Shown piece after piece: positions 1-64,000 of a DNA stretch of 64,000 bases. The notes beneath the pieces are model-generated. The model worked only from the letters and a program-made list of their open reading frames with translations. It ran no database searches and was not told the origin of the DNA. The DNA lies in the NCBI GenBank assembly GCA_017999985.1, contig JAGNKU010000007.1, forward strand, positions 186,001-250,000. The letters are read 5' to 3'. The DNA comes from Phycisphaerae bacterium (GTDB lineage Bacteria > Planctomycetota > Phycisphaerae > UBA1845 > Fen-1342). A program made the position numbers and the translations under genes. Within the stretch, counting starts at the first letter, position 1; every line of letters starts with the position of its first letter.

Positions 1-2
1 GC

Positions 3-1337
3 CCGGGCGATACCGTCAGTGCGAGCCTCTCGCCGGAGCGCAAGCTGCTGCTGGCCGCGCCCTGGCTGCTCGCGATCCTCGCCGCGTGCATGATGATGGC
101 CGCCATCATCTTCGCCGCGCGCCTCGTCAACTACCGTCCCGGCGCCGTTGCGCCCGTCATCGCAGTCATGTTCGCCACGCCCGCGATCCTCTTCCATGCC
201 TATGTCGGCGTCGACGAGCTGCACTACCGCGTGCTCGAATCCAAGTACGGCCCGCGCTCTGAGCGCTTCGAGCCCGTGCGCGACGCGACCGACACCATCC
301 TCACGCTGCTGCACCACTGGACCACGCCCGGCCTGGAGCGCGAGCCGCGCCGCAGCGCCCTGCTCGCGATCTGGAGTGCCGACCCCCAGGAGCAGACGGC
401 CCTGAAACGCCGTGTCCTGCGCCGCCTGCTCCTCGACCTGATGGACGACCGCCGCGAGGCCTACGACGCCTGCAAGGACTTCATCGCCGACCACCCCACC
501 AGTCGCTACGTGCCTTGCGCGCTGTTCATCCAGGCCCGCGCGCTTGACACGCGCCTCGACGAGCGCACCCTCATCGGCGAAACCGCGCAGCGCGAACTGT
601 ACACCGACTTCCCGCACCTCGAGTCCGAGCCCGTCTGGACCAACCTGCTCACCCAGTACCCGGACTCAGTGCTGGCCGTCGCCGCCCGCAACCGCGTCGC
701 GCAGCTCCGCACGCGCAAGGGCGACGTGGACGGGGCGCTCGCCGTCCTCGCGCCACCGCCCGCCGCGGCCACCGAGCCGGAGCCCACCACCGACGTGCGC
801 GCGCGACCCCGGCCGCTGCTCCACACCACGCCGCCCGAGACCAGCCTCGATTTCGATCCGGACCAGGATCACTTCGAGGCCCGGCGCCTCCGCGAACTGC
901 TCCTGGCCAACCGGGACGACCCCCGCTACGGCGTCGCGCCGCTCCGGGCCCTGTCCGCGCTCGATCCCCACCGCGCCGGCTATCGCGGCCAGTTGCAGTA
1001 CGTCGCAGCGCAATACCCCGACAGCCTGCTGTACGACAACCTCGTCGTCCGCTGGGCCAGCGCCGCGCCCAAACGCGAAACGCGCGCTGCCGGCCTGCTC
1101 GCCTGTATCCAGCGCTTTCCGACCGGCGATGCGCTGCCGCAGGCGATGTTCGAGCTGGCCGACCTTGAACTCCAGGGCTTCGGCGGCGATGAGGCCCGCC
1201 GCGCCGCCGGCATCGCCCGCATGCGCGAAGTCGCGACGCGCTTCGAGGACACCTGCTGGGCCACCCGCGCGCGCGAACGCCTCCGCATCCTTGAACCCCG
1301 GTCCGAAACCAGCAGCCGGCCCACGGAGCCGCCATGA
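3..1337 (+). CDS. Membrane protein with TPR-like soluble part, 5' end truncated
   Basis: The reading frame is open to the left edge of the window, so the true start lies outside; the first ATG is at 90. The visible part begins with two hydrophobic segments (around bases 45-115 and 130-195) followed by about 380 residues of helical, Ala/Leu/Arg-rich sequence that looks like degenerate tetratricopeptide repeats, and a Pro-rich linker near the middle. I do not recognise a catalytic family. The stop overlaps the start of ubiX in an ATGA arrangement, so it is translationally coupled to the prenyl-transfer genes. A membrane-anchored scaffold is the most one can infer. Confidence 0.7.
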   Translation, partial: PGDTVSASLSPERKLLLAAPWLLAILAACMMMAAIIFAARLVNYRPGAVAPVIAVMFATPAILFHAYVGVDELHYRVLESKYGPRSERFEPVRDATDTILTLLHHWTTPGLEREPRRSALLAIWSADPQEQTALKRRVLRRLLLDLMDDRREAYDACKDFIADHPTSRYVPCALFIQARALDTRLDERTLIGETAQRELYTDFPHLESEPVWTNLLTQYPDSVLAVAARNRVAQLRTRKGDVDGALAVLAPPPAAATEPEPTTDVRARPRPLLHTTPPETSLDFDPDQDHFEARRLRELLLANRDDPRYGVAPLRALSALDPHRAGYRGQLQYVAAQYPDSLLYDNLVVRWASAAPKRETRAAGLLACIQRFPTGDALPQAMFELADLELQGFGGDEARRAAGIARMREVATRFEDTCWATRARERLRILEPRSETSSRPTEPP

Positions 1338-1948
1338 AACCCATCGTGATGGCCATCACCGGCGCCAGCGGCGCCGTCTACGCGCGCCGGCTGGCCCAGG
1401 CGCTCGTCGCCGCCGACGCCCACGTGCACCTCGTCGTCTCGCCGCACGGCCAGCGCGTCCTGGCCGACGAGCTCGACCTGCGGACGCCCGACCCCGCGGC
1501 CCTTCTGGGCGCGCCCACGCCGGCCGTCACGCTGCATCCCTACCGCGACATCGGCGCGGTCATCGCCAGCGGCTCGTTTCCCACCGCCGGCATGGTCATC
1601 TGCCCGTGCAGCAGCAACACGCTGGCCGCGGTGGCGACCGGCCTCGCGGACAACCTGATCACCCGCGCCGCACTGGTTACGCTCAAGGAGGCCCGCCGAC
1701 TCGTCGTCGTCCCGCGCGAAATGCCGCTCGGCCAAATCGAACTCGCCAACATGCTCCGCCTCAGCCAGGCCGGCGGGGTCGTCTGCCCGGCGTGCCCCGG
1801 TTTCTACCTGCGGCCCACGTCCATCGCCGCGCTCGTGGACTTCGTCGTCGGCCGCGTGCTCGATCTGCTCGGCCTGCCGCACGCCTTGGACACGCGTTGG
1901 GACCCGTCGCCGGCCCGCCACCGCGCCCAGCCCGCCCCGCCGGAGTGA
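1334..1948 (+). CDS. ubiX: UbiX-family flavin prenyltransferase
   Basis: The 204-residue length fits the family. The N-terminus has the flavin-binding GASGA loop (residues 9-13), then a CSSNTLAAVATGLADN segment followed by RAA, a KEARRL-VVV-PRE stretch and a C-terminal PACPGFYLRP block, all UbiX hallmarks. UbiX attaches a dimethylallyl group to FMN to make prenylated FMN, the cofactor of UbiD-type decarboxylases. It overlaps the gene before it by 4 bases and is followed after 3 bases by ubiA, which suggests a role in quinone synthesis. No UbiD is present in the window. Either the classical pathway or the futalosine (menaquinone) pathway would fit. Confidence 0.93.
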   Translation: MKPIVMAITGASGAVYARRLAQALVAADAHVHLVVSPHGQRVLADELDLRTPDPAALLGAPTPAVTLHPYRDIGAVIASGSFPTAGMVICPCSSNTLAAVATGLADNLITRAALVTLKEARRLVVVPREMPLGQIELANMLRLSQAGGVVCPACPGFYLRPTSIAALVDFVVGRVLDLLGLPHALDTRWDPSPARHRAQPAPPE

Positions 1949-1951
1949 GGC

Positions 1952-2848
1952 ATGCCGACGCTGCCCGCCAGCCTGCAGACGTGGGCGGAGATGATCAAGC
2001 TCGCCCACTCGGTGTTCGCCCTGCCGTTCGCACTGCTGGCGACGTTTCTGGCCGCCCGGCCGGAGTTGCCACGCTGGTCGCAGTTGACGCTCATCATCGT
2101 CTGCATGGTCGCGGCCCGCAGTGCCGCCATGACGTTCAATCGCCTCGCCGACGCCGCGTTCGACGCGCGCAACCCGCGCACCGCGGCGCGTCCCCTCCCG
2201 CGTGGCACGATCTCGGTGCCCGTGGCCTGGACGTTCTTCGTCCTCGCCAGTGCGCTCTTCGCGCTCGCGTGCGCCGGTTTCTGGTGGCTTGACCACAACA
2301 CGTGGCCGTTGCGTCTGTGTCTGCCCATCCTCGCCTGGCTGTGCGGCTACTCGTACACGAAGCGGTTCACCACGTGGTCGCACGTCGTCCTCGGCGCGGG
2401 GATCGCGTTCGCGCCCGTGGCGGCGTGGCTCGCAATCCGCCCCGAGACGCTCGGCCCGCCCGCGTGGCTGCTGCTGGTCGCGGTCGCGCTCTGGATCGCC
2501 GGCTTCGACCTCATCTACGCCTGTCAGGACGTGGACTTCGATCGCAGTGCCGGCCTGTACAGCGTGCCGGCTCGCTGGGGCACCGCGGCTGCGCTCTGGC
2601 TGGCGCGCGCGTTTCACGTCGTGACGGTCGCCGCCCTGCTCGGCACCGGCTGGACCGGCGGGCTGGGCGCGCTCTACTACGCGGGCGTCGCGCTGGTCGC
2701 TATGCTGCTGATCGTGGAAAACGCCTTGGTCAGCCCGCGCGATCTGCGCCGCGTGAACGTCGCCTTCTTCACGGTCAACGGCATCGTCGGCCTTGTCCTC
2801 GGATTGCTGGGCATCCTCGACATCCTGCTGGCCCGTCATGCAAGCTGA
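1952..2848 (+). CDS. ubiA: UbiA-family prenyltransferase
   Basis: This 298-residue integral membrane protein has about eight hydrophobic segments. The first Asp-rich motif is NRLADAAFD (from residue 62) and the second is DLIYACQDVDFD (near residue 187). Both match the prenyl-diphosphate/Mg sites of 4-hydroxybenzoate-type prenyltransferases. It would attach a polyprenyl chain to an aromatic acid at the inner membrane. It sits directly behind ubiX and overlaps the next gene by 11 bases, so it is clearly part of one operon. In organisms with the futalosine route the equivalent protein is called MqnP; the sequence alone does not separate the two. Confidence 0.9.
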   Translation: MPTLPASLQTWAEMIKLAHSVFALPFALLATFLAARPELPRWSQLTLIIVCMVAARSAAMTFNRLADAAFDARNPRTAARPLPRGTISVPVAWTFFVLASALFALACAGFWWLDHNTWPLRLCLPILAWLCGYSYTKRFTTWSHVVLGAGIAFAPVAAWLAIRPETLGPPAWLLLVAVALWIAGFDLIYACQDVDFDRSAGLYSVPARWGTAAALWLARAFHVVTVAALLGTGWTGGLGALYYAGVALVAMLLIVENALVSPRDLRRVNVAFFTVNGIVGLVLGLLGILDILLARHAS

Positions 2849-4592
2849 GCCACCTACCGCGCGACCCGTTCGCCGCCGACGCCGGCGCGGTGGCCCCGCG
2901 CGCGTCATCCTGCTCTGGCTGCTCCTCATGGCACCGCTGCTCACCTGGGGCCTGCCCACTTCACGCCACGACGACCTGCTCTTCGGCGGCCAGCCCGCGT
3001 GGCCCACCGCGCGCTTCAACGCCGCGGACACCGCCGCCCAGCTCGCCGCGCGCGACGCCGGCGCCGACACGGACCTGAACCCGCTCGCGAACCGCACGCA
3101 GATCGTCGACCTGACCGCGGACGATGCGGGCCGCGCGGAAATTCTCCGCCGCTATCGCCTCTTCTCGCGCCAGCCCGACGAGATGATCATTTTTCGCGCC
3201 CTGCAGCGCATGCACCCGCGCGAGCTGGACTTCGACCCCCGCCTCTACCAGTACGGCGGCGGCTACATCTACCTCGTGGGCGCCGCCCTCGGCGCGGCCG
3301 CGGTCACGCACCTCATCCACCTGACCTCCAACCTCGGCTTCTACCTCGAGCACCCCGACGCCTTCGGCCGCTTCTTCATCGTCGCGCGCTGCATCTCGCT
3401 GCTCTTCGGCGCGCTCGCCCTCGCTGCCGTCTACCAACTCGCGCGCCGCGCCGGCGGCCGCGCGGCCGGTTGGATCGCGCTCGTCAGCGTCGCCGGTTGC
3501 CCCGTCTTCATCACCGCGGCGCTCGAAGCCAAGCCGCATCTGCCGTCCGCCGCCATGATCCTCTGGGCCACGCTGAGCGCGCTGCGCTACCGCGGGCGTG
3601 GACGCTGGCGCGACGCGCTTCACCTGGGCTGGCAGGCCGGCTACGCATTCGGCCTGGTCCTCACCGGCCTCGCCGCCGCCCTGCTCTGGCCGGTGCTGCT
3701 GCTGCTGCCAAGCGTGAACCGACGCCGCACGCTGCTCGAAGTGCTCGCCGCCGGCGTACTCGCGCTGGCGGTCTACGTCATCACGAATCCGTACGTGCCC
3801 TACAACTGGCTACGCGGCCGGTCCGCCCTGACCAGCAACATCGGGAACTCGACCGCGATGTACCGCGACCAGATCCGCCAGGCGCCGCAAGGTGCCGTGC
3901 GCGTCGCTGAACTGCTCGTCGCAGGAGCCGGCTACGGCGTCCCCATTCTCGGCACGCTCGGAATGGTGCTCATGCTGCGGCGGCGCTGCGGCGTCACCGT
4001 GCTCGGTGCCGTCTGCGGACTTGGCATGCTCGCCCTCTGCATTCTGCTCGGCGCCAACAAGCCCGCCGAGTTCGCGCGCTTCCTCATCCTCCCAGTCCTT
4101 CTGCTGAACGTCGCCGCCGCCGGATTCATCGCGAGCGTCGGGCGTCGCCGGCCGATTCTCGGCCTGTTGCTCACGCTGGCCATGCTCGCGACGCTGGGCA
4201 CGCCGGCCTATATCCGCGCCTTCGCGCGCGACGCCCGTGGCGAACACGAGTCGCGTCTGCTCGCCGCCCGTTACCTCGTCGCGCAAGTGGCCCCCGACGA
4301 CGTCGTCGGCGTGCTTCAGGAGCCTGCCCCCTACGCCGTCCCGCCGCTCGACTTCGCCACACGCCGCGTACTGTGGCTGCCGCCGACCGCGCCGGCCGAT
4401 CTCGACCGCGGCGCGCTCCCCGCGTGGCTCGTGTTCACCGCCGACAACGACCACGTCCACACCGGCGCCTGGTGGCAGTCCGACTACAAGCTCGTGGCGC
4501 GCTACCCGGTCCCCTCAAGCGACACGCCCATCGCGTGGGCGGACAAGCCGGTCTTCATCTATCGCCGCGCCCCGTCACCGGAGCCGCACTGA
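2838..4592 (+). CDS. GT39-like polytopic glycosyltransferase
   Basis: The ATG at 2838 lies inside the end of ubiA and gives a 584-residue protein with an Arg-rich N-terminus. It has about eleven hydrophobic segments. Between the first and second lies a loop with a DE pair (DEMIIFRALQ) and a HPRELDFDP stretch, the layout of GT-C enzymes of the PMT/ArnT (GT39) class that use polyprenyl-phosphate sugars. The C-terminal 110 residues are a soluble domain. The expected reaction is transfer of a sugar from a lipid carrier to an envelope acceptor; donor and acceptor are unknown. It is the last gene of the coupled run, and a hairpin follows 16 bases after the stop. Confidence 0.75.
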   Translation: MQAEPPTARPVRRRRRRGGPARVILLWLLLMAPLLTWGLPTSRHDDLLFGGQPAWPTARFNAADTAAQLAARDAGADTDLNPLANRTQIVDLTADDAGRAEILRRYRLFSRQPDEMIIFRALQRMHPRELDFDPRLYQYGGGYIYLVGAALGAAAVTHLIHLTSNLGFYLEHPDAFGRFFIVARCISLLFGALALAAVYQLARRAGGRAAGWIALVSVAGCPVFITAALEAKPHLPSAAMILWATLSALRYRGRGRWRDALHLGWQAGYAFGLVLTGLAAALLWPVLLLLPSVNRRRTLLEVLAAGVLALAVYVITNPYVPYNWLRGRSALTSNIGNSTAMYRDQIRQAPQGAVRVAELLVAGAGYGVPILGTLGMVLMLRRRCGVTVLGAVCGLGMLALCILLGANKPAEFARFLILPVLLLNVAAAGFIASVGRRRPILGLLLTLAMLATLGTPAYIRAFARDARGEHESRLLAARYLVAQVAPDDVVGVLQEPAPYAVPPLDFATRRVLWLPPTAPADLDRGALPAWLVFTADNDHVHTGAWWQSDYKLVARYPVPSSDTPIAWADKPVFIYRRAPSPEPH

Positions 4593-4608
4593 ACCGGCGC
4601 AAAGGGAC

Positions 4609-4641
4609 GGGCGGCACAACCCCAGATGGAGTGTACCGCCC
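4609..4641. terminator. Hairpin between convergent genes
   Basis: GGGCGGCACA at 4609-4618 pairs with TGTACCGCCC at 4632-4641, nine of ten positions, with a 13-base loop. It sits between the converging glycosyltransferase and collagen-like genes and could end transcription from both sides. There is no T-tract, so factor independence is unproven. Confidence 0.5.
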
Positions 4642-4671
4642 GCAGGACGCGACAGACGATCTCAGCCGTCC

Positions 4672-5409
4672 CTACGGCTGCAACAATACGAAGCTGAAGG
4701 CCGAATTACGGTACTGCTGCGTCGTCACATAACGAATGTGAACGCGGAACTCCAGCGTCATCGGATCGGCATCCGTCTCCAGTGGTTGAACTGCCACCAC
4801 CAGCATCTCCGCGTCCGCATCCGGGTTGAAGAACACCGGGTGCGGGGTCACGCTGACTGGATAGTCGCCCAACTGGTACAGTGAAGGGTCAAACGAGTCC
4901 GGCAGCTCCACGGTCAGCCGGTACTTGCCGGTCGCTTCGCGGTACGACGTCACGTTGTTCGGCAGCGTCAGGTTGGTGCCGGCCGCACTGATCTGGGCCC
5001 GGGCGAGCACCCCCGGATCGCCTTCCGGCCCGGTGGGGCCGCTCGGACCTTCCGGCCCTGTTGGACCCGTCGCGCCTTCGGGCCCGGTCGCACCGGCCGC
5101 GCCTTCGGGTCCGGTCGCGCCAGTCGGGCCCACCGGACCCGTCGGGCCCTCCGGCCCCGTCGCGCCGGTCGGCCCCGCAGGGCCGGTCGCCCCGGTGGCA
5201 CCCGCCGGACCGGTCGGGCCCGTCGCCCCCTGCGTCGGCAAGCCAGGATTCGCCAGCCCTTCCTGCAAGTCCTGTTCGAGTCCGTCAACTTGCTCCTGCA
5301 AGTTCCGGAGCCAGTACTGGTCCAGCACGCTAGCTCCGATAATTCCGCATCCCGCGAGCCCCAGCGCCAGCAGCGTCACCGACATGACACGAATCGCTTG
5401 TGTGCACAT
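4672..5409 (-). CDS. Collagen-like repeat lipoprotein
   Basis: The 245-residue product starts with a signal peptide ending in a lipobox (LAGC, Cys21). Residues 35-52 form a short heptad-like helix that could trimerise. Residues 61-132 are 24 uninterrupted Gly-X-Y triplets rich in GATGP, GPTGP and GPEG. The last 110 residues are a beta-rich domain without a recognised family. Bacterial collagen-like proteins form trimeric rods on the cell surface; lipidation would anchor this one to the outer membrane. Hydroxylation is not expected, and stability probably comes from Thr and charged Y positions. It is monocistronic by position, with a GAGGAG ribosome site about 11 bases before the ATG. Confidence 0.85.
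5014..5229 (-). repeat. Collagen-type 9-bp periodic coding repeat
   Basis: This DNA encodes the 24 Gly-X-Y triplets. The 9-base period is strong on both strands, so the antisense strand also looks open and Pro-rich. Such tracts commonly change in copy number by slippage, so triplet number may vary between strains. Confidence 0.85.
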
Positions 5410-5607
5410 GGATCCCGGTCTCCTCAGTTCGCGGCGCCGAAGAAGTGTCGGGCCCTACGTCCGTTTCCGCGCTGGCGGCCGACTGCAGAACCAGCCACGC
5501 GCGAAAGTATAGGCCCGACAAGACGTAAGAGTCCAGCTTATCCAGACGCCCCGGCCGGCACCCTCCGCTGGCCCGCCGTGCATGCGCCCCCCTGCCGGCG
5601 ATCACGC

Positions 5608-5928
5608 TCAGCGGACGTGCACACCCGTCTGTACCATCTCCGACTGGTGGTAGATGCTGTTGTTCCGGTCGAAGTGGAACTGCGCGTCGCAACTCGCCCG
5701 CGTGTAGAACGTCACCTCATCCAACCGGTAACCGTTCTCCACCGCCGGCCAGTCCGAACGCACCGGCCCGAGCGTCGCCAAGTACGCGTGGTCGGCCGAT
5801 GGCCCCAGCGCGAGGTTCACCGGTGGAGCCGGAACCGCGGCGCTCGAGATCACGCCGCCGGGCTGGGTCGCGCTGCACCCGGCCACCACTACGCTCCACA
5901 GAACCAACAGAACTCGTCGCCTCATCAT
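5608..5928 (-). CDS. Small lipoprotein of unknown function
   Basis: This 106-residue protein has a short basic N-terminus, a hydrophobic stretch and a lipobox ending at Cys18 (VVAGC). The mature part contains DWPAVENGYRLDE, a Tyr/Phe-rich strand and a conserved-looking Cys, and resembles no family I know. Two start codons stand in tandem, ATG at 5928 and 5925. The second lies 6 bases after a TAGAAT box, the spacing expected for a leaderless message. It is separated by about 200 bases from the collagen-like gene downstream on the same strand. Confidence 0.65.
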   Translation of the reverse strand: MMRRRVLLVLWSVVVAGCSATQPGGVISSAAVPAPPVNLALGPSADHAYLATLGPVRSDWPAVENGYRLDEVTFYTRASCDAQFHFDRNNSIYHQSEMVQTGVHVR

Positions 5929-5931
5929 TTC

Positions 5932-5962
5932 ATTCTATCCGGAACCGGTTCCGACAGGTCAA
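5932..5962 (-). promoter_or_regulatory. Promoter with internal palindromic operator candidate
   Basis: Read on the minus strand there is TTGACC, 19 bases, then TAGAAT at 5937-5932. The spacer holds a perfect 14-bp palindrome, CGGAACCGGTTCCG, at 5940-5953. A palindrome between the -35 and -10 boxes is a typical position for a repressor. The spacing is 2 bases longer than optimal, which is often seen with regulated promoters. Confidence 0.45.
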
Positions 5963-6069
5963 GCAACAACTCGGCGACTCGGGCCAATCGCGACGCGGCT
6001 CGCCCCGCGGAAGCGCTTTTATCTGGACGCGCCCACCTCCGTCTGATATCCCCTCCACCCGCCCGCAGA

Positions 6070-7134
6070 TCATTTCCGGTCCCAGGCCGCGCGCAGCCGG
6101 TCCGACACCCCGATGAGCCGCCCCGTCTCTATGGACCGGCGTTCGAGCCACGCCAGCGCGATGCTGTTGCGCGTTGACCCGGGCAGGCAGCGCGCGACCG
6201 GTCGCCCAGCCTGCACGCACTCGACGAAGTACGCGAGCTGGCGTGCGTAGGCGTCGCCACTCGCGGGCAGCGCCTCCGGCGCCGCGCCGCCGGTATCGAG
6301 CAGCACGTTTTCGCCGCGGGACAACGCCCAGCCGAGCGTGCCGCGCTCGCCGTGCACCGTGATCTCCATCTCGAACCCCCACGGCGCCGCCGAGACCCAG
6401 CCGCCCTCGATGGTCACGTAGCGCCCGCCGGCATAGCTCCAGAGCGCGCTGACGTGATCGAACTCGCCGGACGGCCCGCGGGTACCGCGCGCCAGGATCG
6501 CTTCCGGCAGGCCCAGCGCATACTGCGCGAAGTCGACGTCGTGGACGTGCATATCCAACAGGGCACCACCGCTCTGCCGGCCGTCAAGCAGCCAGTTGCC
6601 CGCGGACCACTGGGGCGCGCGGCCGAGACGCCGCAGCGTCATGAACCGCACCGTGCCGATCCGACCGTCCTCGATGCAGCGCTGGATCGTCTCGTAATGC
6701 GGCCAAAAGCGGATACATTGGCCGATCATCAGCGTTCGCCCCGTTGCCGCCGCCGCCTGAAGCATGCGGTCGCAATCCGCGACACACCCTGCCATCGGCT
6801 TCTCGCACAGGACATGCTTGCCCGCGTGGAGGGCCGTCACGGCCACGTCCGCGTGCAAGGGCGTCGGCAGGGCGATGAGCACGGCGTCAACGCGCGGATC
6901 GGCGACTAGTTGTTCCGTCGTAGCGTACGCCGTCACGCCCGCGAGCGCGGCGCGGCCGTCCGGCGCGCCGGCGATGTTGAGATTGCCAACGGCATCATGC
7001 CAGTCGCCGGCCCGCCGGCGTGCGTCGCGATCGCAGACGGCGACGACCTCCGCGTGCGGGTTGCCCCGCACTTGCGCCAAATGATTCCGCCCCATGAACC
7101 CGAGACCGCAGATGCCGAAACGCAGCTTACTCAT
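6070..7134 (-). CDS. Gfo/Idh/MocA-family oxidoreductase
   Basis: The chosen ATG at 7134 places the nucleotide-binding GLGFMGRNH motif at residues 9-17; a longer frame upstream adds only a non-conserved leader. The 354-residue protein has the Rossmann NAD(P) domain, the CEKPMA motif with the conserved active-site Lys near residue 97, and the C-terminal alpha/beta substrate domain with an HDVD segment. The family oxidises or reduces sugars, inositols and related polyols. Substrate cannot be told from sequence. It stands alone between the small lipoprotein and a repeat-containing spacer. Confidence 0.9.
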   Translation of the reverse strand: MSKLRFGICGLGFMGRNHLAQVRGNPHAEVVAVCDRDARRRAGDWHDAVGNLNIAGAPDGRAALAGVTAYATTEQLVADPRVDAVLIALPTPLHADVAVTALHAGKHVLCEKPMAGCVADCDRMLQAAAATGRTLMIGQCIRFWPHYETIQRCIEDGRIGTVRFMTLRRLGRAPQWSAGNWLLDGRQSGGALLDMHVHDVDFAQYALGLPEAILARGTRGPSGEFDHVSALWSYAGGRYVTIEGGWVSAAPWGFEMEITVHGERGTLGWALSRGENVLLDTGGAAPEALPASGDAYARQLAYFVECVQAGRPVARCLPGSTRNSIALAWLERRSIETGRLIGVSDRLRAAWDRK

Positions 7135-7214
7135 ACGTGCATGGATACCCGCGATGGCCGACGGTTTCAACCGGGACGGGCGGGTCATCAGAACCCGAAG
7201 CGGCAGCGCCGGGC

Positions 7215-7256
7215 TCGCGCTGCGCGACCCGCTCGCTGGCGCTCGAGGCTCTGATT
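7215..7256 (-). repeat. Dispersed 42-bp intergenic element, copy A
   Basis: On the minus strand this reads AATCAGAGCCTCGAGCGCCA followed by GCGAGCGGGTCGCGCAGCGC. It matches 10082-10123 at nearly every position and related copies at 18871-18898, 36823-36860, 38425-38468 and 38492-38517. All copies lie between genes. Confidence 0.8.
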
Positions 7257-7336
7257 TACGGCTTAGTGTGGCGCGGCCGGCACCGGGCTCGCGCGCCCGG
7301 CGCCGGCCGCAGATGTTGCCAGCTGTGGCGGGACGA

Positions 7337-9574
7337 TCAGCCGCCGCTGCTCAGGAGGGTCACGAACGGGTTGATGTCACCGAACGACGGATAGTTCCCG
7401 TCGCCGTTGATGTCGCCATTCTCCGGCGGGCAATCCGGGTACGTCAGCAGCCACGTGCTGTGGTTCGACAGGTAGAGCACAAACGGGTTGATGTCACCAA
7501 AGCCGACGTTGCCGTCGCAGTTGAGGTCGCCCACGAGCACCGCTGACGGCTCGACCACCCTGAGCCGCACGCTGTTGGCAGTGTACTCCACGCGCCACGC
7601 GCGTCCGCTCGGCAGCGCGGGCAGGTAGACCGGGTTGAACTGGCCGACGCGGGCACTGTACCCCACGACGTCGAAGCTGGCGCCGAGGTTCGGTACGAAG
7701 CCGCTGGTGAGCCGGACGTCCAGCTCACCCGCCAGGTTCGCCGTGCCCTGCACGGACAGGCGATCGAAATCATCGAGCGCCGTGCCGTGGATGCGAATGC
7801 GCAGCTCGGCCCCCGCGTAGGCCGTGAAATCGCCGTTGACGTAGAGGTGGCCCGACGGCAAGGCGCTGTGGCACGGCAGCAGGTAGTTGTGGTTCTCCAT
7901 GTCGCCGTAGACGTGCGCGTACGTCGCGCCCGGGCCGCCGGCGTACATCGGCCCGTTGTTGACCAGCTTGCTGCTGTTGCCGACGTCGATATGGCTGCTG
8001 GGGTACATGGTCAGGGTGCCGTTGTTCTCCACGGCATTGGCATAGCCCAGCCCGTCGGCGGTGATCCAGCGATCCGAGTTCAGCGTGAAGTTGGCGTAGT
8101 TGACGAATCGCCGGCACGTAAAGTTCGCGTAGTTGTTAAATGTCCCGTAGTTCAGCAGCGAGCTGCCGCTGAAATCGCCCTGGTAGTAGTTGAAGGTGCC
8201 GTTATTGGTCAGGATGCCGCGGAAAGAACCACCATTGAACGCTGCGCTGCCCATCTGGAACGTCGCGTTGTTGGCGAAGTTGCACAGCCAGTACGTGCTG
8301 GGTGGATACGCCAGCTCGCCGCGGACAATCGCGTTCCGCCACAGCGTGAAGTTGCCCGCGTTGTGCGTGAGCGCGGTCGCGCGGAATTCGGCGTTGTTGT
8401 CCACGTTGACGCCGGAAGTCGAGTCGTTCGTGAAGTGCGACGTCGTCATCACGCCGCCGTCCTGGTCGTAGTACCCGGAATGATTGATGACCTCGCCGTT
8501 TACGTCGAGCAGGCCGGCGTTGGTCCCGAGATAGACGTAGCTGTAATCGCTCGTGGACGTGCCCTTCCAGATTTCCAGGTCGCCGGCGATGGTCGCGGTC
8601 CCCCCCGTCTGCTCGTACTTGCCGAGGGTCTGCACGCCGACGAGCAGATCGTCGCCCACGTTCAGGACCGAGGCGCCGTCGGTGTTGCCGAGCTTGTACC
8701 ACGTGCGATAGGGGTGGGTGCCCTGGCAGCCGATGTTGATGTCGCCCAGCGTGGTGACGGTTCCGCCGGTCTGCGTGAAATAGGCGTCGCCGTTCCAGGC
8801 CAGCGAGATGTGGTCGATATCCAGTTCCCCGCCTTTCATCAGGTACGTACCCACGCCGCCGGTGTTGAGGCCCATGATGATGCCGTTCGTTCCGGTCTGC
8901 TCGAACTCACCGTTGCGCTGCTCGAACGTGCCGGCATCGCCGTTGCCGATGACGATCTGGTTGTTCACCTGCAGGCGACCGTTGCGCAGGATGTAGGTGC
9001 CCGGGTCGTTCTGGCCGACGTACAGGCGGTAGACCTCGGCGATGCCATTGGTATGGTCGAAATCGCCGGGACCGCTGTACCCGACGTAGCATATATCCCC
9101 TACGTAGAGACCGGCGCTGGGATCATTGACCGTGTTCATGTAGAAGTGCGCGTTGTGGGTCCCTTGGTAACCGACATACAGATCCTCGTTGACCCACAGG
9201 AACGGGGGGCCCTCCATCCAGTACCAGGCGTCGCCGTTCAAGCTGAGGTACAAATTGGTCGTGGTCAGCACCTGGCTGTACTGGAAGATCGCCCCATAGT
9301 AGCCGGCGGCGCTGCCGTCGACGGTCACGCCCTGGTAGTTGCTGACGTCCGTCCAGTTGTAGATGACGGACTTGTGGGCGTTGCCGCTGACGAGAATCTT
9401 GGCGTGCTCGGTCGAGTTCGGGCAGTGCCCGAGGCTCCAGTTGGCCGCAACGTTCCAGTTGCCACCGGCGGCCGGCACGTACAGATTGTCCGCGGCCCAT
9501 GCCACCGGTAACACGAGCAGGGCCACCCCCAGGCCCAGCCAGATTCCTGTGCTTGTCGTTCGCTGCGCCGCCAT
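7337..9574 (-). CDS. Secreted repetitive beta protein with C-terminal dockerin-like repeats
   Basis: This 745-residue protein has a signal peptide (cleavage near Ala27, after WAA). The body, about 640 residues, is a run of imperfect strands rich in Asn, Gly, Tyr and Thr with recurring phrases such as NLYVPAAGGNWN, YVGYQGTHN and NNGTFN, typical of a right-handed beta-helix passenger. The last 70 residues carry two Ca-binding loops, GDLNCDGNVGFGDINPF and GDINGDGNYPSFGDINPF, separated by about 20 residues; this dockerin-like arrangement is characteristic of planctomycete secreted proteins. It is probably an envelope or extracellular protein. No catalytic residues are recognisable. Confidence 0.85.
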   Translation of the reverse strand: MAAQRTTSTGIWLGLGVALLVLPVAWAADNLYVPAAGGNWNVAANWSLGHCPNSTEHAKILVSGNAHKSVIYNWTDVSNYQGVTVDGSAAGYYGAIFQYSQVLTTTNLYLSLNGDAWYWMEGPPFLWVNEDLYVGYQGTHNAHFYMNTVNDPSAGLYVGDICYVGYSGPGDFDHTNGIAEVYRLYVGQNDPGTYILRNGRLQVNNQIVIGNGDAGTFEQRNGEFEQTGTNGIIMGLNTGGVGTYLMKGGELDIDHISLAWNGDAYFTQTGGTVTTLGDINIGCQGTHPYRTWYKLGNTDGASVLNVGDDLLVGVQTLGKYEQTGGTATIAGDLEIWKGTSTSDYSYVYLGTNAGLLDVNGEVINHSGYYDQDGGVMTTSHFTNDSTSGVNVDNNAEFRATALTHNAGNFTLWRNAIVRGELAYPPSTYWLCNFANNATFQMGSAAFNGGSFRGILTNNGTFNYYQGDFSGSSLLNYGTFNNYANFTCRRFVNYANFTLNSDRWITADGLGYANAVENNGTLTMYPSSHIDVGNSSKLVNNGPMYAGGPGATYAHVYGDMENHNYLLPCHSALPSGHLYVNGDFTAYAGAELRIRIHGTALDDFDRLSVQGTANLAGELDVRLTSGFVPNLGASFDVVGYSARVGQFNPVYLPALPSGRAWRVEYTANSVRLRVVEPSAVLVGDLNCDGNVGFGDINPFVLYLSNHSTWLLTYPDCPPENGDINGDGNYPSFGDINPFVTLLSSGG

Positions 9575-10081
9575 GGCTCACCTCCAGGTTTACTTGCCCG
9601 CTGACGTGCTTCGAGCGTGAACCCACGCGGTTCACACTCGTTGGCCGCGAGCGCAGCCCCCACGCATGCCCTGCACCCCGGCGGGTACCCTCATTCCAGG
9701 GCCCGCCCTGTGCCAGCCGACCAGATACGCGATATCCGGCGTGGACTGACGCAAACAAAACTGCAAATCGCAGAAAATCCGCCCAGGTGGCGCAGCCGCT
9801 TCTCGCTGACGCGTTGCGGGCCCCCAGCGCGTCGAACGGCCAGGGTGGCACGGCCACGGTCCAATGCCCCCCTGCCGCAAGCAACCCATCGACTCCGCCG
9901 ACGCACACCCGCGCCACAGACCCTCGGCCGTGCGTTCCGCTGGCCGACGCAGGCCAAGACAATCCCCACCGAGACCGAGCAGACATGGCCACGGCAAAAC
10001 GCCACTCGGCCCGGCGTACGTCCACGACTGACCAGTCGCGACACCCCATTCACGTCGACTGGTGCGCGGCCATGCCACACG

Positions 10082-10123
10082 TCGCGCTGCGCGACCCGCT
10101 CGCTTGCGCTCGGGGCTCTGATT
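10082..10123 (-). repeat. Dispersed 42-bp intergenic element, copy B
   Basis: This copy differs from 7215-7256 at only a few positions (CTTGCGCTCGGGG against CTGGCGCTCGAGG). It lies just downstream of guaA. Confidence 0.8.
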
Positions 10124-10133
10124 GCGGGCCCCA

Positions 10134-10168
10134 GGGCTGATGGCTGAAAGCTGACGGCTGACGGCTGA
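10134..10168 (+). repeat. Five tandem heptads NNGCTGA
   Basis: Five successive 7-base units all end in GCTGA. The same period on the other strand recurs at 36926-36954. The array ends 7 bases before the guaA stop. Confidence 0.75.
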
Positions 10169-10175
10169 GAGCTTC

Positions 10176-11729
10176 CTACTGCCACTCAATCGTGCTCGGC
10201 GGCTTGCTCGAGACATCGTACGCGACGCGATTCACGCCGCGGACTTCGTTGATGATGCGGTTGCTCACCGTCGCGAGCACCGCGTAATCGATATGGACCC
10301 AGTCCGCCGTCATGAAGTCCTTCGACTCCACCAGGCGGATCACGATCACGTTCTGCCCCTCGTACGACCGGCCGTCGCCCATCACGCCGACGCTCGCGAC
10401 CGGCACGAGCACTGCAAAGCCCTGCGCGACCTTGCGATACCAGCCCGACGCATGGAGCTCTTCGAGCAGAATCTCATCCGCCGAGCGCAGGACCTCGAGC
10501 CGCTCTTCCGTGATGTCGCCGGCGATGCGGACCGCCAGCCCCGGCCCCGGGAACGGATGTCGCCAGACGAGCGTCTCCGGCAGCCCGAGCGCCTCGCCGA
10601 CCAGCCGCACTTCGTCCTTGAACAACAGCCGCAGCGGCTCGACCAGCTCGAAGCCGAGTTCGGCCGGCAGGCCGCCGACGTTGTGGTGCGACTTGATCAC
10701 CGCGGAGTGCCCGGTCGGTCCATGGCCGGACTCGATCACATCCGGGTAGATCGTGCCCTGGGCCAGGAAACGCGCCCCCGGGATCGACCGCGCCTCCTGC
10801 TTGAAGACCTCGATGAACTCGTGCCCGATGATCCGCCGCTTCTCCTGCGGATCCAGCACGCCGGCGAGCTGACTCAGGAACCGCTGCCGCGCATCGACTA
10901 CGTGCAGCTCCATGCCAAAATGATCCTGGAACGTCAGCTTGACCATTTCGGCCTCACCTCGCCGACACAGGCCGTTGTCGACGAAAATGTTGATGAGGCG
11001 CTCGCCGATCGCCCGGTGGACCAGCGCCGCGGTAACGCTGCTGTCCACGCCGCCCGACAGGCCACAGATCACGCGGTCCTGTGGGCCGACTTGCCGGCGG
11101 ACCGTCTCGACCGCGTGCTCGATGACGTTCTGTACGCGCCAGTCGCCCCGGCAGCCGCAGATGTCGTACGCGAAGTTGCGGATCATCTGCTCGCCGTTCG
11201 GCGTGTGCGTCACCTCCGGGTGGAACTGCACGCCGCAGACGGGCAACGATTTGTGCCGGACAGCGGCAACCGGGCAGCCGGCGGTGGTGGCCAGGCTTTC
11301 GAAGCAGTCGGCGACCTCGGTGACGACGTCGCCGTGGCTCATCCAGACGGAGACTTCGGAGGGCAGATGCGCGAGCACCCCTTCGGGCCGCTTCACCTGC
11401 AGCCGGACGCGGCCGTACTCGCGGGTCTGGCCGGCCTGCACGCGGCCGCCGAGCAGCTCGCACGCCAGGTGCATGCCGTAGCAGATGCCGAGGACGGGTA
11501 CGCCCAGGTCGAAGATGCCGCGGTCGCAGCGCGGGGCGCCGGCGGCATACACGCTGGCCGGCCCGCCGGAGAGGATGATGCCCTTCACGCCCAGCGCGCG
11601 CAGTTGATCGGGCGTGGTCGTGGGCGGCAACAGCTCGCTGTAGACGTGATTCTCACGCACCCGGCGGGCGATGAGCTGGGAATACTGGCTGCCGAAATCG
11701 AGGATGACGATAATTTCGTGTGCAGGCAT
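10176..11729 (-). CDS. guaA: GMP synthase (glutamine-hydrolysing)
   Basis: The ATG at 11729 gives 517 residues and puts the conserved [15 protein letters not shown] start at residues 8-22. The class-I glutaminase domain shows GICYGMH (nucleophile Cys) and FHPEVTHT (His/Glu of the triad). The ATP-pyrophosphatase domain has the P-loop GLSGGVDSS, and the C-terminal dimerisation domain ends in PPSTIEWQ, where most homologues end in IEWE. It converts XMP to GMP in cytosolic purine synthesis. The next gene upstream on the same strand ends 35 bases earlier, so co-transcription is possible. Confidence 0.97.
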
Positions 11730-11764
11730 GGCACACCGATACCGCGCCGCCACGCGGCGGTCAA

Positions 11765-13714
11765 TCAGCGCGGCGCGCCGCCCATCGCCTGGTCATTCGT
11801 AATGCGCGGGATCGGGCCGTCCGCCGGCGGGATCGTCGCCGGCAGCGACACGACGCGGGCCGGCGGCGGTGCCGGTTCGTGCACCGCCCAGAGGGCCGCG
11901 ATCAGCGGGAGCAGGTAGATCAGATTGGTGGCGGCGCCCAGCTCGCTGGCGACCAGCGCGCCGGTCAGCGTGATCAACAGCGCGCCCAGCAGGTTGCGCG
12001 GCTGCGTACGGCCGCCGACAAAGATCACCAGCGCCGCCCAGACGGCCAGCAGTGCGACCGAGAGCTTCACCATCCGCCGGATGATTACCCACCGCCCCGT
12101 CATCGGGGGCGGCCCGCCCCAGAGCCGCCAGGTGCCGGTTACGGGTGGGGCCTCGAATCGGGCGGGCAGCCAGGTCGCTTCCAGCACCGTGCGGGCCGCG
12201 ACGGCGATCCGCGTGGAGTCCGGCATTTGCCGGACGGCGTCGCGATAGGCCTGCTGCAGCAGCGGCAAAGCGTCACCCTGCGGCGCGACCTGGCGATACA
12301 GGACGTTGCGCCCGGTGACACCGTTGGGCCATTCAATGCGCAGCGCGTCCGGGCCGGTGGCAACCTCCGCTAGCGCCGCCGACTCGCGCGTCACGAGCCA
12401 GTGCCAGAGGCGCACGGTCGCCACGGTCGAGGGGATCTGCTCTGGTCCTTCACGCTGGTCAAGCAGGAGCGTGCGGTCGTCGGTGAGCCGCGCTGCATAG
12501 AGCGGCTGGAAGCCGGCGGAGGCGAGCGCGCCGTCGGCGCGCGGCAGCGCGGGCTGCACCAGCCAGGCCAGCCCGAGGACGATCGCCGCGAGGCCACCCA
12601 GCAGTCCGAGCGTGCTGCCGAACGCCTGCCAGCCGCGCCGCCAGTGATACGCCAGCACCACCGGCAGCGCGAGCCACGCCCACGGCCACGCGAGGCCCGC
12701 GAGTACGAGCGTCAGCAAGGCGAGCAACCCGCCGAGCCACGGCAACAGCGCAAACGCAAGTGTCCACGTCAGCAAGAGCGCCGGCAACATCACGTCCGGA
12801 CGCGTCAGGCACTCGCGCGTGCCGGGAAAGACGCACAGCAGTGCGACCATCAGCCACCCGCTGCCGGCGGCTCGCCAGCGACTCCCGATCGTGTACATTC
12901 CCAGCAGCACGCCGACGAACAGCACCGCGTTCACCAGTCGCGCGGCGGCGAGATCAGCGTATTCCTGCCACGGCTTGTCCAGCCAGCGCGCCCGGTTTTC
13001 CCAGGTCATCGTCTGCGGCGCCGCGTCCTCGTTCCAGTCATAGGTTGGCGGCAACAGGCGCACAGCGCCGGCGTGCACCAGGTACAACAGCGGCGACTGG
13101 GCCGCGTAATCGGTCGCATCACCGTACGGCAGCTTGCCTGTGGCGGCGGTGCACAGGCCACCGACGAGTCCATCGCGTGATCCGGGCGTGAGTGGCGCGG
13201 TGGCAAGCTGCTGGATCGCCAGGCCCATGCCGGCCAGCACCAATACCAGCCGCACGCCCCCGCTGACCATGCCTCCGGACTGCACGGCGCCGCGCGCCAG
13301 CAGGAGCATGGCCCCGCGCAAGAACCAATACACGACGGCACCGGTCAGCCCGAGCAGGGCCCACCACTGCCAAGTGCAGGCGCTGCCCGGTGGCGTGCCA
13401 CTGGCCTCGCGCAGGCCCAGCAGCAGGCACATCCCGGCGAGTACCAGCGCGTCCAGGTTCCGCAGCCGCAGCCATGGCTTGGGCTGGATGGTAAGCATGA
13501 GCACGGCGACGGCCGCGAACCACGCCAGCGTGGACCAACCGAGATCGGGCCAGACCGGCCCGGTCGGCGTCACCGCCGGCGCGGTCGGCGCGGCCTGCGT
13601 CGTGGTTATGACGGGGGGTGGCGGCGTGAAGCCGGCAGCCCAGGCCGAACCGACGCTCAGCATCACCAGCCCCGCCCCCAGTGTCCAAGTCAATGCTGTC
13701 CGCGTGCTCGCCAT
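11765..13714 (-). CDS. Large polytopic membrane protein, GT-C-like
   Basis: The ATG at 13714 is chosen because it opens a signal-like segment ([20 protein letters not shown]); an ATG 27 bases upstream (13741) is possible. The 649-residue protein has about twelve hydrophobic segments and, between them, a large loop at residues 150-230 containing YDWNEDAAP and [12 protein letters not shown]. That organisation recalls GT-C glycosyltransferases of the GT87/GT39 kind, but no signature DE/DD motif is certain, so function is open. The C-terminal tail is Pro-rich and cytoplasmic in a simple topology. Confidence 0.7.
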
Positions 13715-13960
13715 AGTCGGCCACCCGATCCTGCTCGTCATGTTCCGCACCGCGCCGGGGCACATCTCGTCGGCGGCGCATCCTACCACGAGGCCACACG
13801 ACCGGACAGGCGCGCGGCGCGCAGCGCGTCCTGTTCTTATACGCTGGCACTGCGAAACGGATGCGGGCACCCTACCATCGCGGCCCGCTCCGGTTACACT
13901 ACCGCCTTCTGTGAATTCCGAGGAACCCGCCAAACATTTTCTGACAAATGGGGTGCCCGT

Positions 13961-15082
13961 ATGGCGTCGCCTGCTGACCAGTTCGGTACGTTTGAGTTTC
14001 TGAAACGCCTGACCGAGACCCCGGGCGTGCCGGGTCGCGAAGAGCGCGTGCGTGAGTTGCTGCTCGCCGAAACCAAGGGTCTGTGGGACGAAACCACGGT
14101 CGACCCCATGGGCAACCTGATCTGCCTGAAGCGCGCCACGCGCAAGCCGCGTGCGAAGGGTCGCGGCGCCGCGCCTGACCGCCCGCAGCGCGTCATGCTC
14201 GCCTGTCACATGGACGAGATCGGCTTCTACGTCCGCTACATCGACGACCACGGTTTCCTGCGCATCCATAACGTCGGCGGGTTCGACACGCGCAATCTCT
14301 TCGCCCGCCGCGTCGTCGTGCACGGCAAGCAGGACCTGGTCGGCGTGCTGAACCCCGCCGGCAAACCCGTGCATCTGGCCTCCGAAGAAGAGAAGAAGAA
14401 GATCCCCGAAATCCGCGAGTTCTGCGTCGATCTATTCCGCCCGAAGAAGGAAGTCGAGAAACTCGTCGAGATCGGCGACCCGGTCACGCTCTGCCAGACA
14501 ACGGAGGTGATCGGCGACGCCATCTGCGGCAAGGCGCTCGACAATCGCATCGCGCTGTGGGTCGGCATCCACGCTGTCCGCAAGGCGCTGGGAATCCTGC
14601 CCAGCGGCACGGTCAAACGCGGCCTGATCGCCGGCACGCCGTACGACATCTACTTCGTCGCCTGCGTGCAGGAAGAGGTCGGCATCCGCGGCGCCACGAC
14701 AGCGGCGTTCGGCGTCGACCCGGACATCGGCATCGCGATCGATACGACGCTGTGCTGCGACACGCCGGGCATCGGCAAGGACGAGGCGGTGACGGAGTTC
14801 GGCAAGGGCGTCGGCATCAAAGTGCTGGACGGCGCCGCGATCAGCCATCGCGGTCTGTTCGACGAGTTCGTCGCGCTGGCCCGCAAGCACAAGATCCCTC
14901 ATCAGCGCGAGCTGTTGCCGCGCGGCGGGACCGACGCCGGCGCGCTGCAGCGGACGCGCGCGGGCACGAAGACGATCACGCTCTCCGTTCCGACGCGCTA
15001 CATCCACACCGTGACGGAAGCAATCAGCCGCAAGGACGCCCAGGCGGCGGTCGATCTGCTGGCCGCCTGGCTGACGGCGTAG
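13961..15082 (+). CDS. M42-family metallo-aminopeptidase
   Basis: The 373-residue protein matches the M42 (TET aminopeptidase) pattern. HMDEIGF supplies the first metal ligand and an Asp, KALDNR the bridging Asp, QEEVGIRGA the catalytic Glu and a metal Glu, AIDTT another metal Asp, and RGGTDAG carries the last region with the ligand-type residues. It would trim N-terminal residues from cytosolic peptides in a large oligomer. The start has the SPADQF leader common to short M42 proteins; no strong ribosome site is seen. It converges on the pterin-synthase-like gene with 11 bases between stops. Confidence 0.92.
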   Translation: MASPADQFGTFEFLKRLTETPGVPGREERVRELLLAETKGLWDETTVDPMGNLICLKRATRKPRAKGRGAAPDRPQRVMLACHMDEIGFYVRYIDDHGFLRIHNVGGFDTRNLFARRVVVHGKQDLVGVLNPAGKPVHLASEEEKKKIPEIREFCVDLFRPKKEVEKLVEIGDPVTLCQTTEVIGDAICGKALDNRIALWVGIHAVRKALGILPSGTVKRGLIAGTPYDIYFVACVQEEVGIRGATTAAFGVDPDIGIAIDTTLCCDTPGIGKDEAVTEFGKGVGIKVLDGAAISHRGLFDEFVALARKHKIPHQRELLPRGGTDAGALQRTRAGTKTITLSVPTRYIHTVTEAISRKDAQAAVDLLAAWLTA

Positions 15083-15093
15083 GTCCGCCGGCG

Positions 15094-15462
15094 TTACTCC
15101 GGCCAATACCGTGCCACGCACCCTGGCTCTTCTTCGACCGCCACGCACCGCAGGCATACCGCGCCCGGCAGGCTACGCGGCAACCCCCCCGCCAATACCA
15201 CCGCGACGTTCTCCGCCGATGGCTGGCGCTCCGCGAACACCGGCAGGCCGTTCAGCGACTGCCCCGCCAGCGCCGCGCACAACTCGCGCAGCCGCTCCCG
15301 CACCACGCCAAAATCCACCAGCACGCCCATGTCATTCAGCTCCGGCCCGGCGTACGTCGCTGTCACGTGCCACGCATGAGCGTGCGGCGTCTCGAACGTC
15401 CCGTCCGGATAGCGCAGTTGATGCGTGGCCTGAAACGTGTCGGTAACGCTGACCTCGAACAT
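15094..15462 (-). CDS. 6-pyruvoyl-tetrahydropterin synthase/QueD-like protein with altered active site
   Basis: The ATG at 15462 gives 122 residues, the length of the family. The three zinc-binding His are present (H14, H27, H29). The usual catalytic Cys ahead of the HGH motif is absent; instead there is ETPHAH (E24), similar to the Glu-type PTPS-III motif ExxHGH. The later LDHxxLN segment that supplies the Asp/His pair reads LAGQSLN (residues 65-71), so both are lost. The C-terminal PSAEN Glu (E84) remains. It may be a pterin-binding protein or an enzyme with changed chemistry. The reading frame continues upstream without conserved sequence. Confidence 0.8.
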   Translation of the reverse strand: MFEVSVTDTFQATHQLRYPDGTFETPHAHAWHVTATYAGPELNDMGVLVDFGVVRERLRELCAALAGQSLNGLPVFAERQPSAENVAVVLAGGLPRSLPGAVCLRCVAVEEEPGCVARYWPE

Positions 15463-15634
15463 GGCGTCGTCTTCCTCCTCGGGGCCGCAGGGTCTGACCG
15501 CTCGACCCGGTCGGCGAATTGTACCCGCGTCCGGCGTGCACGGACGGCCCACCGTGTGCCGATAAGACGGATAGCGCCGGCGGTTGTCCCACCCGGGGTC
15601 GGCCGGCGGCGCGACAGGCACCAGAACTACCGCC

Positions 15635-15865
15635 ATGCCGTCAGTGCAACGCACCTGCCCGTGTTCGCCCGGCCGCCTGGCCGTTCTGGCCGCGCTCGCC
15701 GCCCTGCTCATGTCCGGCTGCAGCCTGAGCGCTGACCCACACTACAATCGCTTTGCCCCGCGCACGGATAAGCCGGTTATCACGGAGCGGGCCGACGACG
15801 TGATGAATGCTGCCAACCGCGGGGTCGACAACGCGGCGCAACGCCTCGACAATATCATCGATTGA
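15635..15865 (+). CDS. Small lipoprotein of unknown function
   Basis: The 76-residue protein from the ATG at 15635 has a hydrophobic signal and a lipobox ending in Cys (LLMSGC). The mature part is about 45 residues, with a Tyr-Asn-Arg-Phe stretch and a C-terminal amphipathic helix (NRGVDNAAQRLDN). A longer frame begins at 15584. It precedes the phosphoesterase gene by 36 bases on the same strand. No family is recognised; small helical lipoproteins of this sort often line the periplasmic face of a membrane. Confidence 0.6.
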   Translation: MPSVQRTCPCSPGRLAVLAALAALLMSGCSLSADPHYNRFAPRTDKPVITERADDVMNAANRGVDNAAQRLDNIID

Positions 15866-15901
15866 GCCGCGTGACCGTTGGTATGAGGGCAAGCGGGCCG
15901 C

Positions 15902-16741
15902 ATGCGTATCTGCTTCACCAGTGACTTGCATGGCGCCACCGGGCTGTACGCTCAGCTTGACGACCTGCTGCGCAGCGCGGCGCCAGACGTCGTGATCCTC
16001 GGCGGCGACCTGTTTCCCGACGGCGAACAGGATGATCCACGCGGCACCCAGGGGGCCTACCTGGAGCGGGTTTTTATGCCGCGCGTCGCGGCGTGGCGCA
16101 CAGCCCAGCCACGGCTGATCATCGTGTGCATCGCCGGCAACCACGAGTGGGCGTGCTCGCGCGACACGCTGCAGGCCCACCATGACGCCGGCCGCATCGT
16201 CCTGCTGGACCACCGCCGAGTCTGGCAGCACGACGGCGTCGCCCTGCTGGGCTATTCCAGCACGCCCGCCACGCCGCACTGGTTGAAGGATTTCGAGCGA
16301 CTTGACCTCGCCGGCGACCCCATCCCGGAATTCGGCGGCGTCACCTGGGATACGCAGACGAACCGCGCGCAACCTGTGGACCTGGCCGCGTTTTTCGGCG
16401 GACGGGCGACGATCGCGGACGAGTTGACCGAAGCACCGCTGGCCAAGGCTCCCTGGATCCTGGTGTCGCACGCGCCGCCGTTCGATTCCAAGCTCGACCG
16501 GCTGCCAACCGTGCCTTATCCGATCGGGTCGCGGGCGGTACGGCAGTTCATCGAACAACGCCGCCCACTGGTCACGCTGCATGGCCATATCCATGAATCG
16601 CCGATCGTGACCGGCAGCTACGCGGACAGGGTGGGTGACTCGCTGTGCATCAACCCCGGCCAGAGCCACACGCGGCTGCATGCGGTCCTGTTCGACACCG
16701 CCCGCCCGGCGGAGACCCTCCGGCACACCGTGCTCCGATAG
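15902..16741 (+). CDS. Calcineurin-like metallophosphoesterase
   Basis: The 279-residue protein has all the motif blocks: SDLHG (D8, H10), GGDLFPDG, GNHEW, VSHAPP and LHGHIHES. These supply the ligands of a di-metal centre, so it should be an active phosphodiesterase or phosphatase. It has no signal peptide and is probably cytosolic. The substrate cannot be predicted. An insertion of about 50 residues between the GDLF and GNHE blocks contains an Arg-rich helix. The ATG at 15902 directly precedes the conserved first strand (MRICFTSDLHG). Confidence 0.9.
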   Translation: MRICFTSDLHGATGLYAQLDDLLRSAAPDVVILGGDLFPDGEQDDPRGTQGAYLERVFMPRVAAWRTAQPRLIIVCIAGNHEWACSRDTLQAHHDAGRIVLLDHRRVWQHDGVALLGYSSTPATPHWLKDFERLDLAGDPIPEFGGVTWDTQTNRAQPVDLAAFFGGRATIADELTEAPLAKAPWILVSHAPPFDSKLDRLPTVPYPIGSRAVRQFIEQRRPLVTLHGHIHESPIVTGSYADRVGDSLCINPGQSHTRLHAVLFDTARPAETLRHTVLR

Positions 16742-16757
16742 CTCCGGCGGCATGCGA

Positions 16758-16787
16758 TTGCGGCTTGTAGCACGCTCCGTCTACACT
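16758..16787 (+). promoter_or_regulatory. Sigma-70-type promoter candidate
   Basis: TTGCGG at 16758-16763 is followed after 18 bases by TACACT at 16782-16787, 41 bases before the TTG start of the sulfatase-TPR gene. Promoter strength and use are unknown. Confidence 0.35.
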
Positions 16788-16828
16788 GATAGCGCGCGCC
16801 AACGAGCCGCGCCGAAAGGACCTGAGCG

Positions 16829-18856
16829 TTGAAAGACCGCCGTCGCCGCCGCCGTGCGGCCAAGCCCACCGCCACGGAGGCGCGTGAACGACCTCCGTCG
16901 CTCGCACCTTTCGGCTTCGCGCTGGGTGTGCTCCTCTTTGCCATCGGGTGGGGCTGGTGGCAGATCTCCCATAAGCCGGCGACGATCGGCCCCGCGACGA
17001 CCACCGCGTCCGCGCCGCTTAACCTGCTGCTGATCACCCTCGATACGACCCGCGCCGACTACCTCGGCTGCTACGGCAACACCGCCGCCCAGACGCCGGA
17101 ACTCGACCGCCTGGCCCGCGAAGGCACGCGCTTCGCGGCGTGTGACACCGCGATCCCGCTCACACTGCCGGCCCACTGTACGATCATGACCGGGCTGAAT
17201 CCCGCCGCCCATGGCGTACGGCGCAACGCGCTCGACCGCCTGGCGCCGGAGCACACGACGCTGGCCACATTGGCGAAGGCCGCCGGGTTCGCGACGCGCG
17301 CGGTCGTCGCCTCAGTCGTGCTCGATGGCCGGTACGGCCTCAATCGAGGCTTCGATACGTACAAGGACGTTGTGCCGGCCCCGGGCGCGAACGCCGCAGC
17401 CGCCGAGCGTCGGGGCAACGAAGTCTGTGACGACGCGCTGGCGCAGCTGCGCGGCGCGGCCCAGCAGCGCTTCTTCCTCTGGGTCCACTTCTACGACCCG
17501 CACTATCCGTATGAATCGTCGCGCGGGGCCGCGCCGGACTCGCCCGCGGCGTATGCCGAAGAAATCACGTTCATGGATCGGCAGATCGGCCGGCTGCGCG
17601 CTGCGCTCGAGGAGCTACGACTCGATCGCCGGACGCTGGTCGTCGTGGTCGGCGACCACGGCGAGGGACTCGGCCAGCACGGCGAGTCCGAGCACGGCTA
17701 TCTCGTGTACGAATCGACGCTGCACGTGCCGCTGATCGTGTGGTGCCCCGACATCATTGCGGCCGGCCGCACCGTGGCGGCGCGAGTGCGCGTGCTCGAC
17801 CTGCTGCCGACCATGCTGGACTATCTCGGTCTCCCGCCCGCGCCGCATGCAGAGGGCACGAGCCTGCGTCCGCTCATCGCCGGCACGACGGACGACTTGC
17901 AGCTCGCGGCGTACGGCGAGTCGTTCACGGCACAGACCGAGTTGGCGTTATGTGCGCTGCGCAGCGTCGCGGAGGGCGATTGGAAGTACATCCTGGCCAC
18001 GCAGCCGGAGCTGTACGATCTGAGCGCCGATCCGAACGAAGAACACAATCTCGCCGCTGCGCAGCCGGAGCAGGCGGCGCGGCTGCGGGCGCGACTGGCC
18101 GAGATCGTGGCCGAAGCTGCCGCGACCGCGGCGCCAGCGACGGCCGGGCCAGCCCTGAGCGATCAGGAAGTCGCCCGCCTCGCGACGCTGGGCTACGTCG
18201 CGGCGGCAACCGCGGACGACGCCACGCCGGCGGAGGTGGCGGCAGCGCTGGAACCGCGCGGCGACAGTCCGATGGCGCACATGGCGACGATCGAGCAATA
18301 TGTCCGGGCCCATCGTCTCGTCGGCGCGGGTGATTTCGCCGCCGCGGAGCCGTTGCTGCGCGCGGTCGTGCAGGCGCTGCCGGACGCACCCACGCCGCTG
18401 AACGAGCTGTCGCTGGCGCTGCGGCGTCTGCAACGCGAGTCGGAAATTCTCGACGTATGCGCCCAGGTGCTGGCCGAAAAACCGCCGGCCAGCGGAATGC
18501 GCCTTTTCTACGCTCGGCGATTGCTTGAAGCGCGCCGGCTGGCAGAGGCCGAGGAACAGCTCGCCACGCTCGTAGAGCAGAACCCATCAGACGCCGACGC
18601 GCATTTCGAGCACGGCAACGCCCTGAACGCCCTGCAGCGCAGTGACGAAGCCCGCGCGGCGTACGAGCAGGCCATCACGGCAAATCCCCATCACAGCCGA
18701 GCCCTGCACGCGTTGGCCATGTCCTTGGCCCGCGAGAAGCGCTTCAAAGAAGCGTCCGACTACCTGCGTCGCGCCATCGAGCAAGACCCGCGTTCGCCGA
18801 AGCTCAGGCAAGACCTGCAGCGCATTGAGAGCGAACTAGGCCAGCCGTCCCCCTGA
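16829..18856 (+). CDS. Sulfatase-superfamily hydrolase fused to TPR repeats
   Basis: The TTG at 16829 is supported by GAAAGGA 9 bases upstream and by an Arg-rich N-terminus followed by one membrane helix (residues 28-46). Residues 64-400 are an alkaline-phosphatase-superfamily domain with the metal-binding LDTTRADYLGCYG start and a DHGEGLGQHGE block. The nucleophile motif C-x-P-S-R is replaced by T112-L-P-A-H116, so no formylglycine can form; Thr112 would be the nucleophile, as in phospho- or phosphonate-ester hydrolases. Residues 470-675 hold four to five tetratricopeptide repeats. It is probably a membrane-anchored periplasmic enzyme. Confidence 0.85.
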   Translation: MKDRRRRRRAAKPTATEARERPPSLAPFGFALGVLLFAIGWGWWQISHKPATIGPATTTASAPLNLLLITLDTTRADYLGCYGNTAAQTPELDRLAREGTRFAACDTAIPLTLPAHCTIMTGLNPAAHGVRRNALDRLAPEHTTLATLAKAAGFATRAVVASVVLDGRYGLNRGFDTYKDVVPAPGANAAAAERRGNEVCDDALAQLRGAAQQRFFLWVHFYDPHYPYESSRGAAPDSPAAYAEEITFMDRQIGRLRAALEELRLDRRTLVVVVGDHGEGLGQHGESEHGYLVYESTLHVPLIVWCPDIIAAGRTVAARVRVLDLLPTMLDYLGLPPAPHAEGTSLRPLIAGTTDDLQLAAYGESFTAQTELALCALRSVAEGDWKYILATQPELYDLSADPNEEHNLAAAQPEQAARLRARLAEIVAEAAATAAPATAGPALSDQEVARLATLGYVAAATADDATPAEVAAALEPRGDSPMAHMATIEQYVRAHRLVGAGDFAAAEPLLRAVVQALPDAPTPLNELSLALRRLQRESEILDVCAQVLAEKPPASGMRLFYARRLLEARRLAEAEEQLATLVEQNPSDADAHFEHGNALNALQRSDEARAAYEQAITANPHHSRALHALAMSLAREKRFKEASDYLRRAIEQDPRSPKLRQDLQRIESELGQPSP

Positions 18857-18870
18857 CGCACGCCGCCGAG

Positions 18871-18898
18871 ATCAGAGCCCAGAGCGCCAGCGACGGGT
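18871..18898 (+). repeat. Dispersed 42-bp element, degenerate copy C
   Basis: ATCAGAGCCC-AGAGCGCCAGCGACGGGT matches the first two thirds of the element in the opposite orientation to copies A and B. It lies just after the sulfatase-TPR stop. Confidence 0.6.
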
Positions 18899-18928
18899 TT
18901 CCGGACGGGTGACGGCGAGTTGACGTAG

Positions 18929-18947
18929 GGCAGGTCCCCGACCTGCC
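18929..18947. repeat. GGCAGGTC inverted repeat
   Basis: GGCAGGTC and GACCTGCC form an 8-bp perfect stem with a CCC loop, preceded by GTAG. The same motif with longer arms is at 62740-62767. It lies between convergent genes and could also act in termination. Confidence 0.7.
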
Positions 18948-19007
18948 GTAACGCTAGGACGCGGCCCGCGCCGACCACCCACTTCACTCTTCTACAGATC
19001 CTCTCCG

Positions 19008-19048
19008 GGCCCCTCTGTGCCCTATGTGTGCCTCTGTGGTGCTCCGTC
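19008..19048 (+). repeat. CTCTGTG phrase repeat
   Basis: Three CTCTGTG or TATGTGTG phrases occur in succession (CCTCTGTGCC, TATGTGTGCC, TCTGTGGTGC). This low-complexity intergenic phrase has no coding sense. Confidence 0.45.
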
Positions 19049-19068
19049 CCGCAGAGGCCAGCAGGCCC

Positions 19069-20424
19069 CTACCCCGACCACTCCTGCAGTCCGAACCGGA
19101 ACGCCCATGCCGCCTGGACCAGCAGCAGCAGCGTCAGGAGCACGTACCGCCCGACCGGTTTCCACTCGCGCTGGCACCACGCCGCCAGGACGATCAGGGC
19201 CGGCACCGCGACGGCCATGTACCTCCCAATCGGTTCGATGCCGAACTTCGCCCCGCCCGATGCGAGATACGAATGCAGGAAGATCAGCGGCCCCAGTGCC
19301 AGCAGCGGCCGGAAGCTCCGCGGCACGCGGCCCAGCCCCGCCAGGCTGAGGAACAGCAGGAAGAAATTCAGCGGCATGTTCCACAGGAACGGATGCGCCA
19401 GGTTGATCAGCCCGAGCGGCAGATACAGCACGAGGTCGCGGAAATACTTGAACTGCTCCCACACCGGCGTCAGCGTCAGGAACTCCAGCCACGTCGCCCG
19501 CCGTGCATCCGGCACCCAGCCCGCCTTGAAATTCGCGAAATACACCAGCGGTGAGCCAAATTGCCACGTCAGGTACGCGGCGTAGCACAGAATCCCCGCA
19601 CCAGCGAGCACGCCCAGCGGTATCAGCGTCGCCAGTCGCCGGCCGCGCGGCCCGGAGCGCTTGAACCAATACGCCAGCGCAAAGACCGCCGCGATCGCGA
19701 GTGCAGTCGGACGCGTCGCGGTCGCCAAGCCGCACATGACCGCCGCCCGCAGAAACAGGCCACGGTCAATCAGCCACAGCGCCGCCACAAACGTCAGCAG
19801 CGTCACGCTCTCGGCGTAGCCGTAGCTGTAATACACGGACGCTGGCCAGCAGAACGTGAACGCGACGGTCAGCAGCGCCGTGGGCTCGTCGACGCGGCGG
19901 CGCACCCACAGGTACAGCAGGATGCCCGCCGCCAGACCGAAGACGTGCGCCACGATGATCATCGCCGCGTGCGTCCCGACCAGCCGTGCCAGCGGCCAAC
20001 ACAGCGCCGGATACAGCGGAAAGAAGGCGATGTTCTGCTCGAGCAACTTGCGATCAGTTGTGCCGGGCGGCGGTGTTTGGTAGCGGTAGCCGCCTTCGAT
20101 GATCGACTTGTAGTGCACGCCATCGAACCGGCAGAGCGGGGCGAGATTCGTCAGCAGGTCGACAATGGATTGGTATTCCGCGCTGCGGCCCTGGGCGGCT
20201 TGCGCCTGCAGCCGGCGGACGTGCTTCTCGAACGGCGGGTCGAGCTGGTGTTCAATCCGCACCAGCATCGCCGCCCCGCAATACGTGGCGGTCCACGTCA
20301 ACAACCGCGTGCCCGCAAAGATCAGCAGCACCAACAGCAGACCACGCGCCACGCCCGGCCGCGCTGCAGGCGGCGCCGGCGGCGTGAATGCAGGATCTTC
20401 GAAGAGCAACGGTGCCGGCTTCAT
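19069..20424 (-). CDS. PIG-V-like mannosyltransferase
   Basis: The 451-residue protein has about ten membrane segments. The first large loop contains RFDGVHYKSIIEGGY and, further on, NIAFFPLYPALCWPL. These two blocks are the signature of the PIG-V/GPI-mannosyltransferase-like GT-C family, in which the Asp in the first block is catalytic. Bacterial members are thought to move sugars from polyprenyl-phosphate donors to outer-leaflet acceptors; the acceptor here is unknown. Its start overlaps the stop of pgeF by 4 bases (ATGA). A second GT-C gene in the window (2838-4592) may belong to the same envelope process. Confidence 0.78.
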   Translation of the reverse strand: MKPAPLLFEDPAFTPPAPPAARPGVARGLLLVLLIFAGTRLLTWTATYCGAAMLVRIEHQLDPPFEKHVRRLQAQAAQGRSAEYQSIVDLLTNLAPLCRFDGVHYKSIIEGGYRYQTPPPGTTDRKLLEQNIAFFPLYPALCWPLARLVGTHAAMIIVAHVFGLAAGILLYLWVRRRVDEPTALLTVAFTFCWPASVYYSYGYAESVTLLTFVAALWLIDRGLFLRAAVMCGLATATRPTALAIAAVFALAYWFKRSGPRGRRLATLIPLGVLAGAGILCYAAYLTWQFGSPLVYFANFKAGWVPDARRATWLEFLTLTPVWEQFKYFRDLVLYLPLGLINLAHPFLWNMPLNFFLLFLSLAGLGRVPRSFRPLLALGPLIFLHSYLASGGAKFGIEPIGRYMAVAVPALIVLAAWCQREWKPVGRYVLLTLLLLVQAAWAFRFGLQEWSG

Positions 20425-21194
20425 CGCGTCCCGGGTGGCACCTCCATCAGGCCGGCCAGCAGGCCAAAGTGCCCGCAGCCCGCCCCCTCGCGACGAAACG
20501 AATAGAAGACGTCATTGCGACACAGTGTACACACGCCGGCCAACTCGATCTGCGCGGCGGGCACGCCGGCCGCCTGCAACAGGCTCCGGTTGGCTATCCA
20601 CAGATCGAAGTACATACGCCCACCGCGACGCGCGAAGCAGGGTTCGCGCTCCGGCAGCGTCACCGCCGCCTCGTACACGTCGGACTGCACTTCATAGCAG
20701 CACGGCCCGGCGCCCGGCCCGACGCCGGCGTGCAGATCGGCGGGTCGACAGCCGAATCGCTCGCTCATCACCTCGATGAGTCGCGTCGGCAGCCCCGCGA
20801 CCGTGCACCGCCAACTCGCATGCACCAGCCCGAGTGCCCGCCGGACGGAGTCATGCACGAGTACCAGCGGGCAATCCGCAGAGAACGTCATGAGCGCAAC
20901 GCCCGGTTGATCGGTAACGACGCCGTCACATTCGGGCAACGGGCCGGCGGCGACATCCCGCGTGACCACGGTCAACCGGGTTTCGTGGACCTGGAGGCAG
21001 TAGTACAAGCGGGACGGGTCGAAGCCCCAGTCAGTCAACATGGTCCGACGTTGCGCCTCGCGCTCCGCCGCCCCGGCGCCATCGCGCGGGGCCACATTCG
21101 CCGGCCGCGTGGAGAAGGCATGCACAAGACCGGCCGCGTGCCGCAAACGCTCGAACTGGGCATAGCGCCGCGCGTGGCGCTCTACGAAATGCAT
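20421..21194 (-). CDS. pgeF: PgeF/YfiH-family purine nucleoside phosphorylase-like enzyme
   Basis: The 257-residue protein has the family order QVHETRL (His ligand), SADCPLVL (Cys ligand), HASWRCTVAGL (second His; most members read HAGWRG) and GVGPGAGPCCYEV. These residues make the mononuclear zinc site of the laccase-domain (DUF152) proteins. The family has purine nucleoside phosphorylase and adenosine deaminase activity, and in E. coli it corrects wrongly attached cell-wall amino acids. It is coupled on both sides: TGATG with the dehydrogenase before it and ATGA with the mannosyltransferase after it. Confidence 0.9.
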   Translation of the reverse strand: MHFVERHARRYAQFERLRHAAGLVHAFSTRPANVAPRDGAGAAEREAQRRTMLTDWGFDPSRLYYCLQVHETRLTVVTRDVAAGPLPECDGVVTDQPGVALMTFSADCPLVLVHDSVRRALGLVHASWRCTVAGLPTRLIEVMSERFGCRPADLHAGVGPGAGPCCYEVQSDVYEAAVTLPEREPCFARRGGRMYFDLWIANRSLLQAAGVPAAQIELAGVCTLCRNDVFYSFRREGAGCGHFGLLAGLMEVPPGTR

Positions 21195-22165
21195 CAGAAC
21201 GACCCGGGTTGCAGCAGGACTTTCACGTTTTCCGGCCGAGCGGCGGCCGCGAGGCCCGCCACACCCTGTGCAAGCGGATACACCGCAGTGACCAACTCAT
21301 CCACTTCGACCCGGCCATCGGCGAGCAGACGCAGCGCCGGCGCGAACGCCCCGCAACGGCTGCCGATGACGCGCACCTCGTTGACGACCAGTGGCGCCAG
21401 GTCCACTCCGGCGGCACCGGCGTACGTGCTTTTCAACACAACCGTGCCGCACGGACGGCACAGGCGCAAGGCCAGCGCCAAACCCGCCGGCGCCCCCGTG
21501 CATTCCACAACCACGTCGCTGCCTTCCACGGCCGCGCAATCGGATACATCCAGCGTGCGAATACCCCAACGGGCACATAGCGCCAGCGTGGCCGGGTTGC
21601 GCCCGATGACAGTCAACTCGCCAGGCTGCATTGCCAGAACCTGTGCGACGAGCAGCCCCAGCCGCCCGCTGCCCAGCACGACAACGCGCTGTCCCGACTG
21701 GAGCGTGACCACATCGAGTACATGTGCCGCGGCGGCCAGCGGCTCGACAAACACGGCCTGCCGATCCGTTACGCGGTCAGGCACGAGATGACAGTTGCCG
21801 GCGGGAATCGTCAGGTACTCGGCGAAAGCTCCGTCGCGGCCCGCGATGCCAAGGACGGTGCGGCGCGGGCAGTGGTTGGCCAGCCCCCGCCCGCAGAAGT
21901 CGCACCGTCCACACGGGCAGTTGATTTCGGCCACCACGCGGCGGCCGTGCAGCCGGTCATCTCCGGCGACAACGGTTCCCACGAACTCGTGGCCGGGCAC
22001 GCCGGCGTAGTGCATGTAGCCGCGGGCAATCTCGAGATCGGTCGCGCAGACCCCCGCCAAGTGGACACGGATGCAGACTTCGCCCGCCGCCGGCTGCGGC
22101 ATCGGATGATCGCGCACGAACTCGACGCGGGGCGGTTGATCAGCAGGGACGATGAGGGCCTGCAC
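21194..22165 (-). CDS. Zinc-dependent medium-chain alcohol dehydrogenase
   Basis: The 323-residue protein has the catalytic zinc site (Cys39 in GVCATD, GHE in VPGHEFVG and a later Glu). The structural-zinc Cys cluster C-x2-C-x2-C-x7-C is at CPCGRCDFCGRGLANHC. A GSGRLG nucleotide-binding loop is near residue 167. Overall it resembles sorbitol/threonine-dehydrogenase types and is slightly short for them. It should oxidise a polyol or amino alcohol with NAD. It overlaps pgeF by one base and follows the HEAT lipoprotein after 48 bases. Confidence 0.9.
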   Translation of the reverse strand: MQALIVPADQPPRVEFVRDHPMPQPAAGEVCIRVHLAGVCATDLEIARGYMHYAGVPGHEFVGTVVAGDDRLHGRRVVAEINCPCGRCDFCGRGLANHCPRRTVLGIAGRDGAFAEYLTIPAGNCHLVPDRVTDRQAVFVEPLAAAAHVLDVVTLQSGQRVVVLGSGRLGLLVAQVLAMQPGELTVIGRNPATLALCARWGIRTLDVSDCAAVEGSDVVVECTGAPAGLALALRLCRPCGTVVLKSTYAGAAGVDLAPLVVNEVRVIGSRCGAFAPALRLLADGRVEVDELVTAVYPLAQGVAGLAAAARPENVKVLLQPGSF

Positions 22166-22213
22166 CCGAATTCCTCGCGGCCGGCGGAAGGTGAACGACG
22201 CGCCGCCGGATGA

Positions 22214-23095
22214 TCACTCGTCCTTGGAGCCCGGCCACAGCCAGCGGACCAGTTCCGTCGTATCGTACCAGCCCTTCTCCCACTGGTTGCTGTACGGCGG
22301 CCGGCGCGACTCGGGCACCTCGCCGCGATGCGCGAACGCGTTCTCGCCATTGGCTGCAAGCCAGTCTTCCCAAGCCAGCGCATTGGAATCGTGCGTGCGT
22401 CCGGTCAGGCGGACCAGAGAATCCTCGCATTGATGCGCGACGGCGAAGTCCTCGTCGCGCAGCCCCTCGATCAGGGCCGGGACGGTATCCGGTTCCGGGT
22501 AATATCCGAGGCCGCGCGCGGCGGCGATTCGTACGTGGCGATCCGGGTCGCTCTTCAGTCGCTCGAGCAGCGTCCGAAAGGCCTGCTCGCGATACTCTTC
22601 CGGGATCTGGCCTGCCGCGGACAGGTCAGCCAGGGCGCCGGTAGCGTCCCAGCGGCACAACGCCACCGGTGGCCAGACCTCCTCCGGTGGGTAGTCGCGG
22701 TAGTTCAGGATCTTCAGGGCGGTCTCAGTCGCACGTGGATCACCCGTGCGGGCCAGCGCGCGGATTGCGACGCAACGCGTCTGTGGCTCGCTCTCCAGCA
22801 GCGCGATGGCAACAAACCCCTTGATCGCCCACTCGCGGTTGTACAGCTTGCTCTTCGAGACCTGGACGACCGCGTCACGCCGGGCGTCGGGGTCGTCCGA
22901 CGAGACCGCGACGAGCATGTACTGCTGCGGCGTCTTGCGGGGGGCGAACAGCTTCTTGAAGCCGGAGTCGAGTGTGGTCTCAAAGGACTGGTTCTGGCAG
23001 CCGGGCACCAGCATGAAACCCAGCCCCACCAACACCACACCAGCGAATCGCCGGTTCACACGTCGCTCAATGCGGCTGCCGCGCGCTCCCGACAT
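22214..23095 (-). CDS. HEAT-repeat lipoprotein
   Basis: From the ATG at 23095 the product is 293 residues; a GTG at 23056, 10 bases after the murI stop, is an alternative. The N-terminus is Arg-rich, then a hydrophobic core and a lipobox (LVPGC). The mature part contains about five HEAT/PBS-lyase-like repeats, seen in DARRDAVVQVSKS, CVAIRALARTGDPRATE, HVRIAAARGLGYYP and TVPALIEGLRDED. The final 45 residues are Trp/Tyr-rich (WEDWLAANGE). It is probably an outer-membrane-attached protein-binding scaffold. It overlaps murI, so it is co-transcribed with it. Confidence 0.8.
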   Translation of the reverse strand: MSGARGSRIERRVNRRFAGVVLVGLGFMLVPGCQNQSFETTLDSGFKKLFAPRKTPQQYMLVAVSSDDPDARRDAVVQVSKSKLYNREWAIKGFVAIALLESEPQTRCVAIRALARTGDPRATETALKILNYRDYPPEEVWPPVALCRWDATGALADLSAAGQIPEEYREQAFRTLLERLKSDPDRHVRIAAARGLGYYPEPDTVPALIEGLRDEDFAVAHQCEDSLVRLTGRTHDSNALAWEDWLAANGENAFAHRGEVPESRRPPYSNQWEKGWYDTTELVRWLWPGSKDE

Positions 23096-23900
23096 AGCGC
23101 TCCGGTTCGACCAGCTCGACCTGTTCGATTGGCTCATTGAGGAACCTCGATCCCACCTGCCGAAACCGCGCCGGGTTGTCGCTCACGTAGCAACGCATGC
23201 TACCCGGGGTGGGGTCCGAACACAAGCCGCCGTGCTCGGTGAGGTGCCGCTGCACGGCCAGCGAGGTCTCGCGGCCGCTGTCCACAATGTGCACGCCGGG
23301 GCCCAGGCAAGCGGCGATGGCCTCGCGCAGCAGCGGGTAATGGGTGCAGCCCAGCACGATGACCTGGATCCCCTGGGCACGCAGCGGCCCGAGGTACGTC
23401 TCCACCGTGAGCTTGACAATCGGATCGTCGTTGTTGCGGCCTTCCTCGACCAGCGGCACGAAGAGCGGGCAAGGCTGCGCTATCACGGGCTGGTCCGGCG
23501 CCAGCGCGCGGATCGCCTTCGGATAGGCGTTGCTGCCAATCGTTGCCTCGGTGCCGATGACCGCCGCCGGCCGGCCTTGCGCCAGCCGCACCGCCGCGCG
23601 CGCCCCGGGCTCGACCACGCCGATGACCGGCGGGGGCAGCTCCTTCCGCAGCACGTCGAGCGCGAGCGCGCTGGCCGTGTTGCACGCGGCGACGATCAGC
23701 TTGGGGTCGAACTGCAGCAGAAATCCCGCGGTCTCAAGCGCGAACTGCACGACCGTCGGCCGCGATTTGGTCCCATACGGAATGCGGGCCGTGTCGCCGA
23801 AGTACACGAGGTGCTCGTGCGGCAGAAGCTGCCGCAGATGACGCACCACCGACAATCCCCCGAGCCCGGAGTCAAACACTGCGATGGGGCTGGTACTCAT
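23067..23900 (-). CDS. murI: Glutamate racemase
   Basis: The 277-residue protein starts with FDSGLGGLSV (catalytic Asp), then FGDTARIPYG, VAACNTASA (first catalytic Cys) and VLGCTHYPLL (second Cys followed by the catalytic His). These make up the complete two-base active site. It supplies D-glutamate for peptidoglycan, so the organism should have at least a peptidoglycan precursor pathway. The ATG at 23900 follows GGAGGACTGC. The downstream neighbour overlaps; the upstream neighbour is the prepilin peptidase, 91 bases away. Confidence 0.96.
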   Translation of the reverse strand: MSTSPIAVFDSGLGGLSVVRHLRQLLPHEHLVYFGDTARIPYGTKSRPTVVQFALETAGFLLQFDPKLIVAACNTASALALDVLRKELPPPVIGVVEPGARAAVRLAQGRPAAVIGTEATIGSNAYPKAIRALAPDQPVIAQPCPLFVPLVEEGRNNDDPIVKLTVETYLGPLRAQGIQVIVLGCTHYPLLREAIAACLGPGVHIVDSGRETSLAVQRHLTEHGGLCSDPTPGSMRCYVSDNPARFRQVGSRFLNEPIEQVELVEPERYVGSARQPH

Positions 23901-23991
23901 GCAGTCCTCCTTGACCGCCTCTCGGACACTGCAACTCTCAGAATACGCGGAACCAGCCAGCCCGGCCAGTGCCTTCGGCGAGCCGCCCCCT

Positions 23992-25464
23992 TCAATCCGG
24001 CACCACCCACCGCCGCACCAGCCGCGAAAAGACGATCGCCGCTGCCGTCCCGACCAGCATCAGTCCGCCGGCCACCAGCAGCACGTGCGGCTGCTCCTCC
24101 CACGCGACGACGACATTGTCGCGATAAGCCGCGGCGATGCGCTGTGCCGGCCGGTGCCACCAGAGCGCCACGAGAAACCCCAGCGCCAGCCAGGGCCCGA
24201 ACGGGATCATGACGGTGCTCTTCAACAGCAGGCCGAGCAGCCAGCCAGCCAGCGCAATGCCGATCGAAAAGAGCAGGCCGAGCAGTGCGATATCCCAGCC
24301 CCCCGCCGCGCCCGCCGCCGCCAGGATGTAGATATCGCCGACACCGAACGCCTCGCGCCCAAAAACCAGCGTGAAGACGATCCGCAGCACCCAACCCGCG
24401 GCGGCCCCGATGATGGCCCCGTGAACGGCCGTCAGCGCTCCGCCCAGCGGCACGAAGTCTCCCCCCGGCGACCACCCCACGAACCGCCGCCACGCCTCGC
24501 CAAACGCGGGCCAGCCGCCGACCGCGCCAAGCGCCAACGCCCCCGCCACGAGCGCCGGAGCCAGCCAGGCCAACTCTTTCAACGCCGTCAGGCGCGCCTG
24601 CGGCTGCTCCTCCTCGATCGCGGCGTGAATCTCCGCATCCGCCGACCGCCGCTGACCGCCAACCACCACCACAACGGCGAACGCCGCCAGCAGGGCCGCA
24701 GCCACCGGTGGCCGAGCCGCGGAAACTTCGGTATGCAGCGCCGGGTAGACGAACCATGCCGCCAGCAGCACGAGCACCAGCACGCTGAACCGGCCCGCAA
24801 TGCCGGCGGTCGGCGCCTCCGCGGCGGACAGCGGGCTCTCGGCGGATTCAGCCGCGCCGCCCTCCTCCGGCGCCGGTACCCGCCACACCGTGAGCCAGAG
24901 CATGACGCCGCTGGCCAGGAAGGCAGCGAGGGCGGCGGCGGCCGTCGGCGTGCCGGCGTGCGGGACGATGGACTCTGCGCGCGGCCACAGGGCCCGCAGC
25001 ACGATGGCCGCCACCACGACGGCGTTCGTCACCCGCACATCCACTGAATAGGAAACGATGTCCATCGCCGCGCAGACGACCAGCCCCGCCACGAGCACCA
25101 GCCACGCCAGCAGCAGCGGCACATCCTGGGGCACTTGGAGGGCCATTGGTGTGGCCGGCGTCTGTGCAACAAAGATCAGATGGTAGACCAGCACGAACGC
25201 CAGGCCGGTCAGCCCCTCGACCAGCGGGTACTGCACCGAGATGCGCTGCCGGCAGTTTCGGCAGCGCCCGCCCAGCAGCAGCCAGCTCACCAATGGAATG
25301 TTGTCGTACCACGCAATGCCGACGCGACAGCGCGGACAGAATGAGCGTGGCGGGTTCGCGATCGACAGGCCGTGTGGCAGCCGATAGACGACCACATTTA
25401 GAAAGCTGCCCACGCACAGGCCCAACAGCCAGACGAAGATTTCGCAGACCACGTGCAGCATCAC
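23992..25464 (-). CDS. pilD: Prepilin peptidase (A24) with a large internal insertion
   Basis: The N-terminal methyltransferase-type domain is clear: [12 protein letters not shown], then two zinc-binding pairs C43-x2-C46 and C68-x2-C71. Catalytic Asp candidates are D135 ([11 protein letters not shown]) and D377 (GVGD). In ordinary enzymes these two are about 60 residues apart; here 242 residues separate them. The extra 180 residues carry a Pro/Ala/Glu-rich linker, two hydrophobic segments and a charged helix. Total length 490 exceeds the usual 230-290. It should process type IV pilin or type II secretion pseudopilins at the inner membrane. It overlaps aroK by 4 bases. Confidence 0.88.
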
Positions 25465-25994
25465 GACACTTCCGAGGTCACGACCCGCAGAACGGTCTCG
25501 ACCACGCGCTCCAGGGGCAGTTCCTCTGTAGATACAACGTGGTCGGCGAGCGCAGCGTACAGCGGCTGGCGCGCGGACAGCAAGCGCCGCACCTCGCCCA
25601 CGCCGGCCGCGTCCGTCAGCGCCGGCCGCCGGGTCGCCGTGCCCGGATCGGCCTGCGTACGCCGGTGCAATTCCTCAGCCGGGGCCGTGAGCCAGACGCA
25701 CACGCCGGCGGCCCGCAGTGAGGCACAATTTTCCGGGTTCAAGACCGCCCCACCGCCGACACTCAGCACCTGTCGCGTGCCGCGCGCAACATCCTTTATT
25801 ACCGCAGTCTCGAGGGCGCGAAACGCCGGCTCGCCGTCCTGTGCGAAGATCTCAGCAATGGTCCGCCGCGTCTGCGCCTCGACGCGCTCGTCCGTATCGA
25901 CGAACTCCCAGCCGAGGCGCGCCGCCAGCGCGCGGCCGACGCTGCTCTTGCCGCTGCCGCGCAGCCCGATCAGGATGACGTTTCGGGCAGCCAT
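25461..25994 (-). CDS. aroK: Shikimate kinase
   Basis: The 177-residue protein (ATG 25994; a GTG stands one codon earlier at 25997) has the Walker A loop GLRGSGKS, the DTDERVE shikimate/Mg motif, the FRALET Arg-Glu pair, the GGGAV segment and the lid Arg region RRPALT. It phosphorylates shikimate in the aromatic amino acid pathway. There is no ribosome site; a TAGAAT box ends 11 bases before the ATG, so the message may be nearly leaderless. It is coupled to the prepilin peptidase gene by an overlap. Confidence 0.95.
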
Positions 25995-26054
25995 CACGCT
26001 ACTTCATTCTACCGCTCGCCAGGTTCGCTCCCGCAGCCACTCAGCATTTCTCCC

Positions 26055-26118
26055 ACGCAGGTGCTGCGGGCATCTTGCCCGTTGCTCCGACGGGCGGGAC
26101 GCCCGTACCACCCCTCTT
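26055..26118. repeat. CGGGC inverted-repeat intergenic module
   Basis: Two small hairpins stand side by side: CGGGCATCTTGCCCG (26069-26083) and ACGGGCGGGACGCCCGT (26090-26106). The sequence separates purB from aroK and is not coding; such phrases recur in related intergenic DNA. Confidence 0.55.
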
Positions 26119-26140
26119 GTGGGCCACTCTCAATGAAGCA

Positions 26141-27628
26141 TTACACCCGCAATTCCGCTGCGCGCGTCGCCCGCGCGCGATGCCGCTTCAGGAGCGGCTG
26201 TACGGTGTGCGCCAGGAATTCCCGTGTTTGCTGCGGGGCCAAGCCAACGTACCGCCGGGCCTCCAGCACCCGCGCCCACTTCACGCGGGCGAACGCGGGA
26301 TCGCCCTGCAGGCGCTCGATCAGATCGTTCGGCCGGCCATGCTGCTTGACCTGCCGGGCGGCCGCCTGCGCGTGCCGGCGGATCCGCTCATGCAATACCT
26401 GGCGGTCGCCGCCGCGGGCCGTCGCCTCCACGAGCATGTCCTCACTGGCGATGAAGGGCAGCTCGGCGGCGAGGCGGGCGGCGATCGTGGCCGGGTACAC
26501 CACCAGCCCATCGCAGATGTTGTGCAGCAGCAGCGTCAGGGCGTCGGCCGCGAGGAACGCCTCCGGCACAACCAGCCGCTTGTTGCTGGAATCGTCCAGC
26601 GTGCGTTCGAGCATCTGGGCCGCGAGCGTCTGCGGCGGCGAAGTCGCGAGACTGAGCAGGTAGCGCGCCAGTCCCGTGGCCCGTTCGCAGCGCATCGGAT
26701 TGCGCTTGTATGGCATCGCCGAGCTGCCAACCTGGTCCGCTTCGAAGGGCTCCTCGATCTCCTTCAGCATGGCCAGCAGGCGGAGATCGTTGCAGATCTT
26801 GTGCGTGCTCGCCGCGAACGACGCCAGCGCGGACACAACCTCCACGTCGATCTTGCGTGAATAGGTCTGCCCGCTTACGGGATAGCAGGCGTCGAAGCCG
26901 AGTTGCCGGGCGAACGAGCGTTCGAGCCGCGCCACCTTCGCGGGACTGCCGAGCAGTTTGAGGAACGAAGCCTGCGTGCCGGTCGCCCCGCGCAGCCCGC
27001 GGCATTGCAGGCCATCCCGCAGCGCGGCGCAGCGCTCCACATCCGCCACGAGGTCCGCCAGCCACAAGCACGCCCGCTTGCCGACCGTCGTGAGCTGGGC
27101 TGGCTGCAAGTGTGTGAAGCCCAGCGTCGGCAGATCGGCATATTCGTCCGCAAACTTCGCCAGTACCGCCACCACACCGACCAGCCGACTGACAATCAGA
27201 TCAAGCGCCTGCCGCATGAGCAGCAGGTCCGCGTTATCCACGATATCCATGCTCGTGGCGCCGAGGTGAATGATGCCGCGTGCGACCGGGGCCGCGTCGC
27301 CAAAGGCGTGAATATGCGCCATGACATCGTGCCGCAGCCGGCGCTCATACTGCTGGGCCGCATGAAAATCGATGTCGTCGACAGCCCGCTCCAGCGCCCG
27401 GACCTGCTTGGCCGTCACCGGCAGACCCAGCTCGTGCTCTGCCCGCGCCAGCGCAACCCAGATCCGCCGCCACGTCCCGCAGCGCGACTGCGGGCTCCAC
27501 AGGCGCAGCATCTCCGCCGACGCATAGCGCGCCGCCAGCGGGTGCTCGAAGTCCTCGTGCGGGCCGGACTTCCGGCGCGCGTGCTGCGGATGCGATACCA
27601 AGTGCGGCTTGCGGCGGATCGGCGGCAT
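26141..27628 (-). CDS. purB: Adenylosuccinate lyase
   Basis: The ATG at 27628 is preferred because GGAGG stands 10 bases ahead; a TTG three codons upstream would lie directly against that site. The 495-residue protein has HLGATSMDIVDNADL, TLGFTHLQPAQL with the general-acid His, and the signature loop GSSAMPYKRNP containing the catalytic Ser. It catalyses two steps of purine synthesis, cleaving SAICAR and adenylosuccinate. The basic N-terminal leader (about 25 residues) is longer than usual. It follows the trans-sulfuration gene within a few bases, so the two are coupled. Confidence 0.95.
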   Translation of the reverse strand: MPPIRRKPHLVSHPQHARRKSGPHEDFEHPLAARYASAEMLRLWSPQSRCGTWRRIWVALARAEHELGLPVTAKQVRALERAVDDIDFHAAQQYERRLRHDVMAHIHAFGDAAPVARGIIHLGATSMDIVDNADLLLMRQALDLIVSRLVGVVAVLAKFADEYADLPTLGFTHLQPAQLTTVGKRACLWLADLVADVERCAALRDGLQCRGLRGATGTQASFLKLLGSPAKVARLERSFARQLGFDACYPVSGQTYSRKIDVEVVSALASFAASTHKICNDLRLLAMLKEIEEPFEADQVGSSAMPYKRNPMRCERATGLARYLLSLATSPPQTLAAQMLERTLDDSSNKRLVVPEAFLAADALTLLLHNICDGLVVYPATIAARLAAELPFIASEDMLVEATARGGDRQVLHERIRRHAQAAARQVKQHGRPNDLIERLQGDPAFARVKWARVLEARRYVGLAPQQTREFLAHTVQPLLKRHRARATRAAELRV

Positions 27629-27633
27629 GGCGG

Positions 27634-28824
27634 TCAATCCTCCAGGGCGTGGCGCACGTCATTGAGCAGATCGTCGGTCGATTCCAGACCAGCGTGCAGA
27701 CGGATGATCCAGGCGGGCTCCCCGGCGTTGGCGGCGAACAGCGTGCTGCTCAGTCCGCCCACCACCAGGCTTTCATACCCGCCCCAACTGCACCCGATGC
27801 TGAAGATGCGCAGGCGGTTCATGAACCGGTGCGCGGCGGCCTGCGACTGGTCGCGCAGGGCGAAGCTGAACAGCCCGGAGTAGCCGCGCATCTGGCGTCG
27901 TCCGACGGCGTAGTTCGCGTACGACTCCAGGCCGGGGTGATAGACGCGTTGCACCGCCGGGTGCGCCGCCAGCATCCGCGCCAGCGCCAGCCCGCTGCGC
28001 TGGTGCTGCTCCATGCGGACGGCTAGCGTGCGCAGCCCGCGGACCAGCAGCCACGCCGCAAACGGGTCGATCGACGCACCGAGATTCTCCGCCTCGCAGC
28101 ACAGCTTGCGGCCCAGCGCGTCGTCGCGTCCCACTACCACCCCGCCCAGCGTGTCGCTGTGCCCACCGATGAACTTGGTCGCGCTGTGCACCACGAGGTC
28201 GACACCGAGATCGAGCGGGCACTGGAAATACGGCGTGGACCACGAGTTGTCCAGCATCGTCAGAATGCCGCGCTGCCGGGCCGCCGCCACGATCGGCGCC
28301 AGATCGATTACGTCGAAGCGCCCCGTCGTCGGGCTCTCGAGATAGATCAACTGCGTCTCGTCGCGCAGGGCCGCCGCGAAGTCGTCCGGGTTCGTGCCGG
28401 GCACGAACGTCACCGACACGTTGAAGCGGCTGAGGTACTCGGCCAGATAACGGCGCGTCGGCTGGTAGCAGTCAGACACGACCACAACGTGAGCGTCGGT
28501 TGTCAGGCGCAGATTGATCGCCGCGGTGATCGCGCCCATGCCCGACGCGAACGCCCGCGCCCAGTTCCCATGCTCCAGCCGCGCCAGCTTCGCCTCGAAC
28601 ACCGCCGTCGTCGGGTTGCTGCGGCGCGTGTAGTCATAGAACGGCGTGTCCGGCTGATCACGCCGGTCGAACGACTCCGCGTCGGGATACACGAACGTCG
28701 AAGTCTGGTAGATCGGCGGCGACGCCGCGCCGCGCTGGTCCGGCCGCGGCTCGCCGAAATGGGCACACAACGTCTCGAATCCCCCTGCCGCGCGCGGGTC
28801 GCGCTCCTGGTCACTCGCACTCAA
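27634..28824 (-). CDS. PLP-dependent trans-sulfuration enzyme (MetB/MetC type)
   Basis: The TTG start at 28824 is supported by AAGGAG 8 bases upstream. The 396-residue protein has YTRRSNPT, the PLP-stacking Tyr region, the SGMGAI phosphate-binding loop, and HSATKFIGGHSD with the Schiff-base Lys. It belongs to the Cys/Met-metabolism fold-type I group: cystathionine gamma-synthase, beta- or gamma-lyase, or an O-acyl-homoserine sulfhydrylase. The sequence does not tell these apart. Its stop touches the purB start region. Confidence 0.92.
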   Translation of the reverse strand: MSASDQERDPRAAGGFETLCAHFGEPRPDQRGAASPPIYQTSTFVYPDAESFDRRDQPDTPFYDYTRRSNPTTAVFEAKLARLEHGNWARAFASGMGAITAAINLRLTTDAHVVVVSDCYQPTRRYLAEYLSRFNVSVTFVPGTNPDDFAAALRDETQLIYLESPTTGRFDVIDLAPIVAAARQRGILTMLDNSWSTPYFQCPLDLGVDLVVHSATKFIGGHSDTLGGVVVGRDDALGRKLCCEAENLGASIDPFAAWLLVRGLRTLAVRMEQHQRSGLALARMLAAHPAVQRVYHPGLESYANYAVGRRQMRGYSGLFSFALRDQSQAAAHRFMNRLRIFSIGCSWGGYESLVVGGLSSTLFAANAGEPAWIIRLHAGLESTDDLLNDVRHALED

Positions 28825-28887
28825 GCACTACACTCCTTGTCGCCCCACCGGGGCCTGCCAAGACATTCCCCGTTTTGCACCCGGGGG

Positions 28888-29991
28888 TCAAGCCGGCCGG
28901 GTTGCGGCGGCGGAGAAGTAATCCACGTGCGGCAGCAACTCGGCAGCGCGATGAAACACGATCTCGTTGAATCCAAGCCGCCGACACGTCGTCGCCGCCC
29001 GCTGCGGCCACGAGCGGATCGCCGCGATCCGCCGGTAGTCGCCGCCCAGGTCACGGCGCAAGCGGTGCAGCAGCGGCGGCACCGGGAAGTCCGTGCCGAA
29101 CAGCAGCTTCGCGTGCAGATTCTGCCGCCGCGCCAATCGCCGGAGGTAACCCACCTTGGTCCAAGTGGTGAGGGCCGCGATGTCCGCATACAGCGGCGCG
29201 TCGGCAAACTCGCCCGCGAGCGCCGCCAGTAATGCCCGGTGCGAGTCACGATCACCCCACGGCTGTACCGGTGTCGCCGCGTGAGCGACGATCGTACAAG
29301 GCATCTCACCCGTCCGACGGAAGCTGCGCAGCGTGTCCAACAGGGGGCCGATGCCGCGATATGCGGGCCGCTGCGTTTTGAGCGTGAACTCCTCGTTGTA
29401 ATGCACCAGCACCGGCAGGCCGAGGGCCGCACAGCGCCGTAGCACCGCCACGCTACGCGGGTCGGTCACATCGATGTTGTGATGCAGTGGCAGCCACTTC
29501 AGCAGGCTGGCCCCCGCCGCGAAGACCTCTTCCACGCACGCGACCGCGTTCGGTCGGTACGGGTGTACGGACGCCCCGAACAGGAAGCGGTCGGGATGCC
29601 GCCGACATACGTCCCGAATCAGGCTGTTCGACGTGTAGATGTCACTCCCGAATGTATCGCCAGGGCCCGGCAGCGGCACGCAGCGCCCGTCATCGTCGTG
29701 CACCGCATCGAACGCGAGCAACACGAACCGCTCAATCGGCCCCGGCGACTGGAGCTGCTCCGCGTACTCCGCCGCCAGGCGCCGGTCCGCCGCGGCGTCG
29801 TCCGTCGGGAACCGCAGCAGCCGCCGTGCCAGCCGCCACGGGACGCGGTGCAGCGCCCGCGGCGACACGCACGAATCGTAGTCGGTCGGCCGCGCCGGCG
29901 TACCGGCAGTCACCGGTTCGAAGCTGAACCGCTCGGCCACGACGGGCCGCAGCCGGAGAAAGGTGTAATGACAATGCACGTCAATGATCAT
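28888..29991 (-). CDS. Amidohydrolase-superfamily metal-dependent hydrolase
   Basis: The 367-residue protein opens with the metal-binding DVHCHY. It has HPYRPNA and a LKWLPLHHNID strand (possible Lys/His ligands), VLVHYNEE, TIVAHAATP and FGTDFPVPP with the last metal Asp. This layout fits the amidohydrolase-2 (TIM-barrel) group, which includes decarboxylases and lactonases. The substrate is unknown. The ATG at 29991 lies inside the end of the preceding membrane protein gene (11-base overlap), so the three genes 31386 to 28888 form a coupled set. Confidence 0.85.
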   Translation of the reverse strand: MIIDVHCHYTFLRLRPVVAERFSFEPVTAGTPARPTDYDSCVSPRALHRVPWRLARRLLRFPTDDAAADRRLAAEYAEQLQSPGPIERFVLLAFDAVHDDDGRCVPLPGPGDTFGSDIYTSNSLIRDVCRRHPDRFLFGASVHPYRPNAVACVEEVFAAGASLLKWLPLHHNIDVTDPRSVAVLRRCAALGLPVLVHYNEEFTLKTQRPAYRGIGPLLDTLRSFRRTGEMPCTIVAHAATPVQPWGDRDSHRALLAALAGEFADAPLYADIAALTTWTKVGYLRRLARRQNLHAKLLFGTDFPVPPLLHRLRRDLGGDYRRIAAIRSWPQRAATTCRRLGFNEIVFHRAAELLPHVDYFSAAATRPA

Positions 29992-30808
29992 GGCGCTGGC
30001 CGCGCGGCTCGTCGTCCGCGGACGACTCAGGCCCCTCGCACTCGGCCCAGGCTGCGAGATCGTCCGCCAGATTCATGGGCGCTTCATGGCGCGCGTGTGG
30101 CGTAGCGTATTCATGGCGCTGGCCGCGCGTCCAGCGCAATAGGACGATGGTCACGACCAGCCCAACGACGATCGCGCCCACAAGCCAGCGCCAATCAAGC
30201 GCACCGGCGGCGACACGCGGCGCCGCGCGTTCGATCGATGTCGGCCCGGGCGCGATGATCAGCGCCGCCTGTTGCACACGCCCGGACGCGCCGTGATACG
30301 AGCGGGTCATGACGAAGTAGCCAGTCACCCGCAGCGCCGCCCCGAGCGGTATGTCCGCCGCGTTCTCGGTCAGGATCAGCGTGCAGGTCAGCGGCTGGTC
30401 GGTGCGCTGCAGCTCAAGCTGCCAGAGCTGGCCAAGCTCGGGCCGCGCCGGCAACGTGTACGGCGCCTTGTTCCGTCCGACAACGCCGGTGACGGTGACG
30501 GGCCGGCCGCGAAACTCGCCGGGGCGCTCGAGCAGGTCGCGCCAATCCGACACATCGAGCGGCCTCTGGGTCGTGCCGGGCGAACGCGGGCTGCGCTTCA
30601 CGAAATCCAGCACGGCGTAAAACCCAGGCTGGTCGAAGTTGAACGCGAAATCCTGCGTGGCACCGAGAGCCGTGCGTACATCGGCGGGCAGCTCCCACTC
30701 GGCAGGCAACGTCGCAGGCGTTGGAGTCTGCCCGGCTGCATGCGCTGCCAGCGCCCCTACAACCATGGCACCCAGCAGCCCGGCTAGTAGTCGGCGTCCT
30801 GCTCCCAT
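29981..30808 (-). CDS. Membrane-anchored protein with OB-like domain, function unknown
   Basis: The ATG at 30808 gives 275 residues. A signal peptide is followed by about 170 residues with an RPVTVTGVVGRNKAPYTLP strand pair, LWQLELQRT and GAALRVTGYFVMTRSY. These suggest an oligonucleotide-binding-type beta barrel, a fold also used in periplasmic stress proteins. A single helix (residues 215-235) and a charged 40-residue cytoplasmic tail follow. A long open frame upstream is the lipoprotein gene read out of frame. Its start lies 25 bases inside that lipoprotein gene. Confidence 0.7.
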   Translation of the reverse strand: MGAGRRLLAGLLGAMVVGALAAHAAGQTPTPATLPAEWELPADVRTALGATQDFAFNFDQPGFYAVLDFVKRSPRSPGTTQRPLDVSDWRDLLERPGEFRGRPVTVTGVVGRNKAPYTLPARPELGQLWQLELQRTDQPLTCTLILTENAADIPLGAALRVTGYFVMTRSYHGASGRVQQAALIIAPGPTSIERAAPRVAAGALDWRWLVGAIVVGLVVTIVLLRWTRGQRHEYATPHARHEAPMNLADDLAAWAECEGPESSADDEPRGQRHDH

Positions 30809-31386
30809 GGAAAGCTCGGTTGAGACGTCGCGGGGGCGGTCACGGGGGCCTCGGCGTCGCCCAGCGGTTGCATCTCGGCCGGCGCGAACGTCATCCGCAA
30901 TTCTCCCTCCTCGGGGAAGACGAGAATGGCAATCCGGTCCTCGTCGGCACGGCGAAGCGCCACCTTGTGCTCCGGCAGAAAATCGACCTGGCTGATCACG
31001 AGATACGTCGGCTGGGGCACGTGCGCCGCGTCGATTTCCTTGATCTCCTGAATCGTCAGCGAGCGCAGCGAGTTCAGTACGCGCTCGAAACGGGCCCGGC
31101 TCTCCGGGTCGGTCGCCCGCGACACCAGTCGCCGATAGCCCGCGTAGTCGCCGGCCAGCGACGTCTCCATGAACTGCCGCAGGAACGCCACCACGTCCGG
31201 ATAGTCCCGCTCCAGCCCGGCGGCAAAGTAATACTCCGGCTTCGGCGATGTCGGTTCCACCGCGGCCGGCGCCGGCGCGCTGCTCGGACGCTTCCCGGAA
31301 GGCGACCCCCGATCGCACGCCGTCACCCCGCACACGACGGCGATGGCCGTCAGGCTCAGAACACGCCACCAAGTGCTTCGAGGCAT
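30784..31386 (-). CDS. Lipoprotein of unknown function
   Basis: The 200-residue protein has a signal with lipobox (GVTAC, Cys24). A Pro/Ala-rich linker is followed by an alpha/beta domain of about 120 residues with YYFAAGLERDYPDVVAFLRQF and RFERVLNSLRSL helices and a strand-rich end. It may be a tail-to-membrane tether for the next gene, which it overlaps by 25 bases. I do not recognise the fold. Confidence 0.7.
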   Translation of the reverse strand: MPRSTWWRVLSLTAIAVVCGVTACDRGSPSGKRPSSAPAPAAVEPTSPKPEYYFAAGLERDYPDVVAFLRQFMETSLAGDYAGYRRLVSRATDPESRARFERVLNSLRSLTIQEIKEIDAAHVPQPTYLVISQVDFLPEHKVALRRADEDRIAILVFPEEGELRMTFAPAEMQPLGDAEAPVTAPATSQPSFPWEQDADY

Positions 31387-31459
31387 ACCACGCTACTCCC
31401 ACGCTGTGGACTGTAGCCTCATGCTAGCTCAAGCGCCGTGATTTGGCGAACGGTCGGGG

Positions 31460-32566
31460 CTAGGGCTGGCCGCGCCGGGCGAAGCGCACCGCCTGTTTCA
31501 GCGCGGTGAGGGCATCGCGTGGCGCCTCATCGGCCTGCTCGAAGTCGAACCACCGCACGCCGTGGCGGACGCCCTCCGCGACGGTCCGCACGAGGTCAGC
31601 CGGCTCGTCAAACAGCGGCTGCCAGACAGCGAGCGACAGGCCGTCGTCGGCCTGGACGGGCGCGAGGCCCTCTTCCGCGCGCTGCGTCCGCCGCACGACA
31701 CGCAGCAGCGGACGAACGCCGACGCGGTCCCGGTACGGAAACGGCTCGTCGGCGGGAAACACGACTTGCAGCAACGGGTCGGTCTGCGCGAGGCGTGCGA
31801 GCCAGTCGCCGCAATCCGCCACCCGGACCGCCAGGTAATCAGCGACCAGCGGGTCATCTTCGGTCAGGGCCGGCGTCCCCGCGAGCGCGCGTTCGACCTG
31901 GACGCGCACACTGCGCGCCGCCTGGTCGGGAGCGACCCCGGCGCGGGCGGCAACCTGCCGGCAGGCGGAGCAGAAGCACGTGTCCACCAGGCGGCGCGCG
32001 GCCGGCTGCCAGCGCAGCGGACGAGGGAGCGCGCGATCCATCGGCAGATCGGGCACCCAGTCGGCCAGCTCCCAGGCAGCCGGTTCGTAGCGGTGCAGAT
32101 CGTCCAGCGTTGCCCGGACCAGCTCGCGCAGGTCAGGCTGCGAGGCACAGCCACCCGCCGCGGTGACTTCCTGCCCCCAGGCGTTCCGCTGCAGCAGGTG
32201 GCTCGCCTGTTCCAGCAGCACCGCCGCGCCGCGCAGGTCGAGCCGCATGACGAGCTTCAGGTTCAGGCGCTGCGCATGCTCACGCAGCCGGCCCAGCACG
32301 TCCGCCCCCGCAAACCACGACGCCCGCACCGGCCGGATGCCCACCGCCGCATACGCCTTGGCCGCGTGGGGGAAATGCCAGCCGCCGGCCGTCTCGAAGT
32401 GCGGCTGCTCCGGCGCGGTCCCCACGCGAAAGTGCGTCTGCGGTCCCGTCACGACCGGCACTGTGACGTGCTCGAGCCCGATCTCGCCCGCGGCGCGCTC
32501 CAGCAACGCACCCCGGTCGGCCGCATAACTCCAGAGCGGCAAGACGATCCCGAATTGTGCGGCCAT
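31460..32566 (-). CDS. Uncharacterised protein, possible TIM-barrel
   Basis: The ATG at 32566 is chosen because it opens the strand QFGIVLPLWSY; longer frames upstream consist of intergenic repeat-like sequence. The 368-residue protein alternates strands and helices in barrel order: IRPVRASWFAG, LKLVMRLDLRG and VRWFDFEQADEA. It includes a CFCSACRQ segment resembling a metal knot and Asp/Glu at strand ends. It might be a glycoside-hydrolase-like barrel, but no catalytic pair is certain. It is divergent from the phosphomannomutase gene. Confidence 0.65.
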   Translation of the reverse strand: MAAQFGIVLPLWSYAADRGALLERAAGEIGLEHVTVPVVTGPQTHFRVGTAPEQPHFETAGGWHFPHAAKAYAAVGIRPVRASWFAGADVLGRLREHAQRLNLKLVMRLDLRGAAVLLEQASHLLQRNAWGQEVTAAGGCASQPDLRELVRATLDDLHRYEPAAWELADWVPDLPMDRALPRPLRWQPAARRLVDTCFCSACRQVAARAGVAPDQAARSVRVQVERALAGTPALTEDDPLVADYLAVRVADCGDWLARLAQTDPLLQVVFPADEPFPYRDRVGVRPLLRVVRRTQRAEEGLAPVQADDGLSLAVWQPLFDEPADLVRTVAEGVRHGVRWFDFEQADEAPRDALTALKQAVRFARRGQP

Positions 32567-32732
32567 GAACAGCCGAACCTCCGTGACCCCGCGCCTGTGG
32601 CACCGCACCCGTGGCACCGGCGTTCCACCAGCCAACGTGTACTCCGAGGCACCGCGGGCCACACCGCCGAGGGTAGCCGATTCCGCCGCCGTCTGCTAGC
32701 ATCCGCGTCTGAGCAACTCGGGAGTGCGCATC

Positions 32733-34331
32733 GTGCCGAACGAGTCGGATGATAAGCAGCGGTTCTGCCCGGGTGAGGAACACATCCGGATTTCCGAGGC
32801 GATCTGCCTGGGCCGACGTCGGGCCAATTTCCGCAAGTGCCCCGGGTGCCAGTTCAATGACGACGAGCGCGGCCAGACGCCATACTACGCCCCCTCCGGC
32901 CCCGCCGGGGTCCGGCCACCCCCGCGCGCCGTTCTGGAAATGGAAAAGCGAGACATGATCGAAAAGGTGTTCAAAGCCTATGACGTGCGCGCCACGGTGC
33001 CCGACCCGCTGAACGAGGACGTGGCCTGGCGCATCGGCAACGCGACTGCCCAACTGCTGCGCACGACCCTCACCGGCTACAATCGCAGCGATTCCAAGAT
33101 GAACACGCTGATCGTCGGCCGCGACATGCGCAAGCACAGCCGCAAGCTGTGCCACGCGTTCATGGAAGGCGCCGCCGCCGTCGGCACCCCCGTCGTCGAC
33201 ATCGGCCTCATCGACACATCGCAAATCTATTTCGCGACGAACTACATGCCCTGCTGCGGCGGTGTGCAGACCACTGCCAGCCACAACCCGGCCAACTATA
33301 ACGGCTTCAAGATCTGTGGCGCCAAGGGCAAGCCGATCGGCGCCGAGACCGGCCTCAAGGAGATCGAGCGCATCGCCCGCGCAATTTCACGGCACGACGT
33401 GCCCGAGACGATCCCCATCCGCACGCTCGACCTGTCGGAGCCCTACCGGAACTACCTCCGCAAGTTCATGCGCACGCCGCGGCCGCTGAAAGTCGTCATC
33501 GACGCCTCCAACGGCATGGCCGGCCGCTGGTTCCCGATCATCTTCAACGGCGCGCCGAACCTGACGATCATCCCGCTCAACTTCGATCACGACGGGGAAT
33601 TCGTGCACCCGCCGAACCCGCTCGTGCCAGCGAACCTCCAGCAGCTCCAGGCCGCCGTGCGCGACAACCACGCCGACTTTGGGGCCTGCTTCGACGGCGA
33701 CGCCGATCGCTGCGTGTTCGTCGACGGCGACGCTCACATGGTGCGTCCGGACCTGGTCACCGCCCTGCTCGCTGTCGAATACCTGCGCGAACGCCCCGGC
33801 TCCACCGTGGTCTACGATCTGCGCTCCAGCCGAGTCGTGCCGGAAGTGATCCAGAAGTCCGGCGGCACGCCCCGCCGCGAGCGCGTCGGCCACGTGTTCA
33901 TGAAGCGCAGCTTGGCCGAGACCAACGCCGTGTTCGGCGGCGAGCTCAGTGGCCACTTTTACTTCCGCGATTTCTTCTTCTGCGACTCGGGCATGATGGC
34001 CTTCATCGCCCTCGTGAACGTCCTCACCCGCAGCGGCAAGTCGCTGGCCGAGCTGATCGAGCCGCTCAACATCTACGCCAGCAGCGGCGAACGCAACTTC
34101 GAAAACGACGACAAGGACGGCACGCTGCGGCGGATCAGCGAGAAATACAAGGACGCCGAGATCGACCACCTCGACGGCGTGACCGTGCAATACAAGGACT
34201 GGTGGTTCAACATCCGCGCGTCGAACACCGAACCGCTGCTGCGCCTAAACATGGAAGCGGCCAACGACCGCCTGCTGGAGGACAAGCTCGCCGAACTGAC
34301 GCCGCTGCTCGGCAAGGCGGTGGCACACTAA
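32733..34331 (+). CDS. Phosphomannomutase/phosphoglucomutase with N-terminal Cys motif
   Basis: The GTG at 32733 has GGGAG 8 bases ahead; a GTG at 32724 lies on that site. The 532-residue enzyme has the phosphoserine loop TTASHNP (Ser183), the metal loop CFDGDADRC, and the sugar-binding GGELSGHFYFR. C-terminal RASNTEP is the phosphate-binding block. It interconverts hexose-1- and hexose-6-phosphates for envelope polysaccharides. About 70 residues precede the usual start and contain four Cys (C12, C25, C36-x2-C39), a possible zinc or Fe-S site. It is coupled to the next gene by TAATG. Confidence 0.92.
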   Translation: MPNESDDKQRFCPGEEHIRISEAICLGRRRANFRKCPGCQFNDDERGQTPYYAPSGPAGVRPPPRAVLEMEKRDMIEKVFKAYDVRATVPDPLNEDVAWRIGNATAQLLRTTLTGYNRSDSKMNTLIVGRDMRKHSRKLCHAFMEGAAAVGTPVVDIGLIDTSQIYFATNYMPCCGGVQTTASHNPANYNGFKICGAKGKPIGAETGLKEIERIARAISRHDVPETIPIRTLDLSEPYRNYLRKFMRTPRPLKVVIDASNGMAGRWFPIIFNGAPNLTIIPLNFDHDGEFVHPPNPLVPANLQQLQAAVRDNHADFGACFDGDADRCVFVDGDAHMVRPDLVTALLAVEYLRERPGSTVVYDLRSSRVVPEVIQKSGGTPRRERVGHVFMKRSLAETNAVFGGELSGHFYFRDFFFCDSGMMAFIALVNVLTRSGKSLAELIEPLNIYASSGERNFENDDKDGTLRRISEKYKDAEIDHLDGVTVQYKDWWFNIRASNTEPLLRLNMEAANDRLLEDKLAELTPLLGKAVAH

Positions 34332-35584
34332 TGGCCCGCGCGACCGCGGCATTGCACGCGGGCTTCTTCCATGACGTGCTGCCCAGCGGCGTCGAATTCG
34401 GCGCCGACGTACTCCCCCAGCGCAACACCGTCGCCCTCTGCTTCCGCATGCTGTCCGGCGTCATCGATGAGCCGGCCGAGTTGGCCGGCATCGGCGCGGC
34501 GGTCGAACGCACCCTTTCCAAGGGCACGCGCAAGTATGACGGCCAGGCGCTGGCGGACGCTTTCGATCAGCGCGGGGCGCAATGGGCATCCGTCAGCGGC
34601 CGGCAGTCCATGCTGGTGCGTGTGCTCTGCCTGCCGGAATTCGTCCCGGACATCGTCGAGCTCGTCGCGGAGCTGCTCCGGCATCCGACCTTCCCCGACG
34701 AGGCCTGCCGCGTAGCGGTCGAGCTCGCGCAGCAGGAATTGCGGCAGATGGAGGACGAGCCGCAGGAGCTGCTGCGCGATATGATCCAGCGATTGACGTA
34801 CGGGCCGGTGTTCGGTCGGCACACGGATGGCACGCTCGAGTCGTTGCCGCGCGTGACGCCGGAGGCGATGCGCGCCCATTGGCAGCGCGTCTATCACGCC
34901 GGGCGGCTCCAGGTGGCGGCGGCGGGGCCAATTCAGGCGCAGCAACTCGCCCGGCAGGTGGACCAGTGCTTCGCGGGTTTCGGCTCCGCGGACCTGGCTG
35001 GCCGCGCGCCGGCGGATTTCGAGTTCAAGCCCGCGCGCGAGCATCGACACAAGGAGCTCGAGCAGCAGTACATCGGCATCACCCTGCCGGGGCTCCCGCG
35101 CGACGCGGAGGAATTCGCGGTCGAGCAGGTCCTGCTGGGCGTGCTGGCCGGCGGCATGAGCGGTCGGCTCTTCACGGAGGTGCGCGAGAAGCAGGGCCTG
35201 GTCTACTGGGTCGGCGCCTGGCACGAGCAGCCGCGCGGCAAGGGCGTGCTGCACCTCGGCGCCAGCACCACGCCCGAACGCTGCCACCAGACCTTCGACA
35301 CGCTGCTGCGCGAGCTGCGGCGCGTCGGCGAGGACCTCGACACCATCGAGACCGAACGCGCCCGCGACAGCCTGATCGCCCAGTACGAGACCGAGGACGA
35401 CCTGACGCGCGCCCGCGTCGGTGACTTGAGCGATGACCTGTTTCACTTTGGCCGGCCGGTCGGGCGCGAGGCCCGATTGGCGGCGCTGCGGGCCGTGAAT
35501 GTCGCGCAGGTCCGCGCGTATGCCCGCGGGCTGCCGCTGGATCAACTATGCGTCGCGACCCTGGGGCCGCGCGCTCTAGCGTGA
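34331..35584 (+). CDS. M16-family protein lacking the zinc-binding motif
   Basis: The 417-residue protein has the two-half M16 architecture. In the N-half the HxxEH motif reads AAVER (residues 56-60), so both His are gone while the neighbouring KGT block is intact. In the C-half the substrate-binding Arg/Tyr pair is kept in MSGRLFTEVREKQGLVYW. This matches the non-catalytic partner of heterodimeric M16 peptidases such as mitochondrial processing peptidase. No catalytic partner is encoded nearby. Its start overlaps the phosphomannomutase stop (TAATG), so the two are translated together. Confidence 0.85.
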   Translation: MARATAALHAGFFHDVLPSGVEFGADVLPQRNTVALCFRMLSGVIDEPAELAGIGAAVERTLSKGTRKYDGQALADAFDQRGAQWASVSGRQSMLVRVLCLPEFVPDIVELVAELLRHPTFPDEACRVAVELAQQELRQMEDEPQELLRDMIQRLTYGPVFGRHTDGTLESLPRVTPEAMRAHWQRVYHAGRLQVAAAGPIQAQQLARQVDQCFAGFGSADLAGRAPADFEFKPAREHRHKELEQQYIGITLPGLPRDAEEFAVEQVLLGVLAGGMSGRLFTEVREKQGLVYWVGAWHEQPRGKGVLHLGASTTPERCHQTFDTLLRELRRVGEDLDTIETERARDSLIAQYETEDDLTRARVGDLSDDLFHFGRPVGREARLAALRAVNVAQVRAYARGLPLDQLCVATLGPRALA

Positions 35585-35597
35585 GAGGAATGCACCC

Positions 35598-36773
35598 ATG
35601 GCTAATCGACCTTTGAACGTCGGCCTGATCGGCGGCGGCGCCGGGGCCTTCATCGTCCACCCCCACCAGCGCGCGATTCACTTCGACGGCACACGCCGCG
35701 TCGTCGCCGCCGCACTGCACCCCGATCCGAAGATCGCCCTGCGCGAGGCCGAGAACTGGCCGTACCCGCTGCGCGGCTATCCCAGCTATGACGAGCTGAT
35801 CTCCACCGAGGCGCGCAAGCCGCTCGGCGAGCGGATCGACTACGCCCTGATCGTCACGCCGAACTTCGTCCACTTCGACCCCGCCATGAAGTGCCTCGCC
35901 GCCGGCATCCCGGTGTTCTGCGAGAAGCCGCTGACCGTCACGCTGGACGAGGCGGACAAGCTCGTTGCCGCCGTGAAGCAGCACAAAATCCCGTTCGGCG
36001 TCGCCCACACGTACCTCGGCCATTGGACCAGCCGCCTCGCGCGGTTCATCGTTCGCAGCGGGCTGCTCGGCGAGGTCCGCTGGGTGGACGCGTACTACCT
36101 CCAGGGCTGGCTCGCCGGCCGCGCCGAGGACCAGGGCGTCATGCAGGCCGAGTGGCGCGTCGATCCGAAGCGCGCCGGGGCCAGTTGCTGCGGCGGTGAC
36201 ATCGGCACGCACGCGCTCATGCAACTGCGGTACGTCACCGGGCTCGATGTAAAGCGGCTCAGCGCCCGGCTGGAAACATTCGTCGCCGGCCGCAAGCTCG
36301 ATGACCACTTCACGGCGTATTGCGAACTCAGCAACGGCGGTCGCGCCATGGTCCGCGCGTCGCAGATCGCCATTGGCCATAAGAACGACCTTGGCATCGA
36401 AGTGAACGGCACGAAGGGCTCGCTCGTGTGGGGGCAGGAGGAGCCGGAGCAGCTCATCATCCGCCTGCCGAACCAGCCGGACCGCGTGTACTGGCGCGGG
36501 GCCGTGGCGGCGAATGACGGGTTCCTGAAGGACCTGCCGGCGGACCTGATGGCGGAGCCGAACATTCCGTCGGGGCATCCGGAGGCGTTCCACGACGCGT
36601 TCGCCCGGCTGCACCGGTGCTTCGAGCAGGACGTGCGGGCGTACCAGGACAAGCGGCCGTTCAATTGTGACGGCAGCAAGTACGCGAACGTCGCGGATGG
36701 CCGGATGGGCATCGCGTTCATCGAGGCGGCAGTGAAGAGCCACGAGAAGGACGGGGCCTGGGTGAATCTGTAG
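35598..36773 (+). CDS. Gfo/Idh/MocA-family oxidoreductase
   Basis: The 391-residue protein has the NAD(P) loop GGGAGAFIV, the FCEKPLTV motif with the conserved Lys (near residue 114), and GGDIGTHALMQ. The C-half is the mixed-sheet substrate domain. The long GGGAGAF-HPHQR opening is typical of a planctomycete subgroup of these enzymes. It may act on a sugar or inositol derivative. It lies 13 bases after the M16 stop with GAGAGGAA ahead of the ATG, so it can be co-transcribed with the phosphomannomutase operon. Confidence 0.9.
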   Translation: MANRPLNVGLIGGGAGAFIVHPHQRAIHFDGTRRVVAAALHPDPKIALREAENWPYPLRGYPSYDELISTEARKPLGERIDYALIVTPNFVHFDPAMKCLAAGIPVFCEKPLTVTLDEADKLVAAVKQHKIPFGVAHTYLGHWTSRLARFIVRSGLLGEVRWVDAYYLQGWLAGRAEDQGVMQAEWRVDPKRAGASCCGGDIGTHALMQLRYVTGLDVKRLSARLETFVAGRKLDDHFTAYCELSNGGRAMVRASQIAIGHKNDLGIEVNGTKGSLVWGQEEPEQLIIRLPNQPDRVYWRGAVAANDGFLKDLPADLMAEPNIPSGHPEAFHDAFARLHRCFEQDVRAYQDKRPFNCDGSKYANVADGRMGIAFIEAAVKSHEKDGAWVNL

Positions 36774-36800
36774 TAGAGCCGACGCCTGAGCCGTCAGCTG

Positions 36801-36860
36801 TAGGGTGGGCATCGCCCACCGGATCGGAGCCCCGAGCGCCAGCGAGTGGGGCCGCGCTGC
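36801..36860 (+). repeat. Composite repeat module: GGTGGGC hairpin plus 42-bp element, copy D
   Basis: TAGGGTGGGCATCGCCCACC (hairpin, 7-bp arms, 3-base loop) is followed at once by the AGCCCCGAGCGCCAGCGAG core. The same composite occurs inverted at 38425-38490, on the other side of the zinc-ribbon genes. Confidence 0.8.
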
Positions 36861-36925
36861 GTGGTCCAAGCGGTTTCTTTTTTGCGCGGCCTAATTGGCA
36901 CCCTTCGTTATTGGGACATTGAAGC

Positions 36926-36954
36926 TGTCAGCGGTCGGCAGTCAGCGTTCAGCC
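36926..36954 (-). repeat. Heptad GCTGA repeats
   Basis: Read on the minus strand, GGCTGAA, CGCTGAC, TGCCGAC, CGCTGAC follow each other with a 7-base period. This is the same unit as at 10134-10168 in the other orientation, with one degenerate unit. Confidence 0.6.
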
Positions 36955-37100
36955 GGAGGGGGATTCGCGCCGCCGGAGCTGTCAGCGAGAGAAACGGCGT
37001 AACAAGGTCCACAAGTAACAAAGTGACAATGTGAGCGGCAGCGGCGCAGCGTGCGGGCACGTGGGACATACAACCCTCCATTGACAAGATAGCCGCAGAA

Positions 37101-37127
37101 GGCGCGGAGGGCGCGGAGGGCGCGGAG
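37101..37127 (+). repeat. Three tandem copies of GGCGCGGAG
   Basis: There are three exact 9-base copies, directly preceded by the similar AGCCGCAGAA. It is too short for CRISPR or a VNTR gene product. Confidence 0.8.
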
Positions 37128-37329
37128 AATACCGGGATTGCTGGATTCTGGCGGGGAAAGCGGTGATAAGGTGATAACGTGACAAAGGGCGTGGGAGGTG
37201 GGGACGGGGCGCTGTGCGTGGGAACGTGGGAAGGTGGGCACGTGGGAACAGGCGGTGGCGCGTGGTCCGCGCCGGGAACGGGAGTGAGCGAACGCGTCGA
37301 GCGCCGCGGCGACTACTCGACCCGGCGGT

Positions 37330-37335
37330 TAGAAT
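37330..37335 (+). promoter_or_regulatory. TAGAAT -10-like box, leaderless candidate
   Basis: TAGAAT ends 7 bases before the ATG at 37343, as in a leaderless transcript. No -35 match stands at the right distance. Confidence 0.3.
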
Positions 37336-37342
37336 GCGCAAC

Positions 37343-37807
37343 ATGGCCGGGCGGATCAGGTGGCGACGCGTACTCAAGTGGCTGTGCACGGGCGGCTGTG
37401 TGCTGATTCTGGCCCTATGGACCGCCAGCGTTGCCGCGCCATTCTCGTACAGCTTTGGCTATCGGGCGCTGGTTGTGTGGGGGGGCAAACTCGTGCTCAC
37501 CTGGTATGCTACCTCCATACACTCCGTCGGGTGGCAATTCGGCCTTCGCGGTCTCCCGTGGAACGACATCACGTCATACGGGTTCGTCTGGCCCCAACTC
37601 GACCCCGATCTGACGCGTACCTACGTCGTGATTCCGCTTTGGTTGCTCCTGCTCACGGCGCTAGTCCTGAGCGCGTTCCTCTGGTTTCGCGACCGCCGCC
37701 GCGTGCCGGTCGGGCACTGCCGCAAGTGTGGCTACGACCTTACCGGTAACGTCAGTGGGCGGTGCCCGGAGTGCGGGGCGGCGACCGGCATCGGTACGGC
37801 GGAGTGA
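37343..37807 (+). CDS. Small membrane protein with C-terminal zinc ribbon (paralogue 1)
   Basis: From the ATG at 37343 the product is 154 residues; an ATG at 37334 overlaps the TAGAAT box. It has a basic N-terminus and one membrane helix (residues 10-30). A Trp/Tyr-rich outer loop of about 60 residues and a second helix follow. The cytoplasmic tail carries C-x2-CGYDLTGNVSGRC-x2-CG, a four-Cys zinc ribbon seen widely in Phycisphaerae membrane proteins. Its function is unknown. It is followed after 11 bases by a paralogue with the same tail. Confidence 0.72.
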   Translation: MAGRIRWRRVLKWLCTGGCVLILALWTASVAAPFSYSFGYRALVVWGGKLVLTWYATSIHSVGWQFGLRGLPWNDITSYGFVWPQLDPDLTRTYVVIPLWLLLLTALVLSAFLWFRDRRRVPVGHCRKCGYDLTGNVSGRCPECGAATGIGTAE

Positions 37808-37818
37808 AATCACCTGCG

Positions 37819-38322
37819 ATGGCGAAACGTGGCCGCCAAAACGGGAGTGCGATACTCTGGATGGCGCGGACGATGGTCGTCATCGTGCTCGCCGCCTGGG
37901 CGTTTTCATGGAGCTGGGTCATCGGGTACGGTGATACGGGCGCCTGGTGTGCGCTCGGGCATGGGCGCGTCACAGTCGTTCATCATCGGCACCCGGGCGA
38001 GCCGAGCGTCGGGTTCTGCGCCTGGCTACGGCCAATCGGACCGACATGGGAAGCGGCGGCGAAGCGGAATGATCCCGACGCCACACCCTGGCGACGCATG
38101 GGCCTGACGCTTCCGGGCATGGACTGGTACGCTTTCGACGTGCCACTCTGGTTGCTCTTGCTGTTCTTCGCAGCGGCGGCCTGGGCACTAAAACCCAAAC
38201 GGATCGTGCCGGGGCACTGCACGGGCTGCGGGTATGACCTGACGGGCAACGTCAGCGGGCGGTGTCCGGAGTGCGGGACGGCGACTCCGACTGTGCCGGA
38301 TGATGCGAAGCCGACGGCCTGA
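37819..38322 (+). CDS. Small membrane protein with C-terminal zinc ribbon (paralogue 2)
   Basis: This 167-residue protein (ATG 37819; a GTG at 37804 overlaps the previous stop) has the same layout: basic start, helix (residues 14-34), outer loop of about 75 residues with Trp/His, second helix and a C-x2-CGYDLTGNVSGRC-x2-CG tail. The tail is nearly identical to the neighbour at DNA level (37744-37785 against 38244-38285), while the outer loops are unrelated. It is probably a tandem duplication with a diverged periplasmic part. Confidence 0.72.
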   Translation: MAKRGRQNGSAILWMARTMVVIVLAAWAFSWSWVIGYGDTGAWCALGHGRVTVVHHRHPGEPSVGFCAWLRPIGPTWEAAAKRNDPDATPWRRMGLTLPGMDWYAFDVPLWLLLLFFAAAAWALKPKRIVPGHCTGCGYDLTGNVSGRCPECGTATPTVPDDAKPTA

Positions 38323-38424
38323 ATCACATGACGCGGGGCGACGCTCCAGAGGTTCGCTCACTGCCGTTCGCGACTCGGACCACGCGGCGTCCGTGCCCAC
38401 GTTCCCATCATCCCACGCACCGAA

Positions 38425-38490
38425 TTGCGCTGTGCGAGACCCGCTCGCGGGCGCTCGGGGTTCTGGTCGGTGGGCGATGCCCACCCTACG
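38425..38490 (-). repeat. Composite repeat module, copy E (inverted)
   Basis: On the minus strand it reads TAGGGTGGGCATCGCCCACC, then GACCAGAACCCCGAGCGCCC and GCGAGCGGGTCTCGCACAGC. The GGTGGGC hairpin occupies 38469-38485. Copy F of the core lies at 38492-38517. Confidence 0.8.
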
Positions 38491-38491
38491 G

Positions 38492-38517
38492 CCCTCGCTG
38501 GCGCTTCGGGCTCGGAT
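38492..38517 (-). repeat. 42-bp element core, copy F
   Basis: The minus strand reads AATCCGAGCCCGAAGCGCCA then GCGAGGG, which matches the core AGCCC(C)GAGCGCCAGCGAG. It abuts copy E. Confidence 0.6.
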
Positions 38518-38555
38518 TGGAAATGAACTCGCTGCACGCGGTCCGGCGTTGCCGC

Positions 38556-39494
38556 CTACGCCAGGTTTGCCTTGTACCACTCGATCGACCGCCGCAGACC
38601 GTCGGAGAAGAAGACCTGCGGCTCATAGCCGATCACGCGCTTGGCCGCGTCCAGGGCGGCGAGACTGTGGCGGACGTCGCCGCGGCGCGGTTCGCGGTAC
38701 TCCGGCGCCAGGTTGGTGCCGAGCAGCTTGTTGATGTCCGCGACGATCTGGTTGAGCGTCGTGCTCTGGCCGCAGGCGATGTTCATCACTTCGCCATGCA
38801 CTTCGGGTGCTTCCGACGCCAGCAGGTTGGCGTGCACCACGTTGGCCACGAAACAGAAGTCGCGCGATTGCTCGCCGTCGCCGAAGATGATCGGCCGCTC
38901 GCCGCGCAGCATGCGCGACACGAAGGCCGGAATCACCGCGGCGTAGTCGCCCTTAGGATCCTGCCGCGGGCCGAAGACGTTGAAATAGCGCAGGCAAGCC
39001 GTCTGCAGGCCATACACGTGCGACCAGCACGCGCAGTAGTGCTCCGCCGCGAGCTTGCTGACAGCATAGGGGCTCAGCGGCGCTGGGCGCATGGTCTCGA
39101 TCTTGGGCATGGTCGGCGTGTCGCCGTACGCACTGCTGCTCGCCGAATAGACGAACCGGCGGGCGCCGGCGTCACGGGCCGCGATCAGCAGGTTCAGCGT
39201 GCCGGTGACGTTGATCTCGTTGGCCGGCCGCGGATGCTCGACGCTGCGCGGCACACTGGCGCGCGCGGCCAGATGGAAGACCACTTCCACGTCGCGCATG
39301 GCGCGCTCCACCGTCGGCACGTCGCAGATGTCACCTTCGAGCAGCTCGATCTGCCCGGCGATCTCCGCCAGGTTGGCGCGTTTGCCCGTGCTGAGATTGT
39401 CCAGCACGCGCACCTGCCGCCCGCGCTCCAGCAGCGCACGGACGATGTGACTGCCGATGAACCCCGCGCCGCCCGTCACCAAGCACTTGCTCAT
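38556..39494 (-). CDS. NAD-dependent sugar-nucleotide epimerase (SDR)
   Basis: The 312-residue protein has the GGAGFIGSH NAD-binding loop, LAARASVPRS, SASSSAYGD with the catalytic Ser, and YAVSK with the catalytic Tyr/Lys. It resembles UDP-glucose or UDP-N-acetylglucosamine 4-epimerases and related dehydratase-like enzymes and should provide nucleotide sugars for the envelope. The ATG overlaps the stop of tatD by 4 bases (ATGA). Confidence 0.93.
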   Translation of the reverse strand: MSKCLVTGGAGFIGSHIVRALLERGRQVRVLDNLSTGKRANLAEIAGQIELLEGDICDVPTVERAMRDVEVVFHLAARASVPRSVEHPRPANEINVTGTLNLLIAARDAGARRFVYSASSSAYGDTPTMPKIETMRPAPLSPYAVSKLAAEHYCACWSHVYGLQTACLRYFNVFGPRQDPKGDYAAVIPAFVSRMLRGERPIIFGDGEQSRDFCFVANVVHANLLASEAPEVHGEVMNIACGQSTTLNQIVADINKLLGTNLAPEYREPRRGDVRHSLAALDAAKRVIGYEPQVFFSDGLRRSIEWYKANLA

Positions 39495-40297
39495 GGTCTA
39501 ACCTCTGGCAACCTGAAGAACCGCACCGCCGTGGCGGTCGTCGCCGCCGCCAGCGTCTCAAAGTCCACGCCGCGCAACTCGGCCAGCCGTCGCGCCGTGT
39601 GCACCAGCAGCGCCGGCTCGTTGGGCCGCACCTTGCGCAGCGGCTCCGGCGACAGGTACGGCGCGTCGGTCTCAAGCATCAACCGCTCCAGCGGCACATA
39701 ACTCGCCGCTTCCCGGATCGTGTTCGCGTTCTTGAATGTAACCACTCCAGTGAAGGAGAAGTGGCCGCCCAGGTCCAGCGCCCGCCGCGCGATGTCCGTG
39801 CCCGCCGAGAAGCAGTGCCAGACGACGCGGTCCGCCAATTGCGGATGGCCGGCGAGGATCTCGCACACGCGGGCCTCGGATTCGCGGGCATGAATGACGA
39901 TCGGAAGCTGCAGCGCAACCGCCAGGGCGAGGTGGGCCTCGAAGACCTCCTCCTGGCGCGCCCGCGGCGCAAAGTCGTAGTGCCAGTCCAGACCGGTCTC
40001 ACCTACTCCGACGATGCGCGCGCATACGTCCGCGGGCAATCGCGCGCCGCGTAACAGATTCGTCAGAGCGGTCCAGGAATCCGCATCGCACCGACCGGCT
40101 TCGTGCGGATGAATGCCCGCCACGAGGTACAACGCCGGCCGGTTCGCAAGCAAAACCGCTGCCGCCTGTGCGTCGGCCACGTTGACCCCGACCAGGATCA
40201 GCCGCTTGACCCCCGCCTCCGCCGCCCGCGCGAGCACCACGTCGACCTGCTCGACCAAGCCGGGACTCGTCAGATGGCAGTGCGTGTCAATCAGCAT
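39491..40297 (-). CDS. tatD: TatD-family metal-dependent hydrolase
   Basis: The 268-residue protein has DTHCHL (metal His), GVGETGLDWHYD, PIVIHARE, VWHCFSAG and LETDAPYL, all TatD blocks. Members are 3'-5' exonucleases or D-aminoacyl-tRNA hydrolases. It is upstream of, and coupled to, the epimerase gene. The C-terminal His and Asp ligands are all present, so activity is expected. Confidence 0.95.
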   Translation of the reverse strand: MLIDTHCHLTSPGLVEQVDVVLARAAEAGVKRLILVGVNVADAQAAAVLLANRPALYLVAGIHPHEAGRCDADSWTALTNLLRGARLPADVCARIVGVGETGLDWHYDFAPRARQEEVFEAHLALAVALQLPIVIHARESEARVCEILAGHPQLADRVVWHCFSAGTDIARRALDLGGHFSFTGVVTFKNANTIREAASYVPLERLMLETDAPYLSPEPLRKVRPNEPALLVHTARRLAELRGVDFETLAAATTATAVRFFRLPEVRP

Positions 40298-40382
40298 ACG
40301 GGTCCGTTACCGGCGCGGAGGGCCCGACTTCACGCGCGGAGCGCCCACGGCCGACCGCCATACGTCTGTATCGGCCGGTCGG

Positions 40383-41264
40383 TCACTCCGCGTTCGCGAC
40401 CTGCTCCTTGATCCGGTCGATCGCGCTCTTGATCTCGATGATCTCGCGGGCGATCGCGGCATCCCCCGACTTCGAGCCCATGGTGTTGGCTTCGCGGAGC
40501 ATTTCCTGCGCGATGAACTCGAGCTTGCGCCCCGCCGGCTCCGGCGCCGTCATGAGCGTCTCGAACTGGCCGAGGTGAGCCGCCAGCCGGCTCAGCTCCT
40601 CGCTGATGTCGCTGCGTTCGGCGTAGATGGAAACCTCTTTGAGCAGGTCCTCTTCCGCCAGTCTTACGTTCGTATCGGCGATGAGTTCGGCGATCCGCGC
40701 CATGAGACGGTCGCGATACTCGGCGACGACGACCGGCGCCCGCTCGCGAATCACGTCCAGGCAGCGCGCGATCACCGCGCAGTGCGTTGCGAGGTCGGTG
40801 CTGAGCGTCGCGCCCTCGCGCGCCCGCATCGCGATCATCCTCTCCAGCGCCTGCTCCGTCAGGCGCGACAGTACGGTCCAGCGCTGCTCGCGCTCGGCAT
40901 CCGTCAGCTCACGCACCTGGCACACACCCGGCAACGCCAGCAGCGTCGCGAGGTCGATCGTCACACGCGGATCGTCCCCCACCGCACCGCGCAACTGCGC
41001 CACATAGGCCTGCACGACGGCGGTGTTCAGTTCCGGCGCCGCCTGCGGTCCGATGCTGCGTACGTGCAGCCGCAGCGTGACGCTGCCGCGCGTGATGCGC
41101 TGCCGCAGGAGCCGCTCCACGTCCGCCTCGAGAAACGAGAAGTCATCCGGCAGGTGGATCGCCGTCTTCAAGTAGCGTTGGTTGAAGCTCCGCAGCTCGA
41201 TTTGGTAGACCTGACCGGCTTCTTCGAGCAGCGCCTCCCCAAAACCCGTCATCGAATGAATCAT
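40383..41264 (-). CDS. yicC: YicC-family endoribonuclease
   Basis: The ATG at 41264 starts the conserved MIHSMTGFG; the frame extends further but without conservation. The 293-residue protein has NQRYL, ITRGSV, KEVSIYAERSDISEEL, QEMLREANTMGSK and the C-terminal IKSAIDRIKEQVANAE block of the family. Members cleave RNA and affect sporulation or stress phenotypes in other bacteria. It is alone, 107 bases downstream of the secG start. Confidence 0.93.
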   Translation of the reverse strand: MIHSMTGFGEALLEEAGQVYQIELRSFNQRYLKTAIHLPDDFSFLEADVERLLRQRITRGSVTLRLHVRSIGPQAAPELNTAVVQAYVAQLRGAVGDDPRVTIDLATLLALPGVCQVRELTDAEREQRWTVLSRLTEQALERMIAMRAREGATLSTDLATHCAVIARCLDVIRERAPVVVAEYRDRLMARIAELIADTNVRLAEEDLLKEVSIYAERSDISEELSRLAAHLGQFETLMTAPEPAGRKLEFIAQEMLREANTMGSKSGDAAIAREIIEIKSAIDRIKEQVANAE

Positions 41265-41371
41265 CGGCAGGGCTCCGGCGGCCCAGCCATCCCGGGCCGT
41301 TCTCCGCACACGCCGCACGCCCCAAACCCATCCGCCCGCGGCGTCAGCTCATGCCCCGTCCAGGCCGGCGG

Positions 41372-41884
41372 TCAGGCGCAGGGCAGCCAGTTTTCCGCGG
41401 CCGGCGACCACGACGATCCACCCGCGGGTTGCTCCGCCGGCGTACTCGGCGCCGGACTCGGAGCCGGCGCCGGTGTCTCGGGAGCCGGGGCAGGCGTCAC
41501 CGGAGGCGGGGTCGGTGGCGGCGCGCTCGACTCCGGTACGGGCGTTACGGGCGTCGGAATCGGGACCGGCGTGATCGGCGCTGGCGCCTGTTCGGCGGGT
41601 GGCGGCATGGGCGGCGGTGTATTCAGGCCCGGCCCGACATCGATGAACACGTAGTTGAGAATGACCGTGAACGTCAGCAGCAAGGCAGCGCCGACGATCG
41701 TCACCCAGGTGAGAATGTCGCCTGTCTTCGCGCCGAAAGCGGTCGATCCGCCGGTCCCGCCGAACGCACCCGCCAGCCCCACGCCCTTGCCGCGCTGCAG
41801 GAGGATCACAATCATCAGCAGGATCGCCAGGACGGCGAAGAAGAACGCCAGGATCGTGTGATACCACTCCATCCCGAGAATCAT
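41372..41884 (-). CDS. secG: Preprotein translocase subunit SecG with Pro-rich tail
   Basis: The start at 41884 has GAGG 7 bases ahead. Residues 1-85 match SecG: first helix, the [16 protein letters not shown] loop, [11 protein letters not shown] and second helix. Residues 86-170 are an extension of Pro, Thr, Ala and Glu (repeated TPxP and APxP) ending in [12 protein letters not shown]. Ordinary SecG proteins are about 75-110 residues. The tail should face the periplasm or cytoplasm depending on topology. Neighbours tpiA and yicC are in the same orientation; gap to tpiA is 90 bases. Confidence 0.92.
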
Positions 41885-41974
41885 CAGCTTGCCTCGATTC
41901 CAGCCGCTACTTACGGGCGGTCACACGCACTCGCGCCCGGTCCGCGCGAACCTGAGCCCCGTAGTATAAGTCTT

Positions 41975-42754
41975 CTACACGCCGGTGGCCAGCGCGGCCC
42001 GGACGATTCCGACGAACGAATCGGCCTTCAAACTCGCGCCGCCCACCAGCCCGCCATCGACATCGGGTTGCTTCAGCAACTCGCCGGCGTTCTCCGGCTT
42101 CATGCTCCCGCCGTACAGGATCCGGACCGTATCGGCCACCGGACCGACAAGTTCGCGCAAACGGGTTCGCAGTTGTGCGTGGGCCTCCTGGGCTTGCTCG
42201 GGCGTCGCATTCTGACCGGTGCCGATAGCCCACACCGGCTCGTAGGCGATCACCAAATCATCCGCGGTCTTGAGGGTCACGCCGACCAGGCCGGCGGTGA
42301 GCTGGAACATGAGGACTTCAAAGGTCTTGCCGGCCTTCCGTTCGGCGAGCGTTTCTCCGACACACAGGATGGGCGTGAGTCCGGTCCGGCGAGCCGCCTT
42401 CAGTTTCAGGTTGATCATCCAATCGTCTTCGAGGTGCCCGATAGTATGTCGGCGTTCTGAATGTCCGATAATTACATACTTGGCGCCGGTCTCTGCGATC
42501 ATCGCACCGCTGAGTTCGCCCGTGAACGCCCCCTCGGGCTCATGGTAGATATCCTGCGCGCCCAGGCGTATCGAGCTGCCGCGGAGTGCATCCGCCAAGG
42601 GATACAGATAAACGGCCGGCGGACACACCGCGACTTCGACGCGTTCGCCGACCTCCGCTGCGTCCAGGCCCGCGCGGATCGCCGCCACGAGATCGAGACC
42701 CCACGCCAGATTCAAGTTCATCTTCCAATTACCGGCCACGAGTGGTCGCCGCAT
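41975..42754 (-). CDS. tpiA: Triosephosphate isomerase
   Basis: The ATG at 42754 has GGAGG 8 bases upstream and gives 259 residues. The N-terminal AGNWKMN carries the catalytic Lys, IGHSERR the catalytic His, and YEPVWAIGTGQN the catalytic Glu. GGSMKPENA (most homologues read GGSVKP) and GGLVGGASL complete the phosphate site. It interconverts DHAP and G3P. It stands divergent to the 3D-domain gene across a 348-base spacer. Confidence 0.97.
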   Translation of the reverse strand: MRRPLVAGNWKMNLNLAWGLDLVAAIRAGLDAAEVGERVEVAVCPPAVYLYPLADALRGSSIRLGAQDIYHEPEGAFTGELSGAMIAETGAKYVIIGHSERRHTIGHLEDDWMINLKLKAARRTGLTPILCVGETLAERKAGKTFEVLMFQLTAGLVGVTLKTADDLVIAYEPVWAIGTGQNATPEQAQEAHAQLRTRLRELVGPVADTVRILYGGSMKPENAGELLKQPDVDGGLVGGASLKADSFVGIVRAALATGV

Positions 42755-43102
42755 GATAATCGCCTCCGGGACGTTCGAATGTAACATCCTATAAATAAGC
42801 ACTTTGCGCGTCAGATCGCGCGCCGCATTGCTGGGGTTCGTAATCTGGCCGTCGGCGGTGACTGTCCGGGAGCCTTTTCGGGCATCGCACGTTCGCCACG
42901 TCCCAGTTACTGTACACGCTATTGAACGTCCCAGAACGCCATCCGTCAATCCCACAAGGGTTTGGAACACGGCCGCGGCGGGAGTATAATGCCCAACTTG
43001 TGTTTGCCGCGGCGGCAGGGCGGCCGGGTGCGGCACGGGCCACGACAGTATCGGCACCGAATCAGGAGGACCGGTAGGTCTCGGGACGGAGGTACGCTTC
43101 GT
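42755..43102. other. 348-bp divergent regulatory spacer
   Basis: It lies between divergent tpiA and the 3D-domain gene. Apart from the TATAAT promoter (42962-42990) for the plus-strand gene and an AT-rich stretch at 42786-42800 that may drive tpiA, I see no gene. A ribosome-site-like GGACGGAGG stands at 43084-43092. Confidence 0.55.
42962..42990 (+). promoter_or_regulatory. Strong sigma-70-type promoter
   Basis: TTGGAA at 42962-42967, a 17-base spacer, then a perfect TATAAT at 42985-42990. The transcript would begin near 42997 with a leader of about 105 bases before the ATG of the 3D-domain gene. Confidence 0.65.
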
Positions 43103-43666
43103 ATGGTGTCTGCTTTCCATGCCCTCACGGGGTTAGCGGGTCTTGTGTGCAGCACGATCCTCACGCTGGGTTTCATCAGCGCGCCCGTAACGGCGTCCCC
43201 TGATGATCAATCCGCGCAGGCGGCCGTCGCCGCCGAGGCCGAGCCCGTCGCGTTGGACTCAATAAACGAGGAGGACGAAGGGCTGGGCACCTATGAGGCA
43301 GGCGAGCTCCAGGCAACATTGGTCGCCGATGGCCAGAAGTCTTCGAATCGCCCCCGTACGATCCGCCGCGTGCTCCGGGTGACCGCCTATAACGACCGCG
43401 GCACGACGGCAGCCGGCACACAGTCCGGAGTCGGCCAGTGTGCGGCGCCGGCCGATGTGCCGTTTGGGTCGACGATCTATATCCCGGCGTTGAAGCGAAC
43501 GCTAGTCGTCACGGATCGGACCCACCGCCGGTTCCGTCACAACACGGTGGACATCTTCATGCCGGGCAAGCAGCAGTGCCGGAACTTCGGTCGCCAGTAC
43601 CTCGAATGCGTGATCACGCCGCCCGACGCGCCGGTGAAGTACGGCGAGCTGGCCAAACGCCTCTAA
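43103..43666 (+). CDS. Secreted 3D-domain protein
   Basis: The ATG at 43103 gives 187 residues. A signal peptide with predicted cleavage after TAS (near residue 32) is followed by an acidic 40-residue linker. The C-terminal 85 residues have the three Asp of the 3D domain: ADVPFG, VTDRTHRR and TVDIFMPG, with GTTAAGTQSG ahead. The domain is shared by MltA, YocH and related cell-wall lytic transglycosylases, so it may cleave or bind peptidoglycan. It has an upstream near-consensus promoter and stands alone. Confidence 0.82.
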   Translation: MVSAFHALTGLAGLVCSTILTLGFISAPVTASPDDQSAQAAVAAEAEPVALDSINEEDEGLGTYEAGELQATLVADGQKSSNRPRTIRRVLRVTAYNDRGTTAAGTQSGVGQCAAPADVPFGSTIYIPALKRTLVVTDRTHRRFRHNTVDIFMPGKQQCRNFGRQYLECVITPPDAPVKYGELAKRL

Positions 43667-43702
43667 CCGAACGATGAGCTAGGCGACGCGCAGGCCGTCG
43701 CG

Positions 43703-43708
43703 TATAAT
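43703..43708 (+). promoter_or_regulatory. TATAAT -10 box upstream of kinase gene
   Basis: A perfect TATAAT at 43703-43708 lies 43 bases ahead of the GTG at 43751 and 67 ahead of the ATG at 43775. The expected -35 (43680-43685) is TAGGCG, a weak match. Confidence 0.4.
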
Positions 43709-43750
43709 GCCGCCCGGAAGCGAGCGACGGGAGACGGGGCGCGCCAACGT

Positions 43751-46141
43751 GTGCGCCCCACCGCGGACACACGGATGGCAAGCCGAGCGGTACATTCCTG
43801 CGCGCAGCGCGTAGCCACGGAAGCGCTGGCACACGAAGAGCTTAGCGACGCCGAACGCGACCAGGCGGAGCAGCATGTCGCGCAGTGTGCCAGTTGCCGC
43901 GCGCTGTACCGGCAATTGACCGTCAACCGCCTCCCGAGAATCCGGAACTACACCATTCTGACCGAACTGGGGCGCGGCGGCTTTGGCATCGTCTACAAGG
44001 CCGTCCACCACGGCAAGGGCCGCTGCGAGGCGCTGAAGCTCCTGTTCGGCCGCACCGCACAACGGACCGCGTATTTCGAAAACGAGGTCCGGCTGGTCGC
44101 GCAACTACGGCATCCGAACATTGCGACGCTCTACGACGCCAGCCTGCACACCACCCCGTTGTACTACACGATGGAGTTCGTGCAGGGTGAGCACCTCGAC
44201 GATTACTTCCGGTCCCACGAGGTTTCGCTGGAGGAACGGATCGAGCTCGTCAAGACCGTGGCGATGGCCGTCGGGTACGCCCACCGGCAGGGCGTGATCC
44301 ACCGCGACCTCAAACCACAGAACATCCTGGTTGATCCGCAGGGGCAGCCCCGGATCGTGGACTTCGGCATCGCCAAGCGGCTGGGGCTGGATGCCAGCCA
44401 CCCGCCGGCGGGAGACGATCCGCAGCTCCGGGAGGGTGCGCTGGGCACGTTCGGGTATATCGCCCCGGAGCAGCTCGCCGGGCAGGAAGTGGACGCGCGT
44501 GCCGACATCTACGGCCTGGGGGCGCTGCTCTTTCACGTTATCACCGGCCAGCCGGCGCGCTTCGCGACCGAGGTCGAGCGCCTGACGGAGATCCTGCACG
44601 AGCGGCAAGTCAGCCGGGCTGACGATCTCGCCGCGATCATCGCGTGCTGCGTCCGGCCGGCGCCTGAAGAGCGCTACGCGAACTGCGACGCCCTGGTCGC
44701 CGATCTGAACAACTACCTGGCGGGGCGGGTCATCATGGCCCACGCCAACTCAACCCCCGGCTATCGCATCGCGCGGGTCGCCGCCCTGGTCCTGCGCAAC
44801 TATCCGCGGACCGTGCAGGTCGCGGCGTTGCTGTTTGTCGCCGTGGTGTTGGTGGCCCTCTGTCGCATCCAGGGCGCGGGCGGGTTCGTGCCAGCGGGCG
44901 CGGCGGCCACACCGACGGTTCTGGTCGGGTTCACCACGGAAACCCAGGACGCGTTGCAGGGAGGCGCTCTGGGCGCAGAACTGCCCGCGCTGGACCCCGC
45001 GAACCCGAAGAGCTATCGCGTGCTGTACGGCCGGGTGCTGGAGAAGCTCGCCGAGGCACACCCCACGGTGGTGGTCTGGGACTATTTTTTCCCCATGTGC
45101 CAACCGGAGTTTGATCCAGCATTCACGCGCGGGTTGCGCGCTGTTCAGGCGCCCGTAATCGTCGGTGCCAAGACGATGGACGCGAACGCCGAGCCAGCCC
45201 TGTGTCCCGACATTCGCGCTGCGGTGCACGGGTGGGGACTCCTGGCGAGCACGCCGCCGAAACCGGGCGAATCGAACGTGTACCCGGTGCTCGCAGTACA
45301 ACGCGGGCTCAATCCGCTCATACCGTCGCTGGCGATAGCGGGTTTCGCTGCCGCCCGTCATCCGGATTGCAGTCCGGACGTGCGCGTGGCGGGCAGCCAG
45401 CTCGAAGTCCGGTATCGGCGCCGGCAGGTACCGCCGGAGGGGCTGCGATTCCCGTACCGCTCGGATTTCATCCCCTTCATCCAGCGCCAGGAGGTTCTAC
45501 CCGGGTCCACCGAGCTGGAACCGGGCGACGGGTGCTACTTCGGCGGATTCGGCGCGCGCCGCCTCCCCGAATGGGCCCGGAACGCGATCCGCATGGAGGA
45601 CGTGCTGACCGGCGACGCGTCGTGGTTGCGGGAGAAATTCGCCGGCCGCGCGGTCCTGATCGGGCAACTGATCCCCGGCATTGATCAACACGAAACCGCG
45701 TCGGGCGAAGCGGCCTTCGGGTGTCAGATTCAGGCGATGGTCCTGGCGGACCTGCTCGCGGGTGCGCTGAGCTATCGCTTTGCCCACGAGGAACTGGTCC
45801 TGCTGATTCTCTGCGCGTGTGTCGGCGGCGCGCTGCTCGCTGGCCTCGTCCCAGTCCAGCCCGGCCCTTCCCTGCGGCTGTGGATCGGCTTGGCCGCCGC
45901 GCTGGTCATGGGGGCCGCCGCGACGGCGATGTTCCTGACGCAGTCGCCAGGGACGCCTGGGATGAACCGGATCGGGCTCGGGATTTGCGCCGCGCTGGCC
46001 GGCGCAGGCACCACCCTGATCGTCAAGCTGCTGCACCAGCGTCAGTTGCGGTTGACGCCCGGCATCGTGTGGGTAGCGGACAATACCGGCGCATCGACGA
46101 CGGTCCTGGCGTCATCGGCGGCGTCCCTCCCGAATGCATAG
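43751..46141 (+). CDS. Ser/Thr protein kinase with N-terminal zinc finger and CHASE2 sensor
   Basis: The frame from GTG 43751 gives 796 residues (ATG 43775 is an alternative). Residues 42-49 carry H-x3-C-x2-C, the zinc motif of anti-sigma (ZAS) domains. Residues 67-335 are an active Hanks-type kinase: GRGGFG loop, Lys96 in EALK, HRDLKPQN with Asp186, DFG at 204-206 and APE. A membrane helix (about 357-375) precedes a periplasmic CHASE2 domain of about 265 residues, recognisable by DPANPKSYR, VVWDYFFP and FAGRAVLIG. About three more helices follow, then a short tail. It should sense an external signal and phosphorylate cytosolic partners, plausibly through the FHA and sigma proteins nearby. 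Confidence 0.9.
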   Translation: MRPTADTRMASRAVHSCAQRVATEALAHEELSDAERDQAEQHVAQCASCRALYRQLTVNRLPRIRNYTILTELGRGGFGIVYKAVHHGKGRCEALKLLFGRTAQRTAYFENEVRLVAQLRHPNIATLYDASLHTTPLYYTMEFVQGEHLDDYFRSHEVSLEERIELVKTVAMAVGYAHRQGVIHRDLKPQNILVDPQGQPRIVDFGIAKRLGLDASHPPAGDDPQLREGALGTFGYIAPEQLAGQEVDARADIYGLGALLFHVITGQPARFATEVERLTEILHERQVSRADDLAAIIACCVRPAPEERYANCDALVADLNNYLAGRVIMAHANSTPGYRIARVAALVLRNYPRTVQVAALLFVAVVLVALCRIQGAGGFVPAGAAATPTVLVGFTTETQDALQGGALGAELPALDPANPKSYRVLYGRVLEKLAEAHPTVVVWDYFFPMCQPEFDPAFTRGLRAVQAPVIVGAKTMDANAEPALCPDIRAAVHGWGLLASTPPKPGESNVYPVLAVQRGLNPLIPSLAIAGFAAARHPDCSPDVRVAGSQLEVRYRRRQVPPEGLRFPYRSDFIPFIQRQEVLPGSTELEPGDGCYFGGFGARRLPEWARNAIRMEDVLTGDASWLREKFAGRAVLIGQLIPGIDQHETASGEAAFGCQIQAMVLADLLAGALSYRFAHEELVLLILCACVGGALLAGLVPVQPGPSLRLWIGLAAALVMGAAATAMFLTQSPGTPGMNRIGLGICAALAGAGTTLIVKLLHQRQLRLTPGIVWVADNTGASTTVLASSAASLPNA

Positions 46142-46164
46142 CTTACGGCTGCTCCCCCTGCCAC

Positions 46165-46195
46165 GAACCGACCGCGGCGATCGCCGGGTCGGTTC
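46165..46195 (+). terminator. Long hairpin downstream of kinase gene
   Basis: GAACCGACC pairs with GGTCGGTTC (9 bp). Inside is the 10-bp palindrome GGCGATCGCC, separated by GC and G bulges. It lies 24 bases after the kinase stop, with no T-tract. Confidence 0.55.
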
Positions 46196-46249
46196 ATCAA
46201 TGCCGGTGACTCACCGGGTGCGTGCGCCCCGTGAGTGCGACCGCGAATC

Positions 46250-46378
46250 TCAAGCTACCCAGCGCGACCCGGTGGACCAGACTACCAGCAGCACCAGGAG
46301 TGTCGCCGACACGGCCCACAGGCCCTGAGCGACATAGACGCTCCACTGAACCTCAGTGGCGGTGTAAGAGGGTGGCAT
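46250..46378 (-). CDS. Possible 42-residue membrane peptide
   Basis: The ATG at 46378 has GGAGGG 9 bases ahead on the minus strand. It encodes 42 residues: a short polar start (MPPSYTATEVQW), a single hydrophobic helix of about 20 residues (VSATLLVLLVV core), and a basic WVA end. This is a plausible tiny inner-membrane protein within the kinase-FHA spacer. No similarity is known to me; it may be spurious. Confidence 0.4.
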   Translation of the reverse strand: MPPSYTATEVQWSVYVAQGLWAVSATLLVLLVVWSTGSRWVA

Positions 46379-46856
46379 GTTGCCTAGCCCTCCACCCCAA
46401 GTGTGACGAGTTGGGAAACCAGCGAGATGAACTCGAAAAACCACGAAAAGAACATTACATACCTCTCTTTCGTGCGTTTCTCGCTCCGGAGGGCCTGCCC
46501 TCCGCTTCCAATCCCGACCGACGAGACGAATATCTCAATCGTCGGCAGCTCTGAGCTGTGCTGGACCGGCGTATTGATGGCTATCGACCGATTCCACCCC
46601 CAGGGCTAAATTAGCTGGGCCCCGAACGAGAGTTTTTTTGCAGCCGCGCAGAATCCGCGCGAGACGTGCCATTTCGGTATCGCTCCCGGACCAATACCCC
46701 ACCACCAGCCTTGTTGTCGAATATCACCCCCCTGCCGGCGAATACCCGTCCGGCGGGCGTGGCGTCCGAACCGTCCAGGTTCGGGTCGCCGGCTCGTCGG
46801 CCGAGCGTGGTAGAATCCCGTCGCAGTTCGCAGGCGACGCAGTACGAGGACCGAGA

Positions 46857-48443
46857 ATGTTTGCCCGCTGGCTTTTTGTCCGACTGCACGCGGCCGAGAA
46901 GGCCCTCCGGGACGGGCGGCTCGACGACGCGTACGCCGCGGCGGCCAAGCCGGAGCATCGCGCCGACCCGCGCTGGCAGCAACTGCTCGACGAGCTTGTC
47001 AAGCCGCTGGTGGCCCGCGCGCGTCTGGCACGTCAGGGTGGCCGGTACGACGCCGCGCTGGCCGACCTCGACAAGGTCACAGCCCTCGGCCGCGGCGGGC
47101 CTGACGTGGACGTCTTGCGGCAGGAAATTGCGGTGGAGCTGCGGCAGCACGTGGAACGGGACGCTGACCGGCGGGCGGCGGCCGGGCGTGTCGCCGAGCA
47201 CCTGGATGCCGGCCGGCTGGAGACGGGCCGGCTCAACGTGCAGCGTGTGGACGATCCGCGGCAGCGCGCGGAACTGGCCGAAGAGCTGGACATCCGCGTG
47301 CAGCGCAGCGCGCAACTGCTCCAGCAGGCAACGGCCGCGCTCGAGCGTGACGACGTGCTGGCCGCCGTACGCTACTGGCACGAGGCCTGTGAACGGCACG
47401 GACGCACGCGGGATTCCGATACGTTCGCCGCGCGGCTCGGCGCGGCGTGCCGAAAGGCGATCGAGACGTGGGTGGACGACGGGCGGATGGACTGCCTGGT
47501 TGCGGCGCGCAGCGGGCTCGGCGCCTTGTTGCCGATGGAGCCGACGCTGGCTGAGTCCGACCGGGTCGTAGGGTTGTGCATGCGGGCCGTGAGCCAGTTC
47601 TCAGCCGCGGACTACGCCGGCCTGCGGCAGACGCTGCTGCGTCTGAAGGCGGCGCGCGGCAGGGTGTCGTGGGTCGAGGGCGCGCTCAAGGCGCTGGCCG
47701 GCATCGTGGAAGGCCAGGATGCGCTGCTCGCCTCTCCGCTGGGGCTGTATGTCACGACGGCGGAACCGGCGGCGCGGCGTGCGAGCCCGACCGGCCACAC
47801 GGACACGGCCGCCGGTGCGATCGCGGCGCCGGACGCGCTGCGGATCGACCGGCCTCTGTTGATGCTGGTGGATGGCGGCGGAAGCTGCCTGCTGGTGCAC
47901 GAGGACCGTGTCCGCATTGGCCGCGCGGGCAGCTCGATGACGGTGGAAGTGCCGGTGCCGGGCGACCTGCAATCGCACCACGCCGACGTCGTGCGCCATG
48001 GCGAGGACTATTTCCTGACGGCGTACGGGCCGGTGGAAGTCAATCATCGGCGGGTGACGCATACGCTGCTGCGGGATGGCGATCGCATCGCGCTGGGCGG
48101 GCAGGCGAAGATGGTGTTCTGCAAGCCCAGCGCGAAGAGCGAATCGGCGGTGTTGCGCCTCTCGCACCGCTGCCGGTTGCCGCAGGATGTGGGCGACGTG
48201 GTGCTGTTCCGGCAGACCTGCCTGATCGGCCCCACGGAAAGCTGCCACCTGCGCACGCACGACAGCCAGGGCCAGGTCGTGCTGTTCGAGCGGGGCGGCG
48301 GGCTGCACGCGCGGCCGACCGCGGAACCGGCCTGGCAGAGCAGCCCGTCGCGGCCGGTGCGCACGGGCGAGACGATGGAGTTCGGTGAGCTGCGTCTGAC
48401 GGTCAAGCCGTACGAGCTACGGGGCTGGAGCGCGGAAGCCTAG
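46857..48443 (+). CDS. FHA-domain protein with helical N-terminal region
   Basis: The ATG at 46857 has GAGG about 8 bases ahead and gives 528 residues. Residues 1-290 are helical and Arg/Ala-rich with TPR-like spacing (GRYDAALADLDKV). Residues 335-425 form an FHA-type fold: VRIGRAGSSM, the SHHADVV block (in place of the usual SxxHA), then an Asp/Asn turn and LRDGDRIALG. A second, degenerate FHA-like unit is in the last 90 residues. FHA domains bind phosphothreonine peptides, so it is the natural reader for the adjacent kinases. A 55-base gap separates it from the second kinase, suggesting one operon. Confidence 0.82.
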   Translation: MFARWLFVRLHAAEKALRDGRLDDAYAAAAKPEHRADPRWQQLLDELVKPLVARARLARQGGRYDAALADLDKVTALGRGGPDVDVLRQEIAVELRQHVERDADRRAAAGRVAEHLDAGRLETGRLNVQRVDDPRQRAELAEELDIRVQRSAQLLQQATAALERDDVLAAVRYWHEACERHGRTRDSDTFAARLGAACRKAIETWVDDGRMDCLVAARSGLGALLPMEPTLAESDRVVGLCMRAVSQFSAADYAGLRQTLLRLKAARGRVSWVEGALKALAGIVEGQDALLASPLGLYVTTAEPAARRASPTGHTDTAAGAIAAPDALRIDRPLLMLVDGGGSCLLVHEDRVRIGRAGSSMTVEVPVPGDLQSHHADVVRHGEDYFLTAYGPVEVNHRRVTHTLLRDGDRIALGGQAKMVFCKPSAKSESAVLRLSHRCRLPQDVGDVVLFRQTCLIGPTESCHLRTHDSQGQVVLFERGGGLHARPTAEPAWQSSPSRPVRTGETMEFGELRLTVKPYELRGWSAEA

Positions 48444-48498
48444 GGACGCGCGATGAGCCGGCCCGGTGCCAGAAGCCGGGTCGAGCGGAGGAAGAGAC

Positions 48499-50778
48499 GT
48501 GGCGTACACGTTCAAGCATGGTGATCGGCCGCTGGAAGGCGTCACAGTGCAGCGTGCGATCGGCCGCGGCGGGTTCGGCGAGGTGTATTACGCGCTGGCC
48601 GACTCGGGGAAGCAGGTCGCGTTGAAGTACCTGCGCGAGAACCCGGAGATCGAGCTGCGTGGCATCGCCCACGTGATGAACCTGAAAAGCCCGCACCTGA
48701 TCACGATCTACGATGTGAAGCGAAACCCGGCCGGCGAGCCGTTCGTCATCATGGAATATGTGAGCGGCCCGTCGCTGCGTGAGCTGCTCATGGCGGAGCC
48801 GGGGGGGTTCAGCGTCCAGAAGGCCGCGTTCTTCCTGAGTGGGATCGCGAAGGGCCTGAGCTACCTGCATGAGCGCGGCATCGTACACCGCGACCTGAAG
48901 CCGGCGAACATATTCTACGACGACGGCTACGTGAAGATCGGCGACTACGGGCTCAGCAAGCACATGTCCGTGTCGCAGCACAGCGGCCAGACGGTCAGCG
49001 TCGGCACGGTGCACTACATGGCGCCGGAGATCGGCTCGGGGAGCTACACGAAGGCCATCGATATCTACGCGCTCGGCGTGATCCTGTACGAGATGCTGAC
49101 CGGGCGGCTGCCCTACAGTGGCGCGAGCATGGCCGAGGTGCTGATGCGGCACTTGCGCGATCGGCCGGACCTCAGCGGCATACCGCAGCCGTTTGCCGGG
49201 GTCATCGCCAAAGCGCTCGCCAAGGACCCGCAGGAGCGCTACCAGGACGCGGACGAGATGCTCGCGGCGATCATGGAATCCGGCGACGTCGGCCGCAGCA
49301 TCGACTCGTTCGATGCCACCAGTCTGTCGCGGGTGCCGCGCGCGCCGGAAGCCAGCGACCAGGATCCGACGCTGACGTCGCCGCACCGGCCGTCGCCGCC
49401 GCCGCTGCCCTCGATGGACGTGCGGGCGCCGCTGCCGGGGCAACCGCTGCCCGAGCGCCTGCAGCGGAAGTTGGACCGGCTGAACGAGAAGCTGGCCCGC
49501 AAGGCGGCGAAGCTGGAGCAGAAGCTGGGGCCGCGGCGTGGTGGGGTTCCGATCCCAGCCGCGCCGGCAGCGACCCCGAAGGTCAATCGGCGCGGGCAGA
49601 TGTTCGTGCTCCTGGCGGTAGCGGCCGCCATTTCGGTGGCCTTCGGGTCGCTGGCCGGTTCGGGGCGCAGCCCGGAGACATGGGCCGTGTGCATCGCGCT
49701 GTTCATCATCGGCGGCACGGTCGGCCCGCTGATCGCGCACCTGCGACTCCTCCGGAACTCGCCACTGCGGAACACGCTGCTCAGCCGGCTGGCGCATGCG
49801 AGCATGGCCGGGCTGTTGATGCTTCCGGCGTTCGGAATCGCAGCCGACGAACTGGACCACCGCTTTGCCGGCGACGTTTCTCAGTTGATCCTTGCGCCGA
49901 TCGTGGCGATCCTGCTCTGCGACTGGGGCAAGCGCATCGAAGCCGGGCGACGAGGCCGCGTGGACGGCTGGGCGGCCTTCTGGCCGGCACTGATCGGCTT
50001 TGTGTTGGCGCAGATCCTGGATCTTGAAAACTACGCCTGGGTGGCCGCCGGCATCTGCGCCGCGATCGCGCTGCTGACGCAGGCCGCGGCCAGCATGTGG
50101 CCGGCGGTAGCGACACCGACGCCTTTCGCGGTTCCCCCATTGCCGACCACGCCGCCGAAGAACGACGCCGCCGTTCAAGCGGTCGCGCCGCTGGCCGAGG
50201 CCGCGACATCGCTGGCCCAGGCAGCTGCCACGCAAGCGAGCAGTCCGCCGCCGCCGCCGGCCGAGCTCATCACCGCGAGCCAGCCTTCGTTCGTCGGGCG
50301 GACCGCGCACGCGGGGGTATCGTTTCTGGGCAAGGTGCTGCTGCTCATCGGGCTGGTCTGGGCGCTCGGGCAGGACCCGGCGCTGCACTATGCCCGCGAG
50401 TACGCCAACGAGGCGAGTGCGCACGGCGTCCGCGTGGACCGCGACATTCAGCAGTTGATCGACAGCGGTGTGCCCCGTGGGCTGCCGCTGATCCCGCTGG
50501 TGCTGGGCAGTCTGCTGCTCATGGCGGCCCGCCGCCGCGACGGCGTCCGACACTTCGTCCGCGGGGCGTGCGGCTACGGTCTGGTGTGCTTCGGTGCACT
50601 GAGTGCGATCCTGTGGGGCAGCCGCGGGCTACAAGGGCTGTTCGTCGCCGGGGACATGAGCGGGTGGGACGATCCGGAGTTCTGGGGTCCGATGCTGCTG
50701 ACGACCCTTGGCCTGGGCGTTGGGGCGCTGCTGCTGCTCTGGCCGGCGCAACGTGATAACAGGCCGATCGTGATCTAG
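48499..50778 (+). CDS. Ser/Thr protein kinase with multi-pass membrane domain
   Basis: The GTG at 48499 is preferred over one at 48466 because GGAGGAAGAG lies just ahead. The 759-residue protein has kinase blocks GRGGFGEVY, Lys43, HRDLKPAN with Asp132, and APE. The metal-binding motif is D149-Y-G instead of DFG, still compatible with activity. Residues 290-350 are a Pro-rich and then coiled-coil-like linker (LNEKLARKAAKLEQ). The C-terminal half has about ten hydrophobic segments with an Ala/Pro-rich loop between them. This polytopic sensor type has no obvious extracellular domain. It is 6 bases from the next gene. Confidence 0.9.
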   Translation: MAYTFKHGDRPLEGVTVQRAIGRGGFGEVYYALADSGKQVALKYLRENPEIELRGIAHVMNLKSPHLITIYDVKRNPAGEPFVIMEYVSGPSLRELLMAEPGGFSVQKAAFFLSGIAKGLSYLHERGIVHRDLKPANIFYDDGYVKIGDYGLSKHMSVSQHSGQTVSVGTVHYMAPEIGSGSYTKAIDIYALGVILYEMLTGRLPYSGASMAEVLMRHLRDRPDLSGIPQPFAGVIAKALAKDPQERYQDADEMLAAIMESGDVGRSIDSFDATSLSRVPRAPEASDQDPTLTSPHRPSPPPLPSMDVRAPLPGQPLPERLQRKLDRLNEKLARKAAKLEQKLGPRRGGVPIPAAPAATPKVNRRGQMFVLLAVAAAISVAFGSLAGSGRSPETWAVCIALFIIGGTVGPLIAHLRLLRNSPLRNTLLSRLAHASMAGLLMLPAFGIAADELDHRFAGDVSQLILAPIVAILLCDWGKRIEAGRRGRVDGWAAFWPALIGFVLAQILDLENYAWVAAGICAAIALLTQAAASMWPAVATPTPFAVPPLPTTPPKNDAAVQAVAPLAEAATSLAQAAATQASSPPPPPAELITASQPSFVGRTAHAGVSFLGKVLLLIGLVWALGQDPALHYAREYANEASAHGVRVDRDIQQLIDSGVPRGLPLIPLVLGSLLLMAARRRDGVRHFVRGACGYGLVCFGALSAILWGSRGLQGLFVAGDMSGWDDPEFWGPMLLTTLGLGVGALLLLWPAQRDNRPIVI

Positions 50779-50784
50779 CTGAGA

Positions 50785-51687
50785 GTGGCACACGTGGTGG
50801 AACAAGCTTTCGTGCCTAAGATCATGCTGCTTTTGCTGGGAGCGTTGGCGCTCGCCGGCGGCGTAGTGGCGATTATCGCCGTGGCGCGGCTGGCGATGCG
50901 CAAGCCTGTGGCCGGGGTGGTCACCGCAGTGGTGCTGCTCCTGGTGCTGGCCGCCGGCGCCGCGGCGGTGATGGTCGTGCGTGCGCCCGTGTACACAGCG
51001 GGACGAGCCTCTCGGCTCATGCCTGTCGCCGTCGAGGTACCGATGCCGCCGGCGCCGCCGGAAGCACCCCGACTCCAGCGGCCGCGCGCGGTCACAATCA
51101 CCCGGGGCGGAGTTGCCGACGAGCGCGGGCCCGAGTTCGTGACGATCGAGCTGGGCAACCTCGACATGTCGGAGATGCGCGCGGACCTCGATGAGCTGCG
51201 CGTTTCGGCGGGCGAGCAGGAGCTGCCGCCGCAGGCGACGGAGTCGGTGTCGAGGCTGGCGGAAGAGTCCATGCCCGAGCGGCTGTTCGAGTACTTCGAC
51301 CGCCTGGCCAAGGAAACGTCGCCGCCCGCCGAAGCGCTGCGGACACTGCGGACCGAGCTTAAGAAGCTCACTGGTTCCCAGCGGCGCGCGCTCGCCGCGA
51401 AGATAGCCGCTCAGCGTGACGCGATCGCGACCTATCGCCTCAAGGCCCTGAGCGACCTGGACGGCGACCCGCGGGACCCGGGGCACTACGGGGTCGAGGC
51501 CGAGCTGGAGCCCGACGCGATCTTGCGGCAGGCCGTGCAGGCGCGGGAAACGAGCCGGCGGGAACGGCCGAGGTTTACCCGGCTGTCCGCGCTCGGCACA
51601 TGCGGCGTGATCGTGGCAGCCGCCATCATCCTGAAGCTGGCGACACGGTGGAACCGCGCGACCGGCACTACCACCATCAAGGTCTAG
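50785..51687 (+). CDS. Membrane protein of unknown function in kinase operon
   Basis: The 300-residue protein starts at the GTG at 50785 (another GTG at 50794, and ATG at 50824). Two helices stand near residues 12-34 and 42-65. A Pro-rich stretch is followed by a helical domain of about 160 residues (RTELKKLTGSQRRALAAKIAAQRD), and a third helix lies at the C-terminus. It begins 6 bases after the kinase stop, so it is translated with it. Its role could be to modulate kinase activity; no homologous family is recognised. Confidence 0.68.
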   Translation: MAHVVEQAFVPKIMLLLLGALALAGGVVAIIAVARLAMRKPVAGVVTAVVLLLVLAAGAAAVMVVRAPVYTAGRASRLMPVAVEVPMPPAPPEAPRLQRPRAVTITRGGVADERGPEFVTIELGNLDMSEMRADLDELRVSAGEQELPPQATESVSRLAEESMPERLFEYFDRLAKETSPPAEALRTLRTELKKLTGSQRRALAAKIAAQRDAIATYRLKALSDLDGDPRDPGHYGVEAELEPDAILRQAVQARETSRRERPRFTRLSALGTCGVIVAAAIILKLATRWNRATGTTTIKV

Positions 51688-51797
51688 CACGGCGCCGCGC
51701 GGGGTCCGCGGAGCGCCCGCGGGTTGGCCGCCGAGCGCCCCGGCGGTATCCTGCCTGCGCGGCATGCGATCCGTGAGACCAAGGCAGGGCGCGAACG

Positions 51798-52697
51798 ATG
51801 GCCGGCGACGAAGCCGAGGCTTTCCTGATTGAAGCGGTGCGGCGCGGCGACCAGGTGGCCTGGCGCGCGGTGATCGAGCGCTACCAGGGGCGGATGCTCA
51901 GTTTTGCGCGGCGCATGCTCGCCGAGCGCAGTGAAGCCGAAGACCTCGTCCAGGAGACGTTTCTCGGCTTGCTGCGCAGCCTGCCGACTTACGACGCGAG
52001 CCGCGCGCTGGAAACCTACCTGTTCGCGATCCTGCGTAACAAGCTGCACGACTACCTGCGGCGGCGGCAGAAGGGCCAGCGCCAGAGCCTCGATCAACTG
52101 GAGATGGACGACGCCCCCGAGGCCTGGGTCGACGCCGACACGCCCAGCCGCTACCTGGCCAACCAGGAGAAACTGACCGCGCAGCGCGCGGCGCTTGTGG
52201 CGGGTCTGCGACAATGGGTGGAGCAGTGCACACAGCAGCGCCGCTTTCAGGATCTGATCGTCACCGAGATGCTCGTGGTGCTGGGGCTGCGGAACAAGGA
52301 GGTCGCGGCGGACCTGGAGCTGACCGAGCCGGCCGTCGCCGGCATCAAGTTCCGCGTGCTCGAGCAGTGGCGCAAGCTTGCGAGCGCCGCGCCGGGGGCG
52401 CAGGAATGGACCGAGGCCGACCTGGCGCTGGACAGCACGCTGGGGCGCATCTGGCGCGAAGAAGGCATCTCGTGTTTGAAACGCTCGACACTCGGGCGGT
52501 TCCTGCTGGGCACGCTGGATGAGGAATGGAACGAGTACATCGACTTTCACGTCCACCAGGCCGACTGCGACACGTGCAACGCCAACCTGGACGACCTGCG
52601 GAGCGAGGACGAACGCGACGCCGCTGCACACGAAAAGCTGCGTGAGCGGTGCTTTGCATCGAGCGTAGGATTCCTGTCACATTCCCCGGGGAAATGA
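51798..52697 (+). CDS. ECF sigma factor with C-terminal zinc-finger motif
   Basis: The 299-residue protein has region 2 (AEDLVQETFLGLLRSLPTYD) and region 4 (residues 150-195 with ELTEPAVAGIKFR as the recognition helix), separated by a 60-residue linker. The family is usually 170-200 residues. The extra 100 include a conserved-looking GISCLKRSTLGRFLLGTL helix and then H253-x3-C257-x2-C260, the zinc motif of anti-sigma factors. A sigma and a regulatory finger may thus be fused. It lies 110 bases after the membrane protein gene. It is a likely output of the kinase/FHA cluster. Confidence 0.88.
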   Translation: MAGDEAEAFLIEAVRRGDQVAWRAVIERYQGRMLSFARRMLAERSEAEDLVQETFLGLLRSLPTYDASRALETYLFAILRNKLHDYLRRRQKGQRQSLDQLEMDDAPEAWVDADTPSRYLANQEKLTAQRAALVAGLRQWVEQCTQQRRFQDLIVTEMLVVLGLRNKEVAADLELTEPAVAGIKFRVLEQWRKLASAAPGAQEWTEADLALDSTLGRIWREEGISCLKRSTLGRFLLGTLDEEWNEYIDFHVHQADCDTCNANLDDLRSEDERDAAAHEKLRERCFASSVGFLSHSPGK

Positions 52698-52703
52698 CGC
52701 GCG

Positions 52704-54899
52704 TCAGCGCCGCGCCTGCGTGGTGGCGGCCGATTCGAGCGGCGAGGCCGGAGCCGTTTCGGGCGGCGGCGTGATCTGCTGCGCCCGCTCGCGCAGCCGC
52801 ACCAGCTCCGTCAGCGCTTCCTCCGGCCACCCGCCGGGCGGGCAGCGCTCCAGCGCCGCCAGCATCGCCAGCGCCTGGCCGGCGCCGGCTGGCGTGAGCC
52901 GCATTTCGACCTCGGTCTTCGCCGCGTCCCACAGCGCCAGGCGCTCCGCGACCGGCAGGGCCTGCGCCAGCGCCGCGGCCACGGACTCGTCATAGCGCCC
53001 GCTGGCCAGCGCGCAGCGCAACAGATCGAGCGCCACCGGCCCGATGGCATTGGAGCCGACGGCGTGCAGGTCCGCGAGCGCCGCCACATAGGCGGCGACC
53101 GCTTCCGTAGGCTGGTCCAGGCGCACGTGCTGTCCGGCGAGCCGCGCCCGGATCAGCCCCAGTCGCCCGCGGTCAACCGGCTCGGTCTCCTGGGCCGCGG
53201 TGACGAGGCGCTGCAGAAGCTCGACGCGGCGCTGAATGTCCTGGGGGCTGGTCCCCGACAGACGCGCGATCCAGCGCTCGATGTCGTCGGCGGAACCCTT
53301 CGAGAGAATATCCAACACGCCACGCCACGCGGCCTGCCGGATCGTCTCGTCCGTCTCCAGCGGCGAGACAACGCGCTCCCAGAGGGCGCGGACCTGGCTC
53401 TCGCTGCCGCTGGAGCCCAGCAGGGCGAGTTTCTGAATCGCCGCCTTGCGCACGCCCGCATCCGGATCGCTCGTGGCTTCGGCAAGGGCGTCGGCGAACT
53501 GGGGGCTGTTGAGCGCTGCAATCCCACGGACGGCGGCCTGGCGCACGACAACCGCTTCCTGCCGGTCCAGGGCGGCAACGAAGGCAGGCCCGCAGCGCGG
53601 GTCCGCCACGTTCCCCATGGCCCACAAGACGCGCTCCCGCAGCGCGACCTGCGCGGTCTGGCTGCGTTCGAACACGCGCAGCAATGCCTCCACCACGACG
53701 TCTTCCTGGTCCTCGGCGAGTACGCCCCGCTCGGCGAGGCGGCCCAGCGCTGCGACGGCTTCCGTCACGCACTGTTCGTCACGCTGTTCGAGCTCGCTCA
53801 CCAGCGGACCGGTGGCCGACTCGGCGCCGACGTACCCCAGGCCGTTGAGCAGGGCCATGCGCACTTCGCGGGTGCGCGCCGCAGGGAGCATTTCGAGGAA
53901 CCGCGCGCTGTCATCCCGCTCGCGCAGGCTGGCGACGGTCTGCACCGCTGCCGCCTGCTCCCGGGAATCCGTGCTGCCCAGCAGATCTCGAATGCGATCC
54001 TGCAGCTCAGTGGGCAACGACTTGCCTTCGGCCAGGTGGAGCTGCGCGAAGCGCAGCCCGAGCAGCCGGATGGTCGTCGAAGCGTCCGCGAGGTAGCCGA
54101 CCAGCAGCGTGACGCGTTCGGTATCGGCCGCGCGCAGGAAGCTCGCCTCCAGCGCTTTCGCCAGGCGCGCCTCCATCGTGTCCAGTCGGCGGCGCATTTC
54201 ACGGTCCTTGCGGACCAGCCGCTCGATCTGCAGCTGCTGCCACACCTCGCGCGAGAGCGTGCGGCTGCCTTCCCACCAGGCGCGGGCCGCGGCCGCGTCC
54301 TCGCCGAAGTCCATGGCGGTCGCCTGCGCAAGGGCGCTGAGGGCCGCCTGTGCGAGCGTCGGGTCCGGGTCGGACAACACCGCGACCAGCCCGCCGATCG
54401 CCTCGCGCTCGGTCATCAAGCCCAGTGCCGAAATGGCCGCCAGCCGGGCCGGCCGCGTCTGGGTGCTGTCCAACGCCAGTTGCTGGAGGCGGGGAGTCAC
54501 GCCGTTGTCACGATAGCCCGCCAGCGCGCCCGCGGCGGCCTGTCGGACGGCGGGGTCGGCATCCGCGAGCATGTTGATAAGCGGATCGATGTACGCGGGG
54601 TCCAGGAACTCAGGCTGTTCCGCGAGGACCGTGGCGACCGCCACCTTGGCCGCCGCGTTCGGCCCGCTCAGTAGGGTGATCAGCCGCGGCGGGGTCTCGG
54701 ACCAGCGTTGGAGGAGCAATTCCCGCGCCCCCGTGCGGCGCACGTCCGGAGCGTTCTGACCCTCGATGAGGGCGAGCAGGCTGGCCAGACGCTCCTGGTT
54801 GCTGGTGGCGGGCCGGGTGGCCGGCTGCGGGGCGGGTTCCTGCGCGAAACCCGTCACGGCCGCAAGGACCAGGATGAGTCCGACTGCCGCTCGCCACAT
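52704..54899 (-). CDS. Secreted HEAT-repeat protein
   Basis: The ATG at 54899 gives a signal peptide ([17 protein letters not shown]). The 731-residue protein is almost entirely HEAT-like repeats of about 37 residues, for example [31 protein letters not shown] and [16 protein letters not shown], with a more irregular helical C-terminal quarter. It should form an elongated solenoid for protein binding in the periplasm. A long upstream frame is only intergenic. It converges on the sigma factor with 6 bases between stops. Confidence 0.8.
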
Positions 54900-55250
54900 G
54901 TCGATCACCGTCGGCGGTACGTCCGTTTGACAACGCAACGCTAGACCCGGCCTGCCGGCAGGCGTTAGGCGCCGCGCAGCCGATAATAGTTACACCCACA
55001 CGGAGGCCGGCCGCGGACCGGCGACGGATTATAACCCGATCCGGCGGGCGCACACCCCGCCATGAAGCATTATCTTCTTTTCTCCGATAGAATTGTGATC
55101 ACACGCTGCGGCTTGAACGAACGGTCGGCGGCGGCTATTGTATCCTCCGGCGTAGCGTCGCGCGGCCGGCTCCACGCGACGTGTCCCGGGACAGTGGAAA
55201 GACAGTGTGACCCAACGAGGGCCGTGCTCGACCTGGTGAAGGATCGCGCT
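54900..55250. other. 351-bp divergent spacer
   Basis: It separates divergent HEAT and PEP-CTERM genes. It holds the plus-strand promoter candidate at 55113-55141 and the palindrome GCCTGCCGGCAGGC at 54951-54964. A plus-strand ORF starting at 55062 has a consistent frame but no ribosome site and lies upstream of the signal peptide, so I treat it as leader. No gene is otherwise seen. Confidence 0.55.
55113..55141 (+). promoter_or_regulatory. Sigma-70-type promoter candidate for PEP-CTERM gene
   Basis: TTGAAC at 55113-55118, a 17-base spacer and TATTGT at 55136-55141. It would give a leader of about 100 bases before the ATG at 55251. Confidence 0.4.
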
Positions 55251-56213
55251 ATGAAACGCATCGCCTTGGGGCTGCTCGTGTTGTTCGCGGCGCAGGGTGC
55301 GGTCACCGCGTATGCCGGTTTCGTCGACAACATCTACCGGGGCTTGGAAATCCTGACCACGCCGCTCGGCGGGCCACTCAGCACGGCCAGCGACGGGACG
55401 GTGTTCAACGGTTCGCGCTCCGGCCGGGTGCGCATCGTGCCCAGCGGCATCGGCGAGGGTTACCAGCTCGAACTGGACCGGACGTTTGGAGTCGACTCCC
55501 GTGGGCGGGCCGAGACGTTGCACCTGGGCGGCGTGGCCGACCTGACGCTGAGCGGGCCGATTCAGATCACGGCCGGCTACAACGGCCGGGGCATGTTCCG
55601 CACGTACCGCGGCGAGTTCGGCGCGTCCAACCTGGGTTATCTCCTGCGGACCAAGACCGGCGCCCAGGATGCCACCATCGCGGGGACGTTCAACACGTCC
55701 ACCGCCTTCGAAGTCAACCCCCTCGGGTTCTACAACCTGGCGGTGGACATTTCCAACAGCAACGCGTCCTACGCGCTCGACGGCGTCGTCATTCGTGACG
55801 AACAGGACATGAACTTCAATGTCGGCCCGATCAACATCCAGGGCAACATCTACTACGACATGGTTCTCGCGCTGCTCAACAGCGCCGGCGTCGACACCTC
55901 GGACCTCGAGGAGCTTTTCCCGCGCTCCCCGATCGGCACCATCAACGAGGCCATCCAGGACGCGATTCAGCAACGCGACGTCGTCGCGGGCGTGTCGAGC
56001 GAAAACAGCCACGCCGCCCTGCTCGCCAGGGCCGTGATCGGCCAGGACGCCGGTGCCGCGGAGACACTCTTCGCGGACCTGGCAATCGCACCGTCCGTGA
56101 CCGCCACAGCCGATGCGGCGACCACGCCGGCGCTGGCCGTGCCTGAGCCCGGCGCGCTGCTGCTGCTGACGTTCGGCGCAGGCACCGTCTGGTACTGGCG
56201 CCGCCGCGGGTAA
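55251..56213 (+). CDS. PEP-CTERM exported protein
   Basis: The ATG at 55251 begins a signal peptide (cleavage near AYA, residue 22). The 320-residue product has a beta-rich body with RGMFRTYRG and NFNVGPINIQGNIYYD and an Asp/Glu-rich helical segment. It ends in a complete PEP-CTERM sorting tail: VPEPGALLLLTF, hydrophobic segment, then WRRRG. Exosortase cleaves such tails and links the protein to exopolysaccharide or the outer membrane. No exosortase is in this window. Confidence 0.87.
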   Translation: MKRIALGLLVLFAAQGAVTAYAGFVDNIYRGLEILTTPLGGPLSTASDGTVFNGSRSGRVRIVPSGIGEGYQLELDRTFGVDSRGRAETLHLGGVADLTLSGPIQITAGYNGRGMFRTYRGEFGASNLGYLLRTKTGAQDATIAGTFNTSTAFEVNPLGFYNLAVDISNSNASYALDGVVIRDEQDMNFNVGPINIQGNIYYDMVLALLNSAGVDTSDLEELFPRSPIGTINEAIQDAIQQRDVVAGVSSENSHAALLARAVIGQDAGAAETLFADLAIAPSVTATADAATTPALAVPEPGALLLLTFGAGTVWYWRRRG

Positions 56214-56258
56214 AGCCGCACTTGCTTCCACTCCCCCAGAACCGCATGCACCGGCGCG

Positions 56259-57185
56259 CTACAGGTCGGGTACGCGCATCTCCCCGCTGACCGTCGTGAA
56301 ACACTGACCGCCGATCTGTACGCGATACCCGTGCGGCGTCGCCTCGACCAGCGCCCGGACCAGCCCGCTGCGATCGCCCGGCCGGCCCTGCGCGCAGAAC
56401 AGCGCCGCGCGCCCCGCCACGCTGCCGACGACGCCGTTGACTACGAGAAATACGGCGAGCGGGCCGTGCACGCTGCCCGTCACCGGATCCTCGTTCACGC
56501 CGACGGCGGGCGCGAAGAAGCGCGAATGCACGCTGACGGCCGGCGACAACGTCGCGGTCGTGGCGACGCAAATGCCGCGGATGTGACAGCGTCGGCACCA
56601 CGCCGCCAGCTCGTCGTAGCGCGGCTGCAGCTCGGCCAGCGTCTGCCAGCTCCGGACCATGTAGATCACGTCGTCGTCGCGCGTGCGCATCGCTGGTAAC
56701 GTGGCGTCCAGGTCGTCCACGGTGATCCCCAGCAGTTCGCACGTACGCAGCGGGTTGGTGTGATCCGGCTTCAGGACGGGGTCCGGCACTTGCAGCCACC
56801 ACACGAACACATCGTGCGGCGCGGGCAGCGACTCGACCTGCAGGCGCAGCGCGCCGGCCGCGCTGTCGAGCACCAGCGCCGCGTCCGACCGGGTCAGCAG
56901 TCCACCCAGGCAGCCGCTCTCGTGCAGCGCGTGCGCGGCGGCCAGCGTCGCGTGCCCACAGAAACCAACCTCCTCCGTGGGCGTGAACCAGCGGATCCGC
57001 GTCGGACGGTGCAGGTCGTTGGCCCGGCTGAGGAAGGCGGTCTCGCTGGCATGCACCTCGGCGGCGATGCGGCGCATCTGATCCTCGGCCAACTCGTCCG
57101 CATCAAACACGACCCCGGCCGGGTTGCCGCGGAAGGGCTGCTCGGCAAACGCATCCACGAGCCAGAAACGCAGGGTCGGTGGCAT
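56259..57185 (-). CDS. PhzF-family isomerase-like protein
   Basis: The 308-residue protein has the two-half PhzF fold: FRGNPAGVV, the HASETAFL region with the catalytic-type Glu, and TPTEEVGFCGHATLAAAH with the phosphate/substrate loop. In the C-half lie NEDPVTGSVHG and GRAALFCAQG. Family members isomerise or epimerise small metabolites, for example in phenazine synthesis; most have unknown substrate. The ATG at 57185 follows GGGAG. It is the last gene of the lpxA-glxK-propeller set, 35 bases after the propeller stop. Confidence 0.9.
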   Translation of the reverse strand: MPPTLRFWLVDAFAEQPFRGNPAGVVFDADELAEDQMRRIAAEVHASETAFLSRANDLHRPTRIRWFTPTEEVGFCGHATLAAAHALHESGCLGGLLTRSDAALVLDSAAGALRLQVESLPAPHDVFVWWLQVPDPVLKPDHTNPLRTCELLGITVDDLDATLPAMRTRDDDVIYMVRSWQTLAELQPRYDELAAWCRRCHIRGICVATTATLSPAVSVHSRFFAPAVGVNEDPVTGSVHGPLAVFLVVNGVVGSVAGRAALFCAQGRPGDRSGLVRALVEATPHGYRVQIGGQCFTTVSGEMRVPDL

Positions 57186-57220
57186 CGACTGCTCCCAGGC
57201 GCGCGGGTGGCGACGCCCAC

Positions 57221-58513
57221 TTACGGCAGTTTATACGCCCGTAGGCCGTCCGACTCCACCAGGATGAGGTGCGTGTCAGTCCACGCGACCCGGCGCGGGC
57301 GGCCCGCGTCACGCAGCCGGAACTCCGTCGTGGACGCGGGCTGCGTAACGGGCTGCGACGCGGTCAACTCGATCAGTCCCAGGCACAGCGTCGTCGCGGG
57401 GCCGACGGCGCGCTCGCCAAGCGTATACAGCCGCGTCGCGCGCGCAACATGCCAGCCGAGCAAACGCTCGCCGTCCACGGCCTGCCGAACGAGCGGCGTG
57501 CCATCCGTCATCGTATGGAGCGCCACGCCGCGCTCGTCCGCCAGCACGACGCAGTCGCCGGTCACCGCCAGCGACGGCGTGCCATGAACCGGTCCGACCG
57601 ATTGCGTCGCCGTACGCCGGCCGGCGGCGAGGTCGAATGTGACCAGACGGTGGCCGTCCAGCACCAGCAGCCGCGCGCCGCGCGCCGCGTCTGCATCCAC
57701 GGCTATGGCCGTCGCGCGCAGCTCAACCGGCCCGAGCGGGATCATGCGCGGCGGTCCAGCGTCCGGCCAGAGCGCAGCTTCCGACGAGGTGACGGTCAGC
57801 AGTCCCTCGGCGACCAACGTGCTCCACACCGGCCACACCGGGCCCAGTTCGCGCGTGCGCACCGCCGGTGGACGCTCCGCCAGCCGCACGAATGCCGCAC
57901 GCACGCGGCCGCCTGTTTTTGAGAGCACCACCGCCGTCTCGGCGCGGACATGCAGCCGCGCGATCGGCAACGGGTCCAGGTGCGTCACCCAGGTCTCCGT
58001 GGCGTCGGTGGGCGACCAGAGCGCAACGCGGCCATCCGTGTTTACCAGCAGCAGGTCACCGGCGTGCGTGACAACGGCGTGCTGCCAACTGCTCAACACC
58101 TCCGGGTCACCCGGGAAGTCCGCGGCCTGCGCGGATCGCCCGCCGAGCTGGTGCACCAGGCGCGCCGGCGCGGCGATCCGAATCGCATAGGCGGAGTACC
58201 GGTCGAAGCAGAAGGCGGTGTCGGACGGGTGCTGCCCGCGCACGAGCCGAACACCGGGCGCGGCCTCGATCGGCGCGGTCAGCCGCATTTGGCCCGTGGC
58301 CGGGTCGAGCACGTGCAACGCGCCGGCCGGCGTAGCCAGCAGCAGTGCCTCGGCCTCTTTCGCTGCCACGGGCTCGACCCATTCCACGCCGGCTGCCAGA
58401 GGATATGTCCACGCCGGCACGAGTTCGGCCCCCGCGCTCTGGGCGTGCGCCACGACAGACAGCGTCATAGTGACCGAGGCCGCGAGCACGCGCCATCCGC
58501 GCGGCGGGGTCAT
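57221..58513 (-). CDS. Secreted beta-propeller protein
   Basis: The 430-residue protein has a signal peptide (VTMTLSVVAHAQS, cleavage near residue 25). The rest alternates four-strand units typical of a WD/PQQ-like propeller: LLLATPAGALHVLDPATGQM, DLLLVNTDGRVALWSPTDATE, ARLLVLDGHRLVTFDLAAG and CVVLADERGVALHTMTDG. These read as value-label-value phrases with no catalytic residues. A ligand- or protein-binding role in the periplasm is likely. The start overlaps the glycerate kinase stop by 4 bases. Confidence 0.75.
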   Translation of the reverse strand: MTPPRGWRVLAASVTMTLSVVAHAQSAGAELVPAWTYPLAAGVEWVEPVAAKEAEALLLATPAGALHVLDPATGQMRLTAPIEAAPGVRLVRGQHPSDTAFCFDRYSAYAIRIAAPARLVHQLGGRSAQAADFPGDPEVLSSWQHAVVTHAGDLLLVNTDGRVALWSPTDATETWVTHLDPLPIARLHVRAETAVVLSKTGGRVRAAFVRLAERPPAVRTRELGPVWPVWSTLVAEGLLTVTSSEAALWPDAGPPRMIPLGPVELRATAIAVDADAARGARLLVLDGHRLVTFDLAAGRRTATQSVGPVHGTPSLAVTGDCVVLADERGVALHTMTDGTPLVRQAVDGERLLGWHVARATRLYTLGERAVGPATTLCLGLIELTASQPVTQPASTTEFRLRDAGRPRRVAWTDTHLILVESDGLRAYKLP

Positions 58514-59640
58514 AGCGAGGTCGCCAAGACTGCGCTAACGGCGCGGCGGAGGTTCTCAGCGGTCGCAGCGAGCGCGGCGTCCTCCGGCGTGCCCGGCGGC
58601 GTGATGCACACGATCTGCCGCACGCCAACCGCCCGGGCGAGGTCGGCCAGCGTTTGTCGCGGCTTCAGGCGGGCCGCGCCGACCAGTGCGATGGTGGGAA
58701 CACATTCCTTGGCGGCGAGGCGCGCCACCCCTGCGACGACCTTGCCGCCCACCGTTTGCTCGTCGATCCGCCCCTCACCGGTCAGGCACAGGTCGCAGCC
58801 CCGCAACCGGTTGATCAGTTCCACCCTCCGGGCGACCTCGTCGAAACCCCGGCACAACTGCGCGCCGCACGCGCTCGCCAGCCCGAACGGCAACCCCCCC
58901 GCCGCCCCCATGCCCGGGCGCGCGTGCACATCCGCGCCGCTCAGCCGCGCCAGCAACGCCGCCCAGTGAGCAAGGCCGCGCTCCAGTTCCGCCACAGCGG
59001 CGGGCGACGCGCCTTTTTGCGGGCCGAACACGGCCGCCGCCCCGCGTGGCCCCAGCAGCGGATTGTCGACATCGCAGAGGATTTCGATGTTCGCCGCCGG
59101 CGCCGCCGGTGGTCGCACGCTGCCAATCGTCGCCAGCATGCCGCCCGTGATCGGCACGTTGAGCACCGCGCCGGCGTGATCGAAGAACTTCCAGCCCAGG
59201 GCCTGCAGACAACCCGCCCCACCGTCCACCGTGGCCGATCCGCCGACACAAAGCAGCACGCGCGTGCAGCCGGCCGCCAGGGCCGCGCGCAGCACTTGCC
59301 CGGTGCCAAAGCTCGTCGTCCGCAGCGCGTTACGCTCCGCGGGCGTCAGCAGGGCCAGCCCCGACGCCTCGGCCATTTCAACGAGGGCCGTGTCCAGCTC
59401 CGCCTGCCACCAGCGCGCCGTGTGCTCGCGGCCAAGTGGATCAAGCACGTCCGCCGCGCACTCCGTGGCCCCCAAGACTTTGGCCAGCACACGCCCGGTG
59501 CCCTCGCCGCCGTCGCCCAGCGGACAGCTGACGATCTCCGCGTCCGGGCGCGCGGCACGCACGCCGTCAGCGATTGCGGCCGCGACGCCCGCGGCGTCCA
59601 GGGCATGCTTGAACTTGTCCGGCGCGATCAGGATCTTCAC
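58510..59640 (-). CDS. glxK: Glycerate kinase (GlxK type)
   Basis: The GTG at 59640 overlaps the lpxA stop (GTGA). The 376-residue protein opens with PDKFKHALDA and has CPLGDGGEGT, CVGGSATVDGGAG and ASGLALLTP, then the C-terminal GEGRIDEQT. These are hallmarks of the glycerate 2-kinase/GlxK fold, which binds ATP without a P-loop. It phosphorylates glycerate, feeding photorespiratory-type or sugar-acid carbon into glycolysis. Confidence 0.93.
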   Translation of the reverse strand: MKILIAPDKFKHALDAAGVAAAIADGVRAARPDAEIVSCPLGDGGEGTGRVLAKVLGATECAADVLDPLGREHTARWWQAELDTALVEMAEASGLALLTPAERNALRTTSFGTGQVLRAALAAGCTRVLLCVGGSATVDGGAGCLQALGWKFFDHAGAVLNVPITGGMLATIGSVRPPAAPAANIEILCDVDNPLLGPRGAAAVFGPQKGASPAAVAELERGLAHWAALLARLSGADVHARPGMGAAGGLPFGLASACGAQLCRGFDEVARRVELINRLRGCDLCLTGEGRIDEQTVGGKVVAGVARLAAKECVPTIALVGAARLKPRQTLADLARAVGVRQIVCITPPGTPEDAALAATAENLRRAVSAVLATSL

Positions 59641-60449
59641 GCTTCGTCGTCACCCTCGTCGCGACCGCCGCCCCACGTGCGGAACGGAAGGAAGCCGCGC
59701 TTCGACGGACTGCGCAGGAACGCCAGCAGCCGTCGGCCCGGCTCCGTCTGCACCATGTCCGCCACGCGCTCGACCGCACGCGGGAACAGCAGTCCGCTGT
59801 GGTAAATCACCTGGTAGCACTTCTTGATCTCAAGCCGCTCGGGCGGCGACATCCCCGCCCGCCGCAGGCCGATCGTGTTCGGCCCGAGGATCACCTGCGG
59901 GAACCGGACCAGCATGAACGGGGGGATGTCCTGCGCCAGGGGCACGTTGCCGCCGATCATCGCGAGCTCGCCGATGCGCATGAACTGGTGCAGCACGACG
60001 TTGCCGCTGATGAACGCCCGCGCGCCGACCTCGACGTGCCCGGCCAGCATCGCCCCGTTGGCGAGGGTCACGTCGTCGCCGACGATGCAGTTGTGGCCGA
60101 CGTGGCTGGTCGCCATCAGGAAGCACCGCGCGCCGATGGTCGTCGTGCTGTCGGGCATCGTCCCACGGTGAATGCTGACGTGCTCGCGAATTACAGTCTC
60201 GTCGCCGATTCGCGTATAACTGGGCGCTCCCTTCCACTTCATGTCCTGTGGCGGGTGACCGACGACCGCGAAAGGATGGATGCAGCAGCGGGCGCCGAGC
60301 GTGGTGCCTTCGGAGACATACGCGTGCGGGTAAAGGCGCGTTCCGGCGCCGATATGAGCGTTCTTTTCAACCACGGCGTACGCGCCGATTTCAGCGGTCG
60401 GGTCGATCTCGGCCGTCGCGTCGATGATCGCGGTCGGGTGAATGGGCAT
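59637..60449 (-). CDS. lpxA: Acyl-ACP--UDP-N-acetylglucosamine O-acyltransferase
   Basis: The ATG at 60449 starts MPIHPTAIID and gives 270 residues. The left-handed beta-helix is shown by hexapeptide repeats (IDPTAEIG, IGAGTRL, LGARCCIHPF, IGDETVI, VGDDVTL). The HPPQDMKWKG block and the catalytic His in MATSHVGHN are present. The C-terminal helices follow, ending in a Gly/Asp-rich tail. It transfers an acyl chain to UDP-GlcNAc, the first step of lipid A synthesis, so the organism makes LPS. It is coupled to glxK. Confidence 0.94.
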   Translation of the reverse strand: MPIHPTAIIDATAEIDPTAEIGAYAVVEKNAHIGAGTRLYPHAYVSEGTTLGARCCIHPFAVVGHPPQDMKWKGAPSYTRIGDETVIREHVSIHRGTMPDSTTTIGARCFLMATSHVGHNCIVGDDVTLANGAMLAGHVEVGARAFISGNVVLHQFMRIGELAMIGGNVPLAQDIPPFMLVRFPQVILGPNTIGLRRAGMSPPERLEIKKCYQVIYHSGLLFPRAVERVADMVQTEPGRRLLAFLRSPSKRGFLPFRTWGGGRDEGDDEA

Positions 60450-60572
60450 GGATATTCCGGACGGCGCGGGGCACACAGCCTCGTCGACCGGCCGCGCCGC
60501 CGTTCGCGAGGATCCGGCTCGCGCCGCCGCACACAGCCGCGCGGGCCAGACCGGCCTAAGGACGGGCGGATT

Positions 60573-61838
60573 TTAGCATGAAACGGTGGGCGCGTCGTCG
60601 GCGTCACGCGCCCGGCCGATCAGGCGGCCGTCGTGCAGCACGGCCCGCGGGCGCGGCCGAAGCCGCAGCAGTTCCGGAATTTCTGCAACCGGCCAGACGG
60701 CGAGGTTCGCCGTGGCGCCTTCGAGGACCCGGTGGCAACCCAGGTTGACCACTTCGCCGGCCTGGCAGCAGATCATCTCCATGGCTTGCTTCATGCGGTG
60801 CGGGCTGCTCATGTGGTCGGCATGCACCAGCAGCCAGGCCTGGTCGAGCATCTGCCCGGTCCCGAGCGGGTAGAACGGGTCCTTGATGCAGTCCTGACCG
60901 GCTGCGCAGATGACGCCGGCGTCAAGCAGCTCGCGGACGCGCGTCAGGCCACGGCGCTTGGGATAGCGGTCGCAGCGACCCTGCAGGTGCAGGTTCACGC
61001 CGGGGTTTGTGACCACGCGGACGCCCGCCTCGGCCAGCAGCCCGATCACGCGGGCCGCGTGCACGTCTGTACAGCTCGACAGCGCGCAGACATGCGACGC
61101 CGTCACACGACCCTGCCAGCCGCGTTCGATCGTCAGGGCGGCGAGGTGCTCGGTGTACATGCTCTGTGGATCGTCGGTCTCGTCGATGTGGACGTCGATT
61201 GCCGTGTTGAATTCTGCAGCCAGGTCGAAGACGAGCTCGAGATGGCGCAACCCGTCGCGCGGCACGCGTTCGATGTGCGGGATGCCGCCGACGAGATCGA
61301 CGCCCGACTTGAGCGCTTGGCGCATCAGATCGACGGCCCCCGGATCGCGAATCAGGCCGTCTTGCGGAAACGCAACGAGCTGGATCTTGCATTCGCGGCA
61401 CGTGTCCTCACGCGCCGCGAGCACGCCCTCGCACAGGCGCAGGCCGGCCGCCGAGCCGACGTCAATGTGGCTGCGCAGGATGCCGGTGCCAAAGCCGATC
61501 TCGGTGCGAATTGCCCGGACGGCGCGGGCCCGCGTGTTCTCCGCCGTGATCTCCGCCTTGGCGCGCGACCAGAGCCCGATCGCTTCGAGCAGCGTGCCGG
61601 ACTGGTTCTCCGGAACGAGATCGAGCGAGTACGCCAGGTCCAGATGCACGTGGGCATCGACCAGCGCCGGCGTCACCAGGCCGCCGGCCGCATCGACCTC
61701 ATCGGCCGCGGCTCGTCTGCCCGGCGTGGCCGGTGCCGGCTCAGCCACGATGGCGGCGATCCGCCCGGCGTCCAGCTCCAGCGTCCACAGCCCCTCCAGG
61801 TCGCGCCGCCGCGCGTGTACGATGCGTTTCACGTTCAT
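60573..61838 (-). CDS. Cytosine-deaminase-like amidohydrolase
   Basis: The 421-residue protein has GGLVTPALVDAHVHLD (metal HxH), SHIDVGS, HIDETDDP (His and the conserved acidic residues), VTASHVCAL and GQDCIKDPFYPLGTG, the CodA-type blocks. The Cys in GQDC replaces Asp or Asn found in well-studied members, so specificity may differ. It would deaminate cytosine or a related cyclic amidine in the cytosol. It stands 54 bases downstream of pdxJ on the same strand. Confidence 0.88.
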   Translation of the reverse strand: MNVKRIVHARRRDLEGLWTLELDAGRIAAIVAEPAPATPGRRAAADEVDAAGGLVTPALVDAHVHLDLAYSLDLVPENQSGTLLEAIGLWSRAKAEITAENTRARAVRAIRTEIGFGTGILRSHIDVGSAAGLRLCEGVLAAREDTCRECKIQLVAFPQDGLIRDPGAVDLMRQALKSGVDLVGGIPHIERVPRDGLRHLELVFDLAAEFNTAIDVHIDETDDPQSMYTEHLAALTIERGWQGRVTASHVCALSSCTDVHAARVIGLLAEAGVRVVTNPGVNLHLQGRCDRYPKRRGLTRVRELLDAGVICAAGQDCIKDPFYPLGTGQMLDQAWLLVHADHMSSPHRMKQAMEMICCQAGEVVNLGCHRVLEGATANLAVWPVAEIPELLRLRPRPRAVLHDGRLIGRARDADDAPTVSC

Positions 61839-61892
61839 GGTGCCACCGTGCTTACGGAGTCGGATCCGGATGCGGACGGCGGAACACTTCGT

Positions 61893-62654
61893 CTACTCTT
61901 CCGCCTCGAGCGCTTCCGCGCTGGCCGCCAACTGCACGGCGCGGTCCAGCAGCCGCTTCATCTCGCGCACCGCCTCGCGCAGGCCGACAAACACGGCCCG
62001 CGCCACGATGCTGTGCCCGATGTTGAACTCGCCGAACGCCCCCAGCGCCGCGATCGGCTCGATGTTGCGATAGGTCAGGCCGTGCCCGGCGTGGACCTCC
62101 AGGCCGCATTCCCAGCCGATTTCGAGCCCGCGGCAGAGCGTCGCCAGGGCCGCGTCGCGCTGCCGGTCATTGCGGGCGTGGGCATAGCCGCCGGTCCAGA
62201 GCTCGACGGCGTCGAAGCCGCACCCGGCGGACGCGCGCAACTGTTCCTCGGTCGGCTCGATGAAAGCGCTCGTGACGATGCCGGCGTTTTTCAGCTTGCG
62301 GACGACCGGGGCGATGCGTCGCCGCAGCCGGGCCACGTCGAGCCCCCCTTCCGTGGTCAGCTCCTGCCGGCGCTCGGGCACCAGCGTGCACTGATCCGGC
62401 CGCAGGCGCAGGGCAATCCGCACGATGCCCGGGTTGATCGCCATCTCCATGTTCAGCTTGCACGCGACGGACTGCTTGAGCAGTTCCGCGTCGCGGTCAT
62501 TGATGTGCCGGCGGTCCTCCCGCAAGTGGAACGTGATCCCGTCCGCGCCGCCCAGTTCGGCCTCGGCCGCCGCCCAGACCGGATCGGGCTCATCGGTGCG
62601 GCGGGCCTGGCGCACCGTGGCGACGTGGTCGATGTTCACTCCCAGCTTGTTCAT
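61893..62654 (-). CDS. pdxJ: Pyridoxine 5'-phosphate synthase
   Basis: The ATG at 62654 has GGAGG 8 bases ahead and gives 253 residues. MNKLGVNIDHVATVRQ, GITFHLREDRRHI with the catalytic His and Arg, LNMEMA, VPERRQELTTEGG, HAGHGL and EFNIGHSI are all standard PdxJ blocks. It condenses amino-acetone phosphate with deoxyxylulose phosphate for vitamin B6. Confidence 0.96.
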   Translation of the reverse strand: MNKLGVNIDHVATVRQARRTDEPDPVWAAAEAELGGADGITFHLREDRRHINDRDAELLKQSVACKLNMEMAINPGIVRIALRLRPDQCTLVPERRQELTTEGGLDVARLRRRIAPVVRKLKNAGIVTSAFIEPTEEQLRASAGCGFDAVELWTGGYAHARNDRQRDAALATLCRGLEIGWECGLEVHAGHGLTYRNIEPIAALGAFGEFNIGHSIVARAVFVGLREAVREMKRLLDRAVQLAASAEALEAEE

Positions 62655-62699
62655 TGCGCCAACCTCCTGCTGCGCGGGGTATGGTAACCGCTTGTCGGG

Positions 62700-62806
62700 C
62701 GGGGCTGTAGGGGCCGCGTCGGCGCCCCCTCTCGGGTAGGGCAGGTCGCGTCTGTTTGCGACCTGCCGTCCGCTGCGCCGCATGGTGGGTCGCTGGCGCG
62801 ACCCGC
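62700..62806. repeat. Three adjacent intergenic hairpins
   Basis: First, GGGGC-N-GCCCC at about 62710-62727. Second, GGCAGGTCGC/GCGACCTGCC at 62740-62767 with an 8-base loop, the longer version of the motif at 18929. Third, GGGTCGC-TGGC-GCGACCC at 62787-62804. A single arm of the second type recurs at 63697-63724. Confidence 0.7.
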
Positions 62807-62820
62807 CTTCGGCTGCGCAC

Positions 62821-63615
62821 CTAACGCTCTTCCTCGCTGAGAGCTCGCGCGAGCGTGCGCAGAAGTGCTTCCGTATCGCGCTGCAGGCTCTCGGACTGCC
62901 GCACGGTCAGCAACCCGGCGTGGCAAGTGGTCTGGCCGGTGCCACCGTTGACCACCCATGAGTCTGGTTCGACCGCCTGCGTCAGCATTTGCTCAAGCTC
63001 CCTGGCGGCGTCGAACTCCGGTATGGACATCGAGGGCGACGCGCCACGCGCGCCGGGTACGTCGCTCATGGGCACCAAACGCGCCCGGCGAATGTAACGC
63101 TTGACGGCACGCTCGTGCTCGGCCTCGGTGGCGGCCAGTAGCGCACGCACATCGTAGATCCGCACGGCCATGCGTCGCGCGAGGATTTCACCCGTGCTGA
63201 TCCGCAGGCATCCGTCGCGGACCTCGTACGCAAGGCGCAGCTCATTGCCGGCGTCCGCGAGCGCAAGTTCCAGAGCTTGACGAACCGACAGACCGCGAAA
63301 GTCGCAGCGGATGGGCGCTTCCCGCTCGACGCCCATACTGTTCAGCGCGTCCCAGTCCGCCCACACGCAGCCCGGCACCACGTCGGACAGCAGCGCGACG
63401 AACTCCTCAAGCGTGGTTATGTCGGTCGCTTGGGGCAGGGGCGCCGCCAGCACAGCCTGAATGCGCTGGTCCGCCACAGCACTGTCTGGCGCGGTCTCGG
63501 GAAGCGCGTACACGCGAATGGCTATCGCCTGGCGGCTGTGCAGCCCGCCTTGTGCACACCCCGCAGCGAGCGCGGACACTATCGCGACGGCGACGGCAGC
63601 AGTGACTCGGCGCAT
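62821..63615 (-). CDS. Lipoprotein with secretin/STN-like domain
   Basis: The ATG at 63615 has GAGGAGGT 6 bases ahead. The 264-residue protein has a signal with lipobox (LAAGC). An IRCDFRGLSVRQALELAL helix-strand unit with ELRLAYEVRDGCLRIST follows, then a second unit IYDVRALL. This beta-alpha-beta pattern matches the STN/secretin N-terminal-like fold common in planctomycete proteins. The end, LLTVRQSESLQRDTEALL, is the typical closing phrase. It probably binds a partner in the periplasm; no secretin is seen here. Confidence 0.75.
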   Translation of the reverse strand: MRRVTAAVAVAIVSALAAGCAQGGLHSRQAIAIRVYALPETAPDSAVADQRIQAVLAAPLPQATDITTLEEFVALLSDVVPGCVWADWDALNSMGVEREAPIRCDFRGLSVRQALELALADAGNELRLAYEVRDGCLRISTGEILARRMAVRIYDVRALLAATEAEHERAVKRYIRRARLVPMSDVPGARGASPSMSIPEFDAARELEQMLTQAVEPDSWVVNGGTGQTTCHAGLLTVRQSESLQRDTEALLRTLARALSEEER

Positions 63616-63696
63616 GGCACACCTCCTCTGCCAGCTTGGACGCCGCATCATAGTGCCAAGTTCCCCGGCGGGCCGCCCAGATTGCGCAGCTCGGCC

Positions 63697-63724
63697 GGTC
63701 GCGCACGGACGCGACCTGCCCTAC
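63697..63724. repeat. Degenerate GGCAGGTC-type inverted repeat
   Basis: GGTCGC and GCGACC flank an 8-base spacer; the right side continues as TGCCCTAC, the complement of the GTAGGGCA lead of the other copies. Confidence 0.5.
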
Positions 63725-63830
63725 AAATCGGCGCGGACCCGCGCCTGGGCCGGCGGCGGCGTGATATGCTGTTGGGGGTGGTCGTGCCGCGCGTGGCGGC
63801 GCGACTGCCGCGGGACGTGAGCGGACCACG

Positions 63831-64000
63831 ATGTCGAGTTTCGGCCACTGGTTCCTGACGCCGGTCGTGTTCGCGATTCTCCTGGTGGTCGGGCTGCTGC
63901 TGGTGGTGTACGTGCTGCTGCTTGCGGCGCAGCGTCGTGGCGGGGCCGGCCGCATCTGTCCGTCGAAACACTGCGGGCATCGCAACCCGCCCCAGGCCCA
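63831..64000 (+). CDS. Membrane protein with zinc-ribbon start, 3' end truncated
   Basis: The frame opens at the ATG at 63831 and runs off the edge. The visible 56 residues are a short polar start, one membrane helix (residues 8-34, very Leu/Val-rich), RRGG and then CPSKHCGHRNP. The C-x4-C-G-H-x-N-P pattern looks like the first half of a cytoplasmic zinc ribbon that would continue outside the window. This recalls the zinc-ribbon membrane proteins at 37343-38322 but with reversed order. No ribosome site is strong. Confidence 0.55.
   Translation, partial: MSSFGHWFLTPVVFAILLVVGLLLVVYVLLLAAQRRGGAGRICPSKHCGHRNPPQA

Follow-up and report, generated by a model that had tools for sequence, protein, structure and literature searches.

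Several described systems come close to the locus analyzed here. ECF52, ECF48 and ECF53 factors of Actinobacteria (SCO4117) are ECF sigma factors with a C-terminal zinc-finger anti-sigma-like fusion (PMC8999054, PMC5826349), and the sigma factor of our locus (SIG) resembles them in carrying a C-terminal fusion of this type. In those groups, however, the zinc finger continues into transmembrane helices and long extensions, whereas SIG has no hydrophobic segment by hydropathy, its zinc-type domain gave no zf-HC2 match, its ligand spacing is different and it is accompanied by an FHA-domain protein, a kinase and a separate membrane protein; SIG thus falls outside them. ECF43 lacks the DAED motif of sigma2.2, having uncharged residues there, and acquires the charge through phosphorylation (PMC8103513). 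SIG shares with ECF43 (EcfP-PknT) and ECF59 the location of an ECF gene beside a Ser/Thr kinase gene, but differs from ECF43 in its zinc-type tail and in retaining a DAED-type motif, which places it outside that group also. The class I ZAS anti-sigma factors ChrR, RslA and RsrA are, like the C-terminal domain (CTD) of SIG, helical, with a Cys/His zinc site (putative in the CTD), and are encoded next to an ECF factor. The CTD departs from them in its spacing (H-x5-C-x2-C versus H-x3-C-x2-C), in having no significant Pfam match and in being fused to the sigma factor. In the SigH-RshA and SigE-RseA systems a ZAS anti-sigma factor is also released by Ser/Thr phosphorylation, with PknB (PMC8999054); there the anti-sigma factor is a separate protein, whereas that of SIG would act in cis and the kinase is encoded inside the operon. 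Fused zinc-finger ECFs and kinase-linked ECFs are already known, and the SIG system joins both, with a variant finger and with FHA and membrane partners. No description of the FHA-K2-membrane-SIG module was found in the literature searched, most subscription papers lying outside the scope of that search.

SIG is encoded in a window of 64,000 nucleotides (the whole stretch of DNA that was analyzed) as the last of five genes on the same strand (Table 1). All five had been recognized in the earlier note, namely a kinase with Pkinase and CHASE2 domains (K1), the FHA protein, a second kinase (K2), the membrane protein and the ECF sigma factor. Two start codons were corrected: K1 probably begins at the ATG at 43775 (M9 being nearly invariant in orthologues) and FHA at the ATG at 46857.

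Table 1. Features of the kinase-FHA-sigma locus, in positions of the window
Feature	Position	Strand	Evidence
K1: N-terminal zf-HC2 finger, Ser/Thr kinase, CHASE2 sensor	43775..46141	+	Pfam Pkinase 2.7e-45, CHASE2 3.5e-9, zf-HC2
K1 zinc finger C17/H42/C46/C49	43799..43897	+	ligand conservation among 23 orthologues
Promoter-like element GAATAT-N15-GAATAC, upstream of FHA	46719..46745	+	exact and one-mismatch counts versus shuffles
FHA-domain protein, first gene of the conserved operon	46857..48443	+	Pfam FHA 3.8e-5 at 352-414; orthologues phylum-wide
K2: Ser/Thr kinase followed by about 8 hydrophobic segments	48466..50778	+	Pkinase 2e-51; catalytic residues; hydropathy
Membrane protein between K2 and SIG, 3 hydrophobic segments	50785..51687	+	positional family, divergent member
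SIG: ECF sigma factor with fused C-terminal zinc-type domain	51798..52697	+	Sigma70_r2 4.7e-21; full-length orthologues; AF2 pLDDT 86.9
SIG sigma2-sigma4 core, residues 1-196	51798..52385	+	VIA matches; acidic motif E46-A47-E48-D49 intact
SIG C-terminal domain (CTD), C226-x24-H251-x5-C257-x2-C260, anti-sigma-like	52404..52697	+	invariant ligands; AF2 pLDDT 87; VIA RslA/ChrR

The gene order FHA-K2-[membrane gene]-SIG was found throughout the order, in almost every region sampled from the class's other orders and in other classes. Full-length SIG orthologues are encoded by almost all genomes of the order and by some of those elsewhere in the class and phylum. A scan of the genome's contigs with SIG returned a single match, in region 2 only. 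Judged by its gene order, FHA-K2-membrane-SIG appears to be an old signalling operon of four genes that occurs in many of the phylum's families. The signalling unit proposed earlier, and the conservation of gene order by which it was to be checked, hold for these four genes; K1, on the other hand, is restricted to one family and often unlinked. In the window's family SIG is separated from FHA-K2 in about nine genomes, and the membrane gene is missing in several close relatives (gaps of about 100-190 bp). The membrane protein matched no Pfam family. In most modules outside the window's family, hydrophobic segments at its termini flank a large central part; many of the membrane proteins encoded between K2 and SIG are clearly homologous, the window's copy being divergent (26.8% identity to that of locus L089, E 8e-6). 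Tandem duplication of K2 inside the module was observed at three loci (L079, L089 and L106), and a second SIG-CTD paralogue lies beside a different large kinase gene at two others (L133 and L145, genomes G145 and G213). Convergent to SIG in the window is a gene for a HEAT-repeat protein (52704-54938), followed by one for a PEP-CTERM-type protein (55062-56213), and genes of both types also lie beside SIG at L079, L080 and L085.

SIG has the sigma2 and sigma4 domains of an ECF (group 4) factor (TIGR02937, 76 bits), and its AlphaFold model contains both, plus a separate helical C-terminal domain. The core matched SigW, SigmaE and AlgU in VIA (Z 14.8-13.4). Structural matches of full-length SIG spanned residues 2-204 only, and the CTD was therefore modelled alone. 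Its helix order fits a class I anti-sigma domain, with a three-helix zinc core and a fourth helix, and its top three VIA-align matches were RslA (Z 5.5, 62/62 residues) and ChrR (Z 3.7 and 3.6), all of them weak, with Z under 8. A Foldseek search with the CTD by itself yielded nothing convincing, no match having an E value below 8.

The claim that SIG itself contains a zinc-type domain resembling those of anti-sigma factors was borne out, its tail having an invariant C/H/C/C set: C226, H251, C257 and C260 were conserved in all complete sequences among 40 SIG orthologues, and in 58/58 CTDs across the phylum the invariant residues were W219, C226, H251, C257, C260, A262 and D266. The motif given for it in the earlier note, H253-x3-C257-x2-C260, had to be abandoned, since H253 is kept in only 3/40 orthologues, most having Asp or Glu there, and the true spacing is H-x5-C-x2-C. 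A zf-HC2 match was absent for SIG, and just 2/58 CTDs matched (best E 0.055, Pfam); the predicted zf-HC2 homology was thus found in K1 and not in SIG. Searches with the CTD against Pfam, NCBIfam and PDB sequences gave nothing convincing. In hhalign comparisons the CTD aligned with its ligands in register both with canonical zinc fingers of separate proteins (87%) and with the finger of K1 (57%), and relative to the canonical finger it has two extra residues between the His and the next Cys. The conserved ligands suggest that the CTD binds zinc.

Among the sampled genomes the CTD is fused to the sigma factor in 17 and is encoded by a separate gene in 34, in many of them directly downstream of sigma. 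Both were present in 51 of 294 phylum genomes; 51 of the 52 sigma-bearing genomes have the CTD, and every genome with a strong CTD match has the sigma factor. When the 17 fused genomes were left out, 34 had both genes, 1 had sigma only, 3 had the CTD only (weak matches) and 239 had neither (Fisher p≈6e-39 for co-occurrence of the separate genes, uncorrected for kinship of the genomes). The fused state requires at least three changes on the sigma tree, and in one family (f53) a genome with the fused protein has a relative in which the sigma and CTD genes are adjacent. If the domain is indeed anti-sigma-like in function, the natural occurrence of the pair as one protein, as neighbouring genes and as distant genes would be a useful case for studying how an anti-sigma domain is incorporated into its sigma factor. 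Several of the separate CTD proteins carry an N-terminal canonical zinc finger before the CTD (zf-HC2 1.9e-7 in the L178 protein). Since these proteins are encoded immediately after sigma, where an anti-sigma gene normally lies, they support the CTD as the restrainer. We infer that the CTD is an anti-sigma-like domain restraining the sigma factor, and a better candidate for this role than the finger of K1.

An alternative is that the CTD is not an inhibitor, acting instead as a metal or redox sensor or as an aid to RNA polymerase or DNA binding, with the kinase system modulating it indirectly. Its Cys and His ligands could sense metal or redox in the manner of CorE-type ECFs (PMC8103513), and a co-activator would be expected to stay with its sigma factor even after the two genes part, as the CTD does. 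The location downstream of sigma, the tandem zf-HC2 finger and the weak homology and fold match all favour a restraining partner, and we regard the alternative as rather unlikely.

A promoter-like element, GAATAW-N15-GAATMC, with constant spacing, was found upstream of FHA. Of 44 modules, 10 have it exactly and a further 10 with a single mismatch (shuffles, 0.00 exact and 0.05 one-mismatch); these module counts are not independent, because the element was discovered by searching these very FHA-upstream regions for dyads, whereas the whole-genome counts are. No exact element was present upstream of K2 or SIG in the 44 modules. Within the window the copy listed in Table 1 is the sole match at ≤1 mismatch. 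With the reversed pattern as an imperfect control, the genome of the window contains 23 sites (5 exact and 18 one-mismatch) versus 2, and its family 76 versus 2, a few of the 76 being low-complexity repeats in one genome (G006). Sites were also in excess in families f6 (9 versus 0) and f8 (22 versus 0), while the SIG-positive family f4 showed little excess (13 versus 4). Three SIG-negative genomes (G028, G029 and G035) yielded 1 exact element versus 2 controls, numbers that are small. At the module head the element occurs only in families that lie close to the window in the sigma tree (f1, f6, f7 and f8). It was not found in the rest of the class or in other classes, and no conserved element of any kind was found in the class's other orders or in f52. 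The site alignment showed a purine favoured 7 bases past the second box. Two other candidates were set aside: dyads before SIG, for which shuffle maxima were high and part of the stretch is coding, and a CAAGC/ACGG dyad before FHA, which is located inside the gene. Since the element heads the SIG operon, SIG probably reads GAATAW-N15-GAATMC.

The element also stands before other genes, of envelope type. Reading of about 44 sites revealed recurring families downstream of it: FHA in three more genomes, and an S49 signal-peptide-peptidase-like protease (Pfam), an ABC ATPase (Pfam) and a secreted TPR-like protein in two genomes each. Five genomes of two families (L186, L245, L255, L266 and L276) also encode downstream of it a protein that is about 175 aa long, contains three FGG motifs and has no Pfam match, and four genomes (L190, L246, L268 and L271) a membrane protein (MSSGPVVVVNKGGFF...). 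FHA retains the element in genomes from whose module SIG has moved away (G006, G007, G010 and G015), as expected if FHA, K2 and the membrane protein were merely targets of SIG and the kinase exerted no control over it. Conservation of the FHA-K2-membrane-SIG order across classes goes beyond what is ordinarily expected of targets, and we consider this explanation improbable.

The catalytic residues of K2 (HRD, D-x-G and Lys) were conserved in 57/57 sequences. The FHA protein had been described as phosphothreonine-reading, and this stands for the window protein, which has all the pocket residues (R356, S373, H375 and N396), and for its family (Arg 14/17, Ser 15/17, His 16/17 and Asn 16/17). It does not extend further: beyond the order, all sampled genomes of the class (16/16) have another residue in place of the key Arg, and the phospho-binding residues are gone in several lineages, indicating that phospho-reading by FHA is not universal. 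Candidate phosphosites in SIG are the C-terminal SS motif and T231, a residue that the separate CTD proteins do not share.

We propose, at about even confidence, that FHA-K2-membrane-SIG is an autoregulated envelope signalling operon in which the CTD restrains SIG and K2, FHA and the membrane protein relieve the restraint. SIG, a sigma2-sigma4 ECF factor, would be held inactive by its own CTD, the counterpart of which in other lineages is a separate soluble protein, often encoded next to sigma. K2, the membrane protein and FHA would sense an envelope signal and, as a group, act on the sigma-CTD pair, probably via phosphorylation and/or FHA docking, so that the sigma factor is freed. The freed SIG would then transcribe its own operon and envelope-type genes from GAATAW-N15-GAATMC promoters. 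K2 is the probable switch, and the signal is probably envelope-type. A broader proposal, which we put forward tentatively, is that of a phylum-wide transmembrane signalling system that holds an ECF sigma factor in check through a variant zinc anti-sigma domain (C-x24-H-x5-C-x2-C), acting either in cis or as a protein apart, with a Ser/Thr kinase/FHA/membrane complex encoded in the operon releasing this domain. A single operon would then combine control by an anti-sigma domain with control by a kinase, two ECF mechanisms that are generally treated as distinct. If the proposed control is true, Ser/Thr kinase/FHA signalling is joined to zinc-domain control of an ECF factor, and the system is a widespread regulator of an envelope-type response in a phylum that has been little studied, with a predicted promoter and candidate target genes that make it directly testable.

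K2 might instead activate SIG directly by phosphorylating its sigma2 region, as PknT does with EcfP (ECF43). A kinase and an ECF gene share one operon here, as in ECF43 and ECF59 (PMC8103513), yet the acidic DAED-type motif that ECF43 lacks (here D/E46, A47, E48 and D49) is intact in 36 SIG orthologues, and activation of this type is very unlikely.

Residues 26-50 of K1 match zf-HC2 (23.9 bits, above the Pfam cut-off); the whole-protein search gave 20.0 bits, just below the cut-off of 22.2. The motif reported for it, H42-x3-C46-x2-C49, was confirmed: among 23 orthologues C17 and C49 are kept in 23/23 and H42 and C46 in 19/23, two ligands being lost in the other 4. The finger thus appears, from the profile match and its conserved ligands, weak but genuine. 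K1 orthologues were found only in the window's own family, adjoining FHA in about nine genomes and located elsewhere in about ten, so that about half are unlinked from FHA-K2-SIG. The gap between K1 and FHA is 715 bp and contains the promoter-like element, which puts K1 outside the predicted transcription unit of the FHA operon. K1 is apparently a later, lineage-specific neighbour of that operon. Despite the genuine finger and the genomes in which K1 adjoins FHA, the earlier idea that its zinc finger sequesters the sigma factor until phosphorylation frees it is most improbable, and its distribution rules out K1 as a common restrainer: SIG-CTD occurs phylum-wide without K1, which besides its confinement to one family is often unlinked, has lost ligands and lies across the gap from the operon.

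A 3D-domain-like gene lies upstream of K1 (42992-43666) and, together with TPI, SecG and YicC on the other strand, forms the conserved neighbourhood of K1 in several relatives, as in the window. The same genome encodes a second kinase-type protein with an N-terminal zf-HC2 (25.5 bits; L125, G000:C14, near 110500), so that K1 is not alone in fusing a zinc finger to a kinase.
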